Shown here one piece after another: positions 1 to 64,000 of a stretch of DNA of 64,000 nucleotides (positions are counted from its first letter, which is position 1; every line of letters starts with the position of its first letter). Under the pieces are notes generated by a model. The model did no database searches and was not told the DNA's origin. It saw only the letters and a list, made by a program, of their open reading frames with translations. Source of the stretch: an uncultured Alphaproteobacteria bacterium. Its GTDB lineage: Bacteria > Pseudomonadota > Alphaproteobacteria > Thalassobaculales > Thalassobaculaceae. Location of the stretch: NCBI GenBank assembly GCA_937776645.1, contig CALMRI010000002.1, positions 62,001-126,000 of the forward strand. Direction: 5' to 3'. Made by a program: the position numbers and the translations under genes.

Positions 1-1
1 G

Positions 2-391
2 GCGTGCGCGGCAACCCATCACCACCATCGTGAGCACGCTCAGGACCACGCGCATCACCATGCTCACGATGAAATCACATCTGTGTCGTTGCGCCTCGAC
101 AGGCCAGTCCGGGCCGTCGCTCTAACCTTGTTTCTGCAGGCCTTGGCCGAGACCATGGGCCCGAACCTGCTGCGTTTGAAAGGCATCGTGGCGGTCGCGG
201 AAGCGCCGGATACCCCCGCCGTCGTCCATGGCGTGCAGCATGTGTTTCACCCGATGCGCTGGCTCGATGCCTGGCCCGACGGGACGCGGCAATCCCGTCT
301 GGTGCTGATCGGCAAGCGGCTTTCCACCGGTTGGGTCGAGGCATTACTCGAAACAATCGAGGACGAGGTCGCGCAAGTCTCTGGACAATAG
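2..391 (+). CDS. CobW/P47K-family GTP-binding protein, C-terminal part (5' end outside window)
   Basis: This open frame enters from the left edge and ends at a TAG at 389-391, so only about the last 129 residues are visible. It begins with a histidine-rich linker (an HHHH run and several further His between roughly residues 6 and 22), followed by a compact alpha/beta domain containing GPNLLRLKGIVAV and VQHVFHPMRW. That order, a His-rich linker and then the CobW C-terminal domain, is typical of G3E GTPases of the CobW/YjiA type, which act as cytoplasmic metal (zinc or cobalt) insertion or chaperone proteins. The GTPase domain itself lies outside the window, so the metal specificity cannot be judged. 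The next gene starts 51 bases downstream on the same strand. Confidence 0.8.
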   Translation, partial: ACAATHHHHREHAQDHAHHHAHDEITSVSLRLDRPVRAVALTLFLQALAETMGPNLLRLKGIVAVAEAPDTPAVVHGVQHVFHPMRWLDAWPDGTRQSRLVLIGKRLSTGWVEALLETIEDEVAQVSGQ

Positions 392-442
392 GCCCCTTGG
401 TTCATGAAACTTCGGTAACTTTTTTTGAAGGGGAGGCGGGAC

Positions 443-1867
443 ATGTTCGATCTGATCTTGCGCGGCGGAACCGTGGTTACGCCCCATGGCGTCGGGGTTC
501 ATGACATTGCTGTGTCCGGCGAGACCATCGCTGCGATCACCAATCCCGGAGCGATCGGCGACGATCAGGCCAAGCGCTCGGTTGATGTGTCCGGCAAGAT
601 TGTCATGCCCGGTGGTATCGACCCGCATGTCCATTGCAAATGGATCATGCCGATGCCGGATGGCAGCATCGGCTATACCGGCGGTCCGGAAGTCGTAAGC
701 CGTGCCGCGCTGTTCGGCGGCACCACGACGATGATCGATTTCGCCGCCCGTCTCGACGAGATTCCTCTGCGTGAGGTGATCGCCAAGCGTGACGAGGACT
801 GGGTCGATAATTGTTATTGCGACTATGCCTATCACGTCATGCTGCTCGGTGATGTCGAGCCGCCGGTGTTGAAGGAGTTGGAGAGCGTGCTGACCGACGG
901 CTATCCGACGGTCAAGATTTTCACCACCAACATCACCCCCAGTCGATCCGGACGAATGGTGCATTTCGGCGATATCTGGGAGGTGTTCAAGATCATCACC
1001 CGGAGCGGTGGACTGGGCGTGATCCATGCCGAGGACAACGACATCGTTATGCACATGTACGAGAAGCTGATCCGCGAGGGTCGGGTCAGCTTTCACAACC
1101 TGGCCGAGGTACACAACACGCTGTCGGAGGACCTGTCCTTCCGCCGGGTGATCCGGCTTGCCGAGGCTGAGAAGACGCCGCTGTATATGATGCATGTCAG
1201 CGCTGGTACCGGGGTTCAGGCGATCCGCGAGGCGCGGGCCAAGGGCCAGCCGATCTATGGCGAAACCCTGCACCAGTACATGCTTTATAATTCCGAGGAT
1301 TATAAGCGCCCGAATGGCCAGATGTATCACACCTACCCGTCGCTGAAATCACCCGAGGATCAGGCTGAACTGTGGGCCGGGACCCTGGACGGAGCGATCA
1401 ATGCGGTGGCAACCGACGAGATCTGCTGCACCCTGCAGACCAAGATTATCGGTGACCGGATCGACGACACAACCGGCGGTAACGCGGGTGTCGAGCCGCG
1501 CATCGGTGTGATGTATCAGGAAATGGTCAAGGTGCGCGGCTACTCGCTGGGGCGATTTGTCGATCTGGTCTCGACTAATGCCGCCAAGATCATGGGGATG
1601 TATCCCCGTAAGGGCGCGATCGCCGTTGGCAGTGACGCGGATATCGCGGTGCTCGACACCACGATAAATAAGAAGGTGCGGGTCGAGGACCTGCACGAAA
1701 CCGATTACAGCCCTTGGGAAGGCCATGACATCTCCGCTTGGCCGGTGATGACCGTGCTGCGCGGCAAGGTCATGGTCGAAAACGGTAAATTCAAGGGCGA
1801 CCTCAAGGACGGTAAATATTTGAAGCGTGAGATTGCGGCGGACATCCGGACCGGTCCGGCGCTCTGA
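443..1867 (+). CDS. Dihydropyrimidinase/D-hydantoinase family amidohydrolase
   Basis: A 474-residue cytoplasmic cyclic amidohydrolase expected to open a cyclic amide ring (dihydropyrimidine, hydantoin or similar). The ATG at 443 is chosen over an in-frame TTG at 425 because GGGAGG lies about six bases upstream of it, and the TTG would overlap that site. The binuclear metal-site residues are all visible: H62 and H64 in GGIDPHVH, the probable carboxylated lysine K158 in PTVKIF, H195 in VIHAED, H251 in MMHVSAG and D325 in AVATDE. Length matches the family. The segment after the metal-binding Asp reads EICC rather than the HCPF usual in hydantoinases, and HAEDN replaces the common HAENG, so the substrate pocket may differ. 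Fold and chemistry are secure; substrate is unknown. Confidence 0.9.
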   Translation: MFDLILRGGTVVTPHGVGVHDIAVSGETIAAITNPGAIGDDQAKRSVDVSGKIVMPGGIDPHVHCKWIMPMPDGSIGYTGGPEVVSRAALFGGTTTMIDFAARLDEIPLREVIAKRDEDWVDNCYCDYAYHVMLLGDVEPPVLKELESVLTDGYPTVKIFTTNITPSRSGRMVHFGDIWEVFKIITRSGGLGVIHAEDNDIVMHMYEKLIREGRVSFHNLAEVHNTLSEDLSFRRVIRLAEAEKTPLYMMHVSAGTGVQAIREARAKGQPIYGETLHQYMLYNSEDYKRPNGQMYHTYPSLKSPEDQAELWAGTLDGAINAVATDEICCTLQTKIIGDRIDDTTGGNAGVEPRIGVMYQEMVKVRGYSLGRFVDLVSTNAAKIMGMYPRKGAIAVGSDADIAVLDTTINKKVRVEDLHETDYSPWEGHDISAWPVMTVLRGKVMVENGKFKGDLKDGKYLKREIAADIRTGPAL

Positions 1868-1935
1868 TCGCTGTTGGCCGCTATCTGGCTGGGCCATCCT
1901 GATCACATAGCCGGTCTACTTACCTTTACCGGGTC

Positions 1936-1947
1936 TGCACGCGTGCA
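1936..1947. promoter_or_regulatory. 12-bp perfect palindrome upstream of an LLM oxidoreductase gene
   Basis: TGCACGCGTGCA is a perfect palindrome 70 bases before the chosen start at 2018 and 68 bases after the preceding stop. Its size and position would suit an operator for a dimeric regulator. There is no regulator gene beside it and I did not see a second copy, so this is only a candidate. Confidence 0.25.
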
Positions 1948-2017
1948 TAGATAACCGCGCTTGGGCATCTTGTCGTCGAAGGCGATTAGCGCAGCGATGA
2001 CGATGGGGAGTCCGATC

Positions 2018-3313
2018 ATGAAATTTGGCCTGTTTTACGAGTTGCCGGTCCCCAAGCCCTGGGACGAAGACACCGAGTTGCGTCTATTCCACGAAGCGCT
2101 TGATCAGATAGAACTGGCGGACAAGCTGGGGATCGATTTCGCCTGGGAGGTGGAACATCACTTTCTTGAGGAATATTCGCATTCTAGTGCCCCGGAAGTG
2201 TTTCTCGCCGCCGCCTCGCAGCGAACCAAGAACATTCGCCTCGGCCATGGCATCACACTCACCGCGCCGCTGTATAACCACCCCGTGCGGTTGGCCGAGC
2301 GGCTCGCCACTCTTGATCTGGTCAGTCGGGGGCGGGTCGAGTGGGGGACCGGCGAATCCGCCACTCTGATCGAGATGGAAGGCTTTCACGTCGACAAGGA
2401 GAAAAAGACCGCGATGTGGCGGGAAGGGGCGGAGCAGATAGCTAATATGCTCACTATGACCCCCTATCCGGGCTTCCAGGGTCAGTATTTCTCGATGCCG
2501 GCTCGGAATGTGGTGCCAAAGCCGATGCAAAAGCCGCATCCACCGATGTGGATGGGCTGTTCGCGCCGCGAAAGCATCCTGCGGGCCGCCCGGGCCGGGA
2601 TTGGCGCGTTGGTGTTCGGCTTCGTCGAGCCTGAGCAGGCGGCGATCTGGATCAAAGAATATTACGACATCATCAAATCACAGGAATGCGTACCGCTTGG
2701 GCATTCCGTAAACGCCAATATCGCGGCGGTGAGCGCGCTTTCAGTGCACCCGGATGAGAACGAGGCGATTGCGCGTGGCCTGGATGGGTTTAGGTTCTTC
2801 GGGTATTCGTTGGCGCATTACACTAATTTCGGCGCTCATGTTCCCGGTAGAACCGATATCTGGGCCAAGTTCGAAACTATCCGCGATTCCCTGCCGGATA
2901 ATGCCGGGCGCGGTGGCATCGGAACGCCGGATCAGGTGCGCAAGCACCTGGAAGGATACGCCGAGGTCGGCATGGACCAGATGATTTTTGTCCAGCAACA
3001 CGGCAAGAACAAACACGAGGACATTTGCGAGAGCCTGGAGATTTTCGCCAGCGAGGTTCAGCCCGCCTTCAAGGCCAAGGAAGCCCAACGCGAAGCCCGG
3101 AAGGCTGAGGAGCTGGCGCCCTATATCGAGGCGGCCTTGGCACGCAAGCCACGCATGGAGATGCAGGCTGACGCTGATCTGCCGGTGATCAAATCAGCGG
3201 GCTTGCGGTTGAAGGAGTCCGGTGTGGTTGTCGAGGCAACGCCGTTCACCGACCGTGGTGGGGGCATTCCGGTGATCAAGCAGGACCCGACGGTGAATGC
3301 GAGGGATGATTGA
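2018..3313 (+). CDS. LLM class flavin-dependent oxidoreductase (bacterial luciferase-like)
   Basis: A 431-residue luciferase-like monooxygenase with a predicted TIM barrel using FMN or F420. The ATG at 2018 is preferred because MKFGLFYELP is the classic first beta strand of the family and GGGGAG lies seven bases upstream; the frame is open back to a TTG at 1961. Visible family features are EVEHHF near residue 50, RLGHGITL, the NHPVRLAERLATLDLVS helix, GRVEWGTG and KPHPPMWMGCSR. The C-terminal 80 residues (KAKEAQREARKAEE onward) form a charged helix plus tail longer than usual. No flavin reductase gene is adjacent. It is one of five LLM genes in this window; substrate unknown. Confidence 0.9.
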   Translation: MKFGLFYELPVPKPWDEDTELRLFHEALDQIELADKLGIDFAWEVEHHFLEEYSHSSAPEVFLAAASQRTKNIRLGHGITLTAPLYNHPVRLAERLATLDLVSRGRVEWGTGESATLIEMEGFHVDKEKKTAMWREGAEQIANMLTMTPYPGFQGQYFSMPARNVVPKPMQKPHPPMWMGCSRRESILRAARAGIGALVFGFVEPEQAAIWIKEYYDIIKSQECVPLGHSVNANIAAVSALSVHPDENEAIARGLDGFRFFGYSLAHYTNFGAHVPGRTDIWAKFETIRDSLPDNAGRGGIGTPDQVRKHLEGYAEVGMDQMIFVQQHGKNKHEDICESLEIFASEVQPAFKAKEAQREARKAEELAPYIEAALARKPRMEMQADADLPVIKSAGLRLKESGVVVEATPFTDRGGGIPVIKQDPTVNARDD

Positions 3314-3482
3314 GCCGGCTTTCTCCGACGATCATGACGGTCTCCCGCATCGCTGATCCAAGAGACGGTGCAGTTTATTCGACCACCTACGCTAAAGCCA
3401 ACGCCGGAGGAATGGTTCCCCCCGGGATGACGTCATAGCGGGGCCAGGAAGATGGTAGATAGGGTGCAAAGCCGACCGTCTG

Positions 3483-4256
3483 CTACGCGTCGTAACCTGG
3501 ATTCTCCCGCTCCAGCTTACGGATCAGCGCCGGCCATTCGAATTGGCCGATCGGGCGGTGACCCGAGGCGCCGATGGCTTTTTTCGAGCGGGCGATCGAG
3601 ATGTTCTGAACCGATTGCGGAATCTCTATCGCCGGAGCGCCGGCCTGCTGGAAGGAGAGTTGGAAGCGGCAAGCCCGCTCGGCCCGGTACATCCAGACGA
3701 AGGCTTCGGACACAGTTCGCCCGACGCTGAGCAAGCCGTGATTACGCAGGATTAGCACGTTTTTGTCACCGATATCGGCGATCAATCGGTCACGCTCTCC
3801 CAAATCGAATGCCGGGCCTTCATAGTCGTGATAGCTAGCCTGGGCGATCACCGCCAAGGCCATCTGGGTGAGTGGTAGCAGACCATCCTTTTGGGTGGCC
3901 ACGCCAAGCCCGGCGGCGGTGTGGGTGTGCATCACGCAGCCGGCGTCGGGACGACCGATATGCACGGCGCTGTGGATGGTATAACCGGCCGGGTTGATGC
4001 CGTACTCGGAATCCGAAAGAATATTGCCGTCGATATCTACCTTGACCAGACACGAGGCGGTCATTTCCTCGAACATCCAGCCGACCGGGTTGATTAGAAA
4101 ATGATCGTCTGTGCCGGGGATACGAGCCGACAGATGCGTCGCCAGCATGTCGGACCAGCCATAGAGGTCGACCAACCGGAAGCCGGCGGCGAGGTCGACC
4201 CGGGTCTGCCATTCAACCTGGGACATATCGCGGATTGGAACGACGGTCTCGGGCAT
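3483..4256 (-). CDS. Class II aldolase/adducin family protein
   Basis: A 257-residue protein of the class II (zinc) aldolase family, which includes fuculose-phosphate aldolase and ribulose-phosphate 4-epimerase. Zinc-binding histidines are visible at H110 and H112 in CVMHTHT and H173 in LRNHGLL, and an acidic pair at residues 63-64 (MFEEMT) matches the usual catalytic position. The start at 4256 has GGGAG six bases upstream. It is convergent with the LLM gene ending at 3313 and lies downstream of, and on the same strand as, the GMC oxidoreductase (105-base gap), so the two could be co-transcribed. Bacterial members with unphosphorylated substrates are common, and nothing here identifies the substrate. 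Confidence 0.87.
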   Translation of the reverse strand: MPETVVPIRDMSQVEWQTRVDLAAGFRLVDLYGWSDMLATHLSARIPGTDDHFLINPVGWMFEEMTASCLVKVDIDGNILSDSEYGINPAGYTIHSAVHIGRPDAGCVMHTHTAAGLGVATQKDGLLPLTQMALAVIAQASYHDYEGPAFDLGERDRLIADIGDKNVLILRNHGLLSVGRTVSEAFVWMYRAERACRFQLSFQQAGAPAIEIPQSVQNISIARSKKAIGASGHRPIGQFEWPALIRKLERENPGYDA

Positions 4257-4361
4257 TTCAAACTCCCAGCTTGCTAGCTCATTTTCGCTCGTACGAGATC
4301 ATCCCCAGTCGGTCGGGAGAGCGGGCCGGCGATGCCGCTTGGTCGGAATATATTTCAGCGA

Positions 4362-5978
4362 TCAGGCGGCAGCCTTAGAAGCACCGGCGCGGGCGTCTTC
4401 CTTGACCATATCGGCGGCTTTCTCGGCGACCATGATCACCGGGGCGTTGATATTACCGGACGGCATCGTCGGGAAGATCGAGGCATCGACGACGCGCAAT
4501 CCTCGCATGCCATGCACCCTGAGCCGGTCATCGACCACCGCCATTGGATCAGCGCCCATCTTGCAGGTGCCCATCGGGTGATAGGTGGTGGCGCCGGTGT
4601 CGCGGGCGAATTGCAGCAGTCCCGCGTCGTCCTGAACCTCGGATCCGGGGTTCATTTCGTGATCGATATACTGGCCTAAAGCCTCGGTTTCGCCGATCTT
4701 TCGGCACAGCTTCAGAGCGTCGACCAAAGTGTCCTGATCCAGCTTATTACCGAGAAAATTGGGCCGAATTTTCGGCGCGTCATAGGCATTGGACCCGCCG
4801 ATATGAATGGTGCCCTGGCTTTCCGGTCGGCATTGATAGCAGGCCAGGGTCATGCCTGGCTCCTTGTCGAGCTTGCGGTCGGCCGAGGACTTGAAGCTGC
4901 CGTGGACGAAGAAGAACTGTACGTCCGGGGTCTCCAGTTCCGCGCGGGTTTTCATGAAGCCGTGCCCGACACCAGCGGTCCAGGTCAGGATGCCGCGCCG
5001 GGTTACCGCCCACTTTAGAACTTCCTTGACCATGTTAAAGCCCCGGGTTTCCTCGTTCAGGGTGATCGGCTGGTTGACCCGCCAGTTCATCCGTGCGGCG
5101 TAGTGATCGCGATAGTTTTCGCCGACACCCTGCAGCTCGTGCACCACCTCGATACCGTGGGAGCGCAGCAACTCCGGCTGACCGATACCGGACAGCTCCA
5201 GCATCTGCGGCGACTGCACGGCGCCGGCGCAGACAATAACCTCGCCGTCGGCACGCTCTTCCTTGGCGACACCATCGATTTCATAGGCGACGCCGATGGC
5301 CTGCTTACCCTCGGTCAGGATCTTGGTCGCATGCGCCCGCGATTCCACCGTCAGGTTGGGCCGCGCTTTGGCCGGGTTTAAAAACGCCCGCGCGGTGCTC
5401 TCGCGCCGACCATTGCGCTGGGTGATCTGGTAATAGCCAAAGCCCTCCTGATCGGCGCCGTTATAGTCGGGATTCCGTTTTGAACCGATCTCGACGCCGG
5501 CATCGATGAAAGCGTCAATCAGCTCGTGCTTTTCGTACATGTCCGCGACGTTGAGCGGTCCGCCGCCACCCCGGTAGTCATCGCCGCCGCGCTCGAAAGT
5601 CTCGGCCTTCTGGAAATACGGCAGGATATCGGAATAGGACCAGCCGCGATTGCCCAGCTGCCCCCAGACGTCATAGTCGAAAGCTTGGCCGCGCACATAC
5701 AGCATGCCGTTGATCGAACTGGACCCGCCTAGCACCCGGCCCCGCGGGATCGGGATCGACCGGCCCGACACATTATCCTCGGGCTCGGTGGCGAAATTCC
5801 AGTTCACATCCGGGTTGTTCAAGGTCTTGGTGAAGCCTACGGGAACATGGATCCACATATTGGTGTCCTTGCCACCGGCTTCTAGCAGCAGGACGGTGGT
5901 TTTAGGATCCTCACTCAACCGGTTGGCCATCACGCAGCCGGCCGAACCGGCACCAATAATAATGTAGTCGTAGGACAT
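4362..5978 (-). CDS. GMC family FAD oxidoreductase (choline dehydrogenase-like)
   Basis: A 538-residue glucose-methanol-choline type flavoprotein that should oxidise an alcohol with FAD. The start at 5978 (MSYDYIIIGAGSAGC) has GGGGAGGAAG upstream and puts the dinucleotide-binding loop at the N terminus; the frame runs open to 6119 but that extension has no family similarity. GMC signature 1 (RGRVLGGSSSINGM) and signature 2 (GAVQSPQMLELSGIG) are both present, as is the C-terminal ATTYHPMGTCKMG with its catalytic His and SGNINAP with the partner Asn. It is transcribed divergently from an SDR gene starting at 6140, so both may share the intervening control region. The true alcohol substrate cannot be read from sequence. 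Confidence 0.92.
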   Translation of the reverse strand: MSYDYIIIGAGSAGCVMANRLSEDPKTTVLLLEAGGKDTNMWIHVPVGFTKTLNNPDVNWNFATEPEDNVSGRSIPIPRGRVLGGSSSINGMLYVRGQAFDYDVWGQLGNRGWSYSDILPYFQKAETFERGGDDYRGGGGPLNVADMYEKHELIDAFIDAGVEIGSKRNPDYNGADQEGFGYYQITQRNGRRESTARAFLNPAKARPNLTVESRAHATKILTEGKQAIGVAYEIDGVAKEERADGEVIVCAGAVQSPQMLELSGIGQPELLRSHGIEVVHELQGVGENYRDHYAARMNWRVNQPITLNEETRGFNMVKEVLKWAVTRRGILTWTAGVGHGFMKTRAELETPDVQFFFVHGSFKSSADRKLDKEPGMTLACYQCRPESQGTIHIGGSNAYDAPKIRPNFLGNKLDQDTLVDALKLCRKIGETEALGQYIDHEMNPGSEVQDDAGLLQFARDTGATTYHPMGTCKMGADPMAVVDDRLRVHGMRGLRVVDASIFPTMPSGNINAPVIMVAEKAADMVKEDARAGASKAAA

Positions 5979-6139
5979 GGATGCTTCCTCCCCGAAGGAT
6001 CGATGCTTTTTTCGAAGATGCTCGCAAACGGGTGAATTTGCGATCACGAATGCACTATTCGCGCGGCTCGACTTTGCAGCGCCGCCAACATGACGTTTGC
6101 TGGGCTTAACATTCAACAATGCCTCTGGGGAGCAACACG
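5979..6139. promoter_or_regulatory. Divergent intergenic region between GMC oxidoreductase and SDR genes
   Basis: These 161 bases separate two genes transcribed away from each other and must contain both promoters. I see ribosome binding sites at each end (GGGGAGG for the minus gene, GGGGAG for the plus gene) but no convincing pair of promoter hexamers and no clear operator palindrome. The role is inferred from layout only. Confidence 0.4.
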
Positions 6140-6940
6140 ATGAACATTGGAAAACGGCTGGAAGGGAAGGTCGCCATCGTCACCGGCGGCGCATCGGGGA
6201 TCGGCGCGGAGACGGCGCGGTCCTTCGCTGCGCATGGCGCCTCGGTGATGGTCGCCGACGTACAGGACGCGCTCGGCGAGAGCGTCGTGCAACAGATCGT
6301 CGAGGCCGGGGGGAAGGCGATGTATTGCAGTCTCGACGTGGTCGATGAGGCGGCATGGATGGCGCTGGTGGCCGAGACGGTCGTGGCCTATGGCAAGCTC
6401 GACATTCTCGGCAACATCGCCGGTGTGTCCGGCCGCGATCCGAACATGAAGGTACAGACCACGATCACGCCCGGTCCGCTGATCGAGGACACCACCGTGG
6501 AAATGTGGGAGCGGATCATGTCGGTCAATGTGACCGGGGTCTATCTGGGGACCAAAGCGGCGATCCCAGCCATGCGCGAAGCCGGTGGTGGTTCGATCAT
6601 CAACATCTCGTCAATTTGCGGTCTGGTCGGCAGCTTCGGCAATGCCGCCTATCACGCCTCCAAAGGTGCGGTGCGGATCTTTTCCAAGGCGACGGCGGTA
6701 CAGCACGCCGTTGACCGGATCAGGGCAAACTCCATCCATCCGGGCTTTGTCGATACGCCGATGACCAAGCCGGGCCATTCCAACAACGCGGTTGCCAAAG
6801 TTCGCATGGATGCTACCCCGCTCGGCCGCTTTGGGGTGCCGGCGGATATTGCCATGGGTTGCTTGTATCTAGCGTCGGATGAGGCCGCCTGGGTAACCGG
6901 TACCGAGTTGGTAATTGATGGCGGCGTGACCGCGCAGTAA
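6140..6940 (+). CDS. SDR family NAD(P)-dependent oxidoreductase
   Basis: A 266-residue classical short-chain dehydrogenase/reductase. It has the nucleotide-binding TGGASGIG near residue 15, NIAGVSG as the NNAG-type strand, NISSICG with the catalytic Ser, YHASK with the catalytic Tyr and Lys, and HPGFVDTPM after the active site. The ATG at 6140 is chosen because GGGGAG lies eight bases upstream; an ATG at 6119 would add seven residues. An Asp at the end of the second strand (VADVQD) favours NAD over NADP. The divergent GMC dehydrogenase suggests successive oxidation of an alcohol, but that is inference. Confidence 0.9.
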   Translation: MNIGKRLEGKVAIVTGGASGIGAETARSFAAHGASVMVADVQDALGESVVQQIVEAGGKAMYCSLDVVDEAAWMALVAETVVAYGKLDILGNIAGVSGRDPNMKVQTTITPGPLIEDTTVEMWERIMSVNVTGVYLGTKAAIPAMREAGGGSIINISSICGLVGSFGNAAYHASKGAVRIFSKATAVQHAVDRIRANSIHPGFVDTPMTKPGHSNNAVAKVRMDATPLGRFGVPADIAMGCLYLASDEAAWVTGTELVIDGGVTAQ

Positions 6941-6996
6941 GCCCCTTCTCGGCGGGAGTTTCTTTCTCGTGCTGCTGTCTTAGAAAGTTCTTCAAC

Positions 6997-7012
6997 GCCG
7001 GATCCGGCGTCG
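6997..7012. terminator. 16-bp perfect palindrome after the SDR gene
   Basis: ACGCCGGATCCGGCGT lies 57 bases past the SDR stop and could fold as a six-pair hairpin with a GATC loop. It has no T-run on either side, so it would be a weak terminator at best and may simply be a chance palindrome. Confidence 0.25.
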
Positions 7013-7040
7013 CGGGCAGGGAGATCTGCAGGGTGACGTG

Positions 7041-7627
7041 CTAATCGGCTGCCGGTTTGCCGTCGTGGCGACCTCCTTGTTCTTTCAGGGGCATCACACG
7101 CCCGCTGTTCGAGTTGTCAGCGACACCGGCCTGGTCACTGTCTGCGCCTGGGCCTTGCCACCGAGCGCGGCTTCGCCAAGACACTACCGGTAGGGTCAGG
7201 TGAATGTCGTCCCCTGGCGGCGGAACTGCGGGTGCGGATGTCCTGGCCGCGGATCGGTCGATGTCCACTAGTGCCAAATCCGCCTCGCGCGCTGAACATA
7301 TTGGCGAAGAGATCGTCGAGGTCGGGCGCGTCTCCCCGCGACGTGTAGCGAAACCCGCCGCCGCCGGCGGCTTGATCTTGAAAATGGGCCTGTGGCCGCT
7401 TCTGACCGGAGGCGTCGATTCCCCCCGCGTCATAGCGCGCGCGTTTGTTTTCATCGCCGAGCAAGGTATTCGCCTGTGATATCTCTTTGTAATGTCTGTT
7501 CCGTCTTGGCGTCGCCTGGCTGCAGGTCTGGATGATGGAACTTGGCGAGCTTGCGATACGACTTTTTGATTTCTGCCGTTGATGCGTCCTTGGCTACGCC
7601 GAGTACCGCGTAGGGATCACGTGCCAT
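7041..7627 (-). pseudogene. Broken J-domain (DnaJ/CbpA-like) co-chaperone gene
   Basis: Starting from an ATG at 7627 the translation opens as a textbook J domain: [32 protein letters not shown] with the HPD motif intact, then PGDAKTEQ. The frame is lost around 7,480-7,510. The next part continues in another frame as [20 protein letters not shown] and DLDDLFANMF up to a RGQDIRTR segment, after which a further shift leads into poorly recognisable sequence. An intact member would be about 300 residues with a C-terminal peptide-binding domain; here little of that domain survives. At least two frame breaks and a missing C terminus make this a pseudogene rather than a sequencing error. A run of C lies just upstream of the start. 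Confidence 0.8.
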
Positions 7628-7882
7628 GGCTGACCCCCCCCCCCGGTTATTAAGGGCGGTGCGCATTTTTATTACGCGATTGCAACAGATAGATCATGCA
7701 GAGATCCGGGGAATTCAAAGGACTTAAAGACCGTGGGAATAAATTGTGGTCCTCTGAGTTGCTTTCGATCTCAATTGTGTACAATGCCCGCGACGCCGGG
7801 GGTTCGAGGGAAAATTCTGGCAGTTGGCCGGCACCTGGGAACATCGCCCGTGTGTCAAGCCAAGCCCTCGAGGGAGGTTGCC

Positions 7883-9043
7883 GTGATCAACAAATTCACT
7901 ACCGTGTATGCCGGCCATGTCGATTTTCCGGATATGGGGCAAGACGCCACGCCGGCGAATGAACGGCGGTTCTCGAACGAGCATTTAGCCAGTGTCTTCG
8001 AGAAGACCGAAGCGATCGCCAAAATCATGGATAAATTCGGCTACGACATGATGTGGTTGGCAGAGCATCATTTTCAGCATGAAGGCTACGAGGCGATCCC
8101 AAATCTGATGATGGCGGCGGTGCATCTTTCGCATTTGACCAAGCGGCTGCGCATCGGTTGCGGCTTCAACATCACGCCGATGTGGCATCCGCTGCGCCTC
8201 GCTGAGGATTTTGCCACGGCTGACATCATGACCAAGGGGCGCACGGTGTTTGGCGTCGGGCGCGGCTATCACACCCGCGAGGTCGAGACATTTGGTGCGC
8301 CGTTGCAGGACCAGGCCGCCAACCGCGATCTGTTCGAGGAGCAGGTCGAGATCATCTTTAAGGCCTTCAACAACGAATCCTTCTCGCACCAGGGCAAGCA
8401 CTACACCCTGCCGCCGAACGTGCCGTATCGCGGCTATGACCTTAAGGAACTGACCCTGGTGCCGCGGCCGTTAAATCTGCCGGTGGAGTGCTGGCAGCCG
8501 GTGGTGAGCGCCAATCCACGCGGCCTCGATTTCATGATCCGCCACGGCATCAAGGCAGCGGTCGGCGGCGGCGCGGCGACCATGTCCGACGGACCGATCC
8601 AGGCCTACAAGGACGCCGCGGCCCGAGCCGGTCAGGAGCTGAAGCTTGGCGAAAATCTCACCATCGGTATCTTCTTTCATCTGGCGGAAACCAAGGAGAA
8701 GGCGATTGCCGAGATGACGCCGTTCTATGAGGAACATGTAAAGATGTTCGGTCCGCTCGGTTTCATGCCAGGCCTGACACCGGAAAAAATTAAGGCTAGC
8801 GAAGGACGCGGTGGTTGGTATGAAGTCGGGGTCCCCAGCCTGCAGCATTTCATCGATCTCGGTTCCTGGTTCGCCGGTACCGCCGAGCAATTGGTCGAGC
8901 GTCTAAAACAGCTTGAAGAGCGCTATCCGGGGATGGAGCACATCAGTTTGAGTTGCTCTTTGGGGACCCCGCAATCAGTGATGCTGGAGCAGTATCAGCG
9001 CGTCGCCGAAGAAGTGATGCCGCATTTCGGCGGCGAGGCTTAG
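7883..9043 (+). CDS. LLM class flavin-dependent oxidoreductase
   Basis: A 386-residue luciferase-like protein. The start is GTG at 7883, with AGGGAGG five bases upstream; the frame is open to 7733 but the extra 50 residues resemble nothing. Family features are TVYAGHVDF as the first strand, MWLAEHHF near residue 50, RLRIGCGFNITPMWHPLRLAEDFATAD split over the barrel, GVGRGYHTREVETFG and LVPRPLNLPVECWQPV. The best parallel is the group of bacterial luciferase-like monooxygenases of unknown substrate. It stands alone between a pseudogene and a convergent SDR, and the 155-base region after it carries hairpin-forming repeats. Confidence 0.9.
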   Translation: MINKFTTVYAGHVDFPDMGQDATPANERRFSNEHLASVFEKTEAIAKIMDKFGYDMMWLAEHHFQHEGYEAIPNLMMAAVHLSHLTKRLRIGCGFNITPMWHPLRLAEDFATADIMTKGRTVFGVGRGYHTREVETFGAPLQDQAANRDLFEEQVEIIFKAFNNESFSHQGKHYTLPPNVPYRGYDLKELTLVPRPLNLPVECWQPVVSANPRGLDFMIRHGIKAAVGGGAATMSDGPIQAYKDAAARAGQELKLGENLTIGIFFHLAETKEKAIAEMTPFYEEHVKMFGPLGFMPGLTPEKIKASEGRGGWYEVGVPSLQHFIDLGSWFAGTAEQLVERLKQLEERYPGMEHISLSCSLGTPQSVMLEQYQRVAEEVMPHFGGEA

Positions 9044-9067
9044 GTCAGACTTCTCCCCTCTCCACAT

Positions 9068-9160
9068 CCCTGGCGAAAGCCAAGGCTGCAGGTAAGAGCA
9101 TTCCGTCGGTCAAAATTCCGACGTCGTCACCCCCAAAAGTAGACCCTGGCTTCCGCCAGG
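9068..9160. repeat. Pair of short hairpins in inverted orientation after the LLM gene
   Basis: The left unit at 9068-9085 can fold TGGC-GAAA-GCCA and the right unit at 9144-9160 folds CCTGGC-TTCC-GCCAGG. The two units are also near-complementary to each other, so the whole block could form one long stem. It sits between the stops of two convergent genes (9043 and 9201), so it may act as a bidirectional terminator or be a member of a small intergenic repeat family; no T-run follows. Confidence 0.5.
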
Positions 9161-9200
9161 AATGCGACGAAGTGAAGAACTATTAAGTCAGCAGACGCCG

Positions 9201-9965
9201 TCACCCTAAAAACCGGTCCCGCAGGCGTCGCATGCCGCCGAGCCAGCGGTCATAGTCGTTGCTCTTGCGCTGTAGATAATCCCGGACCTGGGGATGCGGC
9301 AGGATCAGGAACTCCTCCTTGTCCATGGTCTGCACCACGCAATCGGCTAGCGCTGCGGGTTCCAGCATGCCATCGACGCTGGAGACTGCCTCGCCCCGGC
9401 CGGCGGTCATCGGCGTGCGCACGGATTGCGGACACAGGACCGAGACATGGATGCCCTTGTCGCCATAGCGGATTGCCAGGGTCTCGGCGAAGGCGACGGC
9501 GGCGTGCTTGGTGACCGCATAGCTGGCGGAGTCGATCTGGCTCAATAGGCCGGCTGCAGATGCGGTGTTGACCAGATAGCCGTTGGCCCGTTCCAGCATG
9601 CCGGGGACCACGGCGCGGGCGGCATAGACATGGGCCATCACATGGACCCGCCAGTTGGTATCCCAGATTTCATCCGGCGCCTCTTCCCAGCCATAGCGGA
9701 CCAAGCCGGCATTTGAGCAGAACACATCGGTTGGTCCGTGCGCGGCCTCAGCCTGCGCCACCAGGTTCTGAATGTCGGATTCTTTTGATACATCACAGGG
9801 CACCGCCAGGCCGTCGACCTCGCGGGCGACCTCAGCAAGTTTGTCGACCTGTAAATCGCCGACGGTTATAGAGGCCGCGCCCTCGGCCCAAAATCGAACC
9901 GCGAGCGCGCGACCGATGCCGCTGGCGCCACCGGTGATGATGATGTTTTTTCCCGAGAGCTTCAT
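9201..9965 (-). CDS. SDR family oxidoreductase
   Basis: A 254-residue classical short-chain dehydrogenase with TGGASGIG near residue 12, SNAGLV in the NNAG position, NTASAAG with the catalytic Ser and YAVTK with the Tyr and Lys. The acidic end of strand 2 (VGDLQVD) suggests NAD(H). The start at 9965 lacks a strong ribosome binding site. It is convergent with the LLM gene, and its start nearly abuts the divergent permease gene, leaving at most 16 bases between start codons if that gene begins at 9982; one of the two promoters must therefore lie inside the other gene. Substrate unknown. Confidence 0.9.
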   Translation of the reverse strand: MKLSGKNIIITGGASGIGRALAVRFWAEGAASITVGDLQVDKLAEVAREVDGLAVPCDVSKESDIQNLVAQAEAAHGPTDVFCSNAGLVRYGWEEAPDEIWDTNWRVHVMAHVYAARAVVPGMLERANGYLVNTASAAGLLSQIDSASYAVTKHAAVAFAETLAIRYGDKGIHVSVLCPQSVRTPMTAGRGEAVSSVDGMLEPAALADCVVQTMDKEEFLILPHPQVRDYLQRKSNDYDRWLGGMRRLRDRFLG

Positions 9966-9981
9966 GAGGTACCGTTCATCT

Positions 9982-11358
9982 ATGAGATCCGTTGACGATC
10001 ATGGCGATGAAAGACCGGGTGATGCAAGGCTAGGTGAAACAAGGCCGGGCGTTGCATCGACTGGACCGCCGCCGCGCGTGACCACCGGTGCGATCCGCTG
10101 GTCGCGTCGCCATTTGTTCCGCGGCCCGCTGGACACTTTGCTGACCATCACCATCGCTGGCGGCGTCGGCTACCTAGTCTGGTTGTTTTACGTCTGGGGG
10201 ATCGACACGGCGGTTTGGGACGCCGCGTCGCGCCGCGAATGCCTGGACCGCAGCCCGACCGGGGCGTGCTGGGCCGGCGTGATCTCTTGGTTCGACCGCT
10301 ACCTTTATGGACGCTATCCGGATATAGAGATCTGGCGGGTTGACTTGGCCCTGGCGATTTTCGTCCTCTGGATGGCGCCGCTTTGGTTGCCCAAGGTTCG
10401 GGCCAAGGTTGGCGTGGCGATGGGGGTTGTGCTGCTATATCCGTTTTGGGCGGTGGCGCTGTTTCATGGCGGTGAACGCAGCTTGTTTCTGCAGGTCATG
10501 ATGTCGGCGGCGATAACCGGCTTTGTCCTGACGCTTGTGCACACGGTCACCTGTATGGTCCTGGGCCGGGGATATTGGACCGTCATCATCGCCATGGCCG
10601 GCCAACTCACGGTGCCGGAAAAGGCCCGTATATTCTTGGTAATCGCCGGCATGGCGGTGCTTTGGCTAGCGATTTTCTGGTTGTCGGTCGGTTGGACGGT
10701 GCCCGAGGTCAATACTTACAAGTGGGGTGGGTTGTTCCTGACCTTGGTGGTCTCCGGCATCGCCATCGCCACGGCACTGCCGGCGGGTATTATCCTGGCG
10801 CTGGGCCGTCGTTCGCGAATGCCGCTGATCAGGGCGCTTTGCATCGGTTATATTGAGGTGGTGCGCTCGGTGCCGCTGGTCACGCTGATGTTCATGGCGA
10901 CGACGATGTTTCCGGTGATGATGCCGCAGGGGGTGACCCTGGATAAGTTGGCGTTGGCGATCATATCAGTTTGTATGTTCGCCGCCGCCTATATGGCCGA
11001 GACCGTGCGCGGTGGTATTCAGGCAATTCCGTTTGGCCAGACCGAGGCGGCGCAAGCCATGGGGCTGCGCTATTGGCACGCGATGGGCCTGATCATTCTG
11101 CCGCAAGCCTTGCGGGCAATGATTCCGAATATTGTTGGCAGCTTCATTAGCCTGTTCAAGGGGACGGCGGTGATCTCGATCTTCGGCTTTTACGATTTAA
11201 CCAACATGCTGTCCGCGGTCAGTCAGTCGCCGCGCTGGATCATGTTGTTCTACGAGCCCCTATTTGTTGGTGCGTCAATGTACTTCATCGGTTGCTTCGC
11301 CATGTCGCGCTACAGTCTTTATCTGGAACGCAAGCTTGGTGTCGGCGGCCGGCACTGA
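9982..11358 (+). CDS. AapM-like amino-acid ABC transporter permease
   Basis: Up to 458 residues of polar amino-acid uptake permease in the AapM/YhdY branch of the HisM family. A hydrophilic N terminus of about 45 residues is followed by a hydrophobic segment (TLLTITIAGGVGYLVWLFYVW), the AapM-typical insertion with Cys-containing GACWAGVI, and then further membrane helices. The coupling loop for the ATPase is clear: EAAQAMGLRYWHAMGLIILP. ATGs at 9964 and 9982 are both possible starts; neither has a good ribosome site, and typical family length (about 370-390) suggests that even a later start is conceivable. No periplasmic binding protein, partner permease (AapQ) or ATPase (AapP) gene lies next to it, so it is an orphan component here. 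Confidence 0.85.
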   Translation: MRSVDDHGDERPGDARLGETRPGVASTGPPPRVTTGAIRWSRRHLFRGPLDTLLTITIAGGVGYLVWLFYVWGIDTAVWDAASRRECLDRSPTGACWAGVISWFDRYLYGRYPDIEIWRVDLALAIFVLWMAPLWLPKVRAKVGVAMGVVLLYPFWAVALFHGGERSLFLQVMMSAAITGFVLTLVHTVTCMVLGRGYWTVIIAMAGQLTVPEKARIFLVIAGMAVLWLAIFWLSVGWTVPEVNTYKWGGLFLTLVVSGIAIATALPAGIILALGRRSRMPLIRALCIGYIEVVRSVPLVTLMFMATTMFPVMMPQGVTLDKLALAIISVCMFAAAYMAETVRGGIQAIPFGQTEAAQAMGLRYWHAMGLIILPQALRAMIPNIVGSFISLFKGTAVISIFGFYDLTNMLSAVSQSPRWIMLFYEPLFVGASMYFIGCFAMSRYSLYLERKLGVGGRH

Positions 11359-11393
11359 ACAGGGCGTGGCACTCGAGATAGCACGGCGCTACC

Positions 11394-11706
11394 GAGACTT
11401 GACCCAGGCTTGCCGGGTATCATCTGTTTTTCAACGTATTCCATCCGTCGCCGAGTTCCGGCCGTCATCCCGACGCCAACTCGCCGGTGTCCGTTAAAAT
11501 CACATCCGTCGTCCTGGCGAACGGCAGGATCCACGCCTAAGGAGATTCACCGTCACCGATGGGCGAGCAATATGCCGCTATTATTCGCCATGATCCGCCA
11601 TTTGCACCACCGAACGGCGTCAGGCTTTGGCCCTGCCGTTCGCCAGGACGACGGATGTGATTTTTGAAAAGAGGGTGATACCCGGCAAGCCTAAATCAAG
11701 TCTCGC
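11394..11706. repeat. Large nested inverted repeat, about 310 bp
   Basis: Two nested pairs of complementary arms are visible. The inner arms at 11496-11528 and 11632-11664 are a perfect 33-bp inverted repeat around a 103-base loop. The outer arms at about 11394-11434 and 11666-11706 are imperfect but clearly related (shared core GGCTTGCCGGGTATCA). About 61 bases, 11435-11495, are present only on the left side. No protein-coding signal is seen. This looks like two head-to-head copies of an intergenic repeat unit, or a non-autonomous miniature element, and could fold into a long hairpin in RNA downstream of the permease gene. Confidence 0.75.
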
Positions 11707-11890
11707 CAGCTCCGCTCCGCTTATCGATGCGATCATGCGTAGGTTACCAAGGCGATTCTGGGGCCAGGGGCCGTCTCGCGGCAAACTATTAGCGCGGATA
11801 ACGACAGCGAGGGCCGGCTTTATGGCGGGTGACCCTGCGCATGACTATACTGCGCGTTATTCAGTCGAACTCGCCCAGGAATACCTCACT

Positions 11891-13066
11891 ATGCCGCCAG
11901 AGAATCGTTATCCTAGCGTCCCGTTCCTTCATGCCGCCGCCAAGAAGCGGTTGCCAAAATTTTCCTATGACTATGTCAATGGTGGCACCGGGCCGGGTGT
12001 TGGTCAGGAGCGTAACCGAACCGCGCTGGATGCGGTCACGATGACGCCGCGCTACGTCACCCAGACCGGGCCGGTGGAGACGGAGGTTGAGGTTTTCGGA
12101 CGAAAATTCGCCAGGCCTTTCGGCATCGCGCCGATGGGGTTGGCCAGTCTCCAGGTTCCCGATGCCGAGTTGAAATTTGCCCGTGCCGCCAAGGCGGCGG
12201 ATATGCCGGTTGGACTTAGCACCGCCTGTACGGTTGATATCGAGGAGTTCGGCGCGATCGCCGGCAGTAACGGCTGGTTCCAGCTTTACCCGCCGAAGGA
12301 TGAAGCGGTGAACGACGATCTGATTAAACGCGCCAGCGATGCCGGTTTTGGCGCGATGTTCGTGACCGTCGATGTGCCGGCCAGCGGATGGCGTCCGCAC
12401 GACGCCTATAACGGCCTTGCTGTGCCGCCTCGGATCACCCCGGCGACGATCTGGAATGCGGCGATGCGACCGTGTTGGAGCTTGAGTACCTTGGCTGCCG
12501 GGATCCCGCATTTCAAAACCCTGGGGCGCTATTCGCCGGACAAATCGATGCGCGGAATGGCGGATTTCGTCAGTACTCAATTGGGCAACCCGACCAGCGC
12601 CGACCGGTTAAAGCGGATCCGCGACCTTTGGAAAGGCGACCTAATCATCAAAGGGGTCATGCATCCCGCTGATGCCGAGGCGGCGATTGATATGGGGTAC
12701 AACGGCATTTTGGTCTCCAACCACGGTGGTCGCCAGCTTGACGCCGCCCCGGCTTCGATCGAGGTTTTGAGCGAAATCGTCGATGTCGTTGGGGACAAAG
12801 CGATGGTGATGGCCGATAGCGGTTTCAGCAGTGGCCTTGATATCCTACGGGCGCTGGCGATTGGCGCTAAGTTCGTGTTTTGCGGTCGCGCGTTCATGTG
12901 GGGGCTGGCAGCCATGGGGCCTGCTGGGGTGCCGCACGTGATTAACATGTTATCCGATGAGCTTGAGCGCTCCTTAATACAGATCGGCTGTCCGCGGCTT
13001 TCGGAGCTTGACCGCAGTTGGTTGAGCGACCACCCCCGCCAAACGCGCTACCCAAACGCGCGCTGA
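11891..13066 (+). CDS. FMN-dependent alpha-hydroxy-acid oxidase/dehydrogenase
   Basis: A 391-residue member of the family containing L-lactate dehydrogenase (LldD), glycolate oxidase and mandelate dehydrogenase, a TIM barrel oxidising 2-hydroxy acids with FMN. The ATG at 11891 gives the usual N terminus (YPSVPFLHAAAKKRLPKFSYDY); an ATG at 11822 is an alternative. Active-site elements are YDY, FQLYPPKDE, the FMN-contacting lysine in LIIKGV, and the catalytic His and Arg in VSNHGGRQLD. The phosphate-loop motif normally DGGxRxG reads DSGFSSG here, so the conserved Arg that contacts the FMN phosphate is replaced. It is followed 40 bases later by the MlrC-type gene on the same strand, probably in one operon. 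Confidence 0.9.
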   Translation: MPPENRYPSVPFLHAAAKKRLPKFSYDYVNGGTGPGVGQERNRTALDAVTMTPRYVTQTGPVETEVEVFGRKFARPFGIAPMGLASLQVPDAELKFARAAKAADMPVGLSTACTVDIEEFGAIAGSNGWFQLYPPKDEAVNDDLIKRASDAGFGAMFVTVDVPASGWRPHDAYNGLAVPPRITPATIWNAAMRPCWSLSTLAAGIPHFKTLGRYSPDKSMRGMADFVSTQLGNPTSADRLKRIRDLWKGDLIIKGVMHPADAEAAIDMGYNGILVSNHGGRQLDAAPASIEVLSEIVDVVGDKAMVMADSGFSSGLDILRALAIGAKFVFCGRAFMWGLAAMGPAGVPHVINMLSDELERSLIQIGCPRLSELDRSWLSDHPRQTRYPNAR

Positions 13067-13106
13067 TAGGCTCAAGTTTGCACTGATAGACCGGGGAGAA
13101 CACCCG

Positions 13107-14610
13107 ATGCGCCTTGTCATCGCGATGATGAGCCACGAGACGAACACCTTCTCGACGGTGCCGACCCCGCTGTCGCGGTTTTCGCGCGGCAACACGCACC
13201 CGGTGCCGCTGGAGGGGGGTGAGATAATCGCCGCCTATAAAGAAACCGGATCGGCGGTCGGCGCGTTCATAGAGTTGGCCGAGGCCGAGGGGGCCGAGAT
13301 GGTTCTGCCGCTGGCCGCTGCCGCCTGGCCCAGCGGTCCGGTCGAGGATGCGGCCTATCAGTATATGACCGACCGAATTTGTGGCGCGATCGAAGCCGGC
13401 TGCGACGGCATTTTGCTTCAGCTGCACGGCGCCATGGTGACCGAAAGCCATGAGGACGGGGAGGGGACGTTGCTGGCCAGGATCCGGCGGATGGCGCCAG
13501 ACATTCCGCTAGCGATTTCGCTTGATATGCATACAAATATGTACCCGGCGATCATTGATAACGCCGATATCGTCGCTGGCTATCAGACCTATCCGCATGT
13601 CGACGTGTACGAAACTGGGTTGCGGGTCGGGCGGGCATTTTTCCAGATGATCAGGGGCGAGGTTCGCCCGACCATGGCCTGGGGTAACCGGCCGATGCTG
13701 CCGCATGTGATGCGCCAGGGCTCCGATGATTCTCCGAACCGGGAAATTCAGCAACTGGCCAAGAAAATGGAGAGCGACGGGGCTTTATGCGCCAGTTTCT
13801 TCACCGGGTTCCCCCATGCCGATATTAGGCTCGCCGGCTCTAGCGCCGTGGTGGTGACCGATGGCGATCAACGCCTGGCCGAAGAGTTGCGCGATCAGCT
13901 TCTCGATCTAGCTTGGCGCGAGCGGACAAAATTCGTCTACCAGATTGAGCCGTTGGCAGAGTCTTTCGCCCGGGCGAGCGTAATGGTTGAGGACGGCCCG
14001 ATCGTACTGCTCGATCATTACGACAACGCGGCATCGGGTGGTTCGATGGATACGATGACGGTGCTCAAAGGTATCCTTGACGCCGGCCTGGAAGATGTCG
14101 CCGCCTTTGCTATCTGTGATCCCGAGGCGGTGCAGACGATGATCGCCGCGGGTATTGGCAACGAGGCGACGGTCACCCTTGGCGGTCGGGCTGACATGCC
14201 GTCGATTGGGCGGGTCGGAGAGCCGCTCAGGGTCGCCGGCACCGTGCGGCTGATCTCCGACGGCCGGTTCCGCAATATCGGGCCGATGGGCAAGGGGGTG
14301 ATGAACAATATGGGGCCGACCGTAGTCCTCGACACCGGCAAGGTCGAGATTATCGTCATCTCGACCCAACAGGAGCCGAATGACTTTGCCTGCTTCCAAA
14401 GCCTCGGCATCGACCCTCGGGCAAAACGCTACTTGATGCTGAAAAGCCGCATCCATTGGCGCGCCGGCTTCAAGACAATCGCCAAGCAGGTCGTCGATTG
14501 CGCGGGTGTCGGGGGTGTGCACCTCGGACTACGCGATGCTTGATTTCAAGAACGTGCGCCGGCCGATCTATCCGCTGGACGAGGATTTGCAACCCGTCTC
14601 GATCGGGTGA
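13107..14610 (+). CDS. M81 family metallopeptidase (MlrC-like), frameshifted near the 3' end
   Basis: An MlrC-type protein, named after the microcystinase-pathway enzyme and found widely as a metal-dependent hydrolase of unknown natural substrate. GGGGAG lies seven bases before the ATG at 13107. The start MRLVIAMMSHETNTFS, the metal motif SLDMHTNMYP, and AGYQTYPHVDVYETG are all canonical. The uninterrupted frame stops at 14543 after GVHLGLRDA. One base fewer in the G5 run at 14511-14515 would instead continue with GVCTSDYAMLDFKNVRRP to a TGA at 14608-14610, which is the expected family C terminus (about 500 residues). So the gene is whole apart from one extra G. A sequencing error in the homopolymer is as likely as true decay. 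Confidence 0.88.
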
Positions 14611-14630
14611 AGCAACGCTGAATGAACCGG

Positions 14631-16205
14631 CTATCCCGCCGCCGCTTCGGCCGCGCGCTTGCGCAGAATGAACTCAGGCAGGCTCTGACCCATGGAGTGT
14701 TCATACATCAAGGCCGGTCGGCCGGCGTTGAACGGGATATCTAGGGCCGCGCGGACATCGCGCTCCAACTCATCGCGCAGTTCTACTATTTCGTCGCCGT
14801 CCAGATGGTCGGTATACACAAAGGACCGGTAGCCCTCTTCGGGGATGCCTTTGTAGTAGTCCGCGGTCGTTGAGTAATCAACCTCGCGGGCGTGCAGGCG
14901 GTCGCCGGTCTGGGACTGTGTATAGGTCCAAACTCCCTCCACCTCCTCGCTCGGAACCGCCAGGTCGTGATAGGGCGTGCCGGGATAGGGGGTGATCACG
15001 GTGCAGTCGAAATCGTCGACCCGCATCTCGATAAGCCTGTCCCGCACTGCTTGGATGGACGCCCGGGTTTCACCCGGGTGACCGACGGACATCAAGGCCT
15101 TTATTTTCATCCCGTGTTTGCGGGCGATCTCGACGGCGCGGGAGTTGTCCTCGCGGGTTGCGCGTTTTTGAATATTGACCAGGATCCTGGGATCAGCGGC
15201 CTCAAAACCGCAGAGCAGCCAGCGAAACCCCGCCCGATACATCGCCTCGGCTTGCTCTTCGGTAAAAAGTTCAGCCTTGATGAAGCCGCGTAGCCGGAAT
15301 TCGACACCGCGCTGTTGCTGCAACTTGGCCAGACCGTTCATCAGCGTCACGATCTTTGGATTTACGTTCAATTCGTCGTCGCAGAACATAAAGCCGGTAT
15401 AGCCGTAGCGGTCATGCAGGTCGGCGACCTCGGCGACAATCGACTCCTGTGAGCGGGTGCGGATGATCCGAAGGCTACGGCTGAACCGACCGCCGCAGAA
15501 GCCGCAGGCGAACGGACAACCGAGTTGGGCGATCAGGCTGGTCGCTGGAAATCCCTCGATATTATATTTGTAGGTCGACAGATCTATCAGGTGGCGTGCC
15601 GGCGCCGGTGTCACCTCATAGAGGGCGTCGGTCAGGAAGAGCTCGCTCTTGTGGTCGTCGCCATTGATGTGTTTCGGCGGGTCGTCCTCGATCGCGGCAA
15701 AGATTGCGACCTCGCCGTCACCAGCGCACAGGACGTCGAAATTTTCTTCCAGCTTCTGCACGGCCCGGCTTGCCCGACCGCCGATTCTCTTGGCCTTGTG
15801 CTCCTGCTCCCGACCAGAATAGGCGAGCGCTACATGGGCTCCACCAAGGATCAGGCGTAAATTGGGGCGAAGTTCCTTGATACGGTTGCGGATCTTGAAA
15901 ACACTGGGCAATTGCGGCGTGGTTACGGTGATCCCGACCGCGTCATACTCAGTCGCGGAAACCGCATGCGCGACCACCTCGAGGTAGTTCGCGACGCCGG
16001 ACAAATCGAGGACTTCGACCGCATGGCCTCCCGCCTCAAGCACGGCGGCGATCTTTAGAACACCGAGGCTAGGGAACACCCGGTCATCCAACAGAAATTC
16101 CGAAGGCGGAATGACTAGGCAAACCTTGCGCTGGTCTTTCGCTCGTTTGAACCAGGGTGCCTGGTCCGGCGCAAGGCTGCGGCGCGTGCGTGAGGTCGTG
16201 TCCAT
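14631..16205 (-). CDS. B12-binding domain radical SAM protein
   Basis: A 524-residue protein with an N-terminal cobalamin-binding Rossmann-like domain (about residues 30-200, with PSLGVLKIAAVLEAGGH and LGGAHVAL) followed by a radical SAM domain. The [4Fe-4S] cluster motif is CPFACGFC (CX3CX2C), and the SAM-binding features FCDDELN and GFEAADPRIL follow. This is the class-B architecture whose members methylate unactivated carbons or rearrange carbon skeletons. ATG 16205 is preferred over the TTG at 16214; no strong ribosome site is seen. The gene is convergent with the MlrC gene and has no biosynthetic partner nearby, so the product is unknown. Confidence 0.9.
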   Translation of the reverse strand: MDTTSRTRRSLAPDQAPWFKRAKDQRKVCLVIPPSEFLLDDRVFPSLGVLKIAAVLEAGGHAVEVLDLSGVANYLEVVAHAVSATEYDAVGITVTTPQLPSVFKIRNRIKELRPNLRLILGGAHVALAYSGREQEHKAKRIGGRASRAVQKLEENFDVLCAGDGEVAIFAAIEDDPPKHINGDDHKSELFLTDALYEVTPAPARHLIDLSTYKYNIEGFPATSLIAQLGCPFACGFCGGRFSRSLRIIRTRSQESIVAEVADLHDRYGYTGFMFCDDELNVNPKIVTLMNGLAKLQQQRGVEFRLRGFIKAELFTEEQAEAMYRAGFRWLLCGFEAADPRILVNIQKRATREDNSRAVEIARKHGMKIKALMSVGHPGETRASIQAVRDRLIEMRVDDFDCTVITPYPGTPYHDLAVPSEEVEGVWTYTQSQTGDRLHAREVDYSTTADYYKGIPEEGYRSFVYTDHLDGDEIVELRDELERDVRAALDIPFNAGRPALMYEHSMGQSLPEFILRKRAAEAAAG

Positions 16206-16727
16206 TGTTGTCAATTTCGACCATGCTGGTGGTTGCTGCGAGTGGTGGAAAATATACCAGTATCTTTCCGATTCTTCCAGGCGTTTGAATGATTGACTGC
16301 CCTGGCGTGTGTTCGACCACCGGCTGGTGGATTCCGACTTATTTGCGCTATTGCGTGGCTGGCAGTGGCGATGAAGATCTGATGGCGAAACTGACGCGGT
16401 TGCAGGCCAATACGAATACCACCCTGGTGCGCAGCGATTGCATCAATGGTTTTATCGGCGCGATCCAACCGGATGGCTCCAATGCCGCCGTGGATTGAGT
16501 GAACCACCATCAGCTTCAGGCGTTGCTGGTAGTCCACATCTGAGCCTGGTCGGGCACGCGAACTCATCCTCAAAACCGGTTCAATACCGGTTCTTGCCGA
16601 GAAGGCGGGCTTTTGGTCGCCAAGAATAGATTTGAAGAGCGTGCAAGCGATAGAATGAACTTACCGATTTTGTGGGGCTACGCTCTGGGCTAGGGTGCCG
16701 GCCTTGCCCGGTTGATTTGGTTTTCCC
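16206..16727. other. Long intergenic region without a recognisable gene
   Basis: About 520 bases divergent between the radical SAM gene and the MFS gene. Short open frames exist on both strands (for example 16289-16498 plus and 16211-16573 minus), but none has a recognisable domain, ribosome site or convincing coding character. A small hairpin AACCGGT-TCAAT-ACCGGTT lies at about 16575-16594. It presumably contains the two divergent promoters. Confidence 0.4.
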
Positions 16728-17993
16728 GTGACATCCACGCCGCTCTCTCCGCGCCATTCGATTTCTGACGCCCGGCTTGCTGCCGCCGGGTGGCTGTTTT
16801 GTGCGGTGTTTTTCTTTTATGCCTTTATTCTCCGGGTCTCACCTGCGGTAATGGTCGATGATCTGATGCGGGAATTTGCCGTTGGCGCGGCGATCCTTGG
16901 GAATTTGTCGGCGGTCTATCTTTACATTTATGCCGGACTTCAAATTCCCGTTGGCTTGTTCATCGATCGTTTTGGCCAGCGTTACTTTATCGCCGGGGCC
17001 TGTGCGGTGACCGGCATCGGCGCCATCGTTTTCGCGCTTGGCGAGACGCTTTCAACCGCATATCTCGGTCGCTTCCTGATCGGCGCCGGTGCTGCCTTTA
17101 GTTTCGTCAGCGCATTGAACATGGCGGCACGTTGGTTTCCGGCGCGGTTCGCATTGCTTGGCGGCTGGGCGCAGATGCTAGGCTCGGCGGGGGGCTTTAC
17201 CGGGCAAGCGCCCTTGGGATTGGCGATCGCCACTTTTGGTTGGCGTTCGACCAATATCGCGCTTGGCATCGGCGGTTTGCTGCTTGCCGTGTTGTTGTTG
17301 GTGAGCGTCCGCGACCCGGCCGGTGGTCGAAAATCCGAGGGGTTCTCCACGTGGCGCGCGCTTCGGGTCGTTGGCTCCAACAAACAAACTTGGCTGGCGT
17401 CCATAAGCGCCGGTGGATTGACCGGTACCCTGTTGGCCTTTGGTGGCCTTTGGGGTGTACCGTTTTTGATGGCGGCGCGTGGTTTGGATAAAACTGATGC
17501 CGCCGGATTGATCTCGATTGGCTTTGTCGGATGGGCCATTGCGGCGCCCTTGATGGGTTGGATATCTGACCGAATCGGCCGGCGACGTCCTTTGATACTT
17601 TTAGGTACAGGGGCGGCGACGTTAAGCACAGGGGCGCTGGTGTTATGGCCCGCCATGCCAGAGGCGATCCTCGTGCCAACGCTGTTTGCGCAAGGCGGTT
17701 TCTCGGCTTCGATGATCCTGTGTTTCGCTTTAGCCAAGGAAAGCAACGCGCCGGAACTGAACGGCGCTTCTCTGGGTTTGATCAATACCTTCGCGGTTGG
17801 CGGCGGCGCCGTGCTGCAGCCCTTAGTCGGAATCGTGCTTGATTCTCTCTGGGATGGCGCAATGTTGGACGGAGCGCCGGTCTATGCGCTCGCGGATTAT
17901 CGTATTGGATTGGCAGTTCTCCCGTTCTGTTGCGCAATTAGTCTGGTGACGACCCTTTTCATTAAAGAGCCTAAAGTGCAGCGATTACCGTGA
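16728..17993 (+). CDS. MFS transporter
   Basis: A 421-residue major facilitator with about 12 predicted membrane helices in two bundles. The first helix begins WLFCAVFFFYAFILR, and the loop between helices 2 and 3 has the signature-like GLFIDRFGQR; the equivalent in the second half is GWISDRIGRRRP. The start is GTG at 16728 without a clear ribosome site; the first ATG inside (MVDDLM, near residue 42) would remove helix 1, so GTG is favoured. Closest in character to the NarK/oxalate-formate-like or general metabolite subgroup, but the substrate cannot be assigned. It stands alone, followed by decayed transposase and radC sequence. Confidence 0.9.
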   Translation: MTSTPLSPRHSISDARLAAAGWLFCAVFFFYAFILRVSPAVMVDDLMREFAVGAAILGNLSAVYLYIYAGLQIPVGLFIDRFGQRYFIAGACAVTGIGAIVFALGETLSTAYLGRFLIGAGAAFSFVSALNMAARWFPARFALLGGWAQMLGSAGGFTGQAPLGLAIATFGWRSTNIALGIGGLLLAVLLLVSVRDPAGGRKSEGFSTWRALRVVGSNKQTWLASISAGGLTGTLLAFGGLWGVPFLMAARGLDKTDAAGLISIGFVGWAIAAPLMGWISDRIGRRRPLILLGTGAATLSTGALVLWPAMPEAILVPTLFAQGGFSASMILCFALAKESNAPELNGASLGLINTFAVGGGAVLQPLVGIVLDSLWDGAMLDGAPVYALADYRIGLAVLPFCCAISLVTTLFIKEPKVQRLP

Positions 17994-18062
17994 TTGGGAC
18001 GCTATTTGGTTGACCCAACGAAATTAATTTAAGGGGGCTATCCGAGATAACTAGCCCATATG

Positions 18063-18207
18063 TCATTTAACCCATTGCCTCAATTTCGATAACTGGTTTG
18101 ATGGCCTGCTGTTGTTGAAACGCCACTTGCATTCCTTCAAGAACAGGCTGAAATGGACCTTGGGAACACCGTTGGACTTACGCATTTGGCGCTTCGCCTA
18201 GTTCCAA
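18063..18207 (-). pseudogene. IS1595 (IS1016-type) transposase C-terminal remnant
   Basis: Read on the minus strand, this gives IENFWN, a stop, then AKRQMRKSNGVPKVHF, SLFLKECKWRFNNS and KLRQWVK followed by TGA. This matches the well-known C-terminal end of IS1016-type transposases (NGIENFWNQAKRHMRKFNGVP and LKECEWRFNNSDP), with the stop arising where that family has a Gln codon (CAG to TAG). Nothing of the N-terminal or catalytic part remains. It is joined directly, and in the same frame, to the truncated radC sequence upstream on this strand, so it marks the scar of an insertion that removed the radC 3' end. Confidence 0.8.
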
Positions 18208-18660
18208 AAATTCTCGATATCCGCCTTCGAGGGTGTGGTGTCACCGCTCGGATGGTTGTGCACTATGATCAGCGCCGAGGCGCCGGGTTCCAGTGCGCGG
18301 TGGACAACCTCGCGTGGGTAGACCGGGGTATGATCGATGGTGTCGCGTTGGTGAATTTCGTCCGCCACTAGAAGGTTCTTGCGATCGAGGTAAAGTAACC
18401 GAAACTGTCCGACTTTCTCGAAGCCCATGCTAGCCGGGTAGTAGGCGATCACTTGATCACCAGGTACGGCAGCACCGGTCTCTTCATCAACGGTTCAGCC
18501 ATGAGCCGGAGCGCCGCCTCTCCGACACGCTGATTGTTTCGGCGAGACCGTCGAATTGGCGAAAGAGCTACTTGGCCAGAGGCTTTACGTCGCCGCGTGC
18601 ATGCGACAGGAACAATACCAGTTCCAGTAACTCATAGCCGGCGACCGCGCCCCGCATGTC
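18208..18660 (-). pseudogene. radC: radC (JAB/MPN domain DNA repair-associated protein) pseudogene
   Basis: The clearest part, from 18452 down to about 18208, reads [17 protein letters not shown], a PREVVHRAL helix and [15 protein letters not shown], which is the RadC JAMM zinc motif. Upstream on the same strand, in other frames, are YELLELVLFL, ARGDVKPLAK then a TAG, and QFDGLAETISVS, which correspond to the RadC N-terminal helix-hairpin region. So a once complete radC has suffered several frame breaks and stops and has lost everything after the JAMM motif, where IS1595-type sequence begins. It lies directly downstream of map on the same strand, an arrangement I know from other alphaproteobacteria. 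Confidence 0.85.
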
Positions 18661-18754
18661 CGGTTGACTTAGTGTTTCCTCACACCCGCTCCTCCCCGGA
18701 TCGTCTCTCCCCGGGCTAATTCTCAAGGGTTTATGGACGGTGGGGAGAGCTTTT

Positions 18755-19594
18755 TCAGGTCTCGTAGGGCGGTTTGGTCAAACCTAATGGGGAATTGGTG
18801 AAAATTTCGTAGCCGGTATCGGTCACCGCAATCGAATGCTCGAATTGCGCCGAAAGCGAACGGTCACGGGTTACTGCGGTCCAGCCATCGGACAGAATTT
18901 TCACGTCGAATTTGCCGGTGTTGATCATCGGCTCAATGGTGAAGAACATCCCTTTGCGGAGCACCGTTCCGGCACCCGGCGTGCCATAATGCAACACGCT
19001 CGGCGCGGTGTGAAAGGCCTGGCCCAGTCCGTGACCGCAGAAGTCGCGCACGACGGAGCATCGTTCGGCTTCGGCGAAAACCTGAATCGCGTGTCCGATA
19101 TCGCCGAGTGTTGCACCGGATTTGACGACGGAGATGCCGCGCATCAGACAATCATAGGTGATGTCGATCAGCCGGGCAGCCTTCACCGGTATCTTGCCGA
19201 CGCCGAACATCCGGCTGGTATCGCCGAACCAACCATCGAGGATGACGGTGATGTCGATATTCATGATATCCCCCTTGAGCAGTTTGCGAGGGCCGGGGAT
19301 ACCATGACAGACGACATGGTTGATCGACGTGCAGATCGACTTGGGATAGCCCTTGTAGCCGAGCGGCGCTGGAATGGCGCCATGATCGAGGATGAAGTCG
19401 TGGCAAAGGGTATCGAGTTCCTCGGTGGTCACCTCAGGTTTTACGTATGGGGTGATGAAGTCGAGGGTCTCGGCCGCCAGTTTGCCGGCTTTGCGCATGC
19501 CGTCATAGTCGTCATTCGAGTGGATGCGGATTTGCCTTGATTCGGTGTCGGGCACGGTTGGATCTCTTGCTGGTGAACGGGGTTTGTCGAGCAT
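18755..19594 (-). CDS. map: Type I methionine aminopeptidase
   Basis: A 279-residue enzyme that removes the initiator methionine from nascent proteins. The pita-bread fold ligands are visible: the first Asp in DITVILDGW, the second in WFGDTSR, His in GHGLG, Glu in FTIEPM and Glu in AQFEHSI. The substrate His is in YPKSICTSINHVVCHG. An N-terminal stretch of about 25 residues precedes the conserved core, which is common in alphaproteobacterial Map. No strong ribosome site is seen before the ATG at 19594. A degenerate radC follows it on the same strand. This is an essential housekeeping gene and looks intact. Confidence 0.95.
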   Translation of the reverse strand: MLDKPRSPARDPTVPDTESRQIRIHSNDDYDGMRKAGKLAAETLDFITPYVKPEVTTEELDTLCHDFILDHGAIPAPLGYKGYPKSICTSINHVVCHGIPGPRKLLKGDIMNIDITVILDGWFGDTSRMFGVGKIPVKAARLIDITYDCLMRGISVVKSGATLGDIGHAIQVFAEAERCSVVRDFCGHGLGQAFHTAPSVLHYGTPGAGTVLRKGMFFTIEPMINTGKFDVKILSDGWTAVTRDRSLSAQFEHSIAVTDTGYEIFTNSPLGLTKPPYET

Positions 19595-19685
19595 CCAAAA
19601 GCTTCAGGGGGCCGACCGGGCCATATTTGCGACAGGGAGACCCTCAGGTCAAGGTGGAGAGCCGCGACGCGCCAGCGTACCAACC

Positions 19686-20275
19686 TCAATGTAGCTTGAT
19701 CATCGCCGAGCCGTAGATCGCACCTTGGTTTTCTCCTTGTAACAGGGCCACCCCGTTATCTGCCTTGACCGGCCAATTTTTGATGTCGAAATTGGCGGCT
19801 ACCGGCGCGCTGTTCCAGGTTCCGAGGCGCAGGATATCGCGAACGATGTTGCGTTCGGTCAAGGTCTTACCGGCGTTCTCTCCACGGGTAATGGGCGTTG
19901 TGTGGCCATCGTCATAGGCGACGAACCAGATCGCGCCGCTCTTGGTAGCCGCTCGACCCTCGATTCCGACCGATAGCTGTCGCCCGGTGCCGATCATTGA
20001 AACCGTTATGAAAACTGGAATGGAAACCAGTTTCTCTAAGCCCATAGTGGTCACTTGGTCAATTTTCTCGAAGATTTCGCTGGTCCGTGATCCGCCCCCT
20101 CAAGTCGACCATCGATGACCATTTGCGGCGTATAGATTGACCATAGGTCCAGCGTCTTGCCATAGCCGCGCTGGAGGGCAGCGTTGGCGGTCCCCACACC
20201 CTGCCAGTTGACTAGTAAAACTGTCGCCGAGACAAATAGAACCGTCGCTAGAAATATAAATCGAGTACTTCATTC
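19686..20275 (-). pseudogene. DUF1223 (thioredoxin-fold) protein pseudogene
   Basis: The intact-looking part at 20054-19686 contains AIWFVAYDDGHTTPITRGENAGKTL split over strands, NIVRDILRLGTW and a C-terminal IYGSAMIKL, which match the C-terminal half of DUF1223 proteins (secreted or membrane-anchored thioredoxin-like proteins). Immediately upstream, in a different frame, lies NAALQRGYGKTLDLW and IYTPQMVIDGR, another hallmark of the family. The frame changes again around 20,060-20,070, and the N-terminal part with the usual Cys-containing motif is not recognisable. At least one frameshift and a missing N terminus make it a pseudogene. Confidence 0.75.
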
Positions 20276-20336
20276 CATGGCCGGATGATGGAGGCTTTGT
20301 TGACACCCCGCCAATCATGGGCCCGTTATATCGAAG

Positions 20337-20371
20337 GTAAACGGGGCGCCCCGGATGAGCGCCCCGTTTAC
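20337..20371 (-). terminator. Strong hairpin terminator after acnA
   Basis: A perfect 13-bp stem (GTAAACGGGGCGC with its complement at 20359-20371) closes a nine-base loop, 35 bases beyond the acnA stop on the minus strand. No long T-run follows, so it may work with Rho or as an mRNA-stabilising hairpin. It also separates acnA from the DUF1223 pseudogene. Confidence 0.75.
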
Positions 20372-20405
20372 GATTGAGTGTTAAACCGCCGAGCGTTGAA
20401 CCGGG

Positions 20406-23087
20406 TCAGGCGGCTTTTAACATGTTCCGCAGAACATATTGCAGGATGCCGCCATGGCGGTAGTAGTCGACCTCGTCCGCCGTATCGATTCGGCACAGCA
20501 GGGTGACGTCCTTGCTCGACCCATCGGCGAAGCTTATCCGGCAGGAGACGTCCATGCGCGGTGTGATACTCCCGGCGATCCCCGTGAAGTCAAAGGTCTC
20601 AGTGCCCTTCAAGCCAAGCGACTGGCGGTTCTCTCCATCCTTGAACTGCAACGGAAGCACGCCCATGCCGACCAGGTTCGAGCGATGGATACGCTCGAAA
20701 CTCTCGACGATCACCGCTTTCACGCCCAGCAACCGGGTGCCCTTGGCGGCCCAGTCACGCGACGATCCGGTGCCGTATTCCTTGCCGCCGACGATCACCA
20801 GCGGCACCCCTTCGGCCTGATACTGCATCGCCGCCGCATAGATCGACATCTGCTTGCCGGAAGGGTGATGGGTGGTTACACCGCCGGAGACACTGGGGAC
20901 CAACTCGTTACGAAGCCGGATATTTGCGAAGGTTCCACGCATCATGATCTCGTGGTTGCCGCGCCGGGCGCCAAAGGAGTTGAAGTCCAAGGGGCGTACC
21001 TGACGCTCCATCAGATAGTCACCGGCCGGGCCGTCCTGCTTGATTGAGCCAGCCGGCGAGATGTGGTCGGTGGTGATCGAGTCGGCGAGCATGGCGAGCG
21101 CCCGGGCGCCGTGGATGTCCACAATTTCATCAGGCTCGGCCTGCATTCCTTCAAAATACGGAGGGTTCTGCACATAGGTCGAGCCAGCATTCCAATCATA
21201 GGTGACGGTGGGCGTTGCCTGCACCGCGCGCCATTCCGCCGGTCCCTCGAAGACATTGGCATAGCGCGCCCGGTACATCTCCCGGGACAGGCTCTTGCGC
21301 ATGACTTCATCGATCTCCTGGTTGGTTGGCCAGATATCCTTCAGGAAGACCGGGTTGCCGTCGGCATCCTCGCCCAGCGGATCGGTGTAGAGATCCTTGG
21401 TCATCGAGCCGGCGATTGCATAGGCCACGACTAGGGGCGGCGAGGCGAGATAGTTAGCCTTGGCATGGGCGCTGACCCGGCCCTCGAAGTTGCGGTTGCC
21501 GGACAGAACCGAAGTGACGACAAGATCTCCGGACTCCACGGCGTCCGCCAAGGGTTGCGCCAGCGGACCGGAATTGCCGATGCAGGTGGTGCAGCCATAG
21601 CCCACCAGGTTAAAGCCCAGCTCATCCAGCTCGCTCTGCAGGCCGGCCTTGATCAGATAGTCGGTGACTACTTGTGAGCCGGGCGCTAGCGAAGTCTTGA
21701 CCCAGGGCTTGGCTTTCAGGCCCTTGGCATTGGCGTTGCGTGCTACAAGCCCAGCGGCGATCAGCACCGAGGGGTTGGAGGTATTGGTGCAACTGGTGAT
21801 CGCGGCGATGACCACGTCGCCGTCGGAAAGCTGGTAATCCGCCCCCTCGACCGGGACCGAGCGGACCTTGCCGTTACCAAGTTCCGTCAAGGCCTTGTCG
21901 AACTGAACCGCCGACTCGGACAACAGGACTCGATCCTGCGGGCGCTTGGGGCCGGCCATCGACGGCACCACCGTCGACAGATCCAGGGACAGCGTGTCGG
22001 TGAACACCGGATCCGGGCTTGAGGCGTTGCGCCACATGCCCTGGGCCTTGGCATAGGCCTCCACCAGGGCTATCCGGTCATCCTCGCGACCGGTGAATTT
22101 GAGATAGGAGATAGTCTCGGCATCGATCGGGAAGAAGCCGCAGGTGGCGCCGTATTCCGGGGCCATATTGGCAATCGTCGCCCGGTCGGCCAGGGTCAAC
22201 TCATCCAGGCCGGGACCGAAAAATTCCACGAACTTACCGACCACGCCATACGACCGCAACGCTTGCGTCACCGTCAACACCAGATCGGTTGCGGTGGCGC
22301 CCTCAGGCAGTTTGCCGGACATCCTGAAGCCTATGACTTCGGGGATTAGCATTGAAACCGGTTGACCCAGCATCGCTGCCTCGGCCTCGATACCGCCCAC
22401 GCCCCAGCCTAGAACTGCCATCCCGTTGACCATTGTGGTATGGCTGTCGGTGCCAACCAGGGTGTCCGGATAGGCGATGGTCTTGCCATCCTCTTCCTTG
22501 GTCCATACGGTTTGCGCCAGATATTCCAGGTTAACCTGATGGCAGATCCCGGTTCCCGGCGGTACGACCCGAAAGTTGCGGAACGCCTCGGAGCCCCAAC
22601 GCAGGAACTCATAGCGCTCACCATTGCGCTCGAACTCCAGCTCGACATTTTTTTTGAACGAGTCCGGGCCGCCAAAATTGTCGACCATGACCGAGTGATC
22701 GATGACGAGATCGACGGGCGAGAGCGGGTTGATCCGCTCCGGGTCCCCGCCCATCGTGATCATGGCGTCGCGCATCGCTGCCAGGTCGACGACGGCGGGA
22801 ACGCCGGTAAAGTCCTGCATCAGCACTCGGGCCGGTCGGTAGGCGATCTCGCGGGTCGATTTGCGTTCCTTTAGCCAGGCGGCGACCGCCTTGACGTCAT
22901 CGATGGTGACGCTGCGACCGTCCTCAAAACGCAGGAGGTTTTCCAGCAGCACCTTTAGCGAATACGGCAAGGTGCGGATCTCCGGAAAGCCGGCGTCAGC
23001 CATCGCCTCGAGGCTGTAGTAATCGTAGCTTTTGCCCCCGGCGCTCAAGGTGCGGCGGGTTTTCAGTGTGTCTTGGCCGGCAGTCAT
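20406..23087 (-). CDS. acnA: Aconitate hydratase A
   Basis: An 893-residue aconitase of the AcnA/IRP type, interconverting citrate and isocitrate in the TCA cycle. The ATG at 23087 ([14 protein letters not shown]) has GGAGA seven bases upstream; the frame is open to 23183 without similarity. The three [4Fe-4S] cysteines are visible in ITSCTNTSN and [12 protein letters not shown]. Other family motifs are [12 protein letters not shown], the swivel-domain loop [14 protein letters not shown] and the substrate Arg in the [14 protein letters not shown] region. It is intact and of normal length, single-gene, and followed by a hairpin terminator. Confidence 0.97.
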
Positions 23088-23260
23088 GCCCGGTCTCCAT
23101 TTCAGCGATGAATGCGCCCGACCGGGGTGTGCTACGGCCAAGTCGGCAGTACCTCTTATGAGGGCAAAAGTGGTCGTCGCCAAGGGCGCGATATGCGCTG
23201 TCCCCGGAGCGCCTCGACTATAGCTTGAAGTGGGGTGGGGGGCTAGAGGGACACCGAGCC

Positions 23261-24904
23261 CTATGACCCGGCCTCTGCCTCTGCTCTCAGTTCCACCCGG
23301 CGGATCTTGCCGGAGATGGTTTTCGGCAGCGCGTCGCGATATTCGATTTCGCGCGGGTATTTGTACGGCGCCGTAACCTTCTTGACGAAATCCTGAATCT
23401 CCTTGGTCAAGGCGTCCGATCCCTGGTGGCCGGGGGCCAGAATTACATAGGCTTTGACGACCTCACCACGAATCGCATCGGATTTGCCGATCACTGCAGA
23501 TTCCTGCACGGCGGGATGCTCGATCAGGGCGCTTTCCACCTCGAACGGGCTGATCCGGTAGCCAGCCGACGAAATGATGTCGTCCGATCGGCCAACGAAC
23601 CAGATATAGCCGTCGGCATCGCGGGTTGCAGTGTCGCCGGTATAATACCAGCCGTTACGGAACGAGCGGGCCGTGCCCTCCGGGTCGCGGAAATAGCCGG
23701 TAAACAGCCCCGGCGGATACGGGTCGGTGATCTTCACCGCGATATGGCCGACCGTGTCGTCGGCGCAGACGGTGCCGTCATCCTCGATGATGCCGATCTC
23801 GATTCCCGGCACCGGACGGCCCATCGAACCGGGGCGCACCCTCATGCCGGGAAAGTTGGCGACGATGTTGATAGTTTCGGTCTGGCCATAGCCGTCATAG
23901 ACATCGCAGCCGGTCGCCGCCTTCCAGGAACGCATCGCCTCGGGGTTGAGCGGCTCTCCAGCACCGATGCAATGGCGCAGCGAGGAGAGGTCATAGCCGG
24001 CCACATCCATCTGGGCGAACAATCGATAGATCGTTGGCGGCGCGCAGAAGGTGGTGACCTTGTGGTCCTCGATGATTTTGAGGTGCTGATTGGCGTCGAA
24101 CCCCTCGCCATCGAAGAGCAGGATCGCTGAGCCGGCCAGCAGTGGCGGAAACACTAAACCCCAGGCCGCCTTGGCCCAGCCGGTATCTGTGAGGGTCCAA
24201 TGCACGTCATGCTGGTCCAGGGTCATCCAATATTTCTGGGTGATGGTGTGGGCCAGGGCATAGCCGTAATCGCGCTCGACCATCTTCGGCATCGATGTGG
24301 TGCCGGAGGTAAAATAGATCAGCATCGGATCGGTGGCGGTGTTCGACGGTACCGAGGCTTGGTCCAGCGTGTCGGGCGCGGCGATGCAGGCCTGCTCCAT
24401 CGACGTCCAACCGTCCAGCGGATCGCCGTCGACAACGATCAGGCACTCCAGGGTCGGGCACTTGTCCTTCACCGCCTCGACCTTCTCGACATGGGCCGAG
24501 GTAACGATCACCAGCTTGGCGCCGGACCGGTTGATCCGATATTCGATATCCTTGGCGGTCAACAGATTAGTACCCGGCATCGCCACAACCCCGGTCTTCA
24601 TACAGCCGAGCAGCACATGGTACCAGGCGGCCAACCGGGGGATCATCACGAAGGCGAAATCCCCCTTGACGGCGCCGACGTCGGTCAGCACATGGGCAAA
24701 GCGGTTCGAGGCCCGTTCCAAATCGGAATAGCTGTGTTCGACCACGCACTGACCGGTCTTATCGATGGCGATCAGCGCTGTCTTGTCGGCCTCGAGTGCG
24801 CGCTTGGCGACAACGTCGAAGGCGAAATTAAAATTGTCGGGGATCTTCAGATCGAAATCCCGGCACGCGGCCTCGTAGTCGAAGCTTGAGGGGTGGGGGC
24901 TCAT
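23261..24904 (-). CDS. Acyl-CoA synthetase (AMP-binding, medium-chain/ACSM-like)
   Basis: A 547-residue adenylate-forming enzyme that should activate a carboxylic acid to its CoA thioester using ATP. Motifs in order: the P-loop-like [41 protein letters not shown] containing the hinge Asp and Arg, and [13 protein letters not shown] with the catalytic Lys near the C terminus. The layout resembles acetyl-CoA synthetase-related ACSM enzymes. The ATG at 24904 has GGGAG about eight bases upstream. The gene is followed by acnA after 173 bases without a gene and preceded by an antiporter gene on the same strand. Substrate chain or ring type is not deducible. Confidence 0.92.
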
Positions 24905-24989
24905 TGGTCAGTCTCCCGAATGCGGGCCGCGATGGTCGCTGGCTAATCCGTGGCTATGAGACAACGCCGGGTCTGGAAATTCAAGATCC

Positions 24990-26255
24990 CTACCCAACCA
25001 TCCGCTTAACCAGCGGCTTTACCGTTAATCCCTGGATGATGATTGAAAACAACACGACGCCATAGGTGATGGTGAGGATGGTGACCTTGTACTCGGTTTC
25101 CGGCAGTGACAGGGCCAAGGCCACCGCGATGCCGCCGCGCAGACCGCCCCAGATCAGTACAGGCACCGCGCCCTTGGTAAACACCTCCCAGCGCGACAGC
25201 AGGACGATCGGGACGCCGACGCTGAGCGCCCGGGCGATCAAGGTCACCGGGATCGCCAGCAAGGCAAAGCCAAACAGGTTTGCATTCTCTGAGATCACCA
25301 GCACTTCCAGGCCGATCAGTAGGAACAGCACCGAATTCAGGATCTCGTCGATCAAGGTCCAGAAGGTCATCACGTCGGCTCGGGTCGCCTCACTCATCGC
25401 GTATTTGACGCCGCGGTTACCGATGAACAGTCCGGCGACCACCATGGCGATCGGGCCGCTCATATGCAGTGCCAGCGCCAAGGCGTAGGTGACCATGACC
25501 AGTGCCAGGGTGATCAACACTTCCAGGCTCGGTTCGTTGATCCCGTACATGGCGCGGTAGCCGATATAGCCGGCGGCAAAGCCCAGGACTACACCGCCGG
25601 CGACCTCGGTGAAGAATAGCTTGGCGATTTCGGTCGCGCCCATTACACCCCCATGCGCGCCACCCGCGTCGCCAGCACCGGACATGGCGATCGCCACGAC
25701 GACGGTGAACACCACCACGCCGACACCGTCATTAAACAGCGATTCGCCAGTCATTGTGGCTTGCAGGGTGTCGGGAACCTTCACGGTCTTGAACAGGCCA
25801 AGTACCGCGACCGGGTCGGTCGGGCTGATCAGGGCGCCGAACACCAGGGCCCACATGAACGGTAGATCCAGGCCGACCCATCCCGCCGCCAACCACATCA
25901 GCGCCGCCACGGTGAAGGTGGACACGAAGGTCCCGACCACCGCCATCACTGCGATCACCAGTCGTTTGGTCTTAAGGGCGGAAAAATCAGCGTGCAGGGC
26001 GCCTGCGAACAGCATGAAACTCAGCATGCCGTGCATCAAGGTCGCGTTGAAATCGATTTGCCGCAGCATGCCGGTGACTTTGCCGCCAATCCCCAGCGTT
26101 GGGTCGAGCAGATCGATGGTGATGATCGACAACGAGGCCACCAGCGCAATCATCACCAACCCAATGGTGTGCGGCAGGTGGAGCAGGCGGTGGTTGATAT
26201 AGCCGAACAGAGCCGACAGCCCCACCAGGATTGCACCGATGCTGAAAATGCTCAT
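24990..26255 (-). CDS. Na+/H+ antiporter (CPA1/NhaP-type)
   Basis: A 421-residue inner-membrane protein with about 12-13 hydrophobic segments. Signature elements of the CPA1 family are the ion-binding Asp pair region ISPTDPVAVLG (about residues 143-153), GESLFNDGVGVVVF downstream, and the GGLRGGIAVALALSLP helix near the C terminus. It probably exchanges sodium or potassium for protons in pH and salt homeostasis. The start ATG at 26255 has a weak purine-rich upstream sequence. The C terminus is short, without a RCK or cytoplasmic regulatory domain. It is divergent from the hyuB gene. Confidence 0.92.
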   Translation of the reverse strand: MSIFSIGAILVGLSALFGYINHRLLHLPHTIGLVMIALVASLSIITIDLLDPTLGIGGKVTGMLRQIDFNATLMHGMLSFMLFAGALHADFSALKTKRLVIAVMAVVGTFVSTFTVAALMWLAAGWVGLDLPFMWALVFGALISPTDPVAVLGLFKTVKVPDTLQATMTGESLFNDGVGVVVFTVVVAIAMSGAGDAGGAHGGVMGATEIAKLFFTEVAGGVVLGFAAGYIGYRAMYGINEPSLEVLITLALVMVTYALALALHMSGPIAMVVAGLFIGNRGVKYAMSEATRADVMTFWTLIDEILNSVLFLLIGLEVLVISENANLFGFALLAIPVTLIARALSVGVPIVLLSRWEVFTKGAVPVLIWGGLRGGIAVALALSLPETEYKVTILTITYGVVLFSIIIQGLTVKPLVKRMVG

Positions 26256-26501
26256 GTGGCCGGGGCTTCTTTCATCGGTTGGGCGGGGAGGTCGCTCTTG
26301 GCTACCCTTGCAAGGGTTCTTGGTCGACCTTACATGATTTTACTCTGCTGTACCTTGCTCGCGTGTCTAGAGCACCACGACATTTATCAGCGCCTCATCT
26401 TTGATAAGCGCCCGCTTCGGGATGGCAACGTCTTGGCAAGACAGCGCCTTGGCGTCACACTGTCCTTCCCTTCGTATCTACCGTCGCCCTGGAGGCTCGC
26501 C

Positions 26502-28163
26502 GTGACTTTATCCGTTGATCCAATCACCGTTTCGGTGGTGCAGCACCGGCTTACCGCTATCGTCGCCGAAATGGGCGAAGCGATGCTGCGCACCTCGTAC
26601 TCGCAGATCCTCAATTCCAGCCGGGACTTCTCCACCGGCATATGCGACGTCCAGTGCCGTCTGGTGGCCCAGGCCGAACACATCCCGATCCATGTCGGTG
26701 CGCTGTCCTATGCGGCCGAGTCGGTCAGCGGTTATTTTGGCGACACGGTGAAGCCCGGGGACGTCTACCTATTGAACGACCCGTATTTCGGCGGTAGTCA
26801 TCTGCCGGATGTAACCGCCTTCGTGCCGGTCTTCGCCGGCGAAAAGGTGGTGTTCTGGACCATCAACAGGGCGCATCACAGTGATATCGGCGGCGCCACG
26901 CATGGCGCCTATAACCCGACGGCGACGACGATTTTCCAGGAAGGCCTGCGGATCCCGCCGCTTAAGCTTTATGATCAGGGGGAGGTGCGCCAGGATCTGC
27001 TGGACATGATCGCCACCAACACCCGCCACCCGCGCGATTTCAAGGGCGATCTGGCGGCCCAGATCGGTTCGGTCCGAGGCGGTGAGCGCCGGGTGCTGGC
27101 GCTGATCGAGGAGTTCGGCGCCGAGACCGTGATGGCCTCGATCGAGACGATCTTGGACTCCGCCGAGCAGCAGGCCCGCGCGGTGATTACCGCCTGGCCG
27201 AACGGGGTCTACAAGGGCGAGGCGGTGCTCGACGATGACGGCCATGGCGAAATCGACGTGACGATCCGCGCCACGGTGACCAAATCCGGCAGCGACCTAA
27301 CGATCGACCTGACGGAATCGGACCCGCAATCCAAGGGTTTCCTGAATTCCTCCTACGCCAATATGCGCTCAGCCGTGGCCATGGCGATCGCTTATCTCAT
27401 CGATCCCGAGACGCCGAAGAATCACGGCTCGCTGCGCCCTATCACCGTTAAGGCCAAGCGCGGGACCATCGTTTATTCCGAGGACGGCGCGCCGGTTACC
27501 ATGTGCACCAGCCATTGCTCCAACGAGATCTGCGAGGCGATCATCGTGGCTCTTTCCGAGGCCTGTCCGGAGCGGGCGATGGGCGGCTGGGGGCGGCGCT
27601 TTCGGGTCGCGATCCAGGGAGAAAACCCGGAGAGCGGCCGCAGCTTTATTTGGCATATGTTTCACGCCCGGCCCGGCGCCGGCGGATCTTCCGGCGGCGA
27701 TGGCTGGCATAATGCCGGCGAGTGGCACTCCGCCGGCGGCCTCAAATTCGGCAGTGTCGAGCTGGCGGAGGCGCGGTTCCCGTTGCACTTCCGAAAACAT
27801 GAGTTTCGCCCTAATTCCGCTGGTGATGGGGAATATCGGGGCGGCAATGGGGTTGAGCTTGAACTGGTGATGGAGACGGAGACGCCATCGGTGGTGAACA
27901 CCGCCGGTGATGGCAACCGGCATGGCTCGCGCGGCATGGTCGGCGGCGAAGATAGCAAGCCGCATCACTATGAATTGCACCGGGCTGATGGCAGCGTTCG
28001 CGAGTTGCAGACCAAGGAGATCCTGATCCCGGTCGCGCCCGGCGACACCTTTGTCATTCACTCCGCCGGCGGCGGCGGTTGGGGTAATCCGACCAAGCGA
28101 ACCGCCGAGGCGCGAGCGCTTGACGCACTAAACCAAATCACGACTAGCGTTGACGGAGCCTGA
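26502..28163 (+). CDS. hyuB: Hydantoinase B family protein (HyuB/AcxB-like subunit)
   Basis: A 553-residue subunit of the ATP-dependent N-methylhydantoinase / 5-oxoprolinase / acetone carboxylase group. GTG at 26502 is the start, with GGAGG six bases upstream; a long open frame before it is not conserved. Recognisable segments are DPITVSVVQHRL, AEMGEAMLRTSYS, LNDPYFGGSHLPD, NRAHHSDIGG and SAGGGGWGNP at the C terminus. It is followed after four bases by hyuA, so the two subunits should be co-translated and form a complex. The reaction is probably ATP-driven opening of a lactam or hydantoin-like ring, but carboxylase function cannot be excluded. Confidence 0.92.
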   Translation: MTLSVDPITVSVVQHRLTAIVAEMGEAMLRTSYSQILNSSRDFSTGICDVQCRLVAQAEHIPIHVGALSYAAESVSGYFGDTVKPGDVYLLNDPYFGGSHLPDVTAFVPVFAGEKVVFWTINRAHHSDIGGATHGAYNPTATTIFQEGLRIPPLKLYDQGEVRQDLLDMIATNTRHPRDFKGDLAAQIGSVRGGERRVLALIEEFGAETVMASIETILDSAEQQARAVITAWPNGVYKGEAVLDDDGHGEIDVTIRATVTKSGSDLTIDLTESDPQSKGFLNSSYANMRSAVAMAIAYLIDPETPKNHGSLRPITVKAKRGTIVYSEDGAPVTMCTSHCSNEICEAIIVALSEACPERAMGGWGRRFRVAIQGENPESGRSFIWHMFHARPGAGGSSGGDGWHNAGEWHSAGGLKFGSVELAEARFPLHFRKHEFRPNSAGDGEYRGGNGVELELVMETETPSVVNTAGDGNRHGSRGMVGGEDSKPHHYELHRADGSVRELQTKEILIPVAPGDTFVIHSAGGGGWGNPTKRTAEARALDALNQITTSVDGA

Positions 28164-28167
28164 ACCC

Positions 28168-30211
28168 ATGATTCGGATCGGAATTGACGTAGGCGGCACC
28201 TTCACCGACATCGTGGCCGTTGCTGAGGATGGCACCGTCACCTTCGCCAAGGCGACAAGCACGCCCCAAGACCCGTCGATTGGGGTGATGGACGCGGTCA
28301 ACCGCCTGGCTGAGGAAATGGCGGTGGATGTGCCAGCACTGCTTGCCCAGACCGAACGAGTCGTCCATGGCACTACGGTGGCGACCAACGCGCTGCTCGA
28401 GCGCAAGGGCGCCAAGGTTGGCCTGCTGACCACCGAAGGGCACCGCGACGTACTGGAGATGCGCGAGGGCCTGAAGGACGAGCGCTATAACATGCGTTTG
28501 GCCGCCCCTGACGCCTTGGTGCCCCGGCATCTGCGTCTTGGCGTGGCCGAACGTATGCGCGCCGAGGGGGTGGTTCACGCTCCGCTCGACCTGACTTCTC
28601 TGGACGCGGCGATCGACACCCTCAAGGCTGCCGAGGTGACTTCGGTTGCGGTTTGTTATCTGCACAGTTACAAGAATTCGACCCATGAAAAAGCCACCCG
28701 GACCCGTCTCGAGGAGCGCATGCCCGGTGTCTCGATCTCGTTGTCGTCCGAAGTTTTTCCAGAAATCAAAGAATACGAGCGAGTTTCCACCACTGTGGTC
28801 AATGCCTATGTCCGGCCGATCGTCGGGCGCTATCTGCATAAGCTGGGCGAACGTCTGAAGGACACCGGCTATGACGGACCGGTGTTGATCATCCTGTCGC
28901 ATGGCGGCGTTGCGCCGATCGACGAGGCAGTACGGCTTGCCGCGGCGACGGTGTTGTCGGGGCCGGCTGGCGGGGTTGCTGGCGCCCGACACGGCGCGGC
29001 GCTGATCGGCGCTGAAAACCTGGTGCCCTTCGACATGGGCGGCACCAGCACCGATATCTCGATGATTGTCGATGGCGAGCCGGCCTTGTCGACCACCAGA
29101 GGCATTGCTGGACAACGGATCGCGCTGCAGTCGTTGGACATCGCCAGTATTGCTTCGGGCGGCGGCTCGATCGCCAGCGTCGATAGCGGCGGCATTCTGC
29201 GTGTCGGACCCGAGAGCGCCGGGGCGATGCCGGGGCCGGCCTGCTATGGCAATGGCGGCACCGAGGTGGCGGTCACCGATGCCAGCGTTGTGCTCGGTTT
29301 TCTTAACCCGGCGAATTTCCTTGGTGGACGGGCGACGTTGGACCAGGCCGCCGCCGAAGCGGCGTTGGACCGGCTGGCGGGCCGGCTCTCGGTCGAGCGG
29401 GCCGAGGCGGCGGAGGGGGTGCATCGGGTGATCAATACCCATATGGCCGAGGGCATCCGTCTAGTCTCGGTGCGGCGCGGCGTGGATCCCCGGCGCTTTG
29501 CCTTGCTCTCGTTTGGCGGTGCGGCGGGTATTCATATCACCGACATCGCCCGCCAGCTCGAGGTGCGTCGCGTGGTGGTGCCGCGAACGGCGGCGGTGCT
29601 GTCGGCCTGGGGCATGCTGGCGACGGATTTGCGCTATGAGGTCAGCCGCACCCATGTCGGCGACACCGGTAGCCTGGAGGCGGAAGAAGTTCGCACCATC
29701 TATGCCGAGATGGAGCAGGAGGGGCGTCGCCGCTTGGCCGATGCCTTTGATGGCCCGGTTACTGTGCGCCACTCCGCCGATATGCGCTATGGCGAGCAGA
29801 TTTATGAGATAGACGTGCCGCTTGATGGCATTGACTTTGCCCGCACCGATCTGATGGCCGAGGTGGCTACCCGCTTTCACGCCCGTCATGAGGAGCTGTT
29901 CACCTACAGTCTGCCGGATCAGGACGCGGTCCTGGTCAACGCCCGCTTGGCCACCATTGGCGAGTTTGCCGAGCTTGCCGCAAGAGCCCTTAGTCGACGC
30001 GCGGGCCGAGGTTGCCTCCCGGGGCAATCGGCGGATCTATCTTGGCGGTTGGCTGGAGGCGCCGGTCTTCAACCTTGAGGAACTGGCGCCAGGTCAGGTG
30101 GTCACCGGGCCGGCAATCGTCGAGTCTGCGACTACCACGGTAGTGCTGCGCGACGGCGATGTAGCAACGGCGACAGGATCACTATGGCTGGATGTGGTGG
30201 TTGGGGGATAG
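28168..30211 (+). CDS. hyuA: Hydantoinase A family protein (HyuA-like subunit), frameshifted near the 3' end
   Basis: Partner ATP-binding subunit of HyuB. The ATG at 28168 gives MIRIGIDVGGTFTDIVAV, the actin-like ATPase phosphate loop; further motifs are GTTVATNALLERKGAK, LSGPAGGVAGA and FDMGGTSTDIS. The frame from the start ends at 30078 after an unrelated tail, while the frame +1 to it carries the expected end: PLVDARAEVASRGNRR, APGQVVTGPAIVES and TTTVVLRDGD, with a TAG at 30211. Removing one T from the TTT at 29965-29967 would join the two parts (GELPSLPQEPLVDAR). It is therefore one gene of about 680 codons with a single-base indel, real or a sequencing artefact. Confidence 0.9.
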
Positions 30212-30386
30212 ATCGAGGTCAGGACGCCCCTTCGCGGGAGGGTGGTTGGCAATTTCCCTCGAGGCTACGGGCAATCCGATCTCTGTTCTTCTCGTGGTGG
30301 CTCGGGCTCCCGCCTCGCCAAGCCGCCCGCTATGACTAAACTACAGGCCGATGACTGCTCTTGAATAAACGTCAACGAGGTGTCCG

Positions 30387-32121
30387 GTGGCCGAGCCTAT
30401 CAATAAATATGATCTGGTTGTCGTCGGTGGTGGGTTGGCCGGGATGACGGCGGGGGTGCGGGCTTTGGAGTTGGGGCTGCGGGCCGCGGTGCTGGAGAAG
30501 GGCGAGGGGCGAGATCTATCCCTGCAATACCCGCCAGTCGGGCGGGGTCATGCATATCGGGTTTCTCGACCCCTATCGCCCGGCCGAAGATCTCGATGCG
30601 GTGATTGATCAACGCTCCGGCGGCGAGGCTGACAAGGCGTTGTCCTCGGCGTTGAGTAAAAGCGGCGGCCGTTTTCTTGACTGGTTGCAGGAAAGGGGCG
30701 CCCGGTTCGTCAAGTTTAATGAGCAGGAGGGCTATCGCTGGTGCATGGCACCACCGCGCTCGCTGCGCGCGGGGATCGATTGGCAGGGGCGTGGCCCGGA
30801 CGTGGTTTTACGCCGTTTGGTCGAACGCTTCGGTGCGCTTGGTGGATGCTTTTGCGACGCTACCCGGGCGGAATCCCTAGTCATGCACGAGGGGCAGTGC
30901 ATCGGCGTGGTAGCTGAAAAGAAGGGCGTTCGTGAGACCGTCAAGGCTGCTCAGGTGCTGATCTCCGATGGTGGTTTCCAGGCCAATCCGGACCTGTATC
31001 GGGAGCATATCGGCGCCGGCTTCGAGCGGATGTTTCAGCGCGGCGCCCGCACCGGCATGGGCGATGGCTTGAAGATGGCGGTTGCTGCTGGGGCGGCGGT
31101 TAAGGGGGTGGAACGCTTCTACGGCCATGTATTGTGTCGTGACGCGCTGCATAACGACAATGTTTGGCCTTACCCGGAAATCGACGGTATCGCGACCGCT
31201 GGAATGGTGGTCAATGGGACCGGCCAACGGATCGCCGACGAGGGGATTAGCGGGGTCTACCTGACCAACGCGTTGGCCGCTGCGCTTGACGACGAGCCGC
31301 TTTATGCCATCTTCGATGCGGCGATCTGGGACAAGCCGGGCCGGTCGGCGCGAATTCCAGCCAACCCGCTGCTGGAAGAGGCCGGCGGGACGGTACTGCG
31401 CGCGAACAGTCTGGAAGACCTGGCGGCGCTGGCCGGGGTGGCCGGTCCGGGGTTGGTCGAGACCGTGACGCAGTATAACGCGGCGCTTGTGGCGGGAGAG
31501 TTGGACCGGCTGGCGGTCCCGCGCTCCACCGCGATGCAGCCTTGGCCGATCATCGAGGCGCCGTTTATGGCAATCCCGGTATGCCCAGGCATTACCTACA
31601 CGATGGGCGGGATCGCCATCGACGCACATGCCCAGGTCCTGGCCGAAAGTGGCGAGCCGATCAAAGGATTGTTAGCTGCTGGTGCTGCCACCGGGGGGAT
31701 AGAAGGTGGCAGCCAAGCCGGCTATATTGGGGGGTTGATGAAGGCTGGCGTGTTCGGCTTGCTCGCTGCCGAGCGGGCCGCTGTTTTGTGCGGCAAGCCG
31801 GTGAGAAATGGGTTGGGGGATAAGGTGGGAGCGCTAAGCCTGCCGCCGCATTTGGCGTCTTCCAGCATCGCGGTTAGCGTACCGCCGCGGCGGCACCGAC
31901 TGGCGAAATATCCGATGCTGCGGGCGATTGTTGGCTTTGGAACCCTGGCGGCGATCCTGCTGTCCGTGGCGGTTGCGGGATTGGTGCTTTGGCTGTGCTG
32001 GTCGTCCCTGGGCGTCATCGCGATATCGATCGCCGGTTTGGCTGGATTGGTCAGTGTGGTGATAGCGCTGAGTTATGCTGAACTTGTGCGACTGATCACC
32101 GATATTATGATGCCTGAATAA
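30387..32121 (+). CDS. FAD-dependent dehydrogenase (TcuA/fumarate reductase flavoprotein-like) with two-helix membrane tail, frameshifted near the 5' end
   Basis: The GTG at 30387 has GAGG six bases upstream and starts the FAD domain: YDLVVVGGGLAGMTAGVRA and AAVLEKGEG. The frame is lost at about 30,507-30,511 and resumes as EIYPCNTRQSGGVMHIGF, then continues uninterrupted to 32121. The body matches tricarballylate dehydrogenase/fumarate reductase-type flavoproteins (LISDGGFQANPDLYREH, ITYTMGGIAIDAHAQVL, LLAAGAATGGIEGGSQAGY). The family normally ends near residue 470. Here about 105 extra residues follow, with two strongly hydrophobic segments (from 31,918: IVGFGTLAAILLSVAVAG, then VIAISIAGLAGLVSVVIAL). 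That suggests membrane anchoring or read-through into a small membrane-protein gene. It lies between hyuA and an oxygenase gene. Confidence 0.85.
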
Positions 32122-32126
32122 CGCTC

Positions 32127-33140
32127 ATGGCTTCTGAAACCGTCCCGATGATCGACCTTGCGGCCGCCCGGTCCGGCGATGCAGCGGCGCTTCGGCGCAC
32201 GTCGTTGGAAATCGATGCGGCGCTGGCGCGCAGCGGCTTTTTCATTGTCACCGGACATGGTGTGCCGCAGTCCGTAACCAGCGCGGCGGTCCGGGCGATG
32301 GAGGGTTTCTTTGCGGCCCCGATGGACGCCAAGATGGCGATCCGAAGCACCGCCAAAGGATCGCCGCGCGGTTATTTGCCGTTCGGCCTGGAAACCTTGT
32401 CCCAGACCGAAGGAAAATCCGCGCCGCCGGACCTCAAGGAAGGCTTCGGCATGGGCCCCTTCTGGCTAGACGATTCGGTGCGGATGGCGGGAACCGGTCA
32501 AAGCTATTCATGCAATGTCTGGCCGCCGGAGCCGGCCTTTCGCGCCGCCATCGAAATCTTCTATGCAGCGATGGAAGGCCTGACGGCGGATCTGATGGCG
32601 TTGTTCGCCGCCGCCATGGACCTGGACCAGGACTTTTTCACCGATCGGTTCACCACCCATAACAGCACGCTTCGGCTGATCCATTATCCGCCGCTTAACC
32701 AGCCGCCGGCACCGGACCAACTGCGGGCCGGCGTTCATACCGACTATGGCGCGCTGACGATCCTACTGCCCCAGGACCGCCCCGGCGGTTTGCAGGTGCG
32801 GCGTCCTGACGGCGCTTGGGAGAACGTGGCAGCTCCTCCCGGCGGTTTTGTGATCAATATTGGTGATCTGATGATGCGTTGGTCGAACGATACTTGGCTC
32901 TCGAGCCCTCACTGGGTCGTCAATCCGCCCAAGGATATCGGCTCGGCCTCGCGCCGATACTCGATGGCGTATTTCTGTAACCCGAATGATGATGTGCTGA
33001 TCGAGTGTTTGGCGAACTGCTGTTCCCCGTCAAGACCGGCGAAGCATGCTCCGATCCTGGCCGGCGCGCACCGTACGGAAAAGATCGAGAAATCAAAACA
33101 GCGCGCCGGTAATGCTCTAAAATCACTTTTCCCATGCTGA
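32127..33140 (+). CDS. Isopenicillin N synthase-like 2-oxoglutarate/Fe(II) oxygenase
   Basis: A 337-residue non-haem iron oxygenase of the IPNS/gibberellin oxidase superfamily. The N-terminal DIOX_N part reads VPMIDLAAA and SGFFIVTGHGVP. The iron ligands are H and D in GVHTDYGALT and the distal H in SSPHWVVNP, and the 2-oxoglutarate-binding Arg and Ser are in RRYSMAYF. The start follows the flavoprotein stop by five bases, without a strong ribosome site, so translational coupling is likely. The C terminus (IECLANCCSPSRPAKHAPI) is standard for the bacterial subgroup. The substrate is unknown, but position in the hyuBA operon suggests a step in the same catabolic route. Confidence 0.92.
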   Translation: MASETVPMIDLAAARSGDAAALRRTSLEIDAALARSGFFIVTGHGVPQSVTSAAVRAMEGFFAAPMDAKMAIRSTAKGSPRGYLPFGLETLSQTEGKSAPPDLKEGFGMGPFWLDDSVRMAGTGQSYSCNVWPPEPAFRAAIEIFYAAMEGLTADLMALFAAAMDLDQDFFTDRFTTHNSTLRLIHYPPLNQPPAPDQLRAGVHTDYGALTILLPQDRPGGLQVRRPDGAWENVAAPPGGFVINIGDLMMRWSNDTWLSSPHWVVNPPKDIGSASRRYSMAYFCNPNDDVLIECLANCCSPSRPAKHAPILAGAHRTEKIEKSKQRAGNALKSLFPC

Positions 33141-33335
33141 TTACGATCCGGCATGAGGGCGGTCCGCGTTCCGTTTTCGAAACCTTTAGGACAGGCAATC
33201 CGTTGTAGTTCAACGTCGCCTAAAAATTTATAACGAAGATTAAGACAGCACTTGTCGCAGAACTATTTCCAACGCCTCGGTTGGACTTTTAAAGTCAGCA
33301 TGCATAGGAAGGGCAGCAGCGGTTAAGCCAATCGG

Positions 33336-34961
33336 TCATCCGGTGATCTTGTGGAAAGCCTGACCGCGCAGTCCTGTCAGGATTGGAAAAAGCGGCCTCA
33401 CTGCCTGGTGATGAGTGAGTTCAATGACTGTGCAGGCTATCGGGCTTGCCAGGACATTGGTAAGGCCGGCGCCAAACGGCGCCACGACCACTTCCGCCTC
33501 AGCCCCGAGCTTGAATCGGCTGGCCGCTGAAAGCCGATCTAATTCGACAGTCTCGAACCCGTATTTATTCAATGTCGCGTTCACCTCGTCGGCGTTGACG
33601 ATCAGTCGATGACCATCGCCGCGCCGCGCAAAATAAAACCGCCGCCGGCCACGGGTCCGGGGGTCTCGGAACCGGCTGAACAATCTTTCTTCGAGGAACT
33701 CGAGATATTTGGGAGATACGCAGCCAAGACGACCATGCGCCAACGAGGGAATCCATAGCCGTTCCACCGGGTAAAGAGCCGGCGTCAGGAGGCGCAAACG
33801 TTCTCGCGCCAATCCAAACATTTCCAGTATCTCAATGACCGAGACGGGGGTGTCGCGGGCGACGAGAACCGGCAAATCGACGAGCTCGGGATGCTCAAGG
33901 ATCGTTGGCAACCCTGACAGCCAGTCGACCACGTTATGGTAGTAATTTACACTGCCGCCCAGCAATTTCGCCTCGCCATCGATCCCAGGTTCCGGCGGGG
34001 GCAGGGTCGCGAGAATTGTGTCTTTGTTTGAGATGTAGGCGTAGCAAGGCCCGTCCCAACGTCGCCGTTTTTGAGAGTAGGTAAGCCCCTCAAGCAACAC
34101 CGTATCGTTCGAGAGGATGACGGAATGGTGGCCAAAAAGCAGGCGGGCATTGTCAGCGCGGGCAAGGAAAGTCGCTGGAACCCTGTAATTAATTCTCGGC
34201 CCAGGCTGCCCCACCGGGTTTATTTTAACGGAAAAGGACTCCGCCAATTCCTGGCAATGATATCCAGGATGCTCGGCGATCGCGGCTGGAAGGCGCGCTT
34301 CCCGGCGTGCGAACCCGGCGGTATTTGGCCGCATCAGTAGAGTTCGCAGGACCTGGCGCCCCGCCACGTCGGGCCGTCCGGATTCGAACTCCGAGCGACC
34401 GAAGTCAAAAAATCGTTCGGGCTCGGAGGGATCCAGTAGAATTGCTTGGCGAAAGGGGCCTCTCGCTTGTAAATATCGGCCCATTGCTTGTAGCGAACGG
34501 CCTCGCGCCACGGCCAGCCGGCCCACGAGCACCGGCGATCGCGCGGCTATCGCTGTCATCTCCGCACGCGCCATGCGCCGGTGAACTGGCTCAACTTTGG
34601 GCGATAGCACTTCGGAGAATGCCAGGAAGCAGGTCGCTTCGGCATCCCCGGGGTCGAGGCAGAGAGCGGCCTTTATGCCCCGCTGGTCCCGCGAAGCGGA
34701 AAACTTCGCCAAAAGCCCGGGAGCGCTGGCGCCGGCTATCACCGCCCGTCGGTAATTCACCCCCGCCAAGGTGGAAGCCTCCACCGTCGACGCGAGCACC
34801 GCGAGATTCTCCCACCCGCCCGGGCCGTTTGCCGTGCAACCGTGACCGCCCATATCATCGCGGTTGGCGCTTCGGCCCAGCTGACCCCGCCGCCAGAAAA
34901 AATCGCCAAGAAGAAACTGAGCGGTCGGTGACAACGGGGCGATGCTCATCACCCGCTTCAA
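33336..34961 (-). CDS. GT61/DUF563-family glycosyltransferase with N-terminal TPR-like repeats
   Basis: Up to 541 residues. The C-terminal 270 residues carry the DUF563 hallmarks: SVNYYHNVVDWLSGLP (His-containing acceptor-site helix), RRFYFARRGDGHR and VVAPFGAGLTNVLASP near the end. The N-terminal 230 residues contain tetratricopeptide-like helices (SPTAQFLLGDFFWRRGQ, RQAILLDPSEPERFFDFGR). No good start is evident: TTG 34961, GTG 34952 and ATG 34949 are candidates, and the same frame is open upstream to about 35,060 with TPR-like sequence (RFGASLKSRSFPAALAAL) but no start codon there. So the 5' end may be damaged or use a rare start. Likely role: transferring a sugar to a cell-surface glycan. 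Confidence 0.8.
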   Translation of the reverse strand: MKRVMSIAPLSPTAQFLLGDFFWRRGQLGRSANRDDMGGHGCTANGPGGWENLAVLASTVEASTLAGVNYRRAVIAGASAPGLLAKFSASRDQRGIKAALCLDPGDAEATCFLAFSEVLSPKVEPVHRRMARAEMTAIAARSPVLVGRLAVARGRSLQAMGRYLQARGPFRQAILLDPSEPERFFDFGRSEFESGRPDVAGRQVLRTLLMRPNTAGFARREARLPAAIAEHPGYHCQELAESFSVKINPVGQPGPRINYRVPATFLARADNARLLFGHHSVILSNDTVLLEGLTYSQKRRRWDGPCYAYISNKDTILATLPPPEPGIDGEAKLLGGSVNYYHNVVDWLSGLPTILEHPELVDLPVLVARDTPVSVIEILEMFGLARERLRLLTPALYPVERLWIPSLAHGRLGCVSPKYLEFLEERLFSRFRDPRTRGRRRFYFARRGDGHRLIVNADEVNATLNKYGFETVELDRLSAASRFKLGAEAEVVVAPFGAGLTNVLASPIACTVIELTHHQAVRPLFPILTGLRGQAFHKITG

Positions 34962-35068
34962 CGCGGCGAGCGCAGCGGGAAACGAGCGGGATTTCAGGCT
35001 GGCCCCGAATCGCCGAAAATTCCTGTTCCAGCTGACCTTGTCTTCATGCCCAACGTGTCAACCTTTGC

Positions 35069-36295
35069 CTAAATAATGCCGCGTTCGCTGAGGTCGGCGA
35101 TATCGGCTGCGCTATAGCCAAGCTCGCCCAGGACCTCGGCACTGTGCTCTCCAAGCTTCGGCGCGACACCAATTTTAGCCGGGGTTTCCGAAAACTGCCA
35201 GGGTGAACCATGGACCTTCAAGGTCTCGCCGAGCTCCGGGTATCGCTTCTCGGCGACATAGCCATTGGCGATAATGTTGGGGTCGTTCGAGGCCTCCAGC
35301 AGGGTGTTCACTGGGGCGGCGACCAGCCCGACACTGCGGATCGCTGCAACCCAGCGATCCCTGTCCCCGGTGGCGAAGAGCTCTGCCAGGGTGGCGAGAA
35401 TCAGGTCCTTTTTCTCGGCTGAAACCACCGCCAGCCCGAGATCGCTTGCACCGCGTTCTTCCAAGGCTTTCCAAAAACCCAATGCTTCCATCGCATCCTT
35501 CCAACCCCGGTGATCGAGTTGAAAAACCAGCGGCTTACCGTCGCCGTCGTTGAAGCTTGCGGCGATGCTCGGATATTCGCGGCTGCCATTGATCCGCACG
35601 CCGGTGATCGGGTTGGTGTCACGCCACATGGTCGTGGTCATAGTCCAGCCCATCAGCCGAAAAATGCTGCCAACCAACGAGGTTTCGACCTTTTGGCCAA
35701 TGCCGGTGTTCTTGGCGTAGAGCAGCGCCGCGAGCAGGCCGCCAAAGGTCAACATCGCGCAGGATTCATCGGCGACCGAAACCACACCGGTGCGCAACTG
35801 CTGGCCGGGAGCTGAATAAGCCTCGGCAATCCCTCCCAGCGCTTGGCCTATGGCATCGGTGCCCGGAAGATCCGCATCGGGCCCATGCGTCCCGTAGCCG
35901 GAGATCGAGGCATAAACCAGGGCTGGATTGACATTCTTCAACTCTTCGTAGCCAAAGCCATTTTTCTCGGCGGCGCCGGGCCGGAAATTTTGACCGAAGA
36001 CATCGGCGGTTCTGACCAGCTGATGGAGGATCGCCCGACCTTCCTCGGATTTGAGATTCAAGGTCACGCTTTTTACTCCGCGATTATTGGTCTCGAAGAA
36101 CGAACTGATCTTGCCCTTCAACTCACCGGCGGTTCGGTTGAAATCGCCGCTGCCAGGAAGTTCGATTTTGATCACCTCGGCACCAAGGTCGGCCATCAGC
36201 ATATACGGAACCGTCCCGGCCTGTGCGGTCGAGCACGCGACGGCCCTGATCCCAGTGAGCGGGCCAGGCAGTTCAGTTCCTGCTTGATCAGTCAT
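35069..36295 (-). CDS. CaiB/BaiF family (type III) CoA-transferase
   Basis: A 408-residue formyl-CoA-transferase-like enzyme that moves CoA between carboxylates. Family markers are the N-terminal PLTGIRAVAC and ADLGAEVIKIE, FFETNNRGVKSVTLNL, YASISGYG, and the catalytic Asp in DLPGTDAIGQALGG. The ATG at 36295 has AAGGA eight bases upstream. The length is normal and the frame intact. It lies among acyl-CoA dehydrogenase, LLM and TauD genes, so it may activate an organic acid for that catabolic set, but the acid cannot be named. Confidence 0.92.
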   Translation of the reverse strand: MTDQAGTELPGPLTGIRAVACSTAQAGTVPYMLMADLGAEVIKIELPGSGDFNRTAGELKGKISSFFETNNRGVKSVTLNLKSEEGRAILHQLVRTADVFGQNFRPGAAEKNGFGYEELKNVNPALVYASISGYGTHGPDADLPGTDAIGQALGGIAEAYSAPGQQLRTGVVSVADESCAMLTFGGLLAALLYAKNTGIGQKVETSLVGSIFRLMGWTMTTTMWRDTNPITGVRINGSREYPSIAASFNDGDGKPLVFQLDHRGWKDAMEALGFWKALEERGASDLGLAVVSAEKKDLILATLAELFATGDRDRWVAAIRSVGLVAAPVNTLLEASNDPNIIANGYVAEKRYPELGETLKVHGSPWQFSETPAKIGVAPKLGEHSAEVLGELGYSAADIADLSERGII

Positions 36296-36370
36296 GATGG
36301 TTGTCCTTCTCGTCGCGGATGGCGGTCTCGTATCGCATGCGGCTCCCCGGATTTGAAGAGGCGCGTGTCA

Positions 36371-36912
36371 TTAGGGCTCTAGACCGCTGACTTGGATCAT
36401 GCCACCGCCGATGCCGGCAACCGATGGCCGGGATGGGTATCCCAAATTGCCGGCGAAGCGCGCGGCCATCGCGGCAACGGATGCTGGGGTGAAGTCGGCG
36501 TCGCTGATTTTGTGTTCGCTGGCAAGCATTGCGTGTCTGGAAAGATTGTTGATGGTGCGGCCCCGGTCGAGGGCGCCTGGGCGTGCTCGACCAAAGGACC
36601 GGTGGATCGTCTGGCAAACCGAGAGCCGGCCGACAGTAGAGCATTGAGACCGTTCTGCATGGTCTCAACCGAAAACTCGGGAAGATCCTGGAAGTCGCTA
36701 GGGTAGCGCGCGCGCAGCTCGCCGAGCGCGGCGCCATGGGCGTCGGCGTCTGCCTGACGATAGCCGTCGGATAGTCGTTGCAACGCTCGCGAGACCGTCG
36801 CGAAATCATCTAGGGGCGACCCGGCCATGGCGCGTCTCATGATATGATTGCTATTTGTTCCGCAGACCTGCCCTTCGGAACGCTTGGCGGGCAGGATAGC
36901 GGGTCGGGCCAT
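36371..36912 (-). CDS. Uncharacterised protein, probably frameshifted
   Basis: I do not recognise this gene. From the ATG at 36912 the frame is open to 36397 and its first 95 residues look like a real small helical protein (DFATVSRALQRLSDGYRQ, ALGELRARYPSDFQDL, SVETMQNGLNALLSAG). The rest of that frame turns Pro/Thr-rich and unlikely. In another frame of the same strand, 36,600 to 36,371, the sequence is again protein-like (NNLSRHAMLASEHKISDAD, PASVAAMAARFAGNLGYPS) and ends at a TAA. The simplest reading is one gene of about 175 codons with an indel near 36,600. It is 24 bases upstream of the next minus-strand gene start region and may belong to that transcription unit. Confidence 0.45.
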
Positions 36913-36936
36913 AGTTTTCCAGTGCGTTGCGGGCGC

Positions 36937-38019
36937 TCAAGCCACGGCCGGCCAAGCCGAGGCATGATTTTGAAACGGCGTTGCGATCCGCTTGACGTCC
37001 TGAATTACCTCGGCGAGCGGCCCCGGTTCGGTATCCGTCGGAATAAACAGCGAAAGCGCATCGGCGAGACCGTCATAACGCTCGGCGATTTTGTCGGCGA
37101 CGACATCATGGGAGCCGACGATGGCGAATAATTCCAGCACCTCGTCTGGGATCTGCGCCGCCATCTCATCCCAGCGACCCTGGGCTGGAAACGGTCGTAA
37201 TTTCAGCCCAAGCTCCTCCAGGCCGTGCAGTCTCAGAACACTCCAATAGGCCCGGGTCGAGCAATAGAAGGCGATGCGGAAGCGTATATAGTCGCTCATC
37301 CTGGCGACGGCAGCTTCGTCTACTCCGGTTGCGAGAAAGCCGCCGGCGACCACCTCGATCTGGCTGCGATCCCGCGCGCTGCCCAGTCCACCGCCCCGCT
37401 TGGCACGTCGCAGCCCGGCCTCGATCTCCGGGACACAGACCTCGGCGATATGGCGTTGAGTGTTGAAGGGGTGCAGACGGACCCCGTTGGCGACCTCACC
37501 GGCTACTCTCAACATGGCTGGTCCGACCGCGGACATGGCGATCGGGATCGGCGGCAAGCCAAGCGGGCGCGGCGCGAAGTTCGGCGTCGTCAGGGTCAGC
37601 GTATAGTGGTCGCTGTGATAGTCGAGGGGTTCTTCAAATTCCCAGGCGCGCCAGACTGCCCGCACCGCCCCGATATAGTCCCGCATGCGGGGGGCCGGCG
37701 GGGTCCAGGCGATGCCGTAGCGCCGTTCGTTATGCCCTTTCACCTGCGAACCCAGACCGAGGTAGAAGCGACCCTTGGACGCCTTGTTCAAATCCCAGGC
37801 GGCATGAGCGGTGACGGTGGGGCTACGCGGAAAGGCGATCATCACGGCGGTGCCAATCTGCACCCGCTCCGTCGCCATGGCGGCGACGCTTAGCGCTGGG
37901 ATCGGACCATGGGCGTTCTCCAGTGCGACGACGCCATCGAACCCGGCGGCCTCGGCGGCCCTCGCCGTGGCATCGGCCAGGCGCAGATCGTCATTGGGAA
38001 TTTGATAAATCATCCGCAT
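36937..38019 (-). CDS. LLM class oxidoreductase, probable F420-type (TIGR03617-like)
   Basis: A 360-residue luciferase-like protein. It has IYQIPNDDL, AAGFDGVVALEN, RVQIGTAVMIAFPRSP, LNKASKGRFYLGLGSQVKGHN and PPIPIAMSAVGPAMLRVAGEV, the pattern of the subgroup often annotated as F420-dependent. The ATG at 38019 has AGGA about eight bases upstream. It is a clear paralogue of the gene at 49632-50681, sharing AFPRSP, WDL-NASKGRF, ANGVRLHPF/CDGVRLHPF and the IAFYCST/VAFYGST motif. It is flanked by a CaiB gene region and a TauD gene on the same strand. Whether the organism makes F420 cannot be seen here; FMN is possible. Confidence 0.88.
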   Translation of the reverse strand: MRMIYQIPNDDLRLADATARAAEAAGFDGVVALENAHGPIPALSVAAMATERVQIGTAVMIAFPRSPTVTAHAAWDLNKASKGRFYLGLGSQVKGHNERRYGIAWTPPAPRMRDYIGAVRAVWRAWEFEEPLDYHSDHYTLTLTTPNFAPRPLGLPPIPIAMSAVGPAMLRVAGEVANGVRLHPFNTQRHIAEVCVPEIEAGLRRAKRGGGLGSARDRSQIEVVAGGFLATGVDEAAVARMSDYIRFRIAFYCSTRAYWSVLRLHGLEELGLKLRPFPAQGRWDEMAAQIPDEVLELFAIVGSHDVVADKIAERYDGLADALSLFIPTDTEPGPLAEVIQDVKRIATPFQNHASAWPAVA

Positions 38020-38075
38020 CTTTTTATTCCTATCCCAGGACCATTTGCGACCTGCTTGCGATCGTGGATAAGGTC

Positions 38076-38924
38076 TTACGGCAGGTCCCCAGCCTCGTCG
38101 AGACCGAAGGGCACGTCGCCGTTAATGGTGATCCGGTGCATGACCCGGCGGCATCCGGGATAGTCGTTCAAGGCCATATGCATGACTTGCCGGTTATCCC
38201 AGACAGCCAGGCTGCCGACTTCCCAACGCACCCGGCAGGTGAATTCGGGCTTGGTCGCGTGACGGATGAGATAGTTAATGATCGGCGTGCTCTCCTCGAC
38301 CGTCATGCAGTCTAGGTGGCGCATATTTTCCATCTCGTTGATGTAGAGGCCGGGGCGCCGGGTCTCGGGATGCACGCGGATAAGCGGGTGGACGGCCGGC
38401 TCCGAGGGTTTGTCCAGGTCGGTGACTTTGCCGCTCATCTTGCCGGACCGTTTGGCGGTTTTGTTATACTGGCTGAAGGTGCGGACATGACGTAGCATCG
38501 CCTTCATGCCGTCCGAGAGCGCCTCATACGCCGTCGGCATGCTGGCGAACATTGTGTCTCCACCGACGACCGGGACCACCTTGGCGTAGAGCATGGTCGC
38601 CATAGCGGGCGCCGGGGTGAAAATCTGATCAGTGTGCCAATGGGCGCCGAAACCGCCTTCCTCATTGGGTTCCTTGACGACCTCAATAATTTCCGGATGC
38701 TCAGGCAGGCCGGCGAGATAGGGGTGGGTGTGCAAATCATTCCAGCGCTTGGCGAAGGCGATCTGCTGGGCCGGGGTGATGTCCTGGTCCCGCAGGACGA
38801 TAACGCCGTGGTCGAGCAAGGCTTGGTGCACGACCACGAAAGTTGGGTCATCAATGGTCGCGACATCGACACCATGAATGTCGACGCCAAGCGTGCCGGC
38901 CAAGGGTAGGATTTCGATTGACAT
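38076..38924 (-). CDS. TauD/TfdA family 2-oxoglutarate dioxygenase (first paralogue)
   Basis: A 282-residue Fe(II)/2-oxoglutarate dioxygenase. Family start: LAGTLGVDIHGVD; the iron ligands are H and D in AHWHTDQIF and the distal H in NRQVMHMAL, with the co-substrate Arg in RRVMHRITI. RDQDITPAQQIAFAKR is the usual first-domain helix. It is divergent from the acyl-CoA dehydrogenase gene (141 bases between starts) and 56 bases upstream of the LLM gene on its own strand, so the two are likely co-transcribed. Members hydroxylate taurine, phenoxyacetates, sulfates, carnitine precursors and others; the substrate here is unknown. Confidence 0.92.
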   Translation of the reverse strand: MSIEILPLAGTLGVDIHGVDVATIDDPTFVVVHQALLDHGVIVLRDQDITPAQQIAFAKRWNDLHTHPYLAGLPEHPEIIEVVKEPNEEGGFGAHWHTDQIFTPAPAMATMLYAKVVPVVGGDTMFASMPTAYEALSDGMKAMLRHVRTFSQYNKTAKRSGKMSGKVTDLDKPSEPAVHPLIRVHPETRRPGLYINEMENMRHLDCMTVEESTPIINYLIRHATKPEFTCRVRWEVGSLAVWDNRQVMHMALNDYPGCRRVMHRITINGDVPFGLDEAGDLP

Positions 38925-39065
38925 GATGCGGCCCCGGTTTCAGTTCGCGAGCACCCATTGTAGGCGAGAAAAGCGCCGTGGCAGGATCAATGATATGATA
39001 ACCGCCGCGGCGCCTGTACCAACCTGTCTGCGGATCTCAATTGCAGCGATCGAGAGTCCAAAACC

Positions 39066-40232
39066 ATGAGCATCGATTTTACCCCCGAACAAATGCAGAT
39101 CCAGCAAAGCGTCACCCGCCTGTGCGCCGAGTTTGGCGATGAATATTGGTTGGAACGCGACCGGGACGAGAAATTTCCCGAGGATTTCTGTCAGGCGATC
39201 GCCGATAACGGCTATATGGGCATCGCCATGCCAGAAGAATACGGCGGGTCGGGGTTGGGGATTACCGAGGCCGCGATCCTGATGCAGGCGATATCACAAT
39301 CCGGCGCCGGCAATGGTGGGGTTTCCTCGGTCAGCCTTGGCATCTTCGGGCTTAACCCGGTGGTCCACTATGGCACCGAGGCGCAAAAATCCCGCATGCT
39401 GCCGCCGATCATCTGCCGCGATGACATTGCTTGTTTCGCGGTGACCGAAGCGGAAACCGGCCTTGATACCACGCGATTGAAGACCAAGGCGGTGCGGAAG
39501 AATGATCGCTATGTCGTGCATGGCCAAAAAGCTTGGACCACCACGGCCCAGGTGGCCAACAAGATCCTGCTGATCGCCCGAACCGCCGAGGAAAGCCCGA
39601 CCGGCAAGCCGATCGACGGGCTCTCGCTGTTTTACACCGACCTTGACCGCTCGAAGGTCGAAATCCGCAAGATCCCGAAGATGGGCCGGGAATGCGTCGA
39701 TTCGAACCTGGTGTTCTTCGACGGCATGGAGATCCCGTTCGAGGATCGGATCGGCGAGGAGGGCAAGGGGTTCCGATATCTGCTGCACGGCATCAACCCG
39801 GAACGTATCCTGATAGCCGCCGGATTGGTCGGGCTCGGCCGCGCGGCCTTGCACAAGGCCACCGAGTACGCCAAGGAACGGGTGGTGTTCGGGCGGCCGA
39901 TTGGGATGAACCAGGGTATCCAGCACCCGCTGGCGCAAAATTGGGCCGAGTTGGAGGCCGCCAACCTGATGGCCTTTCGCGCCGCCGACCTCTACGACCG
40001 GGGCGAAGACTGCGGGGCCATGGCCAATGCCGCTAAATATCTTGCCGGCGAGGCGGCCTTCAAGGCCTGTAACACCGCGATTATGACCCTTGGCGGCATG
40101 GGTTATGCCAAGGAATATCATGTCGAGCGCTATATGCGCGAAGCGTTGATCCACCGCATCGCGCCGATTACCCCGCACCTGATCCTCTGCTATATAGCCG
40201 AGAGGGTGCTGGGGTTGCCGAAGTCGTATTGA
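39066..40232 (+). CDS. Acyl-CoA dehydrogenase family protein
   Basis: A 388-residue FAD-dependent acyl-CoA dehydrogenase. It shows the N-terminal helical domain (FTPEQMQIQQSVTRLCAEF), the FAD-contacting CFAVTEAETGLDTT and QKAWTTTAQVANKILLIAR in the beta domain, and LGGMGYAKEYHVERYMREA in the C-terminal helical domain. The segment where many short-chain members have YEGT with the catalytic Glu reads RIAPITPHLI instead, as in a recognised subset of the family. The base may therefore be elsewhere or the reaction different. The frame is intact with a start at 39066. It heads the plus-strand block leading into the TauD array. Confidence 0.92.
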   Translation: MSIDFTPEQMQIQQSVTRLCAEFGDEYWLERDRDEKFPEDFCQAIADNGYMGIAMPEEYGGSGLGITEAAILMQAISQSGAGNGGVSSVSLGIFGLNPVVHYGTEAQKSRMLPPIICRDDIACFAVTEAETGLDTTRLKTKAVRKNDRYVVHGQKAWTTTAQVANKILLIARTAEESPTGKPIDGLSLFYTDLDRSKVEIRKIPKMGRECVDSNLVFFDGMEIPFEDRIGEEGKGFRYLLHGINPERILIAAGLVGLGRAALHKATEYAKERVVFGRPIGMNQGIQHPLAQNWAELEAANLMAFRAADLYDRGEDCGAMANAAKYLAGEAAFKACNTAIMTLGGMGYAKEYHVERYMREALIHRIAPITPHLILCYIAERVLGLPKSY

Positions 40233-40400
40233 TTGCATGCCCATGGACGGCGAGTTCGCCAAGGCCGTTCAAGCAAGGAGATGCTATCGATTGCGGGATT
40301 GGCCTGCTGGCGACGACGGACCTTTCCTGGCGGGTAATCCAGGGTAAACTATTCGACGTATCGCCCTGAACGAAATAAAGATGTCTCCGGGAGAGCGCTG

Positions 40401-41285
40401 ATGCCCCTCGATATTCGCCAGGTAGGCCCGTGTTTCGCCGGTGCGGTGGACGGCATTGATCTGCGTCAACCGCTGTCCAGCGCCGATGCCGAGGCGATCC
40501 ATGCCGGGATGGACAAATACGCCGTCCTGGTGTTTCGCGGCCAGGTATTGAGCCAGGAACAGCATCTCGCCTTCACCGCGGCTCTCGGCGAGATCGAGCA
40601 TTCCATCGGCGCCAGTTTGCGCGCGGCCAACGAGACGCGGGTGCCGACGACCTTCGCCGACGTGTCCAATCTGGGCAAGGATGACAAGCCGTATGATCGC
40701 GAGGACCGACGCCGGCTGTTTGCCATCGGCAACCGGCTCTGGCATTCCGACAGTTCGTTCAAGGTGGTGCCGGCCAAGTATTCGCTGTTGCACGCGCTCT
40801 CGATCCCGTCGAAGGGCGGCAATACCGAATTTGCCTATATGCCCGATGCCTATGACGCGCTCGACGCGGCGGTTAAGGTCGAGATCGGAGACTTGGTGTG
40901 TGAGCATTCCCAGATGTTTTCGCGCCAGCAGGTTGGGTTTTTTGATTTTACCGATGAGGAAAAGCAACGCTTCGCGCCGGTGCGCCAGAGGCTGGTGCGG
41001 ATCCATCCCTCGACCGGACGCAAGTCATTGTTTCTGGCCTCCCATGCCGGCTCGATCCTTGGTATGCCGATACCCGAGGCCCGTCTGCTGTTGCGGGACC
41101 TGATCGAACACGCGACCCATGAGCGCTTTGTCCATGTGCATCGCTGGCAGGTCGGCGATCTGGTGATCTGGGACAATCGCCAGACCATGCACCGGGCGCG
41201 GTCGTTCCCGGCGGACGAGCGCCGGGACCTGCGCCGCACGACGATCGTCGGCGATGGGCCAACGGTGCTCCAACAGGTCGCCTGA
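40401..41285 (+). CDS. TauD/TfdA family dioxygenase (second paralogue)
   Basis: A 294-residue 2-oxoglutarate dioxygenase, first of four tandem copies. GGGAGAG lies six bases before the ATG at 40401. Iron ligands: H and D in NRLWHSDSSF and the distal H in DNRQTMHRAR; the Arg for 2-oxoglutarate is in RRTTIVGD. The segment HSQMFSRQQVGFFDFTDEE and RLVRIHPSTGRKSLFLASHAG place it in the 2,4-D dioxygenase-like (TfdA) subgroup, and it is most like the broken copy at 43254-44148. The downstream copy begins 88 bases after its stop. Confidence 0.92.
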   Translation: MPLDIRQVGPCFAGAVDGIDLRQPLSSADAEAIHAGMDKYAVLVFRGQVLSQEQHLAFTAALGEIEHSIGASLRAANETRVPTTFADVSNLGKDDKPYDREDRRRLFAIGNRLWHSDSSFKVVPAKYSLLHALSIPSKGGNTEFAYMPDAYDALDAAVKVEIGDLVCEHSQMFSRQQVGFFDFTDEEKQRFAPVRQRLVRIHPSTGRKSLFLASHAGSILGMPIPEARLLLRDLIEHATHERFVHVHRWQVGDLVIWDNRQTMHRARSFPADERRDLRRTTIVGDGPTVLQQVA

Positions 41286-41373
41286 GGGTCCCGCCCAGAC
41301 AAACCTGCCGAGAGGAAAGGTGGGAAAATACTGCCGGAACCAATATTTCGCCGCAGCAGGAAAAGAGCTGATC

Positions 41374-42216
41374 ATGCAAATATCCAAGCTTAAGGACCAT
41401 ATCGGCGCCGAGGTGACGGGTATCGACCTGCGGCAGCCCATCAGTGAGGCAGACCGCCAAGCGCTCTATGACGCGCTGGTCGACAATGTCGCGCTGGTGA
41501 TCCGGGATCAAAAATTCGAGGCCGCCGATTTCCAAACTGCCGCCGAGCTGTTTGGCGAGGTGATGGAGGATCAGAACCGGATGTATCTGGCGCCGGGCGT
41601 GCCGATGGTCAGCGTACTTTCGAACCGCCATACAGATAGCAAGGGCAAGCCGGCAAAATTGGCCAAGAACGCCAGCTGGCATACCGATCACACCAACCAG
41701 GATCTGCCGCCGAAGATCACCAGCCTGTACGCCGTCGAGCTACCGGACCAGGGCGGCGGCACGGCGGTCTGTAACATGCGTGCTGCCTATGATGCGCTGC
41801 CGGCTGATATGCGTGAGCGGATCACGGGCATGAAAACCGAAAATACCCTGATTAGCAGCGCCCGCGCCGCGACGGGTAATCCCGACGTGGTCAAGGCGCG
41901 TGCGGCCCTCAATGGCAAGCTGGTGGTGCATCCACTGGTGCGGACCCATCCGGACAGCGGTTCGAAGGCGATCTGGTTCCATCAGAACAAGACCGAGACC
42001 GTCACTGGAATGGATCCGGTTGAAACCCAAACCTTCCTGACCGAATTGCTGGAAACCGCGATCCGCCCGGAATTCTCCTATCTGCATGAGTGGTGTTTGG
42101 GTGACATGCTGCTGATCGATAATCGTTCGGCGATGCACAAGGCCGGCTTCGATTTTGATTACAGCCAGCACCGCAAGCTTTTCCGTATTCTGGTCCGGGG
42201 CGACCGGCCGGTTTAA
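41374..42216 (+). CDS. TauD/TfdA family dioxygenase (third paralogue)
   Basis: A 280-residue protein. The ATG at 41374 is chosen because MQISKLKDHIGAEVTGIDL is the usual family N terminus and AGGAAAAGAG lies just upstream; the frame is open to 41254, overlapping the previous gene, without similarity. Iron ligands: H and D in ASWHTDHTNQD and the distal H in NRSAMHKAG, with Arg in RKLFRILVRGD. It is more TauD-like than the copies either side, differing in the loop before HTD and in the middle domain (PLVRTHPDSGSKAIWFHQN). Intact. Confidence 0.92.
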   Translation: MQISKLKDHIGAEVTGIDLRQPISEADRQALYDALVDNVALVIRDQKFEAADFQTAAELFGEVMEDQNRMYLAPGVPMVSVLSNRHTDSKGKPAKLAKNASWHTDHTNQDLPPKITSLYAVELPDQGGGTAVCNMRAAYDALPADMRERITGMKTENTLISSARAATGNPDVVKARAALNGKLVVHPLVRTHPDSGSKAIWFHQNKTETVTGMDPVETQTFLTELLETAIRPEFSYLHEWCLGDMLLIDNRSAMHKAGFDFDYSQHRKLFRILVRGDRPV

Positions 42217-42360
42217 CCGGCAGCGGGGGCAGCACCGGTATCGCTCGCCTCTCGTATTGTTAAACTTTTCCGGGTTAAATGGATGTTCGAAGGTTGTCGC
42301 GGCGAGAGAAGTCATTCCACGTTTTAATTGGTCATCGCGACGCGAAAGGGCTTTGTCAGA

Positions 42361-43218
42361 ATGCAGAATCGAATTCCTCAGAACGCCGGATTCCAATTCA
42401 GACCGTTGAGCGATCACATGGCGGCCGAAGTGACCGGCCTTGATCTGCGCCAACTGCTCGATACGCCGACCCGCAACGCGGTGCTCGAGGCGTTTCATGG
42501 TAATCAAATCCTGGTGTTCCGTGATCAGGATCTGACCAAGGACGAACAGATCGCCTTTACCGAGCAGTTTGGCACCTTGGAGCGTCACGCCCTGAGCAAC
42601 CGGGGCACCTCGGACTCGCCTTTCGTGCATCTCGTCACCAATCTCGACGTGGCGGGGCGCCCGACCGGCAAGCTCGGCTCGACCCGTTGGCATTCCGACA
42701 AGTCGTTTCGTCCGGCTCCGTCGATGGCGACGGTCCTGCACGCTAAAATCTTGCCTCCGAATGGCGGTGATACCTGTTTTGCCAATATGTACGCCGCCTA
42801 TGAGGCGTTGGATGAGGCCGAGAGGGGTGAGCTTGATGCACTGAAGGTCGTGCATAGCTGGGAGTTGTCGCGCGAGAATATCGACCGGAAACTCTCGGCT
42901 GAAGAGATAGCTGACGCACCGCCGCAGACCCATCCCCTGGCGCGGGTGCACCCCGAAACCGGCCGCAAGGGGCTGTTCATGGGCATGCATGCGTCGCACC
43001 TGGAAGGCATGGACATGGCCGAGGGCAGGGCGCGGATCGAGGCGCTGGAGGTGCATGCGACCCAGGAGCGCTTCACCTATCGTCACAACTGGCGGGTCGG
43101 TGACCTGCTGATGTGGGACAACCGGTGTCTGCTGCATCGCGCCGACCCGAATTTTGACGTGGCGTTGTACCCCCGGGTGCTGCACCGGACTTGTCTGCGC
43201 GGTACGCCGACCGTCTGA
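42361..43218 (+). CDS. TauD/TfdA family dioxygenase (fourth paralogue)
   Basis: A 285-residue protein. The ATG at 42361 puts FQFRPLSDHMAAEVTGLDL at the N terminus as expected; the upstream ribosome site is weak (AGGGC). Iron ligands: H and D in TRWHSDKSF and the distal H in NRCLLHRAD, with Arg in RVLHRTCLRG. The central part (HPLARVHPETGRKGLFMGMHASH) is typical of the TauD/TfdA family. It follows the third copy after 144 gene-free bases and precedes the broken fifth copy by 35 bases. Intact. Confidence 0.92.
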   Translation: MQNRIPQNAGFQFRPLSDHMAAEVTGLDLRQLLDTPTRNAVLEAFHGNQILVFRDQDLTKDEQIAFTEQFGTLERHALSNRGTSDSPFVHLVTNLDVAGRPTGKLGSTRWHSDKSFRPAPSMATVLHAKILPPNGGDTCFANMYAAYEALDEAERGELDALKVVHSWELSRENIDRKLSAEEIADAPPQTHPLARVHPETGRKGLFMGMHASHLEGMDMAEGRARIEALEVHATQERFTYRHNWRVGDLLMWDNRCLLHRADPNFDVALYPRVLHRTCLRGTPTV

Positions 43219-43253
43219 CGTATCAGAGCTGGGCAAGCCCGAGAGGCTGAACC

Positions 43254-44148
43254 ATGATGATCGCGGTGTCCCGGTGCCACCCAACATTTTTTGCCGAGAC
43301 CGGCGGGGTCGATCTGATCCTCCCGATGACGTCGAGTTGGTTTGGTGAGATCGATGTCGCGTTCAACGAACACGCGGTATTGCTGTTTCGTGATCAAAAC
43401 GTCACCGATGTTCAGCAGGTGGCATTCAGCGCATTATTTGGCTCGGTTTTCGTGGCAACGAAATACGCTTGGCGGAATGAAAAACAGCGGCTGCGGGCGG
43501 AGATGGCCGATATCTCTAATATCGACCACTCGGGCGAGCGGTTAGCGGCGGATGATCAACGTCGGTTGCATGTTCGTACCAATCAGCTTTGGCACACTGA
43601 TAACACCTTCAAACAGATCCCGGCGCGTTGTTCGCTGTTGTCGGCGCGGGAGCTTCCGGACAGCGGTGGCAACACCCAATTCGCCGATATGCGTGCCGCT
43701 TATGCCGTCTTGCCCGAGGTGCGCCGCCGCATGACCGACGGATTGATTGTCGAGCATAGTATTTTCTGTTCGCGAGAGAAGATGGGTTTTTCCGATTTCT
43801 CCGAAGCAACGCGGGCTGCATTGCCGCCGGTGCCCCAGGTGACTCGTGCGTCAGCACGCGGCGACTGGGTGGAACGCGCTGTATCTGGCCTCGCATGCCT
43901 CGCATGTCATTGGTTGGCCGATTGATGAGGGGCGACGGCTGCTGGCGGAATTGATGGATTTCGCTACTCAGCCGGCATTCGTGCATAAGCATGTCTGGCG
44001 CGAGGGGGATCTGATTGCCTGGGACAACCGCTGCACCATGCACCGGGCACTGCCTTATGACGACATGACCCAGCGTCGGGTGTTGTATCGAATCACGGTC
44101 TCGGACAAAATCAATTCGGTTGAGCGGGCGACCCAGAGGGTTGCTTAA
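43254..44148 (+). pseudogene. TauD/TfdA family dioxygenase (fifth paralogue), frameshifted
   Basis: The first frame, 43254-43925, carries ETGGVDL, FNEHAVLLFRDQNVTD, the iron ligands in NQLWHTDNTF, and the middle domain to ALPPVPQ. The rest of the family pattern continues in the next frame from about 43,846: RQHAATGWNALYLASHASH, DNRCTMHRAL with the distal iron His, and RVLYRITVSD, ending at 44148. One base too many around 43,833-43,850 explains the break. Near the 5' end the phrase expected between GVDL and EIDVAF (PDDVELVW) is found in the neighbouring frame, hinting at a pair of compensating indels there too. Its stop overlaps the stop of the convergent TauE gene. Confidence 0.85.
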
Positions 44149-44924
44149 CCGGCGAGGTAGTCCCGAACCGCGAGGGCGAGGGTCGCCACACCGATGACCG
44201 CAAGCAGAACCAAGGCGGCGTTGCGGAAGTGACGATGACCGCTACCGGAGAAGAACCGGGCGCCAAACCAAGTGCCGGCGACATACAGGGGGAACAATAG
44301 CAGACTGATCAGCACGACGTCGCGGGTGAATAGGCCGTGAAACCATAGCGGCAACAGCGAACAGAGCGACAGTGCGGCGACCGCGCCGATGACATTGGCG
44401 CGCTGTAATGCGGTGCTACCGGACCGTGAAAGTGCGATCGCCACCGCTGGCGGGCCGCCAACCCCGGCGGAACCCTGGACAAGGCCCGACGCTATCCCAA
44501 CGCCGACCAGCAAGCCGGTGCCAGAACCGCTCGGCAGCTTCCAGCCGCGATACAGCATCACCACCATCAACAACACAAAGACTGAAATCGCGATCTTCAT
44601 GATCTCCGGCGCGGTGGAAATCAGGAACCAGGTCCCGAACGGCGCGGCAACGAAGGTTGCCAGGCCGAAAGGCAGAACAAAGGAACGCTCTGAGACGCGG
44701 ATGGCGTTCGGCAACAGTTGAACCATCGGTGGCAGCCCGCTGAGAGTGGCGATAGGCACGGCGACGACCGGGCCGTAAACGATGCTCAGCACCATGACGA
44801 TGATCAGCGAGGCGCCGAATCCGACGAAACCGCGGACGAAGCCAGCCAGCAGCATCGTTCCGCCCACCAACGCGAGAACTGGGTAGGACTGGGCGCTGAT
44901 AAGACCCTCAAGAGCGGCGAGCAT
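44145..44924 (-). CDS. TauE/SafE family sulfite/anion exporter-like membrane protein
   Basis: A 259-residue inner-membrane protein with about eight hydrophobic segments in two repeats. The family pattern is seen in LAGFVRGFVGFGASLIIVMV near the N terminus and the matching IASGLVQGSAGVGGPPAVAIAL at the middle, with the G-rich GxxG loops. Known members export sulfite, sulfoacetate or other anions. It is convergent with the TauD array (the stops overlap by four bases), a suggestive but not decisive association with sulfonate breakdown. ATG 44924, no strong ribosome site. Confidence 0.9.
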   Translation of the reverse strand: MLAALEGLISAQSYPVLALVGGTMLLAGFVRGFVGFGASLIIVMVLSIVYGPVVAVPIATLSGLPPMVQLLPNAIRVSERSFVLPFGLATFVAAPFGTWFLISTAPEIMKIAISVFVLLMVVMLYRGWKLPSGSGTGLLVGVGIASGLVQGSAGVGGPPAVAIALSRSGSTALQRANVIGAVAALSLCSLLPLWFHGLFTRDVVLISLLLFPLYVAGTWFGARFFSGSGHRHFRNAALVLLAVIGVATLALAVRDYLAG

Positions 44925-44948
44925 CCGACGGGCTCGTGCCGGTCTTGC

Positions 44949-45443
44949 CTAGAGAACTTCGTAGACGTCGTATACTGCTGCCTTGGGCTTGCGTCGTCCA
45001 ACGCCGATCGCTACCGCCTTGTTGAGCCAGGCGTGGCTCTCACTATCGGTTTCAAAGAACAGTGCGGTGCGCAGATAGACCTCTTCGGGCGACACTGCCT
45101 CTTCGCGGGCGATCCGCTCCATCACTTCCGGCGTGGCATGGCGATAACCGCGATACTGGATGAACATGAAATGGCCGTCGGCGGTCTCCAGTGTCAGCCG
45201 CACATCCGGCTGAACGACCCCGTCAAAACGGTGGAGCAAGGCGTCGGCGCTCCCCTTGATGATTTTGGCATCGACCTTGGGGCCTTTGAAGTGACCGCTC
45301 TCGAAATAGTCGATCCGCCGCATCTGCCCCATCGGCGTTTCACCGAACAGATGCGAGCCGGCGACCTCGATCCTAAGTTCACCAAGGAAAGTTGTCCGCA
45401 AAATCTGGGTGGGGGCCTGGATCGGGGCCTGGGTGGGGGACAT
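44949..45443 (-). CDS. DUF3237 domain-containing protein
   Basis: About 164 residues of the DUF3237 beta-barrel family, whose function is unknown. Recognisable pieces are RTTFLGELRIEVAGSHLFGETPMGQ split over two strands, GPKVDAKIIKGSADALL, DVRLTLETADGHFMFIQYRG and YLRTALFFETDSESHAWLN. The ATG at 45443 is preferred over a GTG at 45476. It is 24 bases upstream of the TauE gene on the same strand, so they may form an operon, and it is divergent from the isochorismatase operon. DUF3237 genes often accompany aromatic or organic-acid catabolic genes, but no reaction can be stated. Confidence 0.88.
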   Translation of the reverse strand: MSPTQAPIQAPTQILRTTFLGELRIEVAGSHLFGETPMGQMRRIDYFESGHFKGPKVDAKIIKGSADALLHRFDGVVQPDVRLTLETADGHFMFIQYRGYRHATPEVMERIAREEAVSPEEVYLRTALFFETDSESHAWLNKAVAIGVGRRKPKAAVYDVYEVL

Positions 45444-45544
45444 GAGGGTTCCAATGTGTTGAACGACATGAAACACCTTTGTACCCGAGATCGGCGAATT
45501 GATAAATCATCGAGGTCCCGGACGATCACGGTGAGGAGGCGGTG

Positions 45545-46207
45545 ATGTTGGAGAGCCTTGGCGAGAAGGATGCAGCGGCGGGGTTCCACAACGCCTTGGC
45601 GTCGGGACGCTGGCCGGTGCTGTTGGTGGTCGACATGGTGCAGGCATATTTCGAGCCGACCTCGCCGCTTTATGCGAGAGTCGAGGACGCTCGCGACGCT
45701 TCAGCTACCTTGGTCACCGCCGCGCGGACGGCGCAAGTCCCGGTGATCTATACCTCGGTTAGCTATGCGGCGGGGGGCGCTAATGGTGGGGTGTTTTTCA
45801 GAAAATTACCGGCCTTGCGGGTGTTCGAACCGGGCTCTCCGCTCGGCGCGTTCGCCGATGGGATCGATCCCCGGCCCGGTGAATTGGTGATCGACAAGCA
45901 ATATCCCTCGGCGTTTTTCGGCACCTCCCTGGCGGCGACCCTGACCGCCGGCGGAATCGATACCTTGGTGATCTGCGGCTTGACCACGTCTGGCTGTGTT
46001 CGCGCCAGCGTCGTTGATGCGATGTGCCACGGCTTTATTCCGTTGGTGGTTCGCGAGGCCGTCGGCGATCGTACAAGCGCAGTCCACGAGGCCAATCTGT
46101 TCGACATGTCGGCAAAATATGCCGCCGTGGTGGGGCTTAGCGAGGCAAAAACCTATCTCGAGACGGCGCACCAGCGGAACAAGCGGATGTCGGAGCGTTT
46201 CGGATGA
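45545..46207 (+). CDS. Isochorismatase-family cysteine hydrolase
   Basis: A 220-residue hydrolase of the isochorismatase/nicotinamidase/N-carbamoylsarcosine amidohydrolase superfamily. The catalytic triad is visible: D30 in LLVVDMVQAYF, K118 in VIDKQYPSAFFGT and C151 in LTTSGCVRAS. GAGGAGG precedes the ATG at 45545 by five bases. The general shape and C-terminal HEANLFDMSAKYAAV suggest the N-carbamoylsarcosine amidase-like subgroup, which cleaves carbamoyl or other amide groups. It is the first gene of a tight three-gene operon, overlapping the next start by four bases. Confidence 0.92.
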   Translation: MLESLGEKDAAAGFHNALASGRWPVLLVVDMVQAYFEPTSPLYARVEDARDASATLVTAARTAQVPVIYTSVSYAAGGANGGVFFRKLPALRVFEPGSPLGAFADGIDPRPGELVIDKQYPSAFFGTSLAATLTAGGIDTLVICGLTTSGCVRASVVDAMCHGFIPLVVREAVGDRTSAVHEANLFDMSAKYAAVVGLSEAKTYLETAHQRNKRMSERFG

Positions 46208-46719
46208 GCCAATCTCTAAGTTACCAAAAATTCACCGAGCTCGCGGCCAACCTGGCTAGCGCGGTTGGCGAACAAATTGAGGCGAGGCTGGTGTGGCAGC
46301 GCGCCGACGTGGTGTTCGCCGAGGCCCTCGGTCACCGGTTGTTCACGGTGCTGATCCACAATGAGCCGGTCGGCGAGGTTCGGCGTTGCTATTCCAGCCG
46401 GCCGGATGAATACCCGGTCCAAGGCGCTAAAACGATGGGGCCGACACCCTGGGGGGATCTGGTGCTCAAGCAGGGAAAACCCTTTCTCGGTGTCGATGAG
46501 GCGGCGATCCGTTGGGCCTTTCCAGATCATCAGTTGATTATCTCGATGGGGCTCGGCTCGGCGATCAATCTACCGTTGCGCCTGGCGGGGCGAACCTTGG
46601 GCACCCTAGCCTTGCTGGACCGGGTGGGCCACTATCGCCGAGAGCACTTGGAAATCGGCGCCATTCTGGCGGCGTTGCTGGTGCCGGTGATAGCGATACT
46701 CGCGGCGGATAAGGAGTAG
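46204..46719 (+). CDS. GAF-domain protein
   Basis: A 171-residue protein consisting essentially of one GAF domain. Its start ATG overlaps the isochorismatase stop (ATGA). Features: a first helix SYQKFTELAANLASAVG, the variable loop RRCYSSRPDEYPVQGAKTM, then AFPDHQLIISMGLGSAINLP and GRTLGTLALLDR, which form the core strands. GAF domains bind small molecules such as nucleotides, tetrapyrroles or organic effectors. There is no attached output domain, so it could act as an effector-binding partner, a small enzyme or a sensor for the operon. It is followed after two bases by the gamma-glutamyltransferase gene. Confidence 0.88.
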   Translation: MSQSLSYQKFTELAANLASAVGEQIEARLVWQRADVVFAEALGHRLFTVLIHNEPVGEVRRCYSSRPDEYPVQGAKTMGPTPWGDLVLKQGKPFLGVDEAAIRWAFPDHQLIISMGLGSAINLPLRLAGRTLGTLALLDRVGHYRREHLEIGAILAALLVPVIAILAADKE

Positions 46720-46721
46720 TC

Positions 46722-48329
46722 ATGCGCGGAATGGTGGTTTGTCCACAGCCTCGGGCTGCCGACGTCGGCGCCGAGGTCATGGAACGTGGCGGTAACGCCT
46801 TCGATGCGGCCATCGCTACCGCTTTTGCGCAGATGGTGGTCGACCCGTTTATGTGCGGTCTTGGCGGCATGGGGACCTTGCAGTATTTTGACACGCGGGG
46901 CGCTGGCCACGGGATGATCGATTTTCACAACCGCGCCGGCGCCAAGGTCTCGCCCGGTATGTGGGAAGCTGACCTTGCCGGACGCTCCGAAATCAGCGGC
47001 TATACCCTGTTCGATGATTATCGCAGCGAGCTTGGCTATACCGCGATAATGACGCCAGGAACCGTTGCCGGATTTGCCGAGACCCATCGACGGCTGGCCA
47101 GTTGGGAATGGGCCGATCTGTTGGCGCCGGCAGCACGGTTGGCGCGCCAGGGCTACCCCTTGGCGGCGCATGTGTTGGATTTCTGGGCCCGACCCTGGGC
47201 GGCGGGGGTGCCGGATGGCATCACCCGGATCAAGGTTAGCCCGGCCTGCGCTGAGATTTATCTGCGCCCCGGCGATCGTCTTCCCGAGGTCGGCGAGATC
47301 ATCTGCAACCCGGACATGGCCGACACTATCGAGACGCTGGCACGCGATGGTGCCGGAAGCTTTTATACCGGGGCTCTGGGAGCCCGGATCGCCGAGGATA
47401 TTGGGGCCAATGGAGGGTTCGTCACCGTCGAAGACCTGGCGGGCTACCGGACTCGTCCGGGCAAGCCAGTTTTCGGGGAATACCGGGGGCTTACCGTGGC
47501 CTCAAACCCACCGCCAGGCAGTGGCGCGATCCTGATCCAGATGTTGCAGATTCTCGACAATTTCGATCTTGCCGGGCTCGGTCACGGCAGCGCCGCGAGC
47601 TTGCATTTGATCGCCTCGGCGATGGCCCTGGCGCACCATGACCGCGAGCAGAATCTGGCGGACCCAGACTTCACGACGGTTGATGTGGATTTCCTAGTTT
47701 CCAAGAAACGCGCGGCCGAGCACGCGGCGGTGATCCGCTCCGCAGCTCCCTTGCCCTCGACACCGCCGGCCCCGCCATCCTGCACCACCCACCTTTCGGT
47801 GCGTGACGAGACCGGTAACGCGGTGTCGGTCACCCATACCTTGGGAACCGGCAGCGGCGTCGTCACGCCGGGTCTCGGCTTCGTCTACAACAATTCAATG
47901 AAGCTGGCCGATCCGATCCCTGGCAAGCCGAACTCGATGATGCCAGGTAAGGCTAGGACCACAGGCATGGTGCCAACCATGCTGCTAAAGGATGGCGAGC
48001 CGGTGATTATCGTCGGGGCCTTGGGTGGCAGCGTCATCATCTCGGCGGTGCTGCAGACCATCCTCAACATCGTTGATTTCGGTATGTCACCGGTTGAGGC
48101 CACCGCTGTGCCGCGGATTCATTGCGAGGGCGCCGGTGTGCACGTCGAAGCCCGGGTCGAGAGCTCCCAAGTTGCCGGGCTGCAGGCGCTGGGCCACAAA
48201 GTGTTTCAATCCTCGCACAGCTACGATCCGGTGATGGCGCGGGCTCATGTCATCGCTAGAGATGACAAAGGTTGGCGCGGCGGCGCCGATCCACGCAGCG
48301 GCGGCGGCATCGCCATCGCCCGATGTTAG
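46722..48329 (+). CDS. Gamma-glutamyltransferase family protein (cytoplasmic type)
   Basis: A 535-residue Ntn-hydrolase. AAGGAG lies five bases before the ATG at 46722. The heavy-chain part has AADVGAEVMERGGNAFDAA and FMCGLGGMG. The autoprocessing site and nucleophile Thr are in SCTTHLSVRD, followed by the light-chain GTGSGVVTPGLGF and GALGGSVIISAVLQ. There is no signal peptide, unlike periplasmic Ggt, so it should be cytoplasmic like YwrD-type or cephalosporin-acylase-like members. It is the last gene of the isochorismatase-GAF operon, which suggests hydrolysis of an amide intermediate rather than glutathione salvage. Confidence 0.92.
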   Translation: MRGMVVCPQPRAADVGAEVMERGGNAFDAAIATAFAQMVVDPFMCGLGGMGTLQYFDTRGAGHGMIDFHNRAGAKVSPGMWEADLAGRSEISGYTLFDDYRSELGYTAIMTPGTVAGFAETHRRLASWEWADLLAPAARLARQGYPLAAHVLDFWARPWAAGVPDGITRIKVSPACAEIYLRPGDRLPEVGEIICNPDMADTIETLARDGAGSFYTGALGARIAEDIGANGGFVTVEDLAGYRTRPGKPVFGEYRGLTVASNPPPGSGAILIQMLQILDNFDLAGLGHGSAASLHLIASAMALAHHDREQNLADPDFTTVDVDFLVSKKRAAEHAAVIRSAAPLPSTPPAPPSCTTHLSVRDETGNAVSVTHTLGTGSGVVTPGLGFVYNNSMKLADPIPGKPNSMMPGKARTTGMVPTMLLKDGEPVIIVGALGGSVIISAVLQTILNIVDFGMSPVEATAVPRIHCEGAGVHVEARVESSQVAGLQALGHKVFQSSHSYDPVMARAHVIARDDKGWRGGADPRSGGGIAIARC

Positions 48330-48515
48330 TGGTCGTTGGGTTTTACCAAGAGGCCGGGGGAACCGCCCCTCATCCTGAGTTTGTCGAAGGGCGCTACGGC
48401 GCGGCTGGAGCCTTTTGCGGTCAAATGTCAGCACCCATTGGATTGGAGACGGGGGCTCGATTGACCCGCTGGGAAACCAGCCGTAACGTGACCGTCAGCT
48501 TGATCAGGAGGTCAC

Positions 48516-49568
48516 ATGTCTGAATCCAACATATATGTAGGTGTAGCCGGCTATGTTGGCCGTCCCGATGCCGCCGGTTCCGTAGGGGTCTTCCGCCGCG
48601 CTACTGATGGCGGGGAATGGGAGCATGTATTTGGGGATCTGGAGACGTTCACCGTCTTCGTGCATCCAACCGACCCGGCCCTGGTGTTCGCCGGGACATC
48701 CGATGGGGTGTGGCGAAGTGACGACCGTGGGAGCAGCTTTAAGCGCACCAATTTCCCTGATGCCGACAAGCAGGTGTGGAGCTTCCTCGTCATCGATGAC
48801 AATCCCGACTGCATGTATGCCGGCGCCTCGCCAATCGATGTTTACCGTTCGGACGATCGCGGGGCGAGTTGGCGCCGGTTACCTAACCCGGGGATCAAGG
48901 AGCGCTGCTCCGGCCCGTTCTCGCCTCGCGTGATGCGGATGGTCCAACGGCCCGGACGACCGAATGAAATTTTTGCGGCTCTAGAAATCGCCGGATCGAT
49001 GCGCACGACGGATGGTGGCGAGACCTGGGAGGACCTGACCGACGATCTGGTTCGCTTGTCGGATTTGCCTCATCTGCGCAGTTCGATCGTGCAAAAGGAA
49101 ACCCATGCCGAGGGGATGCTGGATGGTCATGCGATCACCATCAGCCCATCGGATCCCGATGCGGCGATCATCGCCCTGCGGATGGGGCTTTTTCGCACTC
49201 GCAACGGAGGCAAGACCTGGGAAGACATGGAGATGAAGCGCTTCTCTCCAACGACCTATGGTCGGGACGTCAAGGCCTCGCCGCATGATCCCAAGACGCT
49301 ATATGCGGCGCTCTCGGTCTCGGCCGCGAGTCACGACGGGGGCATCTATCGCAGCACCGATTCGGGCGAGACATGGCAGCGCTTCGACAAGGTCCAGGTG
49401 CATGGCACTATCATGTCTATCGGCCTGCATACTTCCGACCCGAAGCAGGTCTATATCGGCGCCCGGTACGAGGGGGAGATCTTCGGAACCACCGACGGCG
49501 GCGAAACCTGGCGGGAAATGTCGCTGCCGGGCGAGGTGAAGGACGTTTATTCTGTCGCGTGTGGCTGA
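48516..49568 (+). CDS. BNR/Asp-box repeat beta-propeller protein
   Basis: A 350-residue protein with at least six sialidase-type Asp-box motifs: SDDRGSSF, SDDRGASW, TTDGGETW, TRNGGKTW, STDSGETW and TTDGGETW, spaced about 50-60 residues apart, each followed by a strand. This predicts a six- or seven-bladed propeller. There is a strong ribosome site, AGGAGG, a few bases before the ATG at 48516. No signal peptide or membrane segment is seen, so it is probably cytoplasmic. No catalytic residues of a sialidase are evident; the function is unknown. It comes before an LLM gene on the same strand. Confidence 0.88.
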   Translation: MSESNIYVGVAGYVGRPDAAGSVGVFRRATDGGEWEHVFGDLETFTVFVHPTDPALVFAGTSDGVWRSDDRGSSFKRTNFPDADKQVWSFLVIDDNPDCMYAGASPIDVYRSDDRGASWRRLPNPGIKERCSGPFSPRVMRMVQRPGRPNEIFAALEIAGSMRTTDGGETWEDLTDDLVRLSDLPHLRSSIVQKETHAEGMLDGHAITISPSDPDAAIIALRMGLFRTRNGGKTWEDMEMKRFSPTTYGRDVKASPHDPKTLYAALSVSAASHDGGIYRSTDSGETWQRFDKVQVHGTIMSIGLHTSDPKQVYIGARYEGEIFGTTDGGETWREMSLPGEVKDVYSVACG

Positions 49569-49631
49569 GCGTCCGGTAGGCTTGCGAGCCTACGCTTTGG
49601 CGTAATCCGTGGCCGGGACCGAGGGGCGAGG

Positions 49632-50681
49632 ATGCAGGTAATGACGACCTTGCCGCAGGAGGACCTGAATGCGGTCCCAGCGGCGGCGCGGGCGGCCGAG
49701 CGTGATGGTTTCGACATGATCGCGACCATGGAAAATCGATACGAGCCGTTCATGCCGCTGGCGGTTTCAGCGATCTCCACCGACCGGATTCAGCTTGGTA
49801 CCGCCGTTGCGATCGCTTTTCCGCGTTCGCCGATGGTCGTCGCCAATACCGCTTGGGATCTGCAAAATGCGTCGAAGGGACGGTTCGTGCTTGGGCTCGG
49901 GCCGCAAATCAAGCCGCATAATGAAAAGCGGTTCTCGACACCCTGGTCGGCCCCGGCGCCGAGGCTGCGTGAATACGTCAAGGCGTTGCGAGCGATTTGG
50001 CGGTCGTGGGAGTTGGGGGGGGCACTGAAGTTTGCCGGTGATTTCTACACCTTCACGCTAATGACCCCGAATTTTGTCCCTGCCTCGACCCATCAACCGC
50101 CGGTGCCGATCACGATCGCAGCGGTTGGTCCGCACACCTTGAAGCTTGCTGGTGAGGTCTGTGACGGCGTTCGCCTGCACCCGTTTTGCACCCGCGCCTA
50201 TATAGAGGATGTGGCGATGCCACGCATCGAGACGGGGTTGGCTATGTCCGGCAAGCCGCGCCAGGAATTTCAGATAACCGGCGGCGGGTTCATCGCCACC
50301 GGCGCCACCGATGCAGAAGTCGAAACGGTAGCGGAATGGGTGCGCTATCGAGTGGCGTTCTATGGCTCGACGCCGAGTTATTGGCCTGTCTTCGAACATC
50401 ATGGGCTTGGCGACCTCGGGCGAAAACTGAACGCGATGACCAAGCAAGGCCAATGGGAGCAGATCGCCGGCGTAATCACGGATGATGTGCTGCGGCTGTT
50501 CGCCGCGATTGGTCGGTATGATGAGTTGGCGGATTTGGTGGCAGGTCGGTTCGGCGGCTGCACCGACATGGTGTATGCCAGTACCTCTTCGGATATTCAG
50601 CCAAAGATCCCGCCGGAGGTCCTTCAGGACATTCAACGCATCAGTACGCCCTTCAAAGGTTTTAAGGCCGCTTGGTCATAG
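49632..50681 (+). CDS. LLM class oxidoreductase, probable F420-type (TIGR03617-like)
   Basis: A 349-residue luciferase-like protein, paralogue of the gene at 36937-38019. Shared elements: MQVMTTLPQEDL, RDGFDMIATMENR, RIQLGTAVAIAFPRSP, LQNASKGRFVLGLGPQIKPHN, PVPITIAAVGPHTLKLAGEV and YRVAFYGSTPSYWPV. The ATG at 49632 has a GAGGGGCGAGG ribosome site. It lies 63 bases downstream of the BNR propeller gene and may be co-transcribed with it. Frame intact; substrate and flavin (FMN or F420) not determined. Confidence 0.88.
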   Translation: MQVMTTLPQEDLNAVPAAARAAERDGFDMIATMENRYEPFMPLAVSAISTDRIQLGTAVAIAFPRSPMVVANTAWDLQNASKGRFVLGLGPQIKPHNEKRFSTPWSAPAPRLREYVKALRAIWRSWELGGALKFAGDFYTFTLMTPNFVPASTHQPPVPITIAAVGPHTLKLAGEVCDGVRLHPFCTRAYIEDVAMPRIETGLAMSGKPRQEFQITGGGFIATGATDAEVETVAEWVRYRVAFYGSTPSYWPVFEHHGLGDLGRKLNAMTKQGQWEQIAGVITDDVLRLFAAIGRYDELADLVAGRFGGCTDMVYASTSSDIQPKIPPEVLQDIQRISTPFKGFKAAWS

Positions 50682-50749
50682 ATGGGGCTCAGGAGAGGCG
50701 ATTGTGACGGGCGCGGCTAGGACGCATGTCGTTTTGAGTTACATGAAAT

Positions 50750-51950
50750 TCAACAATTCGGTGCGGCCGTCCCGAAATTCGGCGCGAGGTCGGGGTATTC
50801 AATAATCCGGTGGCTGATCGTAGCGGGCATGGGCCACTCAAATTTGTTGGGTTTATTTGTTGGTAGGGCTTGTATCTTTTGGTCTCGCCAACCTGGGCAA
50901 TCCTCGGTGAGCTGCACCATTTCTTTGGCAGCACGCTTAAATTCTTCAACTGAATTTTTTTCCCAACGATAACCATGCTTGACTAGTTGGCGATCAATGA
51001 TCCCTTCCTCCAATAGGCCGAGACGCAAAAGGTCTTCCAAAGGCACGCGCTTATTATCCGGTCCGACCACATGCTGAGGAAGAACGATGCTTCTCTTGTC
51101 TACAGATCCCGAGGGCGCAACCGCTCCGCATCGCGCCAAGGGCACCCCGAATCCTATCGCGAACGCATAAGGCCCAGACGGAGATAGTTCCAAAAAAAAT
51201 CTCGAGCGACTGATCGCGTATGCGTGCAGGAATGCCGGATCTTCCGCCGATGCTAAATCGAAAAACCCGTCAATTTTAGGGATCGGACTCATACCACGAT
51301 GGCCGACCCGGACAACCTGGCCGCCCAGGGTCTTAGTCACGTGCTGTATAACCGGCACAATATTTTCGACGTTTAGGTCACGGTTGGGACGCGCTCCCCA
51401 GTACTCGTATCCAGCCTCGCGATAGTGCAATACACAGAACCAACCGTTCGGATCCAAGCCGGTCGCCCGTAATCTTACATCTTCTTGTGCCGAGAGATTA
51501 TCCGGAAATTGAAACCGCGCCAATGTATCAAAACTTGGAAGCATTACTCGATTCATCATCCACGGTGTTAGTACAAGGGTTTGGTTTGTCTCCGTGCCCA
51601 ACCTTCCAGGCCTCGGAATCAAAAGCGATCTTCTGAGCTCCGGCAAAATCAAATGCTTCAAGCGGAATAAGATATTCGTCATTCATTTGCCACGGCAGAT
51701 CGAGTTGCGGCATCAATCGCAGCACAGTTTGTTTGTACGGTCGATCGTTTCGAAACACTATGGAGAGAACAGCATGGTCAAACAGCAGCTTGACTGAGGC
51801 TGCGAACACGCATGATTCGATAAAGTCGCCAAAAGTTCTGTGTAAATTTATCGCGCAAATACGAAACGGTAGACTTGGATCTCGTCCAATCAAATCATGG
51901 TAAGCCCAACGATGACGGGATTGTTCTGACGCTTCTATAAGTTTGTCCAA
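50750..51950 (-). pseudogene. TIGR04372-like glycosyltransferase, frameshifted, in an AT-rich islet
   Basis: Two overlapping minus-strand frames appear to be one gene. The 5' part, from ATG 51950, reads ICAINLHRTFGDFIESCVF, IVFRNDRPYKQTVLRLMPQ and LEAFDFAGAQK. The 3' part, ending at 50750, reads GWFCVLHYREAGYEYWG, ENIVPVIQHVTKTLGGQ, VVRVGHRGMSPIPKIDGFF and DKRSIVLPQHV, the order expected of the TIGR04372 glycosyltransferase family. The frames meet in the stretch around 51,590 (GHGDK in one, ETNQTLVLTPWMMNR in the other), implying one indel. Base composition is visibly more AT-rich than neighbours, suggesting transfer. Family call is moderate; the join is inference. Confidence 0.65.
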
Positions 51951-52531
51951 AATATTATTCCTTATCTATCGGTATATTCTCATCAAAAGGGACGTTAATG
52001 GATCGATAATGTCATAATATATTTTTGGATTGTTTTTCCAATCCAATGTTTGTCTCTTCATGTCTCGTCCGCTGGCAAAGTTCTCGTGCAACAGCATTGG
52101 TCTCTCCCGGTCAGTCGTGGTTGGCTGCTCTTCGAAACAACAAGACGCCTCGGAGCATGCTCGGCCATATAGTTTCCGATCCGGTTTGGCCGCGCGATAT
52201 AGGTCGCCTGAACCAGCCAAATTTTATTTTTTGGGCGAAAAGGCTAAAATATCATCGCTTTAATGTAGGTTGTGGCGAGGGCGGGTGGTGGACAGCTATC
52301 AAGTTGTTGACCAGTTTGTCCCGCTAAACTGAAGGGTAGCTCGTACGCCGCTTCGTGGACAATTGGAAACAGCAAATTTTCATTTTCAATGATCCCCCTG
52401 TTGCCAAACCTATCGGGGCGAAGTGACAGCGATCAATGCGTTGGTTGCGGAGTGCTGGTGTTTCGATACGCGTACGTTGCATGATTGTGATCGGGGAATG
52501 TGGCACGACGATGTGCCGAACAGGGGGCTGC
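51951..52531. other. AT-rich region with only weak ORFs
   Basis: A region of about 580 bases, AT-rich up to roughly 52,330, between the broken glycosyltransferase gene and an SDR gene. The minus frame 51966-52220 has a plausible C-terminal stretch (DMKRQTLDWKNNPKIYYD, DPLTSLLMRIYR) that stops 16 bases before the glycosyltransferase start, so it could be the end of a lost upstream gene. I recognise no domain. The part after 52,330 returns to higher GC and presumably contains the SDR promoter. Confidence 0.35.
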
Positions 52532-53284
52532 ATGGAATGTGACGGCAAGAGGGTTCTAGTGACCGGTGCGCAGCAGGGCATCGGTCGGGCGATGGCGGTG
52601 GGGTTTGCCGAGGTTGGCGCCGATATCGCGGTTAATTGGCATGATGACCAGGCCAAGGCCGAGTCTGTCGCTTCAGAAGTGAGGGCGCTTGGACGTCGGG
52701 CAGTTCTGGTCAAGGGCGATGTATCGGATGTCGCCGATTGCCGGCGCATCGTGGCCGAGACGGTTGCCGGTTTGGGGGGCATTGATGTTTTGATCAACAA
52801 CGCCGGCATGTTCCCGCGCGTGCCATTTTTGAAGATGGAGGAGAAGGACTACGATTTCGTCCTCGATATCAATCTGAAAGGCACGTTCTTTTGTAGTCAG
52901 GCGGCGGCGCGGGCAATGGTGGCGGTGGGAACCAAAGGTAATATCATCAACCTGGCCTCTCAGTCCGTGCGCGGCCAATCGCCTGAATCCTCGCATTACA
53001 CCGCCAGCAAATTGGGGATTCTCGGCGTTACCCGGGCTAGCGCTAATGAGCTGGCAGAGCACGGAATTCGGGTGAACGCCGTGGCGCCGGGGCTGACCGA
53101 TACCGCGCAACCGCGCTATGGCAACACCGATGCAGAGGTGATGGATATGGGTGGAAAGATTCCACTGGGTCGTATTCTCCAACCGTCGGAAATCGCTGAC
53201 ATGGCGGTGTTTCTGTGCACGGACCGCGCGGCGATGGTTACCGGCCAGATATTCCACGTGAATGGTGGATCGTATTTTGGCTAG
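52532..53284 (+). CDS. SDR family oxidoreductase (FabG-like)
   Basis: A 250-residue classical short-chain dehydrogenase. ATG 52532 gives MECDGKRVLVTGAQQGIGRA and has GGGGG five bases upstream; the frame is open to 52436 but earlier starts add non-family residues. Motifs: TGAQQGIG, INNAGMFPRV, NLASQSVRG with the catalytic Ser, YTASK with Tyr and Lys, NAVAPGLTDT. It is followed after 24 bases by a small AtzG-like gene and an amidase, with which it appears to form an operon. Substrate unknown; the FabG resemblance is to the general family, not proof of fatty-acid synthesis. Confidence 0.9.
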   Translation: MECDGKRVLVTGAQQGIGRAMAVGFAEVGADIAVNWHDDQAKAESVASEVRALGRRAVLVKGDVSDVADCRRIVAETVAGLGGIDVLINNAGMFPRVPFLKMEEKDYDFVLDINLKGTFFCSQAAARAMVAVGTKGNIINLASQSVRGQSPESSHYTASKLGILGVTRASANELAEHGIRVNAVAPGLTDTAQPRYGNTDAEVMDMGGKIPLGRILQPSEIADMAVFLCTDRAAMVTGQIFHVNGGSYFG

Positions 53285-53308
53285 CGCTGGATCGGGAGGA
53301 GCAGGGAC

Positions 53309-53548
53309 GTGAGCCAGAAAAAACCCGAACCGGCCTATGACGCCGCTTTCATTGGGACGGTGATTGAACGACTTCACCGCTACAGCGTTTCAGACATTGA
53401 TGCACGGGGGCTGGCGGGGATGCTTGGTTCGGTGGACGCTTTGGCTGAAGCCGCAGCGAAGGGCCTTGGTTTCGACGATGAGCCAGCAGATTTCCTGCGG
53501 GTGATGCAGGCCGAACGCGGTGGCGGCGGCCAAGGGGGTGATTCATGA
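53309..53548 (+). CDS. AtzG-like (DUF4089) small amidase partner
   Basis: A 79-residue protein starting at GTG 53309, with GGGAGG and CAGGG upstream. It is predicted all-helical apart from a Gly-rich C terminus (ERGGGGQGG). Its size, composition (AGMLGSVDALAEAAAKGLGF) and position directly before an AtzE-type amidase match DUF4089/AtzG proteins, which form a heterotetramer with AtzE in cyanuric acid breakdown and are needed for its stability. The last four bases overlap the amidase start (ATGA), so the two are translationally coupled. Confidence 0.75.
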   Translation: MSQKKPEPAYDAAFIGTVIERLHRYSVSDIDARGLAGMLGSVDALAEAAAKGLGFDDEPADFLRVMQAERGGGGQGGDS

Positions 53549-54975
53549 GCCGCGAGACGAGGCTTACCCATCTAAGCCTGGTCGAGACCGCTGAGGGCAT
53601 CGCTAACGGGTCGTTTTCCTCCGAAGAGGTTACCCGCGCCTGCCTTGAACGGATCGAGGCGGCGCAGCGACATCTCAATTGTTTCATCCGGCTTGAAGGC
53701 GATGAGGCCCTGGAGGTCGCCAAGGCCGCTGATCGGGCGCGGGCCGGTGGCATGGCTCTTGGCCCCCTGCATGGCGTGCCATTGGCCCATAAGGACATGT
53801 TTTACCAGACCGGCAAGCCGTCGACCGGCGGCAACGCGATTCAAAGAAACTTTGTGCCTAGCTACACTGCGACGGTGATGCAGCGGCTTTCCGCCGCTGG
53901 TGCGCTTAACCTTGGCGGGCTCAACATGTCCGAATTCGCCAGCGGCCCGGTCGGGCAGAACCTGCATTTCGGCGATTGCCGCAATCCTTGGAATACCGCG
54001 CATGCGCCGGGCGGCTCGTCCTCGGGATCGGGCTCGGCGGTGGCCGGTCGGCTGGTCCATGGGGCGCTCGGCTCCGACACCGGTGGGTCGGTGCGGATCC
54101 CAGCCGCGCTTTGCGGCCTCGTCGGGATGAAGGGAACCCAGGGTCGGGTCAGCCGATATGGTGGGATGCCGCTCTCGTTCTCGCTCGATTGCTTCGGCCC
54201 ACTGGCCCGCACCGCGGCCGATTGTGCCCGCCTTTACCAAATCATTGCTGGGGCCGACCCGATGGATCCTACAGCCAGCCAGGAGCCGGTAGACGACTAC
54301 GAGGCGGCGACGGCCAAACCGGTGAAGGGTCTGAGGATCGGTATTGACCCTCGCCACGGTGGCATCACTCCAAGCGCCGAGGTGGTCGACGCCATCGATG
54401 CGGCGATGGAGACTTATGATGATCTGGATGTGGAGATCGTCGAGGTGTCGATGCCGGACCAGGATGAGCTCAACGCCTTGTCCAACATCATTACCCGCTC
54501 CGAAGCCGCGACCTTGCATAAAGCCTGGCTACGGACCCGGCGCGATGATTACTCGCCGCAGGTGCGCCGCCGGATCGAGATCGGTCTGGCGGTCCCCGCC
54601 ACCCGCTATATCGAGGCGTTAAGCCTGCGCGCGCACCACTTGCAGCGCTTCGTCGATGCGGTTTTCAGTCATTGCGACGCGCTGATCTTGCCCAGCGTTG
54701 GGGAGGCGTCACCGACCTTGGCGGAACTGGATGTTGGCGATTCCGAGACCTTGCCCGCGATGCTCATGCGGATGACCGGCTTTACCCGGCCGCTGAATTA
54801 TTACGGCGTCCCGGCGCTGACGGTACCGGCCGGCTTTAGCGTCAGCGGATTGCCGTTGGGCTTTCAGCTGGTCGGAAGGCCGTTTGACGAGGCCCGGCTA
54901 TTCCAGCTTGCTGGCGCCTATCAAGCGGTAACCGATCATCACTTGAAGGCGCCACGGATCGCCGGTGCAGAATAA
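53545..54975 (+). CDS. Amidase-signature hydrolase (AtzE/GatA-like)
   Basis: A 476-residue amidase-signature enzyme. The Ser-cisSer-Lys triad is visible: K83 in GVPLAHKDMF, a cis-Ser in the GGSSSGSG stretch at 156-163, and the nucleophile S182 in SDTGGSVRIP. PALTVPAGF near the C terminus is also standard. The DUF4089 gene immediately upstream argues for an AtzE-like carboxybiuret or related amide hydrolase rather than the GatA subunit of tRNA amidotransferase, and no gatB or gatC is nearby. The substrate is unproven. An AT-rich gap and an IS graveyard follow. Confidence 0.9.
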   Translation: MSRETRLTHLSLVETAEGIANGSFSSEEVTRACLERIEAAQRHLNCFIRLEGDEALEVAKAADRARAGGMALGPLHGVPLAHKDMFYQTGKPSTGGNAIQRNFVPSYTATVMQRLSAAGALNLGGLNMSEFASGPVGQNLHFGDCRNPWNTAHAPGGSSSGSGSAVAGRLVHGALGSDTGGSVRIPAALCGLVGMKGTQGRVSRYGGMPLSFSLDCFGPLARTAADCARLYQIIAGADPMDPTASQEPVDDYEAATAKPVKGLRIGIDPRHGGITPSAEVVDAIDAAMETYDDLDVEIVEVSMPDQDELNALSNIITRSEAATLHKAWLRTRRDDYSPQVRRRIEIGLAVPATRYIEALSLRAHHLQRFVDAVFSHCDALILPSVGEASPTLAELDVGDSETLPAMLMRMTGFTRPLNYYGVPALTVPAGFSVSGLPLGFQLVGRPFDEARLFQLAGAYQAVTDHHLKAPRIAGAE

Positions 54976-55227
54976 AAAATCAGTGTACATCAGGAGAAAG
55001 TTGTCACGAGGCAATATTTTAATACCTATAACCACGCTTTTCGTGACCGCGACGCTTTTTTTCAAGAAAAATTGATAGGCACATATTTTATTCCGTCAGT
55101 CTCTCGAATATTTCACTCGGGTCGATAGCATTTTTTTGGTTCATTCCCTCAATCTTCGTTTCGATCCGAATCCATCACTAAAGGATATGGGGGGTTTAGC
55201 TATCTGGTGAAACACGGACAGGACGAA
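54976..55227. other. AT-rich gap between amidase and insertion-sequence remains
   Basis: About 250 bases rich in A and T runs (for example TTTTTTT near 55,130). No open frame or recognisable motif is seen. The low GC and position beside transposase debris suggest it arrived with, or was left by, mobile elements; one end of the IS481 element could lie in its last part but I cannot define it. Confidence 0.35.
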
Positions 55228-55810
55228 TTATAGCTTTTCCCTGAGCGCCTCGTAAGGCGTCTTTCCGTTGTGGGCGCCGTGTGGTCTGGCGAGGTTGTAA
55301 AGTCGCTCCCATTCAGCAAGTTCGTCCCCGAGATCGACGTCGCCGTTGTAGCTGAGTAGCTGATAGAATTACTGCTCGTCGAATCTGCGCGAGCGCTCGG
55401 CCTTTCCACTCAACTGCAGCGAACTCAGCTTGATATAGGCATGCCGAATGCCTTTGTCCTCGACGTGTCAGTGGGACCTGACCTGGAACTCATGCCCGTT
55501 GTTGGTGCGGATCTCGCGGATCCGAAATGGGAATGTGCCAATCACATGGTCGACAAAGTCGATAGCGTTTGCCTGGGTGTGTCGTCCGTAGGTCTTGAGA
55601 GAACGGACGTGTGTCGCATCGTCGATGGCAGTGTACTGGAGCCGACGGGCCTTCTTGCCGCCTTTTTCATTGAATATCAGAAATTTGACGGCCATCTGGA
55701 TAGGGCGGCCAGGGGCCTGCTTGTTGTAGCGCTTCGTGTGCATCTTGCGCACACGGGTGCCTCTCGGTAGCCGGCTCAAGCCATTTCGACACCGACCTCT
55801 TATTGGCCAG
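55228..55810 (-). pseudogene. IS481-family transposase remnant
   Basis: The minus-strand sequence from about 55,810 reads NGLSRLPRGTRVRKMHTKRY, PGRPIQMAVKFL, RLQYTAIDDATHVRSLK, FPFRIREIRTNNGHEFQ and then a stop. It continues in frame with KLSSLQLSGKAERSR, FDEQ-stop-FYQLLSYNGDVDL, WERLYNLARPHGAHNGKTPYEALREKL and TAA at 55228-55230. This is the catalytic and C-terminal part of an IS481 transposase, with the N-terminal part missing. The first Asp of the DDE triad is mutated (QMAVKF instead of QxDVKF), and two in-frame stops are present. It is dead. Confidence 0.88.
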
Positions 55811-55882
55811 CCCGGGTGTCCTGCCCCCCTATAACTGTGCCACGTAATTCGTGATATTTTACGAAGGTGTGGAGGTATTTGG

Positions 55883-56170
55883 ATGGCAAGGAAGCGATAT
55901 TCCGATGAAGATGTATTGAACCTGCTGCGTCAGATAGAGCTCAGTCTGGCGTCTGGTAGCAGTGTAGAGATGGCTTGCCGATCAGCAGGCATCAGCGATG
56001 CAACATACTATAATTGGCGCAAGAGGTACGGTGGGATGGGCAAGTCCCAGCTTCAGGAGCTCAAGGGCCTTGAGAAGGAGAACTCCCGCCTCAAGAGAAT
56101 TGTTGCGGACCTTGAGCTGGATAAGCTGATCCTGCGGGAGAGCCTCGATTATCTAAAGCCGAAGGTCTGA
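55883..56170 (+). CDS. IS3-family transposase OrfA
   Basis: A 95-residue helix-turn-helix DNA-binding protein: KRYSDEDVLNLLRQIE, EMACRSAGISDATYYNWRKR (recognition helix), then a leucine-zipper-like segment KGLEKENSRLKRIVADLEL. The recognition helix plus YGGM and the zipper are typical of the IS407 subgroup. The start ATG at 55883 has GGAGG about 11 bases upstream. The OrfB frame lies -1 to this one and is open from 56125, so a programmed -1 frameshift between 56125 and 56170 would give the OrfAB transposase. Confidence 0.92.
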   Translation: MARKRYSDEDVLNLLRQIELSLASGSSVEMACRSAGISDATYYNWRKRYGGMGKSQLQELKGLEKENSRLKRIVADLELDKLILRESLDYLKPKV

Positions 56171-56202
56171 CGATTGGCGATCTGCGTCAGGCCCTAATCC
56201 AT

Positions 56203-57000
56203 GTGCGTCAGAAACTCGGATCATCCGAGCGGCGGGCTTGCAAAACGATCGGCGTGGCACGGTCCACACAGCGCTATGAGGCATCCCCTGAAAATGATGA
56301 CAGCCTTCGGCTGGCTTTGATCAGATTGGCAAAGCAGTATGGCCGCTATGGTTACAGGAAGATTGCCGCGTTACTCCGCATTGAAGGCTGGCAAGTCAAT
56401 CACAAGAAGGTAGAGCGGCTGTGGAGGGAAGAGGGTCTCCAGATACCGCAACGTCACAGGAAGCGGAAGCGCCTCTATCACAAGGACAGCTCTATCATCC
56501 GGCTGCGCCCCAAATATCGGAACCATATCTGGAGCATAGATTTCGTCCATGACAAGCTGGCCAACGGCCGGCCCTATAAAATGTTGACCGTGCTGGATGA
56601 ATACACCCGCGAAGCTCTGTGCGTGGCCGTGAGGACTCGAATGGGCAATGCCGAGGTTCTGGAAGCCCTCTATCCGCTCTTCTTGAAACACGGCAGACCA
56701 GAGTTCATCAGATCAGACAATGGTCCTGAGTTCATCGCAGAGAACTTTCAGACCTGGCTTACCAAGGTTGGGATCAAGCCCATCCGTATCTATCCGGGGA
56801 GCCCCTGGGAGAACGGATACAACGAACGCTTCAACGGCACTCTGCGCAGGGAGGTTCTCAATGCAGAGTGGTTCACATCAATCAGACAGGCTCAAATCGT
56901 CATCGAAACTTGGCTGAAACAGTACAATCACATCCGCCCGCATCAGGCTCTGAACATGCGTCCACCGATGCCCGAGACCCTATCAGAAAGTGGTACATAG
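56203..57000 (+). CDS. IS3-family transposase OrfB (DDE integrase core)
   Basis: The frame is intact from GTG 56203, about 265 residues, and is most likely expressed by -1 frameshifting from OrfA. Pieces: the HTH_21 domain YGRYGYRKIAALLRIEGW and KKVERLWREEGLQIPQR, then the rve core with the DDE residues D in WSIDFVHD, D in IRSDNGPEF and E in YNERFNGTLRRE. The C terminus HIRPHQALNMRPP is standard for IS3 OrfB. All catalytic residues remain, so the element may be active. Confidence 0.93.
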   Translation: MRQKLGSSERRACKTIGVARSTQRYEASPENDDSLRLALIRLAKQYGRYGYRKIAALLRIEGWQVNHKKVERLWREEGLQIPQRHRKRKRLYHKDSSIIRLRPKYRNHIWSIDFVHDKLANGRPYKMLTVLDEYTREALCVAVRTRMGNAEVLEALYPLFLKHGRPEFIRSDNGPEFIAENFQTWLTKVGIKPIRIYPGSPWENGYNERFNGTLRREVLNAEWFTSIRQAQIVIETWLKQYNHIRPHQALNMRPPMPETLSESGT

Positions 57001-57011
57001 AACGGGGGCTT

Positions 57012-57437
57012 TACACGGTGTTGGCCCTCAGGTGATCCGGGACTGGGTCTTTTGCTTCAATGCCATCGGACCGGACGGATCTGATCGACCGTAAGGCGCC
57101 TGTTAAGCTACGCAGGCTCAATGATGAACAGCGTCAGCCGTTGTCGTTGGTTGAAAGCGGGCCGCTCCCGGCGATCCATGAGGTGGTCCGTTGGTGCTGG
57201 GTGGACCTGGTGCACTGACTGTATAAAGAATTTGGCCTGTCGGTGCCGCCGTGACCGCCGGAACTCAATTCCGTCGAGAATATCTAGCGGTTCATGCGGG
57301 ACAATTGGTTATCAAATAGGGTCTTCAAATCACACGACGGCATCGTCACGCTCAGTTGCGAAACCTGGAGCAAGTTGATCAAGCAACCCTTGAAGATCAT
57401 GTCCATCGGGCGGCGGGATTGGGCGCATGAGTTATGA
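57012..57437 (+). pseudogene. IS630-family transposase remnant
   Basis: Fragments in different frames read GVGPQVIRDWVFCFNAIGPD, then KLRRLNDEQRQPLSLVESGP and LPAIHEVVRWCWVDLVH with a stop, KEFGLSVPP, and, after an internal loss, VENI-stop-RFMRDNWLSNRVFKS, WSKLIKQPLKIMS and IGRRDWAHEL ending at TGA 57435-57437. These match the HTH part and the extreme C terminus of IS630 transposases (NPVENIWQFMRDNWLSNRVF), with TGG changed to TAG. The middle with the catalytic Asp residues is gone. The remnant ends 16 bases from the stop of the following minus-strand gene. Confidence 0.82.
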
Positions 57438-57453
57438 TCAATGCAGGTTGGTG

Positions 57454-58431
57454 TTAGTAGGGGATCAGCAAACGATTGCCCTCGAAGACCTTTTCCCCGT
57501 CAAGTTCAAGGCAGGCGTCGGTAATGACCGTGTCGTAATGGGCCGCCGCTTTGCAGGTGCCGCCGATATAGGCGCTGGTGCCTAAGGCAAGCTGAAAGCC
57601 ACCATAGACGCTTTCGTCGCTCAACATGGTGCCGTCTAGGCTGCATTTGGGGTTCATTCCCAGGCCTAGCTCGCCCAAATTATAGACGTTGGGATCGTTG
57701 AAACTGGCGAGCAGGTCCCGGAATTTCACCGCCTCCGGCCCACCTTCGATGGAAACAGCCAGGCCTTTTTCAAAGATGATTTCGACAAATTGTTTTTCGA
57801 TCAGCGCGACGCCGGGGATGCTGGCATTGACCACGATCCGCCCCTCGGCGGTTCCTTCGACCGGGGCCAGGCTCGACTCCAGACAGTAGCCAGCTGAAAT
57901 ATCCTTAGTGTTGACGAAGCCGTTCAGTGAGCGGCCTTCTCGCCCGGCGATACTCATCGTGATGTCGGTTCCGTCCTTTGACCAGACACGCGCCCGCTCG
58001 GCCTTGGTGAGCGCAGCCGCAACGGCGTCGATTTCCGCTCGAAGCGCCGTGAAGTCGGCATCCCAACCGGCCGCCAGAAAGAAATTATCACTATCGGATT
58101 CAGGCAACACCATGACTTTCGTGCCGCAGAGTTGGGCGTCAAGACGGGCCTGGGTATGGGCGATGTTCTGGTAGGCTAGGCCGATAACCAGGTCGGTGGC
58201 CTTCATCGCTTCGCCGACCACCGGTGACAGTTGTTTGCCGTGGTACTTGCTGGGGGTCATTTGCATCGTTGTCACCCTGGCGCCAACTTCGTCGGCGGCG
58301 ATCGCCAAGGGCTCAACATTGGCGGTGGTCAACGGGTCATGCAGGATAAGAACCTCCATATCCTTTTCTGCCCCGCCCAGAAGCTGAACCGCTTTTCGGG
58401 CGGCGGACATTTTCATCAACGTCGAAATCAT
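57454..58431 (-). CDS. NicX/M29 aminopeptidase-like metal-dependent hydrolase or dioxygenase
   Basis: A 325-residue protein with the shape of the leucyl aminopeptidase (M29, AmpS)/2,5-dihydroxypyridine dioxygenase (NicX) group. Visible features: VLILHDPLTTANVEPLAIAA, DLVIGLAYQNIAHTQARLDA, AEGRIVVNASIPG, SIEGGPEAVKFRDLLASF, NDPNVYNLGELGLGMNPKC and a C-terminal AHYDTVITDACLELDGEKV. The Glu and His residues in ELGLGMN and AAHYD correspond to metal-binding positions in relatives. It may cleave a ring or an amide, and the sequence does not decide between the two. It is separated from the DUF35 gene by a terminator. Confidence 0.75.
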   Translation of the reverse strand: MISTLMKMSAARKAVQLLGGAEKDMEVLILHDPLTTANVEPLAIAADEVGARVTTMQMTPSKYHGKQLSPVVGEAMKATDLVIGLAYQNIAHTQARLDAQLCGTKVMVLPESDSDNFFLAAGWDADFTALRAEIDAVAAALTKAERARVWSKDGTDITMSIAGREGRSLNGFVNTKDISAGYCLESSLAPVEGTAEGRIVVNASIPGVALIEKQFVEIIFEKGLAVSIEGGPEAVKFRDLLASFNDPNVYNLGELGLGMNPKCSLDGTMLSDESVYGGFQLALGTSAYIGGTCKAAAHYDTVITDACLELDGEKVFEGNRLLIPY

Positions 58432-58597
58432 CTGGCCATATCCCTAAACGTCTTGGTTGCCCGATCGGTCTCAGTAAAGTGAATGATGCTCCGGATCCCG
58501 GCACCTGGAAAGGCCGGGGCGGCGTTTTCCTTCGCCGCTGGTCTTTTCCGCGACTCTGCATGGCAAAGGCCGAGCGAAAACTTCCGGTCGGTGAAAC

Positions 58598-58629
58598 CAA
58601 AACGCCCCGGATAATGCCGGGGCGTTTGG
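58598..58629 (-). terminator. Rho-independent terminator after the DUF35 gene
   Basis: An 11-bp perfect stem AAACGCCCCGG with its complement at 58617-58627, loop ATAATG, lies 22 bases beyond the DUF35 stop. On the minus strand the stem is followed by GTTTTGGTTT, a T-rich tract, as expected for an intrinsic terminator. It ends the thiolase-DUF35 transcript. Confidence 0.8.
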
Positions 58630-58651
58630 TAATGACTCGGTTAGCCCATGA

Positions 58652-59050
58652 TCAAGCCGGCTTGAACGTTGGCACCGGGGCGCCGTCTTCATCAGCCGTC
58701 GGGGAGAATTTCAGCTCCACCTTTTGACCGATCGACAAGGCGTCGAGGTCCGCCTCGATGATGTTGGTCATCATTGTTGGCCCATCGTCCAGGGTCACAT
58801 AAGCGATGGCGTAGGGTGGGTCGACCCGACGCAGAACGCTGTAGGAATAGATCTGGCCCTTGCCGGAGGACTGCACCAGCCCGACGTCGCTGCTGCCGCA
58901 ATGCGGGCACATGCCCCTTGGGTAGTAATGCTTCTCGCCGCAGGATTTGCAGCTACCGATCATCAACTTGCCAGTCTTTGCCGCGGCCCAGAAGGCCTCG
59001 GTATCGGGATCGGACTCGGGAGTCGGGAAGATTCGTTGCTTGACGCTCAT
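58652..59050 (-). CDS. Zn-ribbon OB-fold protein (DUF35)
   Basis: A 132-residue protein with a rubredoxin-like zinc ribbon (CKSCGEKHYYPRGMCPHCGS, two CxxC pairs) followed by an OB-fold (GQIYSYSVLRRVDPPYAIAYV, SIGQKVELKFSP). DUF35 proteins bind acyl-CoA and complex with thiolase-fold enzymes. The start at 59050 is five bases downstream of the thiolase-fold gene stop, the standard operon order, so this is almost certainly the partner of that protein. Confidence 0.93.
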   Translation of the reverse strand: MSVKQRIFPTPESDPDTEAFWAAAKTGKLMIGSCKSCGEKHYYPRGMCPHCGSSDVGLVQSSGKGQIYSYSVLRRVDPPYAIAYVTLDDGPTMMTNIIEADLDALSIGQKVELKFSPTADEDGAPVPTFKPA

Positions 59051-59055
59051 CAGTC

Positions 59056-60225
59056 TTACTCCCGTTCCATGATCACGGTGGAGGCGCCGTGGCGCGTGCC
59101 GAGCGAACCGCCGGTGCCGTGGGCCAATGCCAGATCACAATTGGCGACCTGCACTGCCGGATGCGCTTCGCCGCGTAGCTGACGCACGGCCTCTACAACC
59201 TTGGTGAGGCCGCCGCGATTGGCCGGGTGGTTGTTGCAGAGCCCGCCACCATCGGTGTTGAACGGCAATTTTCCGGTGCCGGCGATCAGGTTGCCGTCGG
59301 AGACGAAAGCGCCGCCCTTACCCTTTTCGCAGAACCCGAGATCCTCAAGCTGTATCAGAACGGTGATAGTGAAACTGTCATAGATTGAGGCGTATTTCAT
59401 GTCACTTGGCTTGACCTTGCCCTCCTCGAAGGCGGTCGCGCCAGAGAAACGGGCGCCGGAATAAGTGAGATCCACCTTGCCGCCCATCTGCCCCTTCGGC
59501 GCCTCGCCAACACCCAGCACCTTGACCAGCGGGCGCTTGAGCGACTTGGCGATTTCCGGCGAGGTTACGATGATTGCGCCGCCGCCGTCGCTGATCACAC
59601 AACAATCGAGCCGGTGCAGCGGGTCGGAGATCATCGGCGAACTCACCACTTCTTCGACCGTCACCACGTTGCGCAGCATCGCATGCTCGTTGTGCTGAGC
59701 ATGGTGCGAAGCCGCGACCTTGATCCAGGCGAGTTGCTCGCTCGTGGTGCCATATTCGTGCATGTGGCGCATGGCGCACATGGCGTACATGTTGACCACC
59801 GTGGGGCCGAACGGGAACTCGAACGCCACGTCGGGCGAGCTGCTTCCATAGTTACGCGGCGCCGTGCCGGTCGCCATTCCCTCGGCACGAGGCCGACCGG
59901 CCAAGGTAATTAGCGCCACCGAACACTTGCCCAATGCGATGGCCTCGGCCGCGTGGCCGACATGCATCAGATAAGATGAGCCGCCGCTTTCCGTCGTGTC
60001 TATATGGCGCAAATTCAACCCCATATAGTCGATCATCGATAGGGCGCCGAGGCCGGGCACGTCACCGGCGCAGAAATAGCCGTCGACGTCGTTTTTGCTC
60101 AACCCAGCATCGGCGAGCGCGCCAAGCGCGGACTCCGCATGCAGCTGGGCCAGTGATTTATCCACCGCCTTGCGAGTAGGATGTTCATACACCCCGGCGA
60201 TATAGGCTTTTCCGTTGATGCTCAT
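59056..60225 (-). CDS. Thiolase-fold protein lacking the usual catalytic Cys (SCP-x/Ltp-like)
   Basis: A 389-residue thiolase-superfamily protein. The N terminus (AYIAGVYEHPTRKAVDKSL) and GDVPGLGALSMIDYMGL are family-like. At the position where true thiolases have the nucleophilic Cys the sequence reads TTESGGSSYLMHVGHAA, with no Cys. The second Cys, normally in a CxGGG motif, is also absent (AHGTGGSLGTRHGA). The His region is LCNNHPANRGGL. With a DUF35 partner next door, this fits the Ltp2-type group of thiolase-fold aldolases or lipid-transfer proteins better than a thiolase. Intact frame, start ATG 60225 with a GGGGAG upstream. Confidence 0.88.
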   Translation of the reverse strand: MSINGKAYIAGVYEHPTRKAVDKSLAQLHAESALGALADAGLSKNDVDGYFCAGDVPGLGALSMIDYMGLNLRHIDTTESGGSSYLMHVGHAAEAIALGKCSVALITLAGRPRAEGMATGTAPRNYGSSSPDVAFEFPFGPTVVNMYAMCAMRHMHEYGTTSEQLAWIKVAASHHAQHNEHAMLRNVVTVEEVVSSPMISDPLHRLDCCVISDGGGAIIVTSPEIAKSLKRPLVKVLGVGEAPKGQMGGKVDLTYSGARFSGATAFEEGKVKPSDMKYASIYDSFTITVLIQLEDLGFCEKGKGGAFVSDGNLIAGTGKLPFNTDGGGLCNNHPANRGGLTKVVEAVRQLRGEAHPAVQVANCDLALAHGTGGSLGTRHGASTVIMERE

Positions 60226-60332
60226 GGAATGATAGGCTCCCCTGTGAGGTTTGTTTTCTACTATCCCGAGGCGGCCTTGGGCCAGCCCAGAGGTTAAGAA
60301 TCTTCATCGACGTGCTGATGAGTGCACGGGCC

Positions 60333-60400
60333 AGGCGTCCCTTTAAAGAAATCCGGCCCAGAACACAGGCGTCCCTTTAAAGAAATCCGGCCCAGAACAA
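60333..60400. repeat. 34-bp tandem duplication covering the 3' end of the lactonase-like gene
   Basis: Two adjacent copies of a unit beginning AGGCGTCCCTTTAAAGAAAT start at 60333 and 60367 and agree over 33 bases. The right copy contains the last codons and the stop (60377-60379) of the minus-strand lactonase-like gene, so the left copy is a duplicated gene tail just beyond the stop. The perfect identity points to recent replication slippage or an assembly artefact. Confidence 0.85.
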
Positions 60401-61567
60401 CAGTTGATCCTGTTCCGGAAACTCGATCATTCCAGTCTCCTTGAGGGTGCCATCGCCAGCGATCTGGTAGGTGACCAGACTGAGCGGCGCTTGGCGCTCG
60501 GCGCCATCGGCGCTGACCTTGGGAGCCGCCTCGGAGTTCGCCGCCACCAGCATCCGGCCGGATGCCTCGATGGAGAAGGTCCGGGGCAGGTGGCCATGGG
60601 TTGGCGCGTGCTGGATGGCGGCCGGCTGGCCGGTATTCTGATCGACGGCGAAAACCGCGATGCTGTCCTCACCTTCCGGCGCCGCCGGTCCCAGTGAACT
60701 CTCAAGCCGCCCATATGCCCGGTTGGAGATATAGAGGGTCTTGCCGTTGGGATGAAAATGAATACCTGACATCGCCTGGCGCGCCGGCCCGTTATTCGGG
60801 CCTTTAAGTGTCGAAATTCGGTGCAGAGCCTTGGGACAGATCGACCCGTTTTCCAGTGCGAAGACATGCAGCTCGCTCTGCCGCTCAACACCAAGGAATA
60901 GCCAGGGCTTAGTCGGGTGGAAGTCGAGATGGCGGGCGCCGAAGCCAAAGCCGCCATTCGGCTCGATCGAAGCGCGCGGTGAGAGCGTGCCATCGGCATA
61001 GCCATAAACCTTGAGGGCGCCGGGTTGCTCCGCCTTGCCGTCCTCGGCGTCGTAACCACGGCAAACTAGGATCGCCGCGTCGCCGTCGGGGGTGACCCGG
61101 ACTTGATGGCCGAAGATGCCGGCATCAAGATCGCTGGACTGCCGCACCTCATCGCCCAGGGCGCCGTCATCGCCGATTTTATGGACGGTGACAGCGCTCG
61201 GGTTGTTGTAGGCGACCAGGACATGAGCGTTCTGTCGGTCAAGAGAGAGATGCAGCGGTCGCCACCGCAGATCCCGCGCCTGCCCGAACGGCCCAATATC
61301 GCCGCTACCGGCATCGATCCGACAGGCGACCAGTTGATTTTGGTTGCCGGTCTTGCCCGGACCACCATTGCTGATCACCACATAGAAAACTGGTAAGTTC
61401 GGGTGCCGCCAGGCGTATTGGATATCGAGCGCGAAGCTCAGCGTCTGGCGCGCTGTCAGTGTCCCGGTTGCTAAATCCGCGTCATAGCGGGTCAGCACGG
61501 GGCCAATTGATGCGTAAAACGGCGCGGTGCTCCCGGATGCGGTTCCGGTCGTATTCTGTGCGGCCAA
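60377..61567 (-). CDS. Beta-propeller lactonase-like protein (Pgl/YncE-like fold)
   Basis: A 396-residue protein of the lactonase (6-phosphogluconolactonase-like) seven-bladed propeller family. Characteristic strings are NLPVFYVVISNGGPGKTGN, RDLRWRPLHLSLDRQN, VLVAYNNPSAVTVHKI, GIFGHQVRVTPDGD, GARHLDFHPTKPWLFLGVE and MSGIHFHPNGKTLYISNR. Each repeat has the H-P/D turn usual in YbhE-type enzymes. It could hydrolyse a lactone; the exact substrate is unclear. No signal peptide is visible. It is divergent from an LLM gene, with 194 gene-free bases between starts. The tail of the gene is tandemly duplicated. Confidence 0.82.
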   Translation of the reverse strand: MAAQNTTGTASGSTAPFYASIGPVLTRYDADLATGTLTARQTLSFALDIQYAWRHPNLPVFYVVISNGGPGKTGNQNQLVACRIDAGSGDIGPFGQARDLRWRPLHLSLDRQNAHVLVAYNNPSAVTVHKIGDDGALGDEVRQSSDLDAGIFGHQVRVTPDGDAAILVCRGYDAEDGKAEQPGALKVYGYADGTLSPRASIEPNGGFGFGARHLDFHPTKPWLFLGVERQSELHVFALENGSICPKALHRISTLKGPNNGPARQAMSGIHFHPNGKTLYISNRAYGRLESSLGPAAPEGEDSIAVFAVDQNTGQPAAIQHAPTHGHLPRTFSIEASGRMLVAANSEAAPKVSADGAERQAPLSLVTYQIAGDGTLKETGMIEFPEQDQLLFWAGFL

Positions 61568-61761
61568 GGGTCTGCCTCCGGTCCGAATTGTTAAAGGTGG
61601 GTTGCTGACATCGTCGGGTGTGGCGGTGGGATTGGCAAGGCGTGTGCGATCACCATCGTGCTGACAGCGATCCTGGGAATGGCTTGGCGCTTGATGCGGT
61701 GTTGATCGGTATGCGAGGCTCGCATGCCTGAATGGTAACCACCGTGATTATGGAGAGTGTT

Positions 61762-62868
61762 ATGCGCACGGGCTTTTTCACGATGCCGTCTCACCCGCCG
61801 GAGCGAGACCTGCGTGAGGGCTATGAATTCGATCTGCAAAATATTCGCTGGGCCGACGAGTTAGGCTTCGAGGAGGGCTGGATAGGCGAGCATCACACAG
61901 CGCCGTGGGAGCCGCATGGGGCGCCTGATTTTATGGTCGTCGAGGGATTTCGCCAGACCAAGAATATTCGGCTTGGTCCGGGTGGCTTCCTGCTGCCATA
62001 CCATAACCCCGCCGAACTCGCGAACCGACTGGCACAGATGGATCACCTTGGCCAGGGACGGCTGAATTTTGGGGTCGCGGCCAGCGGTCTGCCGTCGGAC
62101 TGGGCGATGTTCAATGTCGATGGTATGTCCGGCGAGAACCGCGAAATGACCCGCGAGTCCTTGGAGATCATCCTGCGCCTATGGGGTGATGAGGAGGAAT
62201 TCGATCATCAGGGAAAATATTGGCATATAAGCAAGCCGGCCGAGATGTTCGGGTTTCTGAAGCCGCATCTCTACCCCTTGCAGAAGCCGCACCCGCCGAT
62301 CGGCGTCGCCGGACTTTCCAAGGGGTCGGACACGCTCAAGCTGGCCGGAGAGAAGGGCTATATCCCGATGAGCTTAAACCTCAATCCGGCCTATGTAGGT
62401 AGCCATTGGGAGGCGGTTGAAGAAGGCGCCCGGCGTGGTGGACGGGTGGCCAATCGGGCGGATTGGCGTATGGTGCGCGAGGTTTTCGTCGCCGAAACCG
62501 ATGCCGAGGCTTGGAAGCTTGCCGTTGATGGCCCGATGGGCCGGATGATGAACGAGTATTTCCTGCCGCTGTTGGCAAATTTTGGATTCCTTGAGTTCCT
62601 CAAGCACGACCAAACGGTACCGGATAGCGACGTGACGGCGGAATACTGCGCCAAGCATAACTGGCTCGTCGGCTCACCGGCGACCGTGGCCGAGAAGATT
62701 GAGGCCGTCTACGAGGATGTCGGCGGATTCGGCAGCTTGTTGGTGTTCTGCTTCGACTATGCCGATAAGGCCGAGGCTTGGCACAGCTCGCTCGGCATGC
62801 TGGCCAATGAGGTGATGCCGAAGCTACAGCACCTGAAACCGCCGCCGGGGGTCAGCTCGGCCGAATAG
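61762..62868 (+). CDS. LLM class flavin-dependent oxidoreductase (limonene monooxygenase-like)
   Basis: A 368-residue luciferase-like protein. ATG 61762 (MRTGFFTMPSHPPERDL) has GGAGAG a few bases upstream; the frame reaches 61732 without similarity. Family features: GFEEGWIGEHHTAPWEPHG, NIRLGPGGFLLPYHNPAELA, RLAQMDHLGQGRLNFGVAAS and PLQKPHPPIGVAGLSKGSD. The EHHTAPWE motif and length match the limonene 1,2-monooxygenase/alkanal monooxygenase-like subgroup. It is convergent with parE. Substrate unknown. Confidence 0.9.
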   Translation: MRTGFFTMPSHPPERDLREGYEFDLQNIRWADELGFEEGWIGEHHTAPWEPHGAPDFMVVEGFRQTKNIRLGPGGFLLPYHNPAELANRLAQMDHLGQGRLNFGVAASGLPSDWAMFNVDGMSGENREMTRESLEIILRLWGDEEEFDHQGKYWHISKPAEMFGFLKPHLYPLQKPHPPIGVAGLSKGSDTLKLAGEKGYIPMSLNLNPAYVGSHWEAVEEGARRGGRVANRADWRMVREVFVAETDAEAWKLAVDGPMGRMMNEYFLPLLANFGFLEFLKHDQTVPDSDVTAEYCAKHNWLVGSPATVAEKIEAVYEDVGGFGSLLVFCFDYADKAEAWHSSLGMLANEVMPKLQHLKPPPGVSSAE

Positions 62869-62900
62869 GCTTGGCAGAAACTTCGCGCCGTCGCCCTTTC

Positions 62901-64000
62901 TTATACGTCCAACTCGCCGGCAAATTGGGCGTTTTCCTGGATGAAGGCGAAGCGTAGTTCTGGTTTCTTGCCCATCAGGGTCTCGACCATGGTGTCGAGA
63001 TTCTGTTGCTCTTCTTCCTGCTCCGGATCCGGCATTACACCCGCGCTTTTCTGGGGCACGCGGACCTTGAGGAGAGTGCGCTTTTCCGGGTCCATGGTCG
63101 TGGTCTTGAGTTGGGCCGGTGGCATTTCGCCGAGGCCCTTGAAACGGCTAATCTCGATCTTGCCGCGACCAGTGAATTCCTGGGCGACTAACTCCTCGCG
63201 ATGGGCGTCATCGCGGGCATAAAGAGTCTTGCCGCCCTGGGTGATGCGATACAGCGGCGGCAGAGCCAAGTAGAGATGGCCATTCTCCACCAACTTGGGC
63301 AGCTCGCGGTAGAAATAGGTCATCAGCAACGAGGCGATATGCGCGCCATCGACATCGGCGTCGGTCATAATGATGACTTTCTCATAACGCAGCGCCGCCT
63401 CGTCATAGCGGTCCCCGGAGCCGGCGCCCAGCGCCTGGACTAAATCATTCAGTTCCTGGTTGCCGCGTAGTTTCTCGACCGAGGCGCTGGCGACGTTGAG
63501 GATCTTACCGCGCAGGGGCAGGATCGCCTGGTTTGCGCGGTTGCGGGCCTGCTTGGCGGAACCGCCGGCGGAATCACCCTCGACCAGGAAGATCTCGGTA
63601 CCCTCGGCGCCGCTGCGGCTGCAATCCGTGAGCTTGCCGGGCAAGCGTAGTCTGCGGGTCGCCGACTTGCGGCTGACCTCTTTTTGCTGGCGCCGTCGCA
63701 AACGGTCCTCGGCCCGATCGACAATAGAGTCGATCAAGGCTTTGGCTACTTCCGGCGTGGCGGACAACCAATGATCGAAATGATCCTTGACCGCCTGGTC
63801 AACCAGCTTGGTGGCTTGCGGGCTGACCAGCCTTTCCTTGGTCTGGCCCTGGAATTGCGGGTCACGCACGAAGACCGAGAGCATCACGCAGGCGCCGGAC
63901 ATAACGTCATCGGCTGTCGCCTGGGCAATCCGCTTGGCGCTGCCCGACAATTCGCCATAAGCGCGCAGCCCCTTCATCAACGCTGTCCTCAGGCCGGCTT
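62901..64000 (-). CDS. parE: DNA topoisomerase IV subunit B, C-terminal part (5' end outside window)
   Basis: About 366 residues are visible, with the frame still open at the right edge, so the N-terminal ATPase domain lies outside. TOPRIM motifs: EGDSAGGSAKQ, LPLRGKILNV and MTDADVDGAHI with the Asp cluster that binds magnesium. ISRFKGLGEMPPAQL is the C-terminal Toprim/GyrB region. The short end (IQENAQFAGELDV) and the lack of a GyrB-type insertion favour ParE over GyrB. A core gene for chromosome decatenation, intact in the part seen. Confidence 0.93.
   Translation of the reverse strand, partial: AGLRTALMKGLRAYGELSGSAKRIAQATADDVMSGACVMLSVFVRDPQFQGQTKERLVSPQATKLVDQAVKDHFDHWLSATPEVAKALIDSIVDRAEDRLRRRQQKEVSRKSATRRLRLPGKLTDCSRSGAEGTEIFLVEGDSAGGSAKQARNRANQAILPLRGKILNVASASVEKLRGNQELNDLVQALGAGSGDRYDEAALRYEKVIIMTDADVDGAHIASLLMTYFYRELPKLVENGHLYLALPPLYRITQGGKTLYARDDAHREELVAQEFTGRGKIEISRFKGLGEMPPAQLKTTTMDPEKRTLLKVRVPQKSAGVMPDPEQEEEQQNLDTMVETLMGKKPELRFAFIQENAQFAGELDV

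Follow-up and report, generated by a model that had tools for sequence, protein, structure and literature searches.

The five TauD/TfdA-family (PF02668) genes of the window, one divergent and four in tandem, are best read as independent 2-oxoglutarate hydroxylases that would have been gathered stepwise, in a catabolic region, around an older module (we put this reading at roughly 0.7). The window is the whole stretch of 64,000 nucleotides analyzed here, positions 62001-126000 of contig C2 in the draft genome (3.52 Mb, 63 contigs, 87% complete) of an uncultured alphaproteobacterium, probably marine. The old core would consist of TauD0, divergent from an acyl-CoA dehydrogenase (ACAD) gene, together with a CoA-transferase gene and a gamma-glutamyltranspeptidase-like (GGT-like) gene, the last forming the far edge of the older module. 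TauD1-TauD2, a TauD3-TauE block and TauD4 would have joined between the ACAD and GGT-like genes, and TauD4 would since have been lost through a frameshift, unless it is miscalled. What is unusual is solely how the cluster formed, since the array enzymes themselves belong to known kinds; the cluster offers an example of one bacterium gathering TauD-family enzymes block by block, and a warning that a co-located gene set need not be one pathway.

The genes of the array and its surroundings are given in Table 1; the coordinates and strands in the earlier note on this DNA were correct for all five dioxygenase genes and for the ACAD and TauE/SafE genes. The His/Asp/His iron ligands and the Thr/Arg positions for 2-oxoglutarate are conserved in all five array proteins, in agreement with the earlier description of the HxD motif and distal His as kept throughout. 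An Rfam scan of the window gave no RNA element above thresholds, and the signals in promoter and terminator scans were no commoner than chance.

Table 1. Genes of the TauD/TfdA array and its flanks, in window positions; TauD0-TauD3 pass the PF02668 cut-off over their full length, TauD4 in two pieces.
Gene	Positions	Strand	Profile match and remarks
CoA-transferase family III (CaiB/BaiF type)	35069-36295	minus	PF02515, 284 bits
TIGR03617-type LLM (F420-dependent class) oxidoreductase	36937-38019	minus	NCBIfam, 350 bits (cut-off 278)
TauD0	38076-38924	minus	PF02668, 207 bits; full-length match
Acyl-CoA dehydrogenase (ACAD)	39066-40232	plus	Divergent from TauD0, 5' of the tandem genes
TauD1	40401-41285	plus	PF02668, 194 bits; full-length match
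TauD2	41374-42216	plus	PF02668, 179 bits; full-length match
TauD3	42361-43218	plus	PF02668, 214 bits; full-length match
TauD4	43254-44148	plus	PF02668 in two pieces, 96 and 76 bits; frameshifted
TauE/SafE-family permease	44145-44924	minus	PF01925, 68.6 bits (cut-off 32.6); convergent with the array
Gamma-glutamyltranspeptidase-like (GGT-like)	46722-48329	plus	PF01019, 412 bits

TauD4 is split by a single frameshift near position 43840, which confirms that the last copy is broken, as had been noticed earlier. Its two pieces (43254-43925 and 43846-44148) lie in different frames and cover complementary positions of the PF02668 profile (6-162 and 185-267, respectively). The frameshift could be real, or could be an error of the metagenome assembly. 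The best match to TauD4 in the relatives is 50% identical, with none above this value, and on these matches the gene appears to be present only in the window genome among the relatives examined.

Pairwise identities among the five array proteins are 26-38%, and the genes are therefore not recent duplicates. A maximum-likelihood tree was built from the array proteins, a further 24 TauD proteins encoded by the host, six reference enzymes and several orthologues. The five members fall in separate places in it, and their nearer kin are dioxygenases encoded elsewhere in their own genome or enzymes from outside. TauD0 groups with the host’s C8 protein on the TauD/RdpA side. TauD1 shares a well-supported clade with AAD-2/TfdA-alpha (support 99/98; 55% identity over the full length to AAD-2, PDB 5bke), the host’s C50 pair and the protein at C2:27.8 kb. 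TauD2 stands alone on a long branch, in a clade that has no close characterized relative among the enzymes compared, while TauD3 groups with the host’s C17 protein and TauD4 lies in the wider TfdA group. The nearest solved structures differ accordingly: (R)-phenoxypropionate dioxygenases and TauD for TauD0 (1e-61 to 1e-50), AAD-2 for TauD1 (4e-102), TauD for TauD2 (1e-32), phenoxypropionate dioxygenases and AAD-2 for TauD3 (1e-49 to 1e-47), and AAD-2 for the first part of TauD4 (3e-39). The earlier note had taken the five for diverged paralogues of distinct subgroups, only the second and fifth being alike. This picture stands, with TauD1 and TauD4 both in the TfdA group and both nearest to structures of the AAD-2/TfdA type.

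The four tandem genes run head to tail with intergenic gaps of 35-144 bp, as would be expected of an ordinary tandem array produced by local duplication and divergence in place, and such arrays do exist in other TauD-rich genomes. One of them (in G244, which belongs to a different family of the class) has four same-strand PF02668 genes, like the window; its four form one clade and represent a true tandem duplication, whereas the window’s four do not. For the window this origin is extremely unlikely, since the tree contradicts it: at the identities given above, the array members are not each other’s closest relatives, which led us to reject a duplication array, and orthologues of single members sit elsewhere in other genomes.

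The host genome contains approximately 38 TauD genes, among the highest numbers in 289 genomes sampled from the class; among the genomes listed from that sample, only G095 and G244 have more first-look TauD candidates. In this unusually TauD-rich genome, TauD clustering exceeds chance. When 38 TauD genes were placed at random in 3.52 Mb (20,000 trials), five starts within 5.2 kb were never obtained (0/20,000), and four starts within 2.9 kb occurred in about 1 in 10,000 trials. Ten TauD genes in some 130-kb stretch, the number carried by the window’s 130-kb contig, were likewise found in about 1 of 10,000.

The whole five-gene array is present in none of the relatives examined, which are incomplete drafts; they have instead overlapping sub-blocks, namely TauD0 divergent from ACAD, TauD1-TauD2, TauD3-TauE and TauD0-TauE. 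In G002, of the same genus, the order is the end of the CoA-transferase gene, an LLM remnant, TauD0, ACAD, TauD1 and TauD2, followed by the contig end. This contig stops inside TauD2, and G002 may hold more of the array. The LLM gene of G002 is internally deleted, with the stretch equivalent to 37185-37942 missing. In G001, also of the same genus, TauD1-TauD2 adjoin alaS, and TauD3 lies on another contig, where it faces TauE directly in convergent orientation and no TauD4 intervenes. The TauD1-TauD2 pair is found again in two members of another genus (G008 and G017); a sulfatase and a CoA-transferase gene lie beside it in G008 and have counterparts in G017. It is the only pair that recurs, in these four genomes.

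The proposed core is seen most clearly in G009, a member of a third genus, which has a cluster of GGT-like gene, TauD0, ACAD and CoA-transferase, 59-88% identical to those of the window (ACAD 87%, CoA-transferase ∼74%, GGT-like gene 65%), with TauD0 divergent from ACAD and without TauD1-TauD3. The window’s ACAD is 98% identical to that of G002. In four genomes (G008, G017, G024 and G028) TauD0 is clustered with a CoA-transferase gene, without this ACAD adjoining, and in two others (G019 and G010) TauE is the next gene after the TauD0 orthologue and shares its strand. Orthologues of TauD0 are 94% identical in G002 and 53-63% in other genera; those of TauD3 are 76% identical in G001 and 66-70% elsewhere (G024, G008 and G009), and those of TauE/SafE are 70% in G001 and 49-59% in other genera. 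TauD2 has orthologues of 59-71% identity in many Alpha- and Betaproteobacteria. In 80 named genomes these are mostly without another TauD gene close by, and no constant operon partner of TauD2 was found among them; only 11 of the 80 loci contain the commonest neighbor, taken by eye for a binding protein of the tripartite-tricarboxylate (Bug) type. Most of the 80 records are metagenome assemblies of Alphaproteobacteria and Betaproteobacteria.

The simplest reading of these arrangements is that the direction of change was a gathering in the host lineage, as we infer it, although a full array could also be the older state, dispersed in G001. The earlier note had proposed to regard the cluster as a chance one if its genes grouped with unrelated paralogues and the array was absent from all relatives. 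The five genes do each group with a different set of paralogues, but relatives preserve parts of the array, and it is therefore no chance cluster.

Values of dN/dS for TauD0-TauD3 range from 0.05 to 0.11 (TauD0, 0.11 against G002; TauD1, 0.06-0.10, and TauD2, about 0.07, both against G002 and G001; TauD3, 0.09 against G001), and these four genes are therefore maintained; the value for ACAD is 0.03. This strong purifying selection, and the conservation of the TauD0-ACAD and TauD1-TauD2 blocks, count against a neutral clustering of genes that share no function beyond general scavenging, in a region that is TauD-rich and changeable. The ten TauD genes on the contig, some of which are broken, and the internal deletion of the adjoining LLM gene in the sister genome would fit such a process, and we consider it possible, if rather unlikely.

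A catabolic setting for the array, as proposed in the earlier note, is supported, but its further suggestion of serial oxidation by all five enzymes is not, with the sub-blocks lying apart in relatives and TauD2 mostly occurring without a nearby TauD. These same two observations weigh against a functional catabolic island, in which a single family of sulfonates or ethers would be attacked by the array enzymes, either in series or in parallel, and TauE would export the sulfite set free. To them may be added the broken state of TauD4, the lack of a detectable TauA in the host genome, and the taurine contacts, which are partly kept in TauD0 and do not occur together in the other proteins. An island of this kind would account for clustering far tighter than chance, for TauE next to the TauD0 orthologue in two genomes, for the TauD1-TauD2 pair kept in two genera, and for the sulfatase and CoA-transferase genes beside that pair; on balance we regard it as unlikely.

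TauD, TfdA and AtsK hydroxylate their substrates at the carbon adjacent to a leaving group. Under the stepwise gathering that we favor, each intact enzyme most likely does the same by analogy, using O2 and 2-oxoglutarate, and the leaving group would be the sulfonate, or the ether or ester oxygen, of each enzyme’s own small organic substrate. The hydroxylated product would split into an aldehyde or ketone and the leaving group. TauD0 may free sulfite, which TauE would export.

On sequence evidence alone, members of the TauD family are often labeled degraders of taurine or 2,4-D. TauD0 is 37-39% identical to TauD of E. coli and P. putida, lies on their side of the tree and has TauE close by. It differs from a taurine dioxygenase proper, a role that we rejected for the array: against model NF007104 (cut-off 313 bits) TauD0 scores 222 bits and TauD1-TauD3 score 143-153 bits, and none of the five proteins has all four taurine contacts of TauD (His70, Tyr73, Asn95 and Arg270, E. 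coli numbering). TauD0 keeps only His70 and Arg270, with Leu in place of Tyr73 and Gly in place of Asn95. There is no tauABC beside TauD0, and TauA was not found in the host genome (an 87% complete draft). A sulfonate role, which the earlier note had offered, has indirect support from the TauE gene beside the TauD0 orthologue in G019 and G010, but the partial set of contact residues and the failure to find TauA speak against it; from the TauE link, a sulfonate is still a plausible substrate of TauD0. The carnitine-like role that was also offered is not supported, and we rejected a carnitine-type (BBOX) function, for which the NCBIfam model gives at most 19.5 bits, with TauD1 only.

TfdA of pJP4 is 42% identical to TauD4, 41% to TauD1 and 38% to TauD3, and TauD1 and TauD4 lie in its tree group. 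The array differs from the pJP4 system in that TauD4 is frameshifted and no tfd gene set is seen; chlorophenol or chlorocatechol genes were not recognized among the window genes scanned. For TauD1 the closer model is TfdA-alpha, which in Bradyrhizobium RD5-C2 has weak phenoxyacetate activity in vitro, while deleting it does not measurably alter phenoxyacetate breakdown in the cell (PMC8446748). Herbicides are therefore not likely to be the natural substrate of the TfdA-alpha type.

Among the papers listed in literature searches for marine Alphaproteobacteria with enlarged TauD families, none bore directly on the subject. The conserved core (TauD0, ACAD, CoA-transferase and the transpeptidase-like gene) and the conserved TauD1-TauD2 pair offer testable substrates. 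TauD1-TauD2 is the only part of the array with support as a putative functional pair, and the two enzymes may act in one pathway. The two genes are kept side by side in two or more genera of probably marine Alphaproteobacteria. That they would make up an undescribed two-dioxygenase pathway, acting on an ether or sulfonated compound of natural origin, is a decidedly doubtful proposition; if true, such a compound would be the real substrate of AAD-2/TfdA-alpha enzymes.

Four TauD genes lie in a row on one strand in G244, a genome from another family of the same class that has 51 TauD matches in all, and this row is a true tandem duplication, because all four genes fall in a single clade. In the host genome (G000), two more AAD-2-like dioxygenases sit in tandem as a second pair, and neighbouring pairs of proteins resembling them occur in the same-genus sister (G002:C122), in two other genera (G008:C36 and G009:C19) and in a further relative (G024:C37). 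Besides the frameshifted TauD4, four more TauD genes of the host seem fragmented, so that TauD4 is not the sole damaged copy.

Two F420-class oxidoreductases border the region, and the host probably makes F420, given a CofE match above the cut-off. In the sister, the LLM-class gene beside TauD0 lacks an internal stretch (window 37185-37942), and the stretch between this gene and the CoA-transferase has a longer counterpart. In a Pfam search, neither of the window's two reading frames between these genes matched any family.

Features in and beyond the window
Feature	Location	Remark
TIGR03617-type F420-class oxidoreductase (LLM-class)	window 36937-38019	borders region
TIGR03617-type F420-class oxidoreductase	window 49632-50681	borders region
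Two reading frames	window 36288-36912	overlap each other
IS3-type integrase (rve, HTH_21)	window 56203-57000	~12 kb downstream of array
CofE	G000:C38:28364-29110	
AAD-2-like pair	G000:C50:96512-98309 (L155:3510-5310)	53-54% to TauD1
TauD, apparently in pieces	G000:C2:7087-7909	
TauD, apparently in pieces	G000:C2:30791-31730	
TauD, apparently in pieces	G000:C43:26870-27672	
TauD, apparently in pieces	G000:C50:126535-127239	
Four-gene TauD row	G244:C14:300222-303654 (L213:8211-11700)

Follow-up and report, generated by a model that had tools for sequence, protein, structure and literature searches.

The closest described systems to the gene pair analyzed here are pairs of a thiolase-fold protein and a DUF35 protein. 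TcLtp2-ChsH2(DUF35) (PDB 6ok1) is a steroid C3 side-chain aldolase, and CtSal-Shy(DUF35) (PDB 9myr) is a bile acid C5 side-chain aldolase. In the available passages of PMC12329534, complemented for TcLtp2 by those of PMC12502768, the proven bases are Y294 of TcLtp2 and Y302 of CtSal, and the acid is Tyr344 in the former (motif YDHF, with His296) and Cys304 in the latter (motif YDCY, with Gln352). The same passages of PMC12329534 place the relevant second cysteine of SCP2-type thiolases in the HDCF motif. A third pair, IpfD-IpfE, whose sequences were taken from plasmid pIBU218, is responsible for the side-chain cleavage of ibuprofen-CoA dihydrodiol, and the parts of PMC9195938, PMC11347016, and PMC6063337 that were available describe the conversion of ibuprofenyl-CoA dihydrodiol to propionyl-CoA and isobutylcatechol. 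Besides IpfDE, pIBU218 carries a second pair (L142, 939-2503), composed of an Ltp2-like protein (YDHF, Tyr) and an OB-fold protein.

The pair studied here lies in a window of 64,000 nucleotides, i.e., the whole stretch of DNA that was analyzed. From its sequence and a structure model, it is predicted to encode a heteromeric, DUF35-dependent thiolase-fold retro-aldolase with a Tyr282/His333 (Ser284) active site, a reading to which we give a probability of about 0.7.

The thiolase-fold protein and its DUF35 partner

Both ORFs were confirmed on the minus strand, the gene of the 389-aa thiolase-fold subunit (the query) at 59056..60225 and that of the 132-aa DUF35 partner at 58652..59050, 5 bp downstream. 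The query scored 738 bits against the NCBIfam profile NF006010 (PRK08142), which has a cut-off of 462, and thus belongs to this family, whose name, "thiolase domain-containing protein", gives no reaction. It also matched Thiolase_C_1 (1.6e-47), and its nearest solved structure was 4u4e (E 9.9e-88), followed by CtSal, TcLtp2, and Cys-containing thiolases. The AlphaFold2 model of this protein, based on 44 sequences, had a mean pLDDT of 78.4 and a pTM of 0.85, with pLDDT values below 50 in the loop 326-337, which holds His333, and in residues 136-144. As modelled, the thiolase fold is secure, but the active-site geometry is not. An earlier note on this DNA had proposed a structural comparison with Ltp2 complexes, and the outcome was in its favor: Foldseek ranked 4u4e first, the aldolases 9myr and 6ok1 right after it, and the thiolases behind them.

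The adjacent DUF35 protein, which the same note had pointed out, has a zinc ribbon and an OB fold (PF12172 and PF01796; Pfam matches OB_ChsH2_C, 4.5e-17, and zf-ChsH2, 3.5e-13), and its closest PDB match was 6ok1_B, i.e., ChsH2(DUF35) (1.2e-17). The ribbon, C34-x2-C37-x10-C48-x2-C51, is encoded at 58898..58951 of the minus strand; C34 was found in 11 of 11 aligned rows, and C37, C48, and C51 in 10 of 11 each. Of 93 family rows, 91 had a DUF35 gene directly downstream of the thiolase gene; L075 and L088 did not, and L088 has one elsewhere in its cluster. The genome that contains the window encodes five Thiolase_C_1 proteins. Four of them are Tyr-type, each beside one of the genome's four DUF35 genes, and the fifth, the Cys-type, SCP2-like C32, is without DUF35.

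At the same loci, the thiolase-fold protein was far better conserved than its own DUF35 (mostly ~80% vs. ~50% identity), and the ~80% identity was retained out to Rokubacteria and Betaproteobacteria. Among 299 genomes sampled from the window's phylum, 16 had NF006010 above the cut-off, and members were also found on actinomycete and haloarchaeal plasmids. The window's own genome holds a second copy, 73.3% identical, at C19; it follows a TPP-dependent enzyme, as it does in two same-genus relatives. This TPP-dependent enzyme (L138, 9575-11236), encoded directly upstream of the genome's second NF006010 pair, scored 605.5 bits against PRK06154, for which the cut-off is 607. In the open-access literature searched, no report of activity was found for any NF006010 member, and no paper was found on PRK08142, on this subfamily, or naming 4u4e.

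Genomic neighborhood of the pair

The neighboring genes had been read in the earlier note as a catabolic context, and this interpretation fared reasonably for a lactonase and poorly for a NicX/M29-like gene. The beta-propeller lactonase (60377..61567, minus strand; PF10282, 3.6e-41) is a possible pathway partner. In 8 of 15 loci of related genomes, it was conserved directly upstream in the same orientation, and a lactonase held this upstream position in the window and in five of 80 genome-contig loci. By eye, the end of the lactonase gene is seemingly repeated just past its stop codon (60340-60400), as in a short tandem duplication.

The NicX/M29-like protein (57454-58431) had a single basis for its placement, a 4.4e-11 match to the solved NicX 7cn3; neither Pfam nor NCBIfam gave a match at 0.001. 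Apart from the window, its gene was found next to the pair in a single, near-identical contig, L008, which at 7153 bases is as long as the same-genus contig L146, and in one Variovorax plasmid locus a different gene is annotated as NicX-type. On the 3' side of DUF35, folding revealed a stable hairpin and, after it, a T-rich stretch (58596..58630, minus strand), a likely terminator; the segment 58588-58640 folded with -26.4 kcal/mol and a z of -5.15. This hairpin was not listed by a simple terminator scan, and a scan for sigma-70 promoters found none and was uninformative. Because of the 220-bp gap with its strong hairpin, and since the arrangement is not conserved, NicX is unlikely to be an operon partner, and the NicX-like neighbor is probably a separate transcription unit. 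Near this gene, an ORF at 56203-57000 with integrase core domains is transposase-like, and a short ORF at 55468-55779 looks by eye like a second fragment.

Around the pair in 11 annotated plasmid loci, which were our choice among 40 matches listed of 260 records and had no random-region control, we found a CoA ligase or CoA-transferase in 11, an SDR in 10, MaoC or enoyl-CoA hydratase in 9, and an acyl-CoA dehydrogenase in 6. Clusters from automated gene calls were left out of the counts because of wrong frames in some GC-rich loci. In four Roseomonas-type loci (L037, L044, L051, and L060), an acyl-CoA ligase comes first, followed by a hydratase, two dehydrogenases, the pair, and finally an SDR. 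This arrangement resembles the steroid side-chain degradation set of a dehydrogenase pair, a hydratase, and an aldolase, as given in the available part of PMC12502768. In the window, the genes adjoining the pair include no recognized ligase, acyl-CoA dehydrogenase, or hydratase, a point against the retro-aldolase reading.

Active-site residues and the thiolase-fold tree

At the nucleophile-Cys position, the query has Gly82 (codon 59980..59982, on the minus strand like all codons given here), which within TESGGSSYL aligned with the C of ACAS/ACSA in the Cys-containing thiolases 7yvy and 7pxp. The proposed base, Tyr282 (59380..59382), takes the position of TcLtp2 Y294 and CtSal Y302, and Ser284 (59374..59376) that of the SCP2-thiolase HDCF Cys, CtSal C304, and TcLtp2 H296. 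His333 (59227..59229), the proposed acid or oxyanion donor, stands at the position of TcLtp2 Y344 and CtSal Q352, and Asp325 (59251..59253) of NTDGG is Asn in 4u4e and its PRK06158-like sisters, and His in TcLtp2 and CtSal. Gly82, Tyr282, Asp283, Ser284, Phe285, Asp325, Cys330, and His333 did not vary among the 114 distinct family rows (at least 55% identity, query included, many of them close kin), and because of this identity the absence of Cys is not explained by chance or sequencing error.

The earlier claim that both thiolase cysteines are missing was thereby confirmed, and it holds whichever definition of the second Cys is taken, CxG or HDCF. That note had located the second Cys at GTGGSLG, the classical CxG position; Cys is indeed absent there, but the query is closer to SCP2-type thiolases, for which the relevant position is Ser284 of YDSF. 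It had also proposed a check for the two catalytic tyrosines of Ltp2, and in the alignment one is kept (Tyr282 for Y294) and the other, Y344, is replaced by His333. The Tyr282/His333 (Ser284) set was not found in any of the literature passages covered.

The latest tree, with 50 rows, separated 34 Tyr-type rows, none with a Cys nucleophile, from 16 others (the Cys-type and two odd ones) with a support of 100/100, and earlier trees of 48 and 50 rows gave the Tyr-type/Cys-type split at 100/99 and 100/98. The family rows were hand-picked in the two earlier trees and selected at 62% identity in the 100/100 tree. TcLtp2, CtSal, and IpfD were on the query's side of the split in other subclades, IpfD with a long branch and an unsure placement. 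Both 4u4e and a PRK06158-like group joined the NF006010 group of the query in one subclade (100/99), with TcLtp2, CtSal, and IpfD outside.

Residues and flanks were read in 80 further homologues, nearly full-length, taken in rank order, and many of them near copies. Thirty-eight were Tyr-type without Cys (37 with Gly and one not cleanly aligned), and 37 of these had DUF35 within 1.5 kb; 40 were Cys/His, seven with DUF35. The remaining two, one Ser/His and the other with Cys and neither His nor Tyr, both had DUF35, and no mixed type (Cys with Tyr, or Gly with His) was present among the 80. The change from Cys to Gly and from His to Tyr was probably a single evolutionary event, and therefore the row counts are not independent. 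In an alignment of 220 rows, all 174 Tyr-type rows had C, D, or H at 284 or H or Y at 333, and wherever 333 was Gln (10 rows), 284 was C or D; this last association (p = 4e-4 on 70% clusters) is weak because all Gln333 rows in the tree form one clade. Matches of fewer than 200 query residues and proteins shorter than 330 aa were left out. Tyr-type L187 aligned poorly, its nucleophile column reading Gln in the 80-homologue set and a gap in the 220-row alignment, where position 333 is a gap in L173. The Cys has been lost in a different way in the thiolase-fold homologue L192 (G153:C34:8154-12257), with Ser at the nucleophile position, HDAF and GHP intact, and DUF35 nearby. Moreover, a YENF subfamily (L195, L196, L198, and L200) has Asn at 284 and Tyr at 333, with DUF35, and its three tree rows form one clade (100/100).

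Instead of retro-aldol cleavage, the query might carry out C-C bond formation or a retro-Claisen reaction with beta-ketoacyl-CoA (by non-covalent Claisen reaction, decarboxylation, or hydrolysis), but this is unlikely, as the Cys-type thiolases aligned here retain the nucleophile and HDxF, the motif His is Tyr in the query as in the proven aldolases, and the tree places it on the aldolase side. This alternative nevertheless draws on the retention of His333 of the thiolase GHP motif, on SDR and 3-hydroxyacyl-CoA dehydrogenase genes near some members, and on the solved DUF35 complexes of other thiolase-fold proteins, which include thiolases and a C-acylase; the SDR genes near relatives could yield beta-ketoacyl-CoA, suiting a thiolase, and this counts against a retro-aldolase. 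The missing canonical cysteines would also fit a non-catalytic scaffold or CoA-binding partner (a pseudo-enzyme), but the identity of the putative active-site residues Y282, S284, D325, and H333 in all family rows and the ~80% identity kept out to Rokubacteria and Betaproteobacteria make this very improbable. A thiolase with a relocated nucleophile is the least probable, since Cys330, although invariant in the 114 rows, is not at a known nucleophile position and is replaced by Ser, Gly, or Ala in the majority of rows outside the family. A serine was rejected as replacement nucleophile because Ser83 is not constant (S in 101 rows, C in 9, A in 3, and T in 1).

Proposed reaction and comparison with known systems

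The earlier note had suggested an Ltp2-type aldolase. The place in the tree, the residue pattern, the fold ranking, and the pairing of the genes all speak for a DUF35-dependent aldolase, as predicted from sequence and model, but the protein is not a strict Ltp2, with His333 for the second Tyr and a subclade of its own. With residue roles that we infer by transfer through the alignment, the substrate of the predicted retro-aldolase would be a beta-hydroxyacyl-CoA, whose beta-hydroxyl proton would be taken by Tyr282, while Gly82 would make space and provide a backbone NH. Cleavage of the Calpha-Cbeta bond would then give a ketone or aldehyde, and the acyl-CoA enolate may be held and reprotonated by His333, with the help of Ser284, in an acyl pocket shaped by DUF35; acetyl- or propionyl-CoA and a carbonyl compound would be the products. 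The substrate is probably not a steroid, a candidate left unsupported because the query belongs neither to Ltp2 proper nor to Sal proper.

More tentatively, and with slightly less than even confidence, we propose that the clade of NF006010, the PRK06158-like group, and 4u4e, in which proteins carry thiolase or acetyl-CoA acetyltransferase labels, represents a broad class of aldolases that depend on DUF35 and act on CoA esters other than steroids. As a further catalytic solution, a new Tyr base would work there together with the former thiolase His, now serving as acid, and the general acid would have shifted between 284 and 333 as subfamilies diverged. If true, the NF006010 subfamily is misnamed and its members are C-C lyases; unknown catabolic clusters would be easier to interpret, the enzymes may provide biocatalysts, and one active site would have been rebuilt in several ways once the nucleophile was lost.

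Among the known systems, the most similar is 4u4e, a putative thiolase from Sphaerobacter thermophilus described by its structure only. It is 46.6% identical to the query and likewise has Gly in place of the nucleophile, YDSF, and the His of THP; it differs in NTNGG for NTDGG and in Ser at 330. CtSal-Shy and TcLtp2-ChsH2 are like the query in Gly, the Tyr base, and the DUF35 partner (34.2% and 34.5% identity, respectively); in contrast, the query has Ser284 and His333, and so neither the YDCY Cys acid and Gln352 of Sal proper nor the YDHF His and second Tyr (Y344) of Ltp2 proper, as these are given in the passages available. IpfD (32.3% identity), with Gly, YDAF, and the DUF35-type partner IpfE, carries Tyr at the His333 position and lies elsewhere on the Tyr-type side. 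SCP2-type thiolases and benzoylsuccinyl-CoA thiolase BbsAB have the same fold, and BbsAB also a DUF35 subunit, but they keep the Cys nucleophile and HDxF where the query has Gly82 and YDSF. With the Ltp2/Sal class, the query shares the thiolase fold, Gly in place of Cys, the Tyr of YDx[FY], the DUF35 gene, and the side of the tree.
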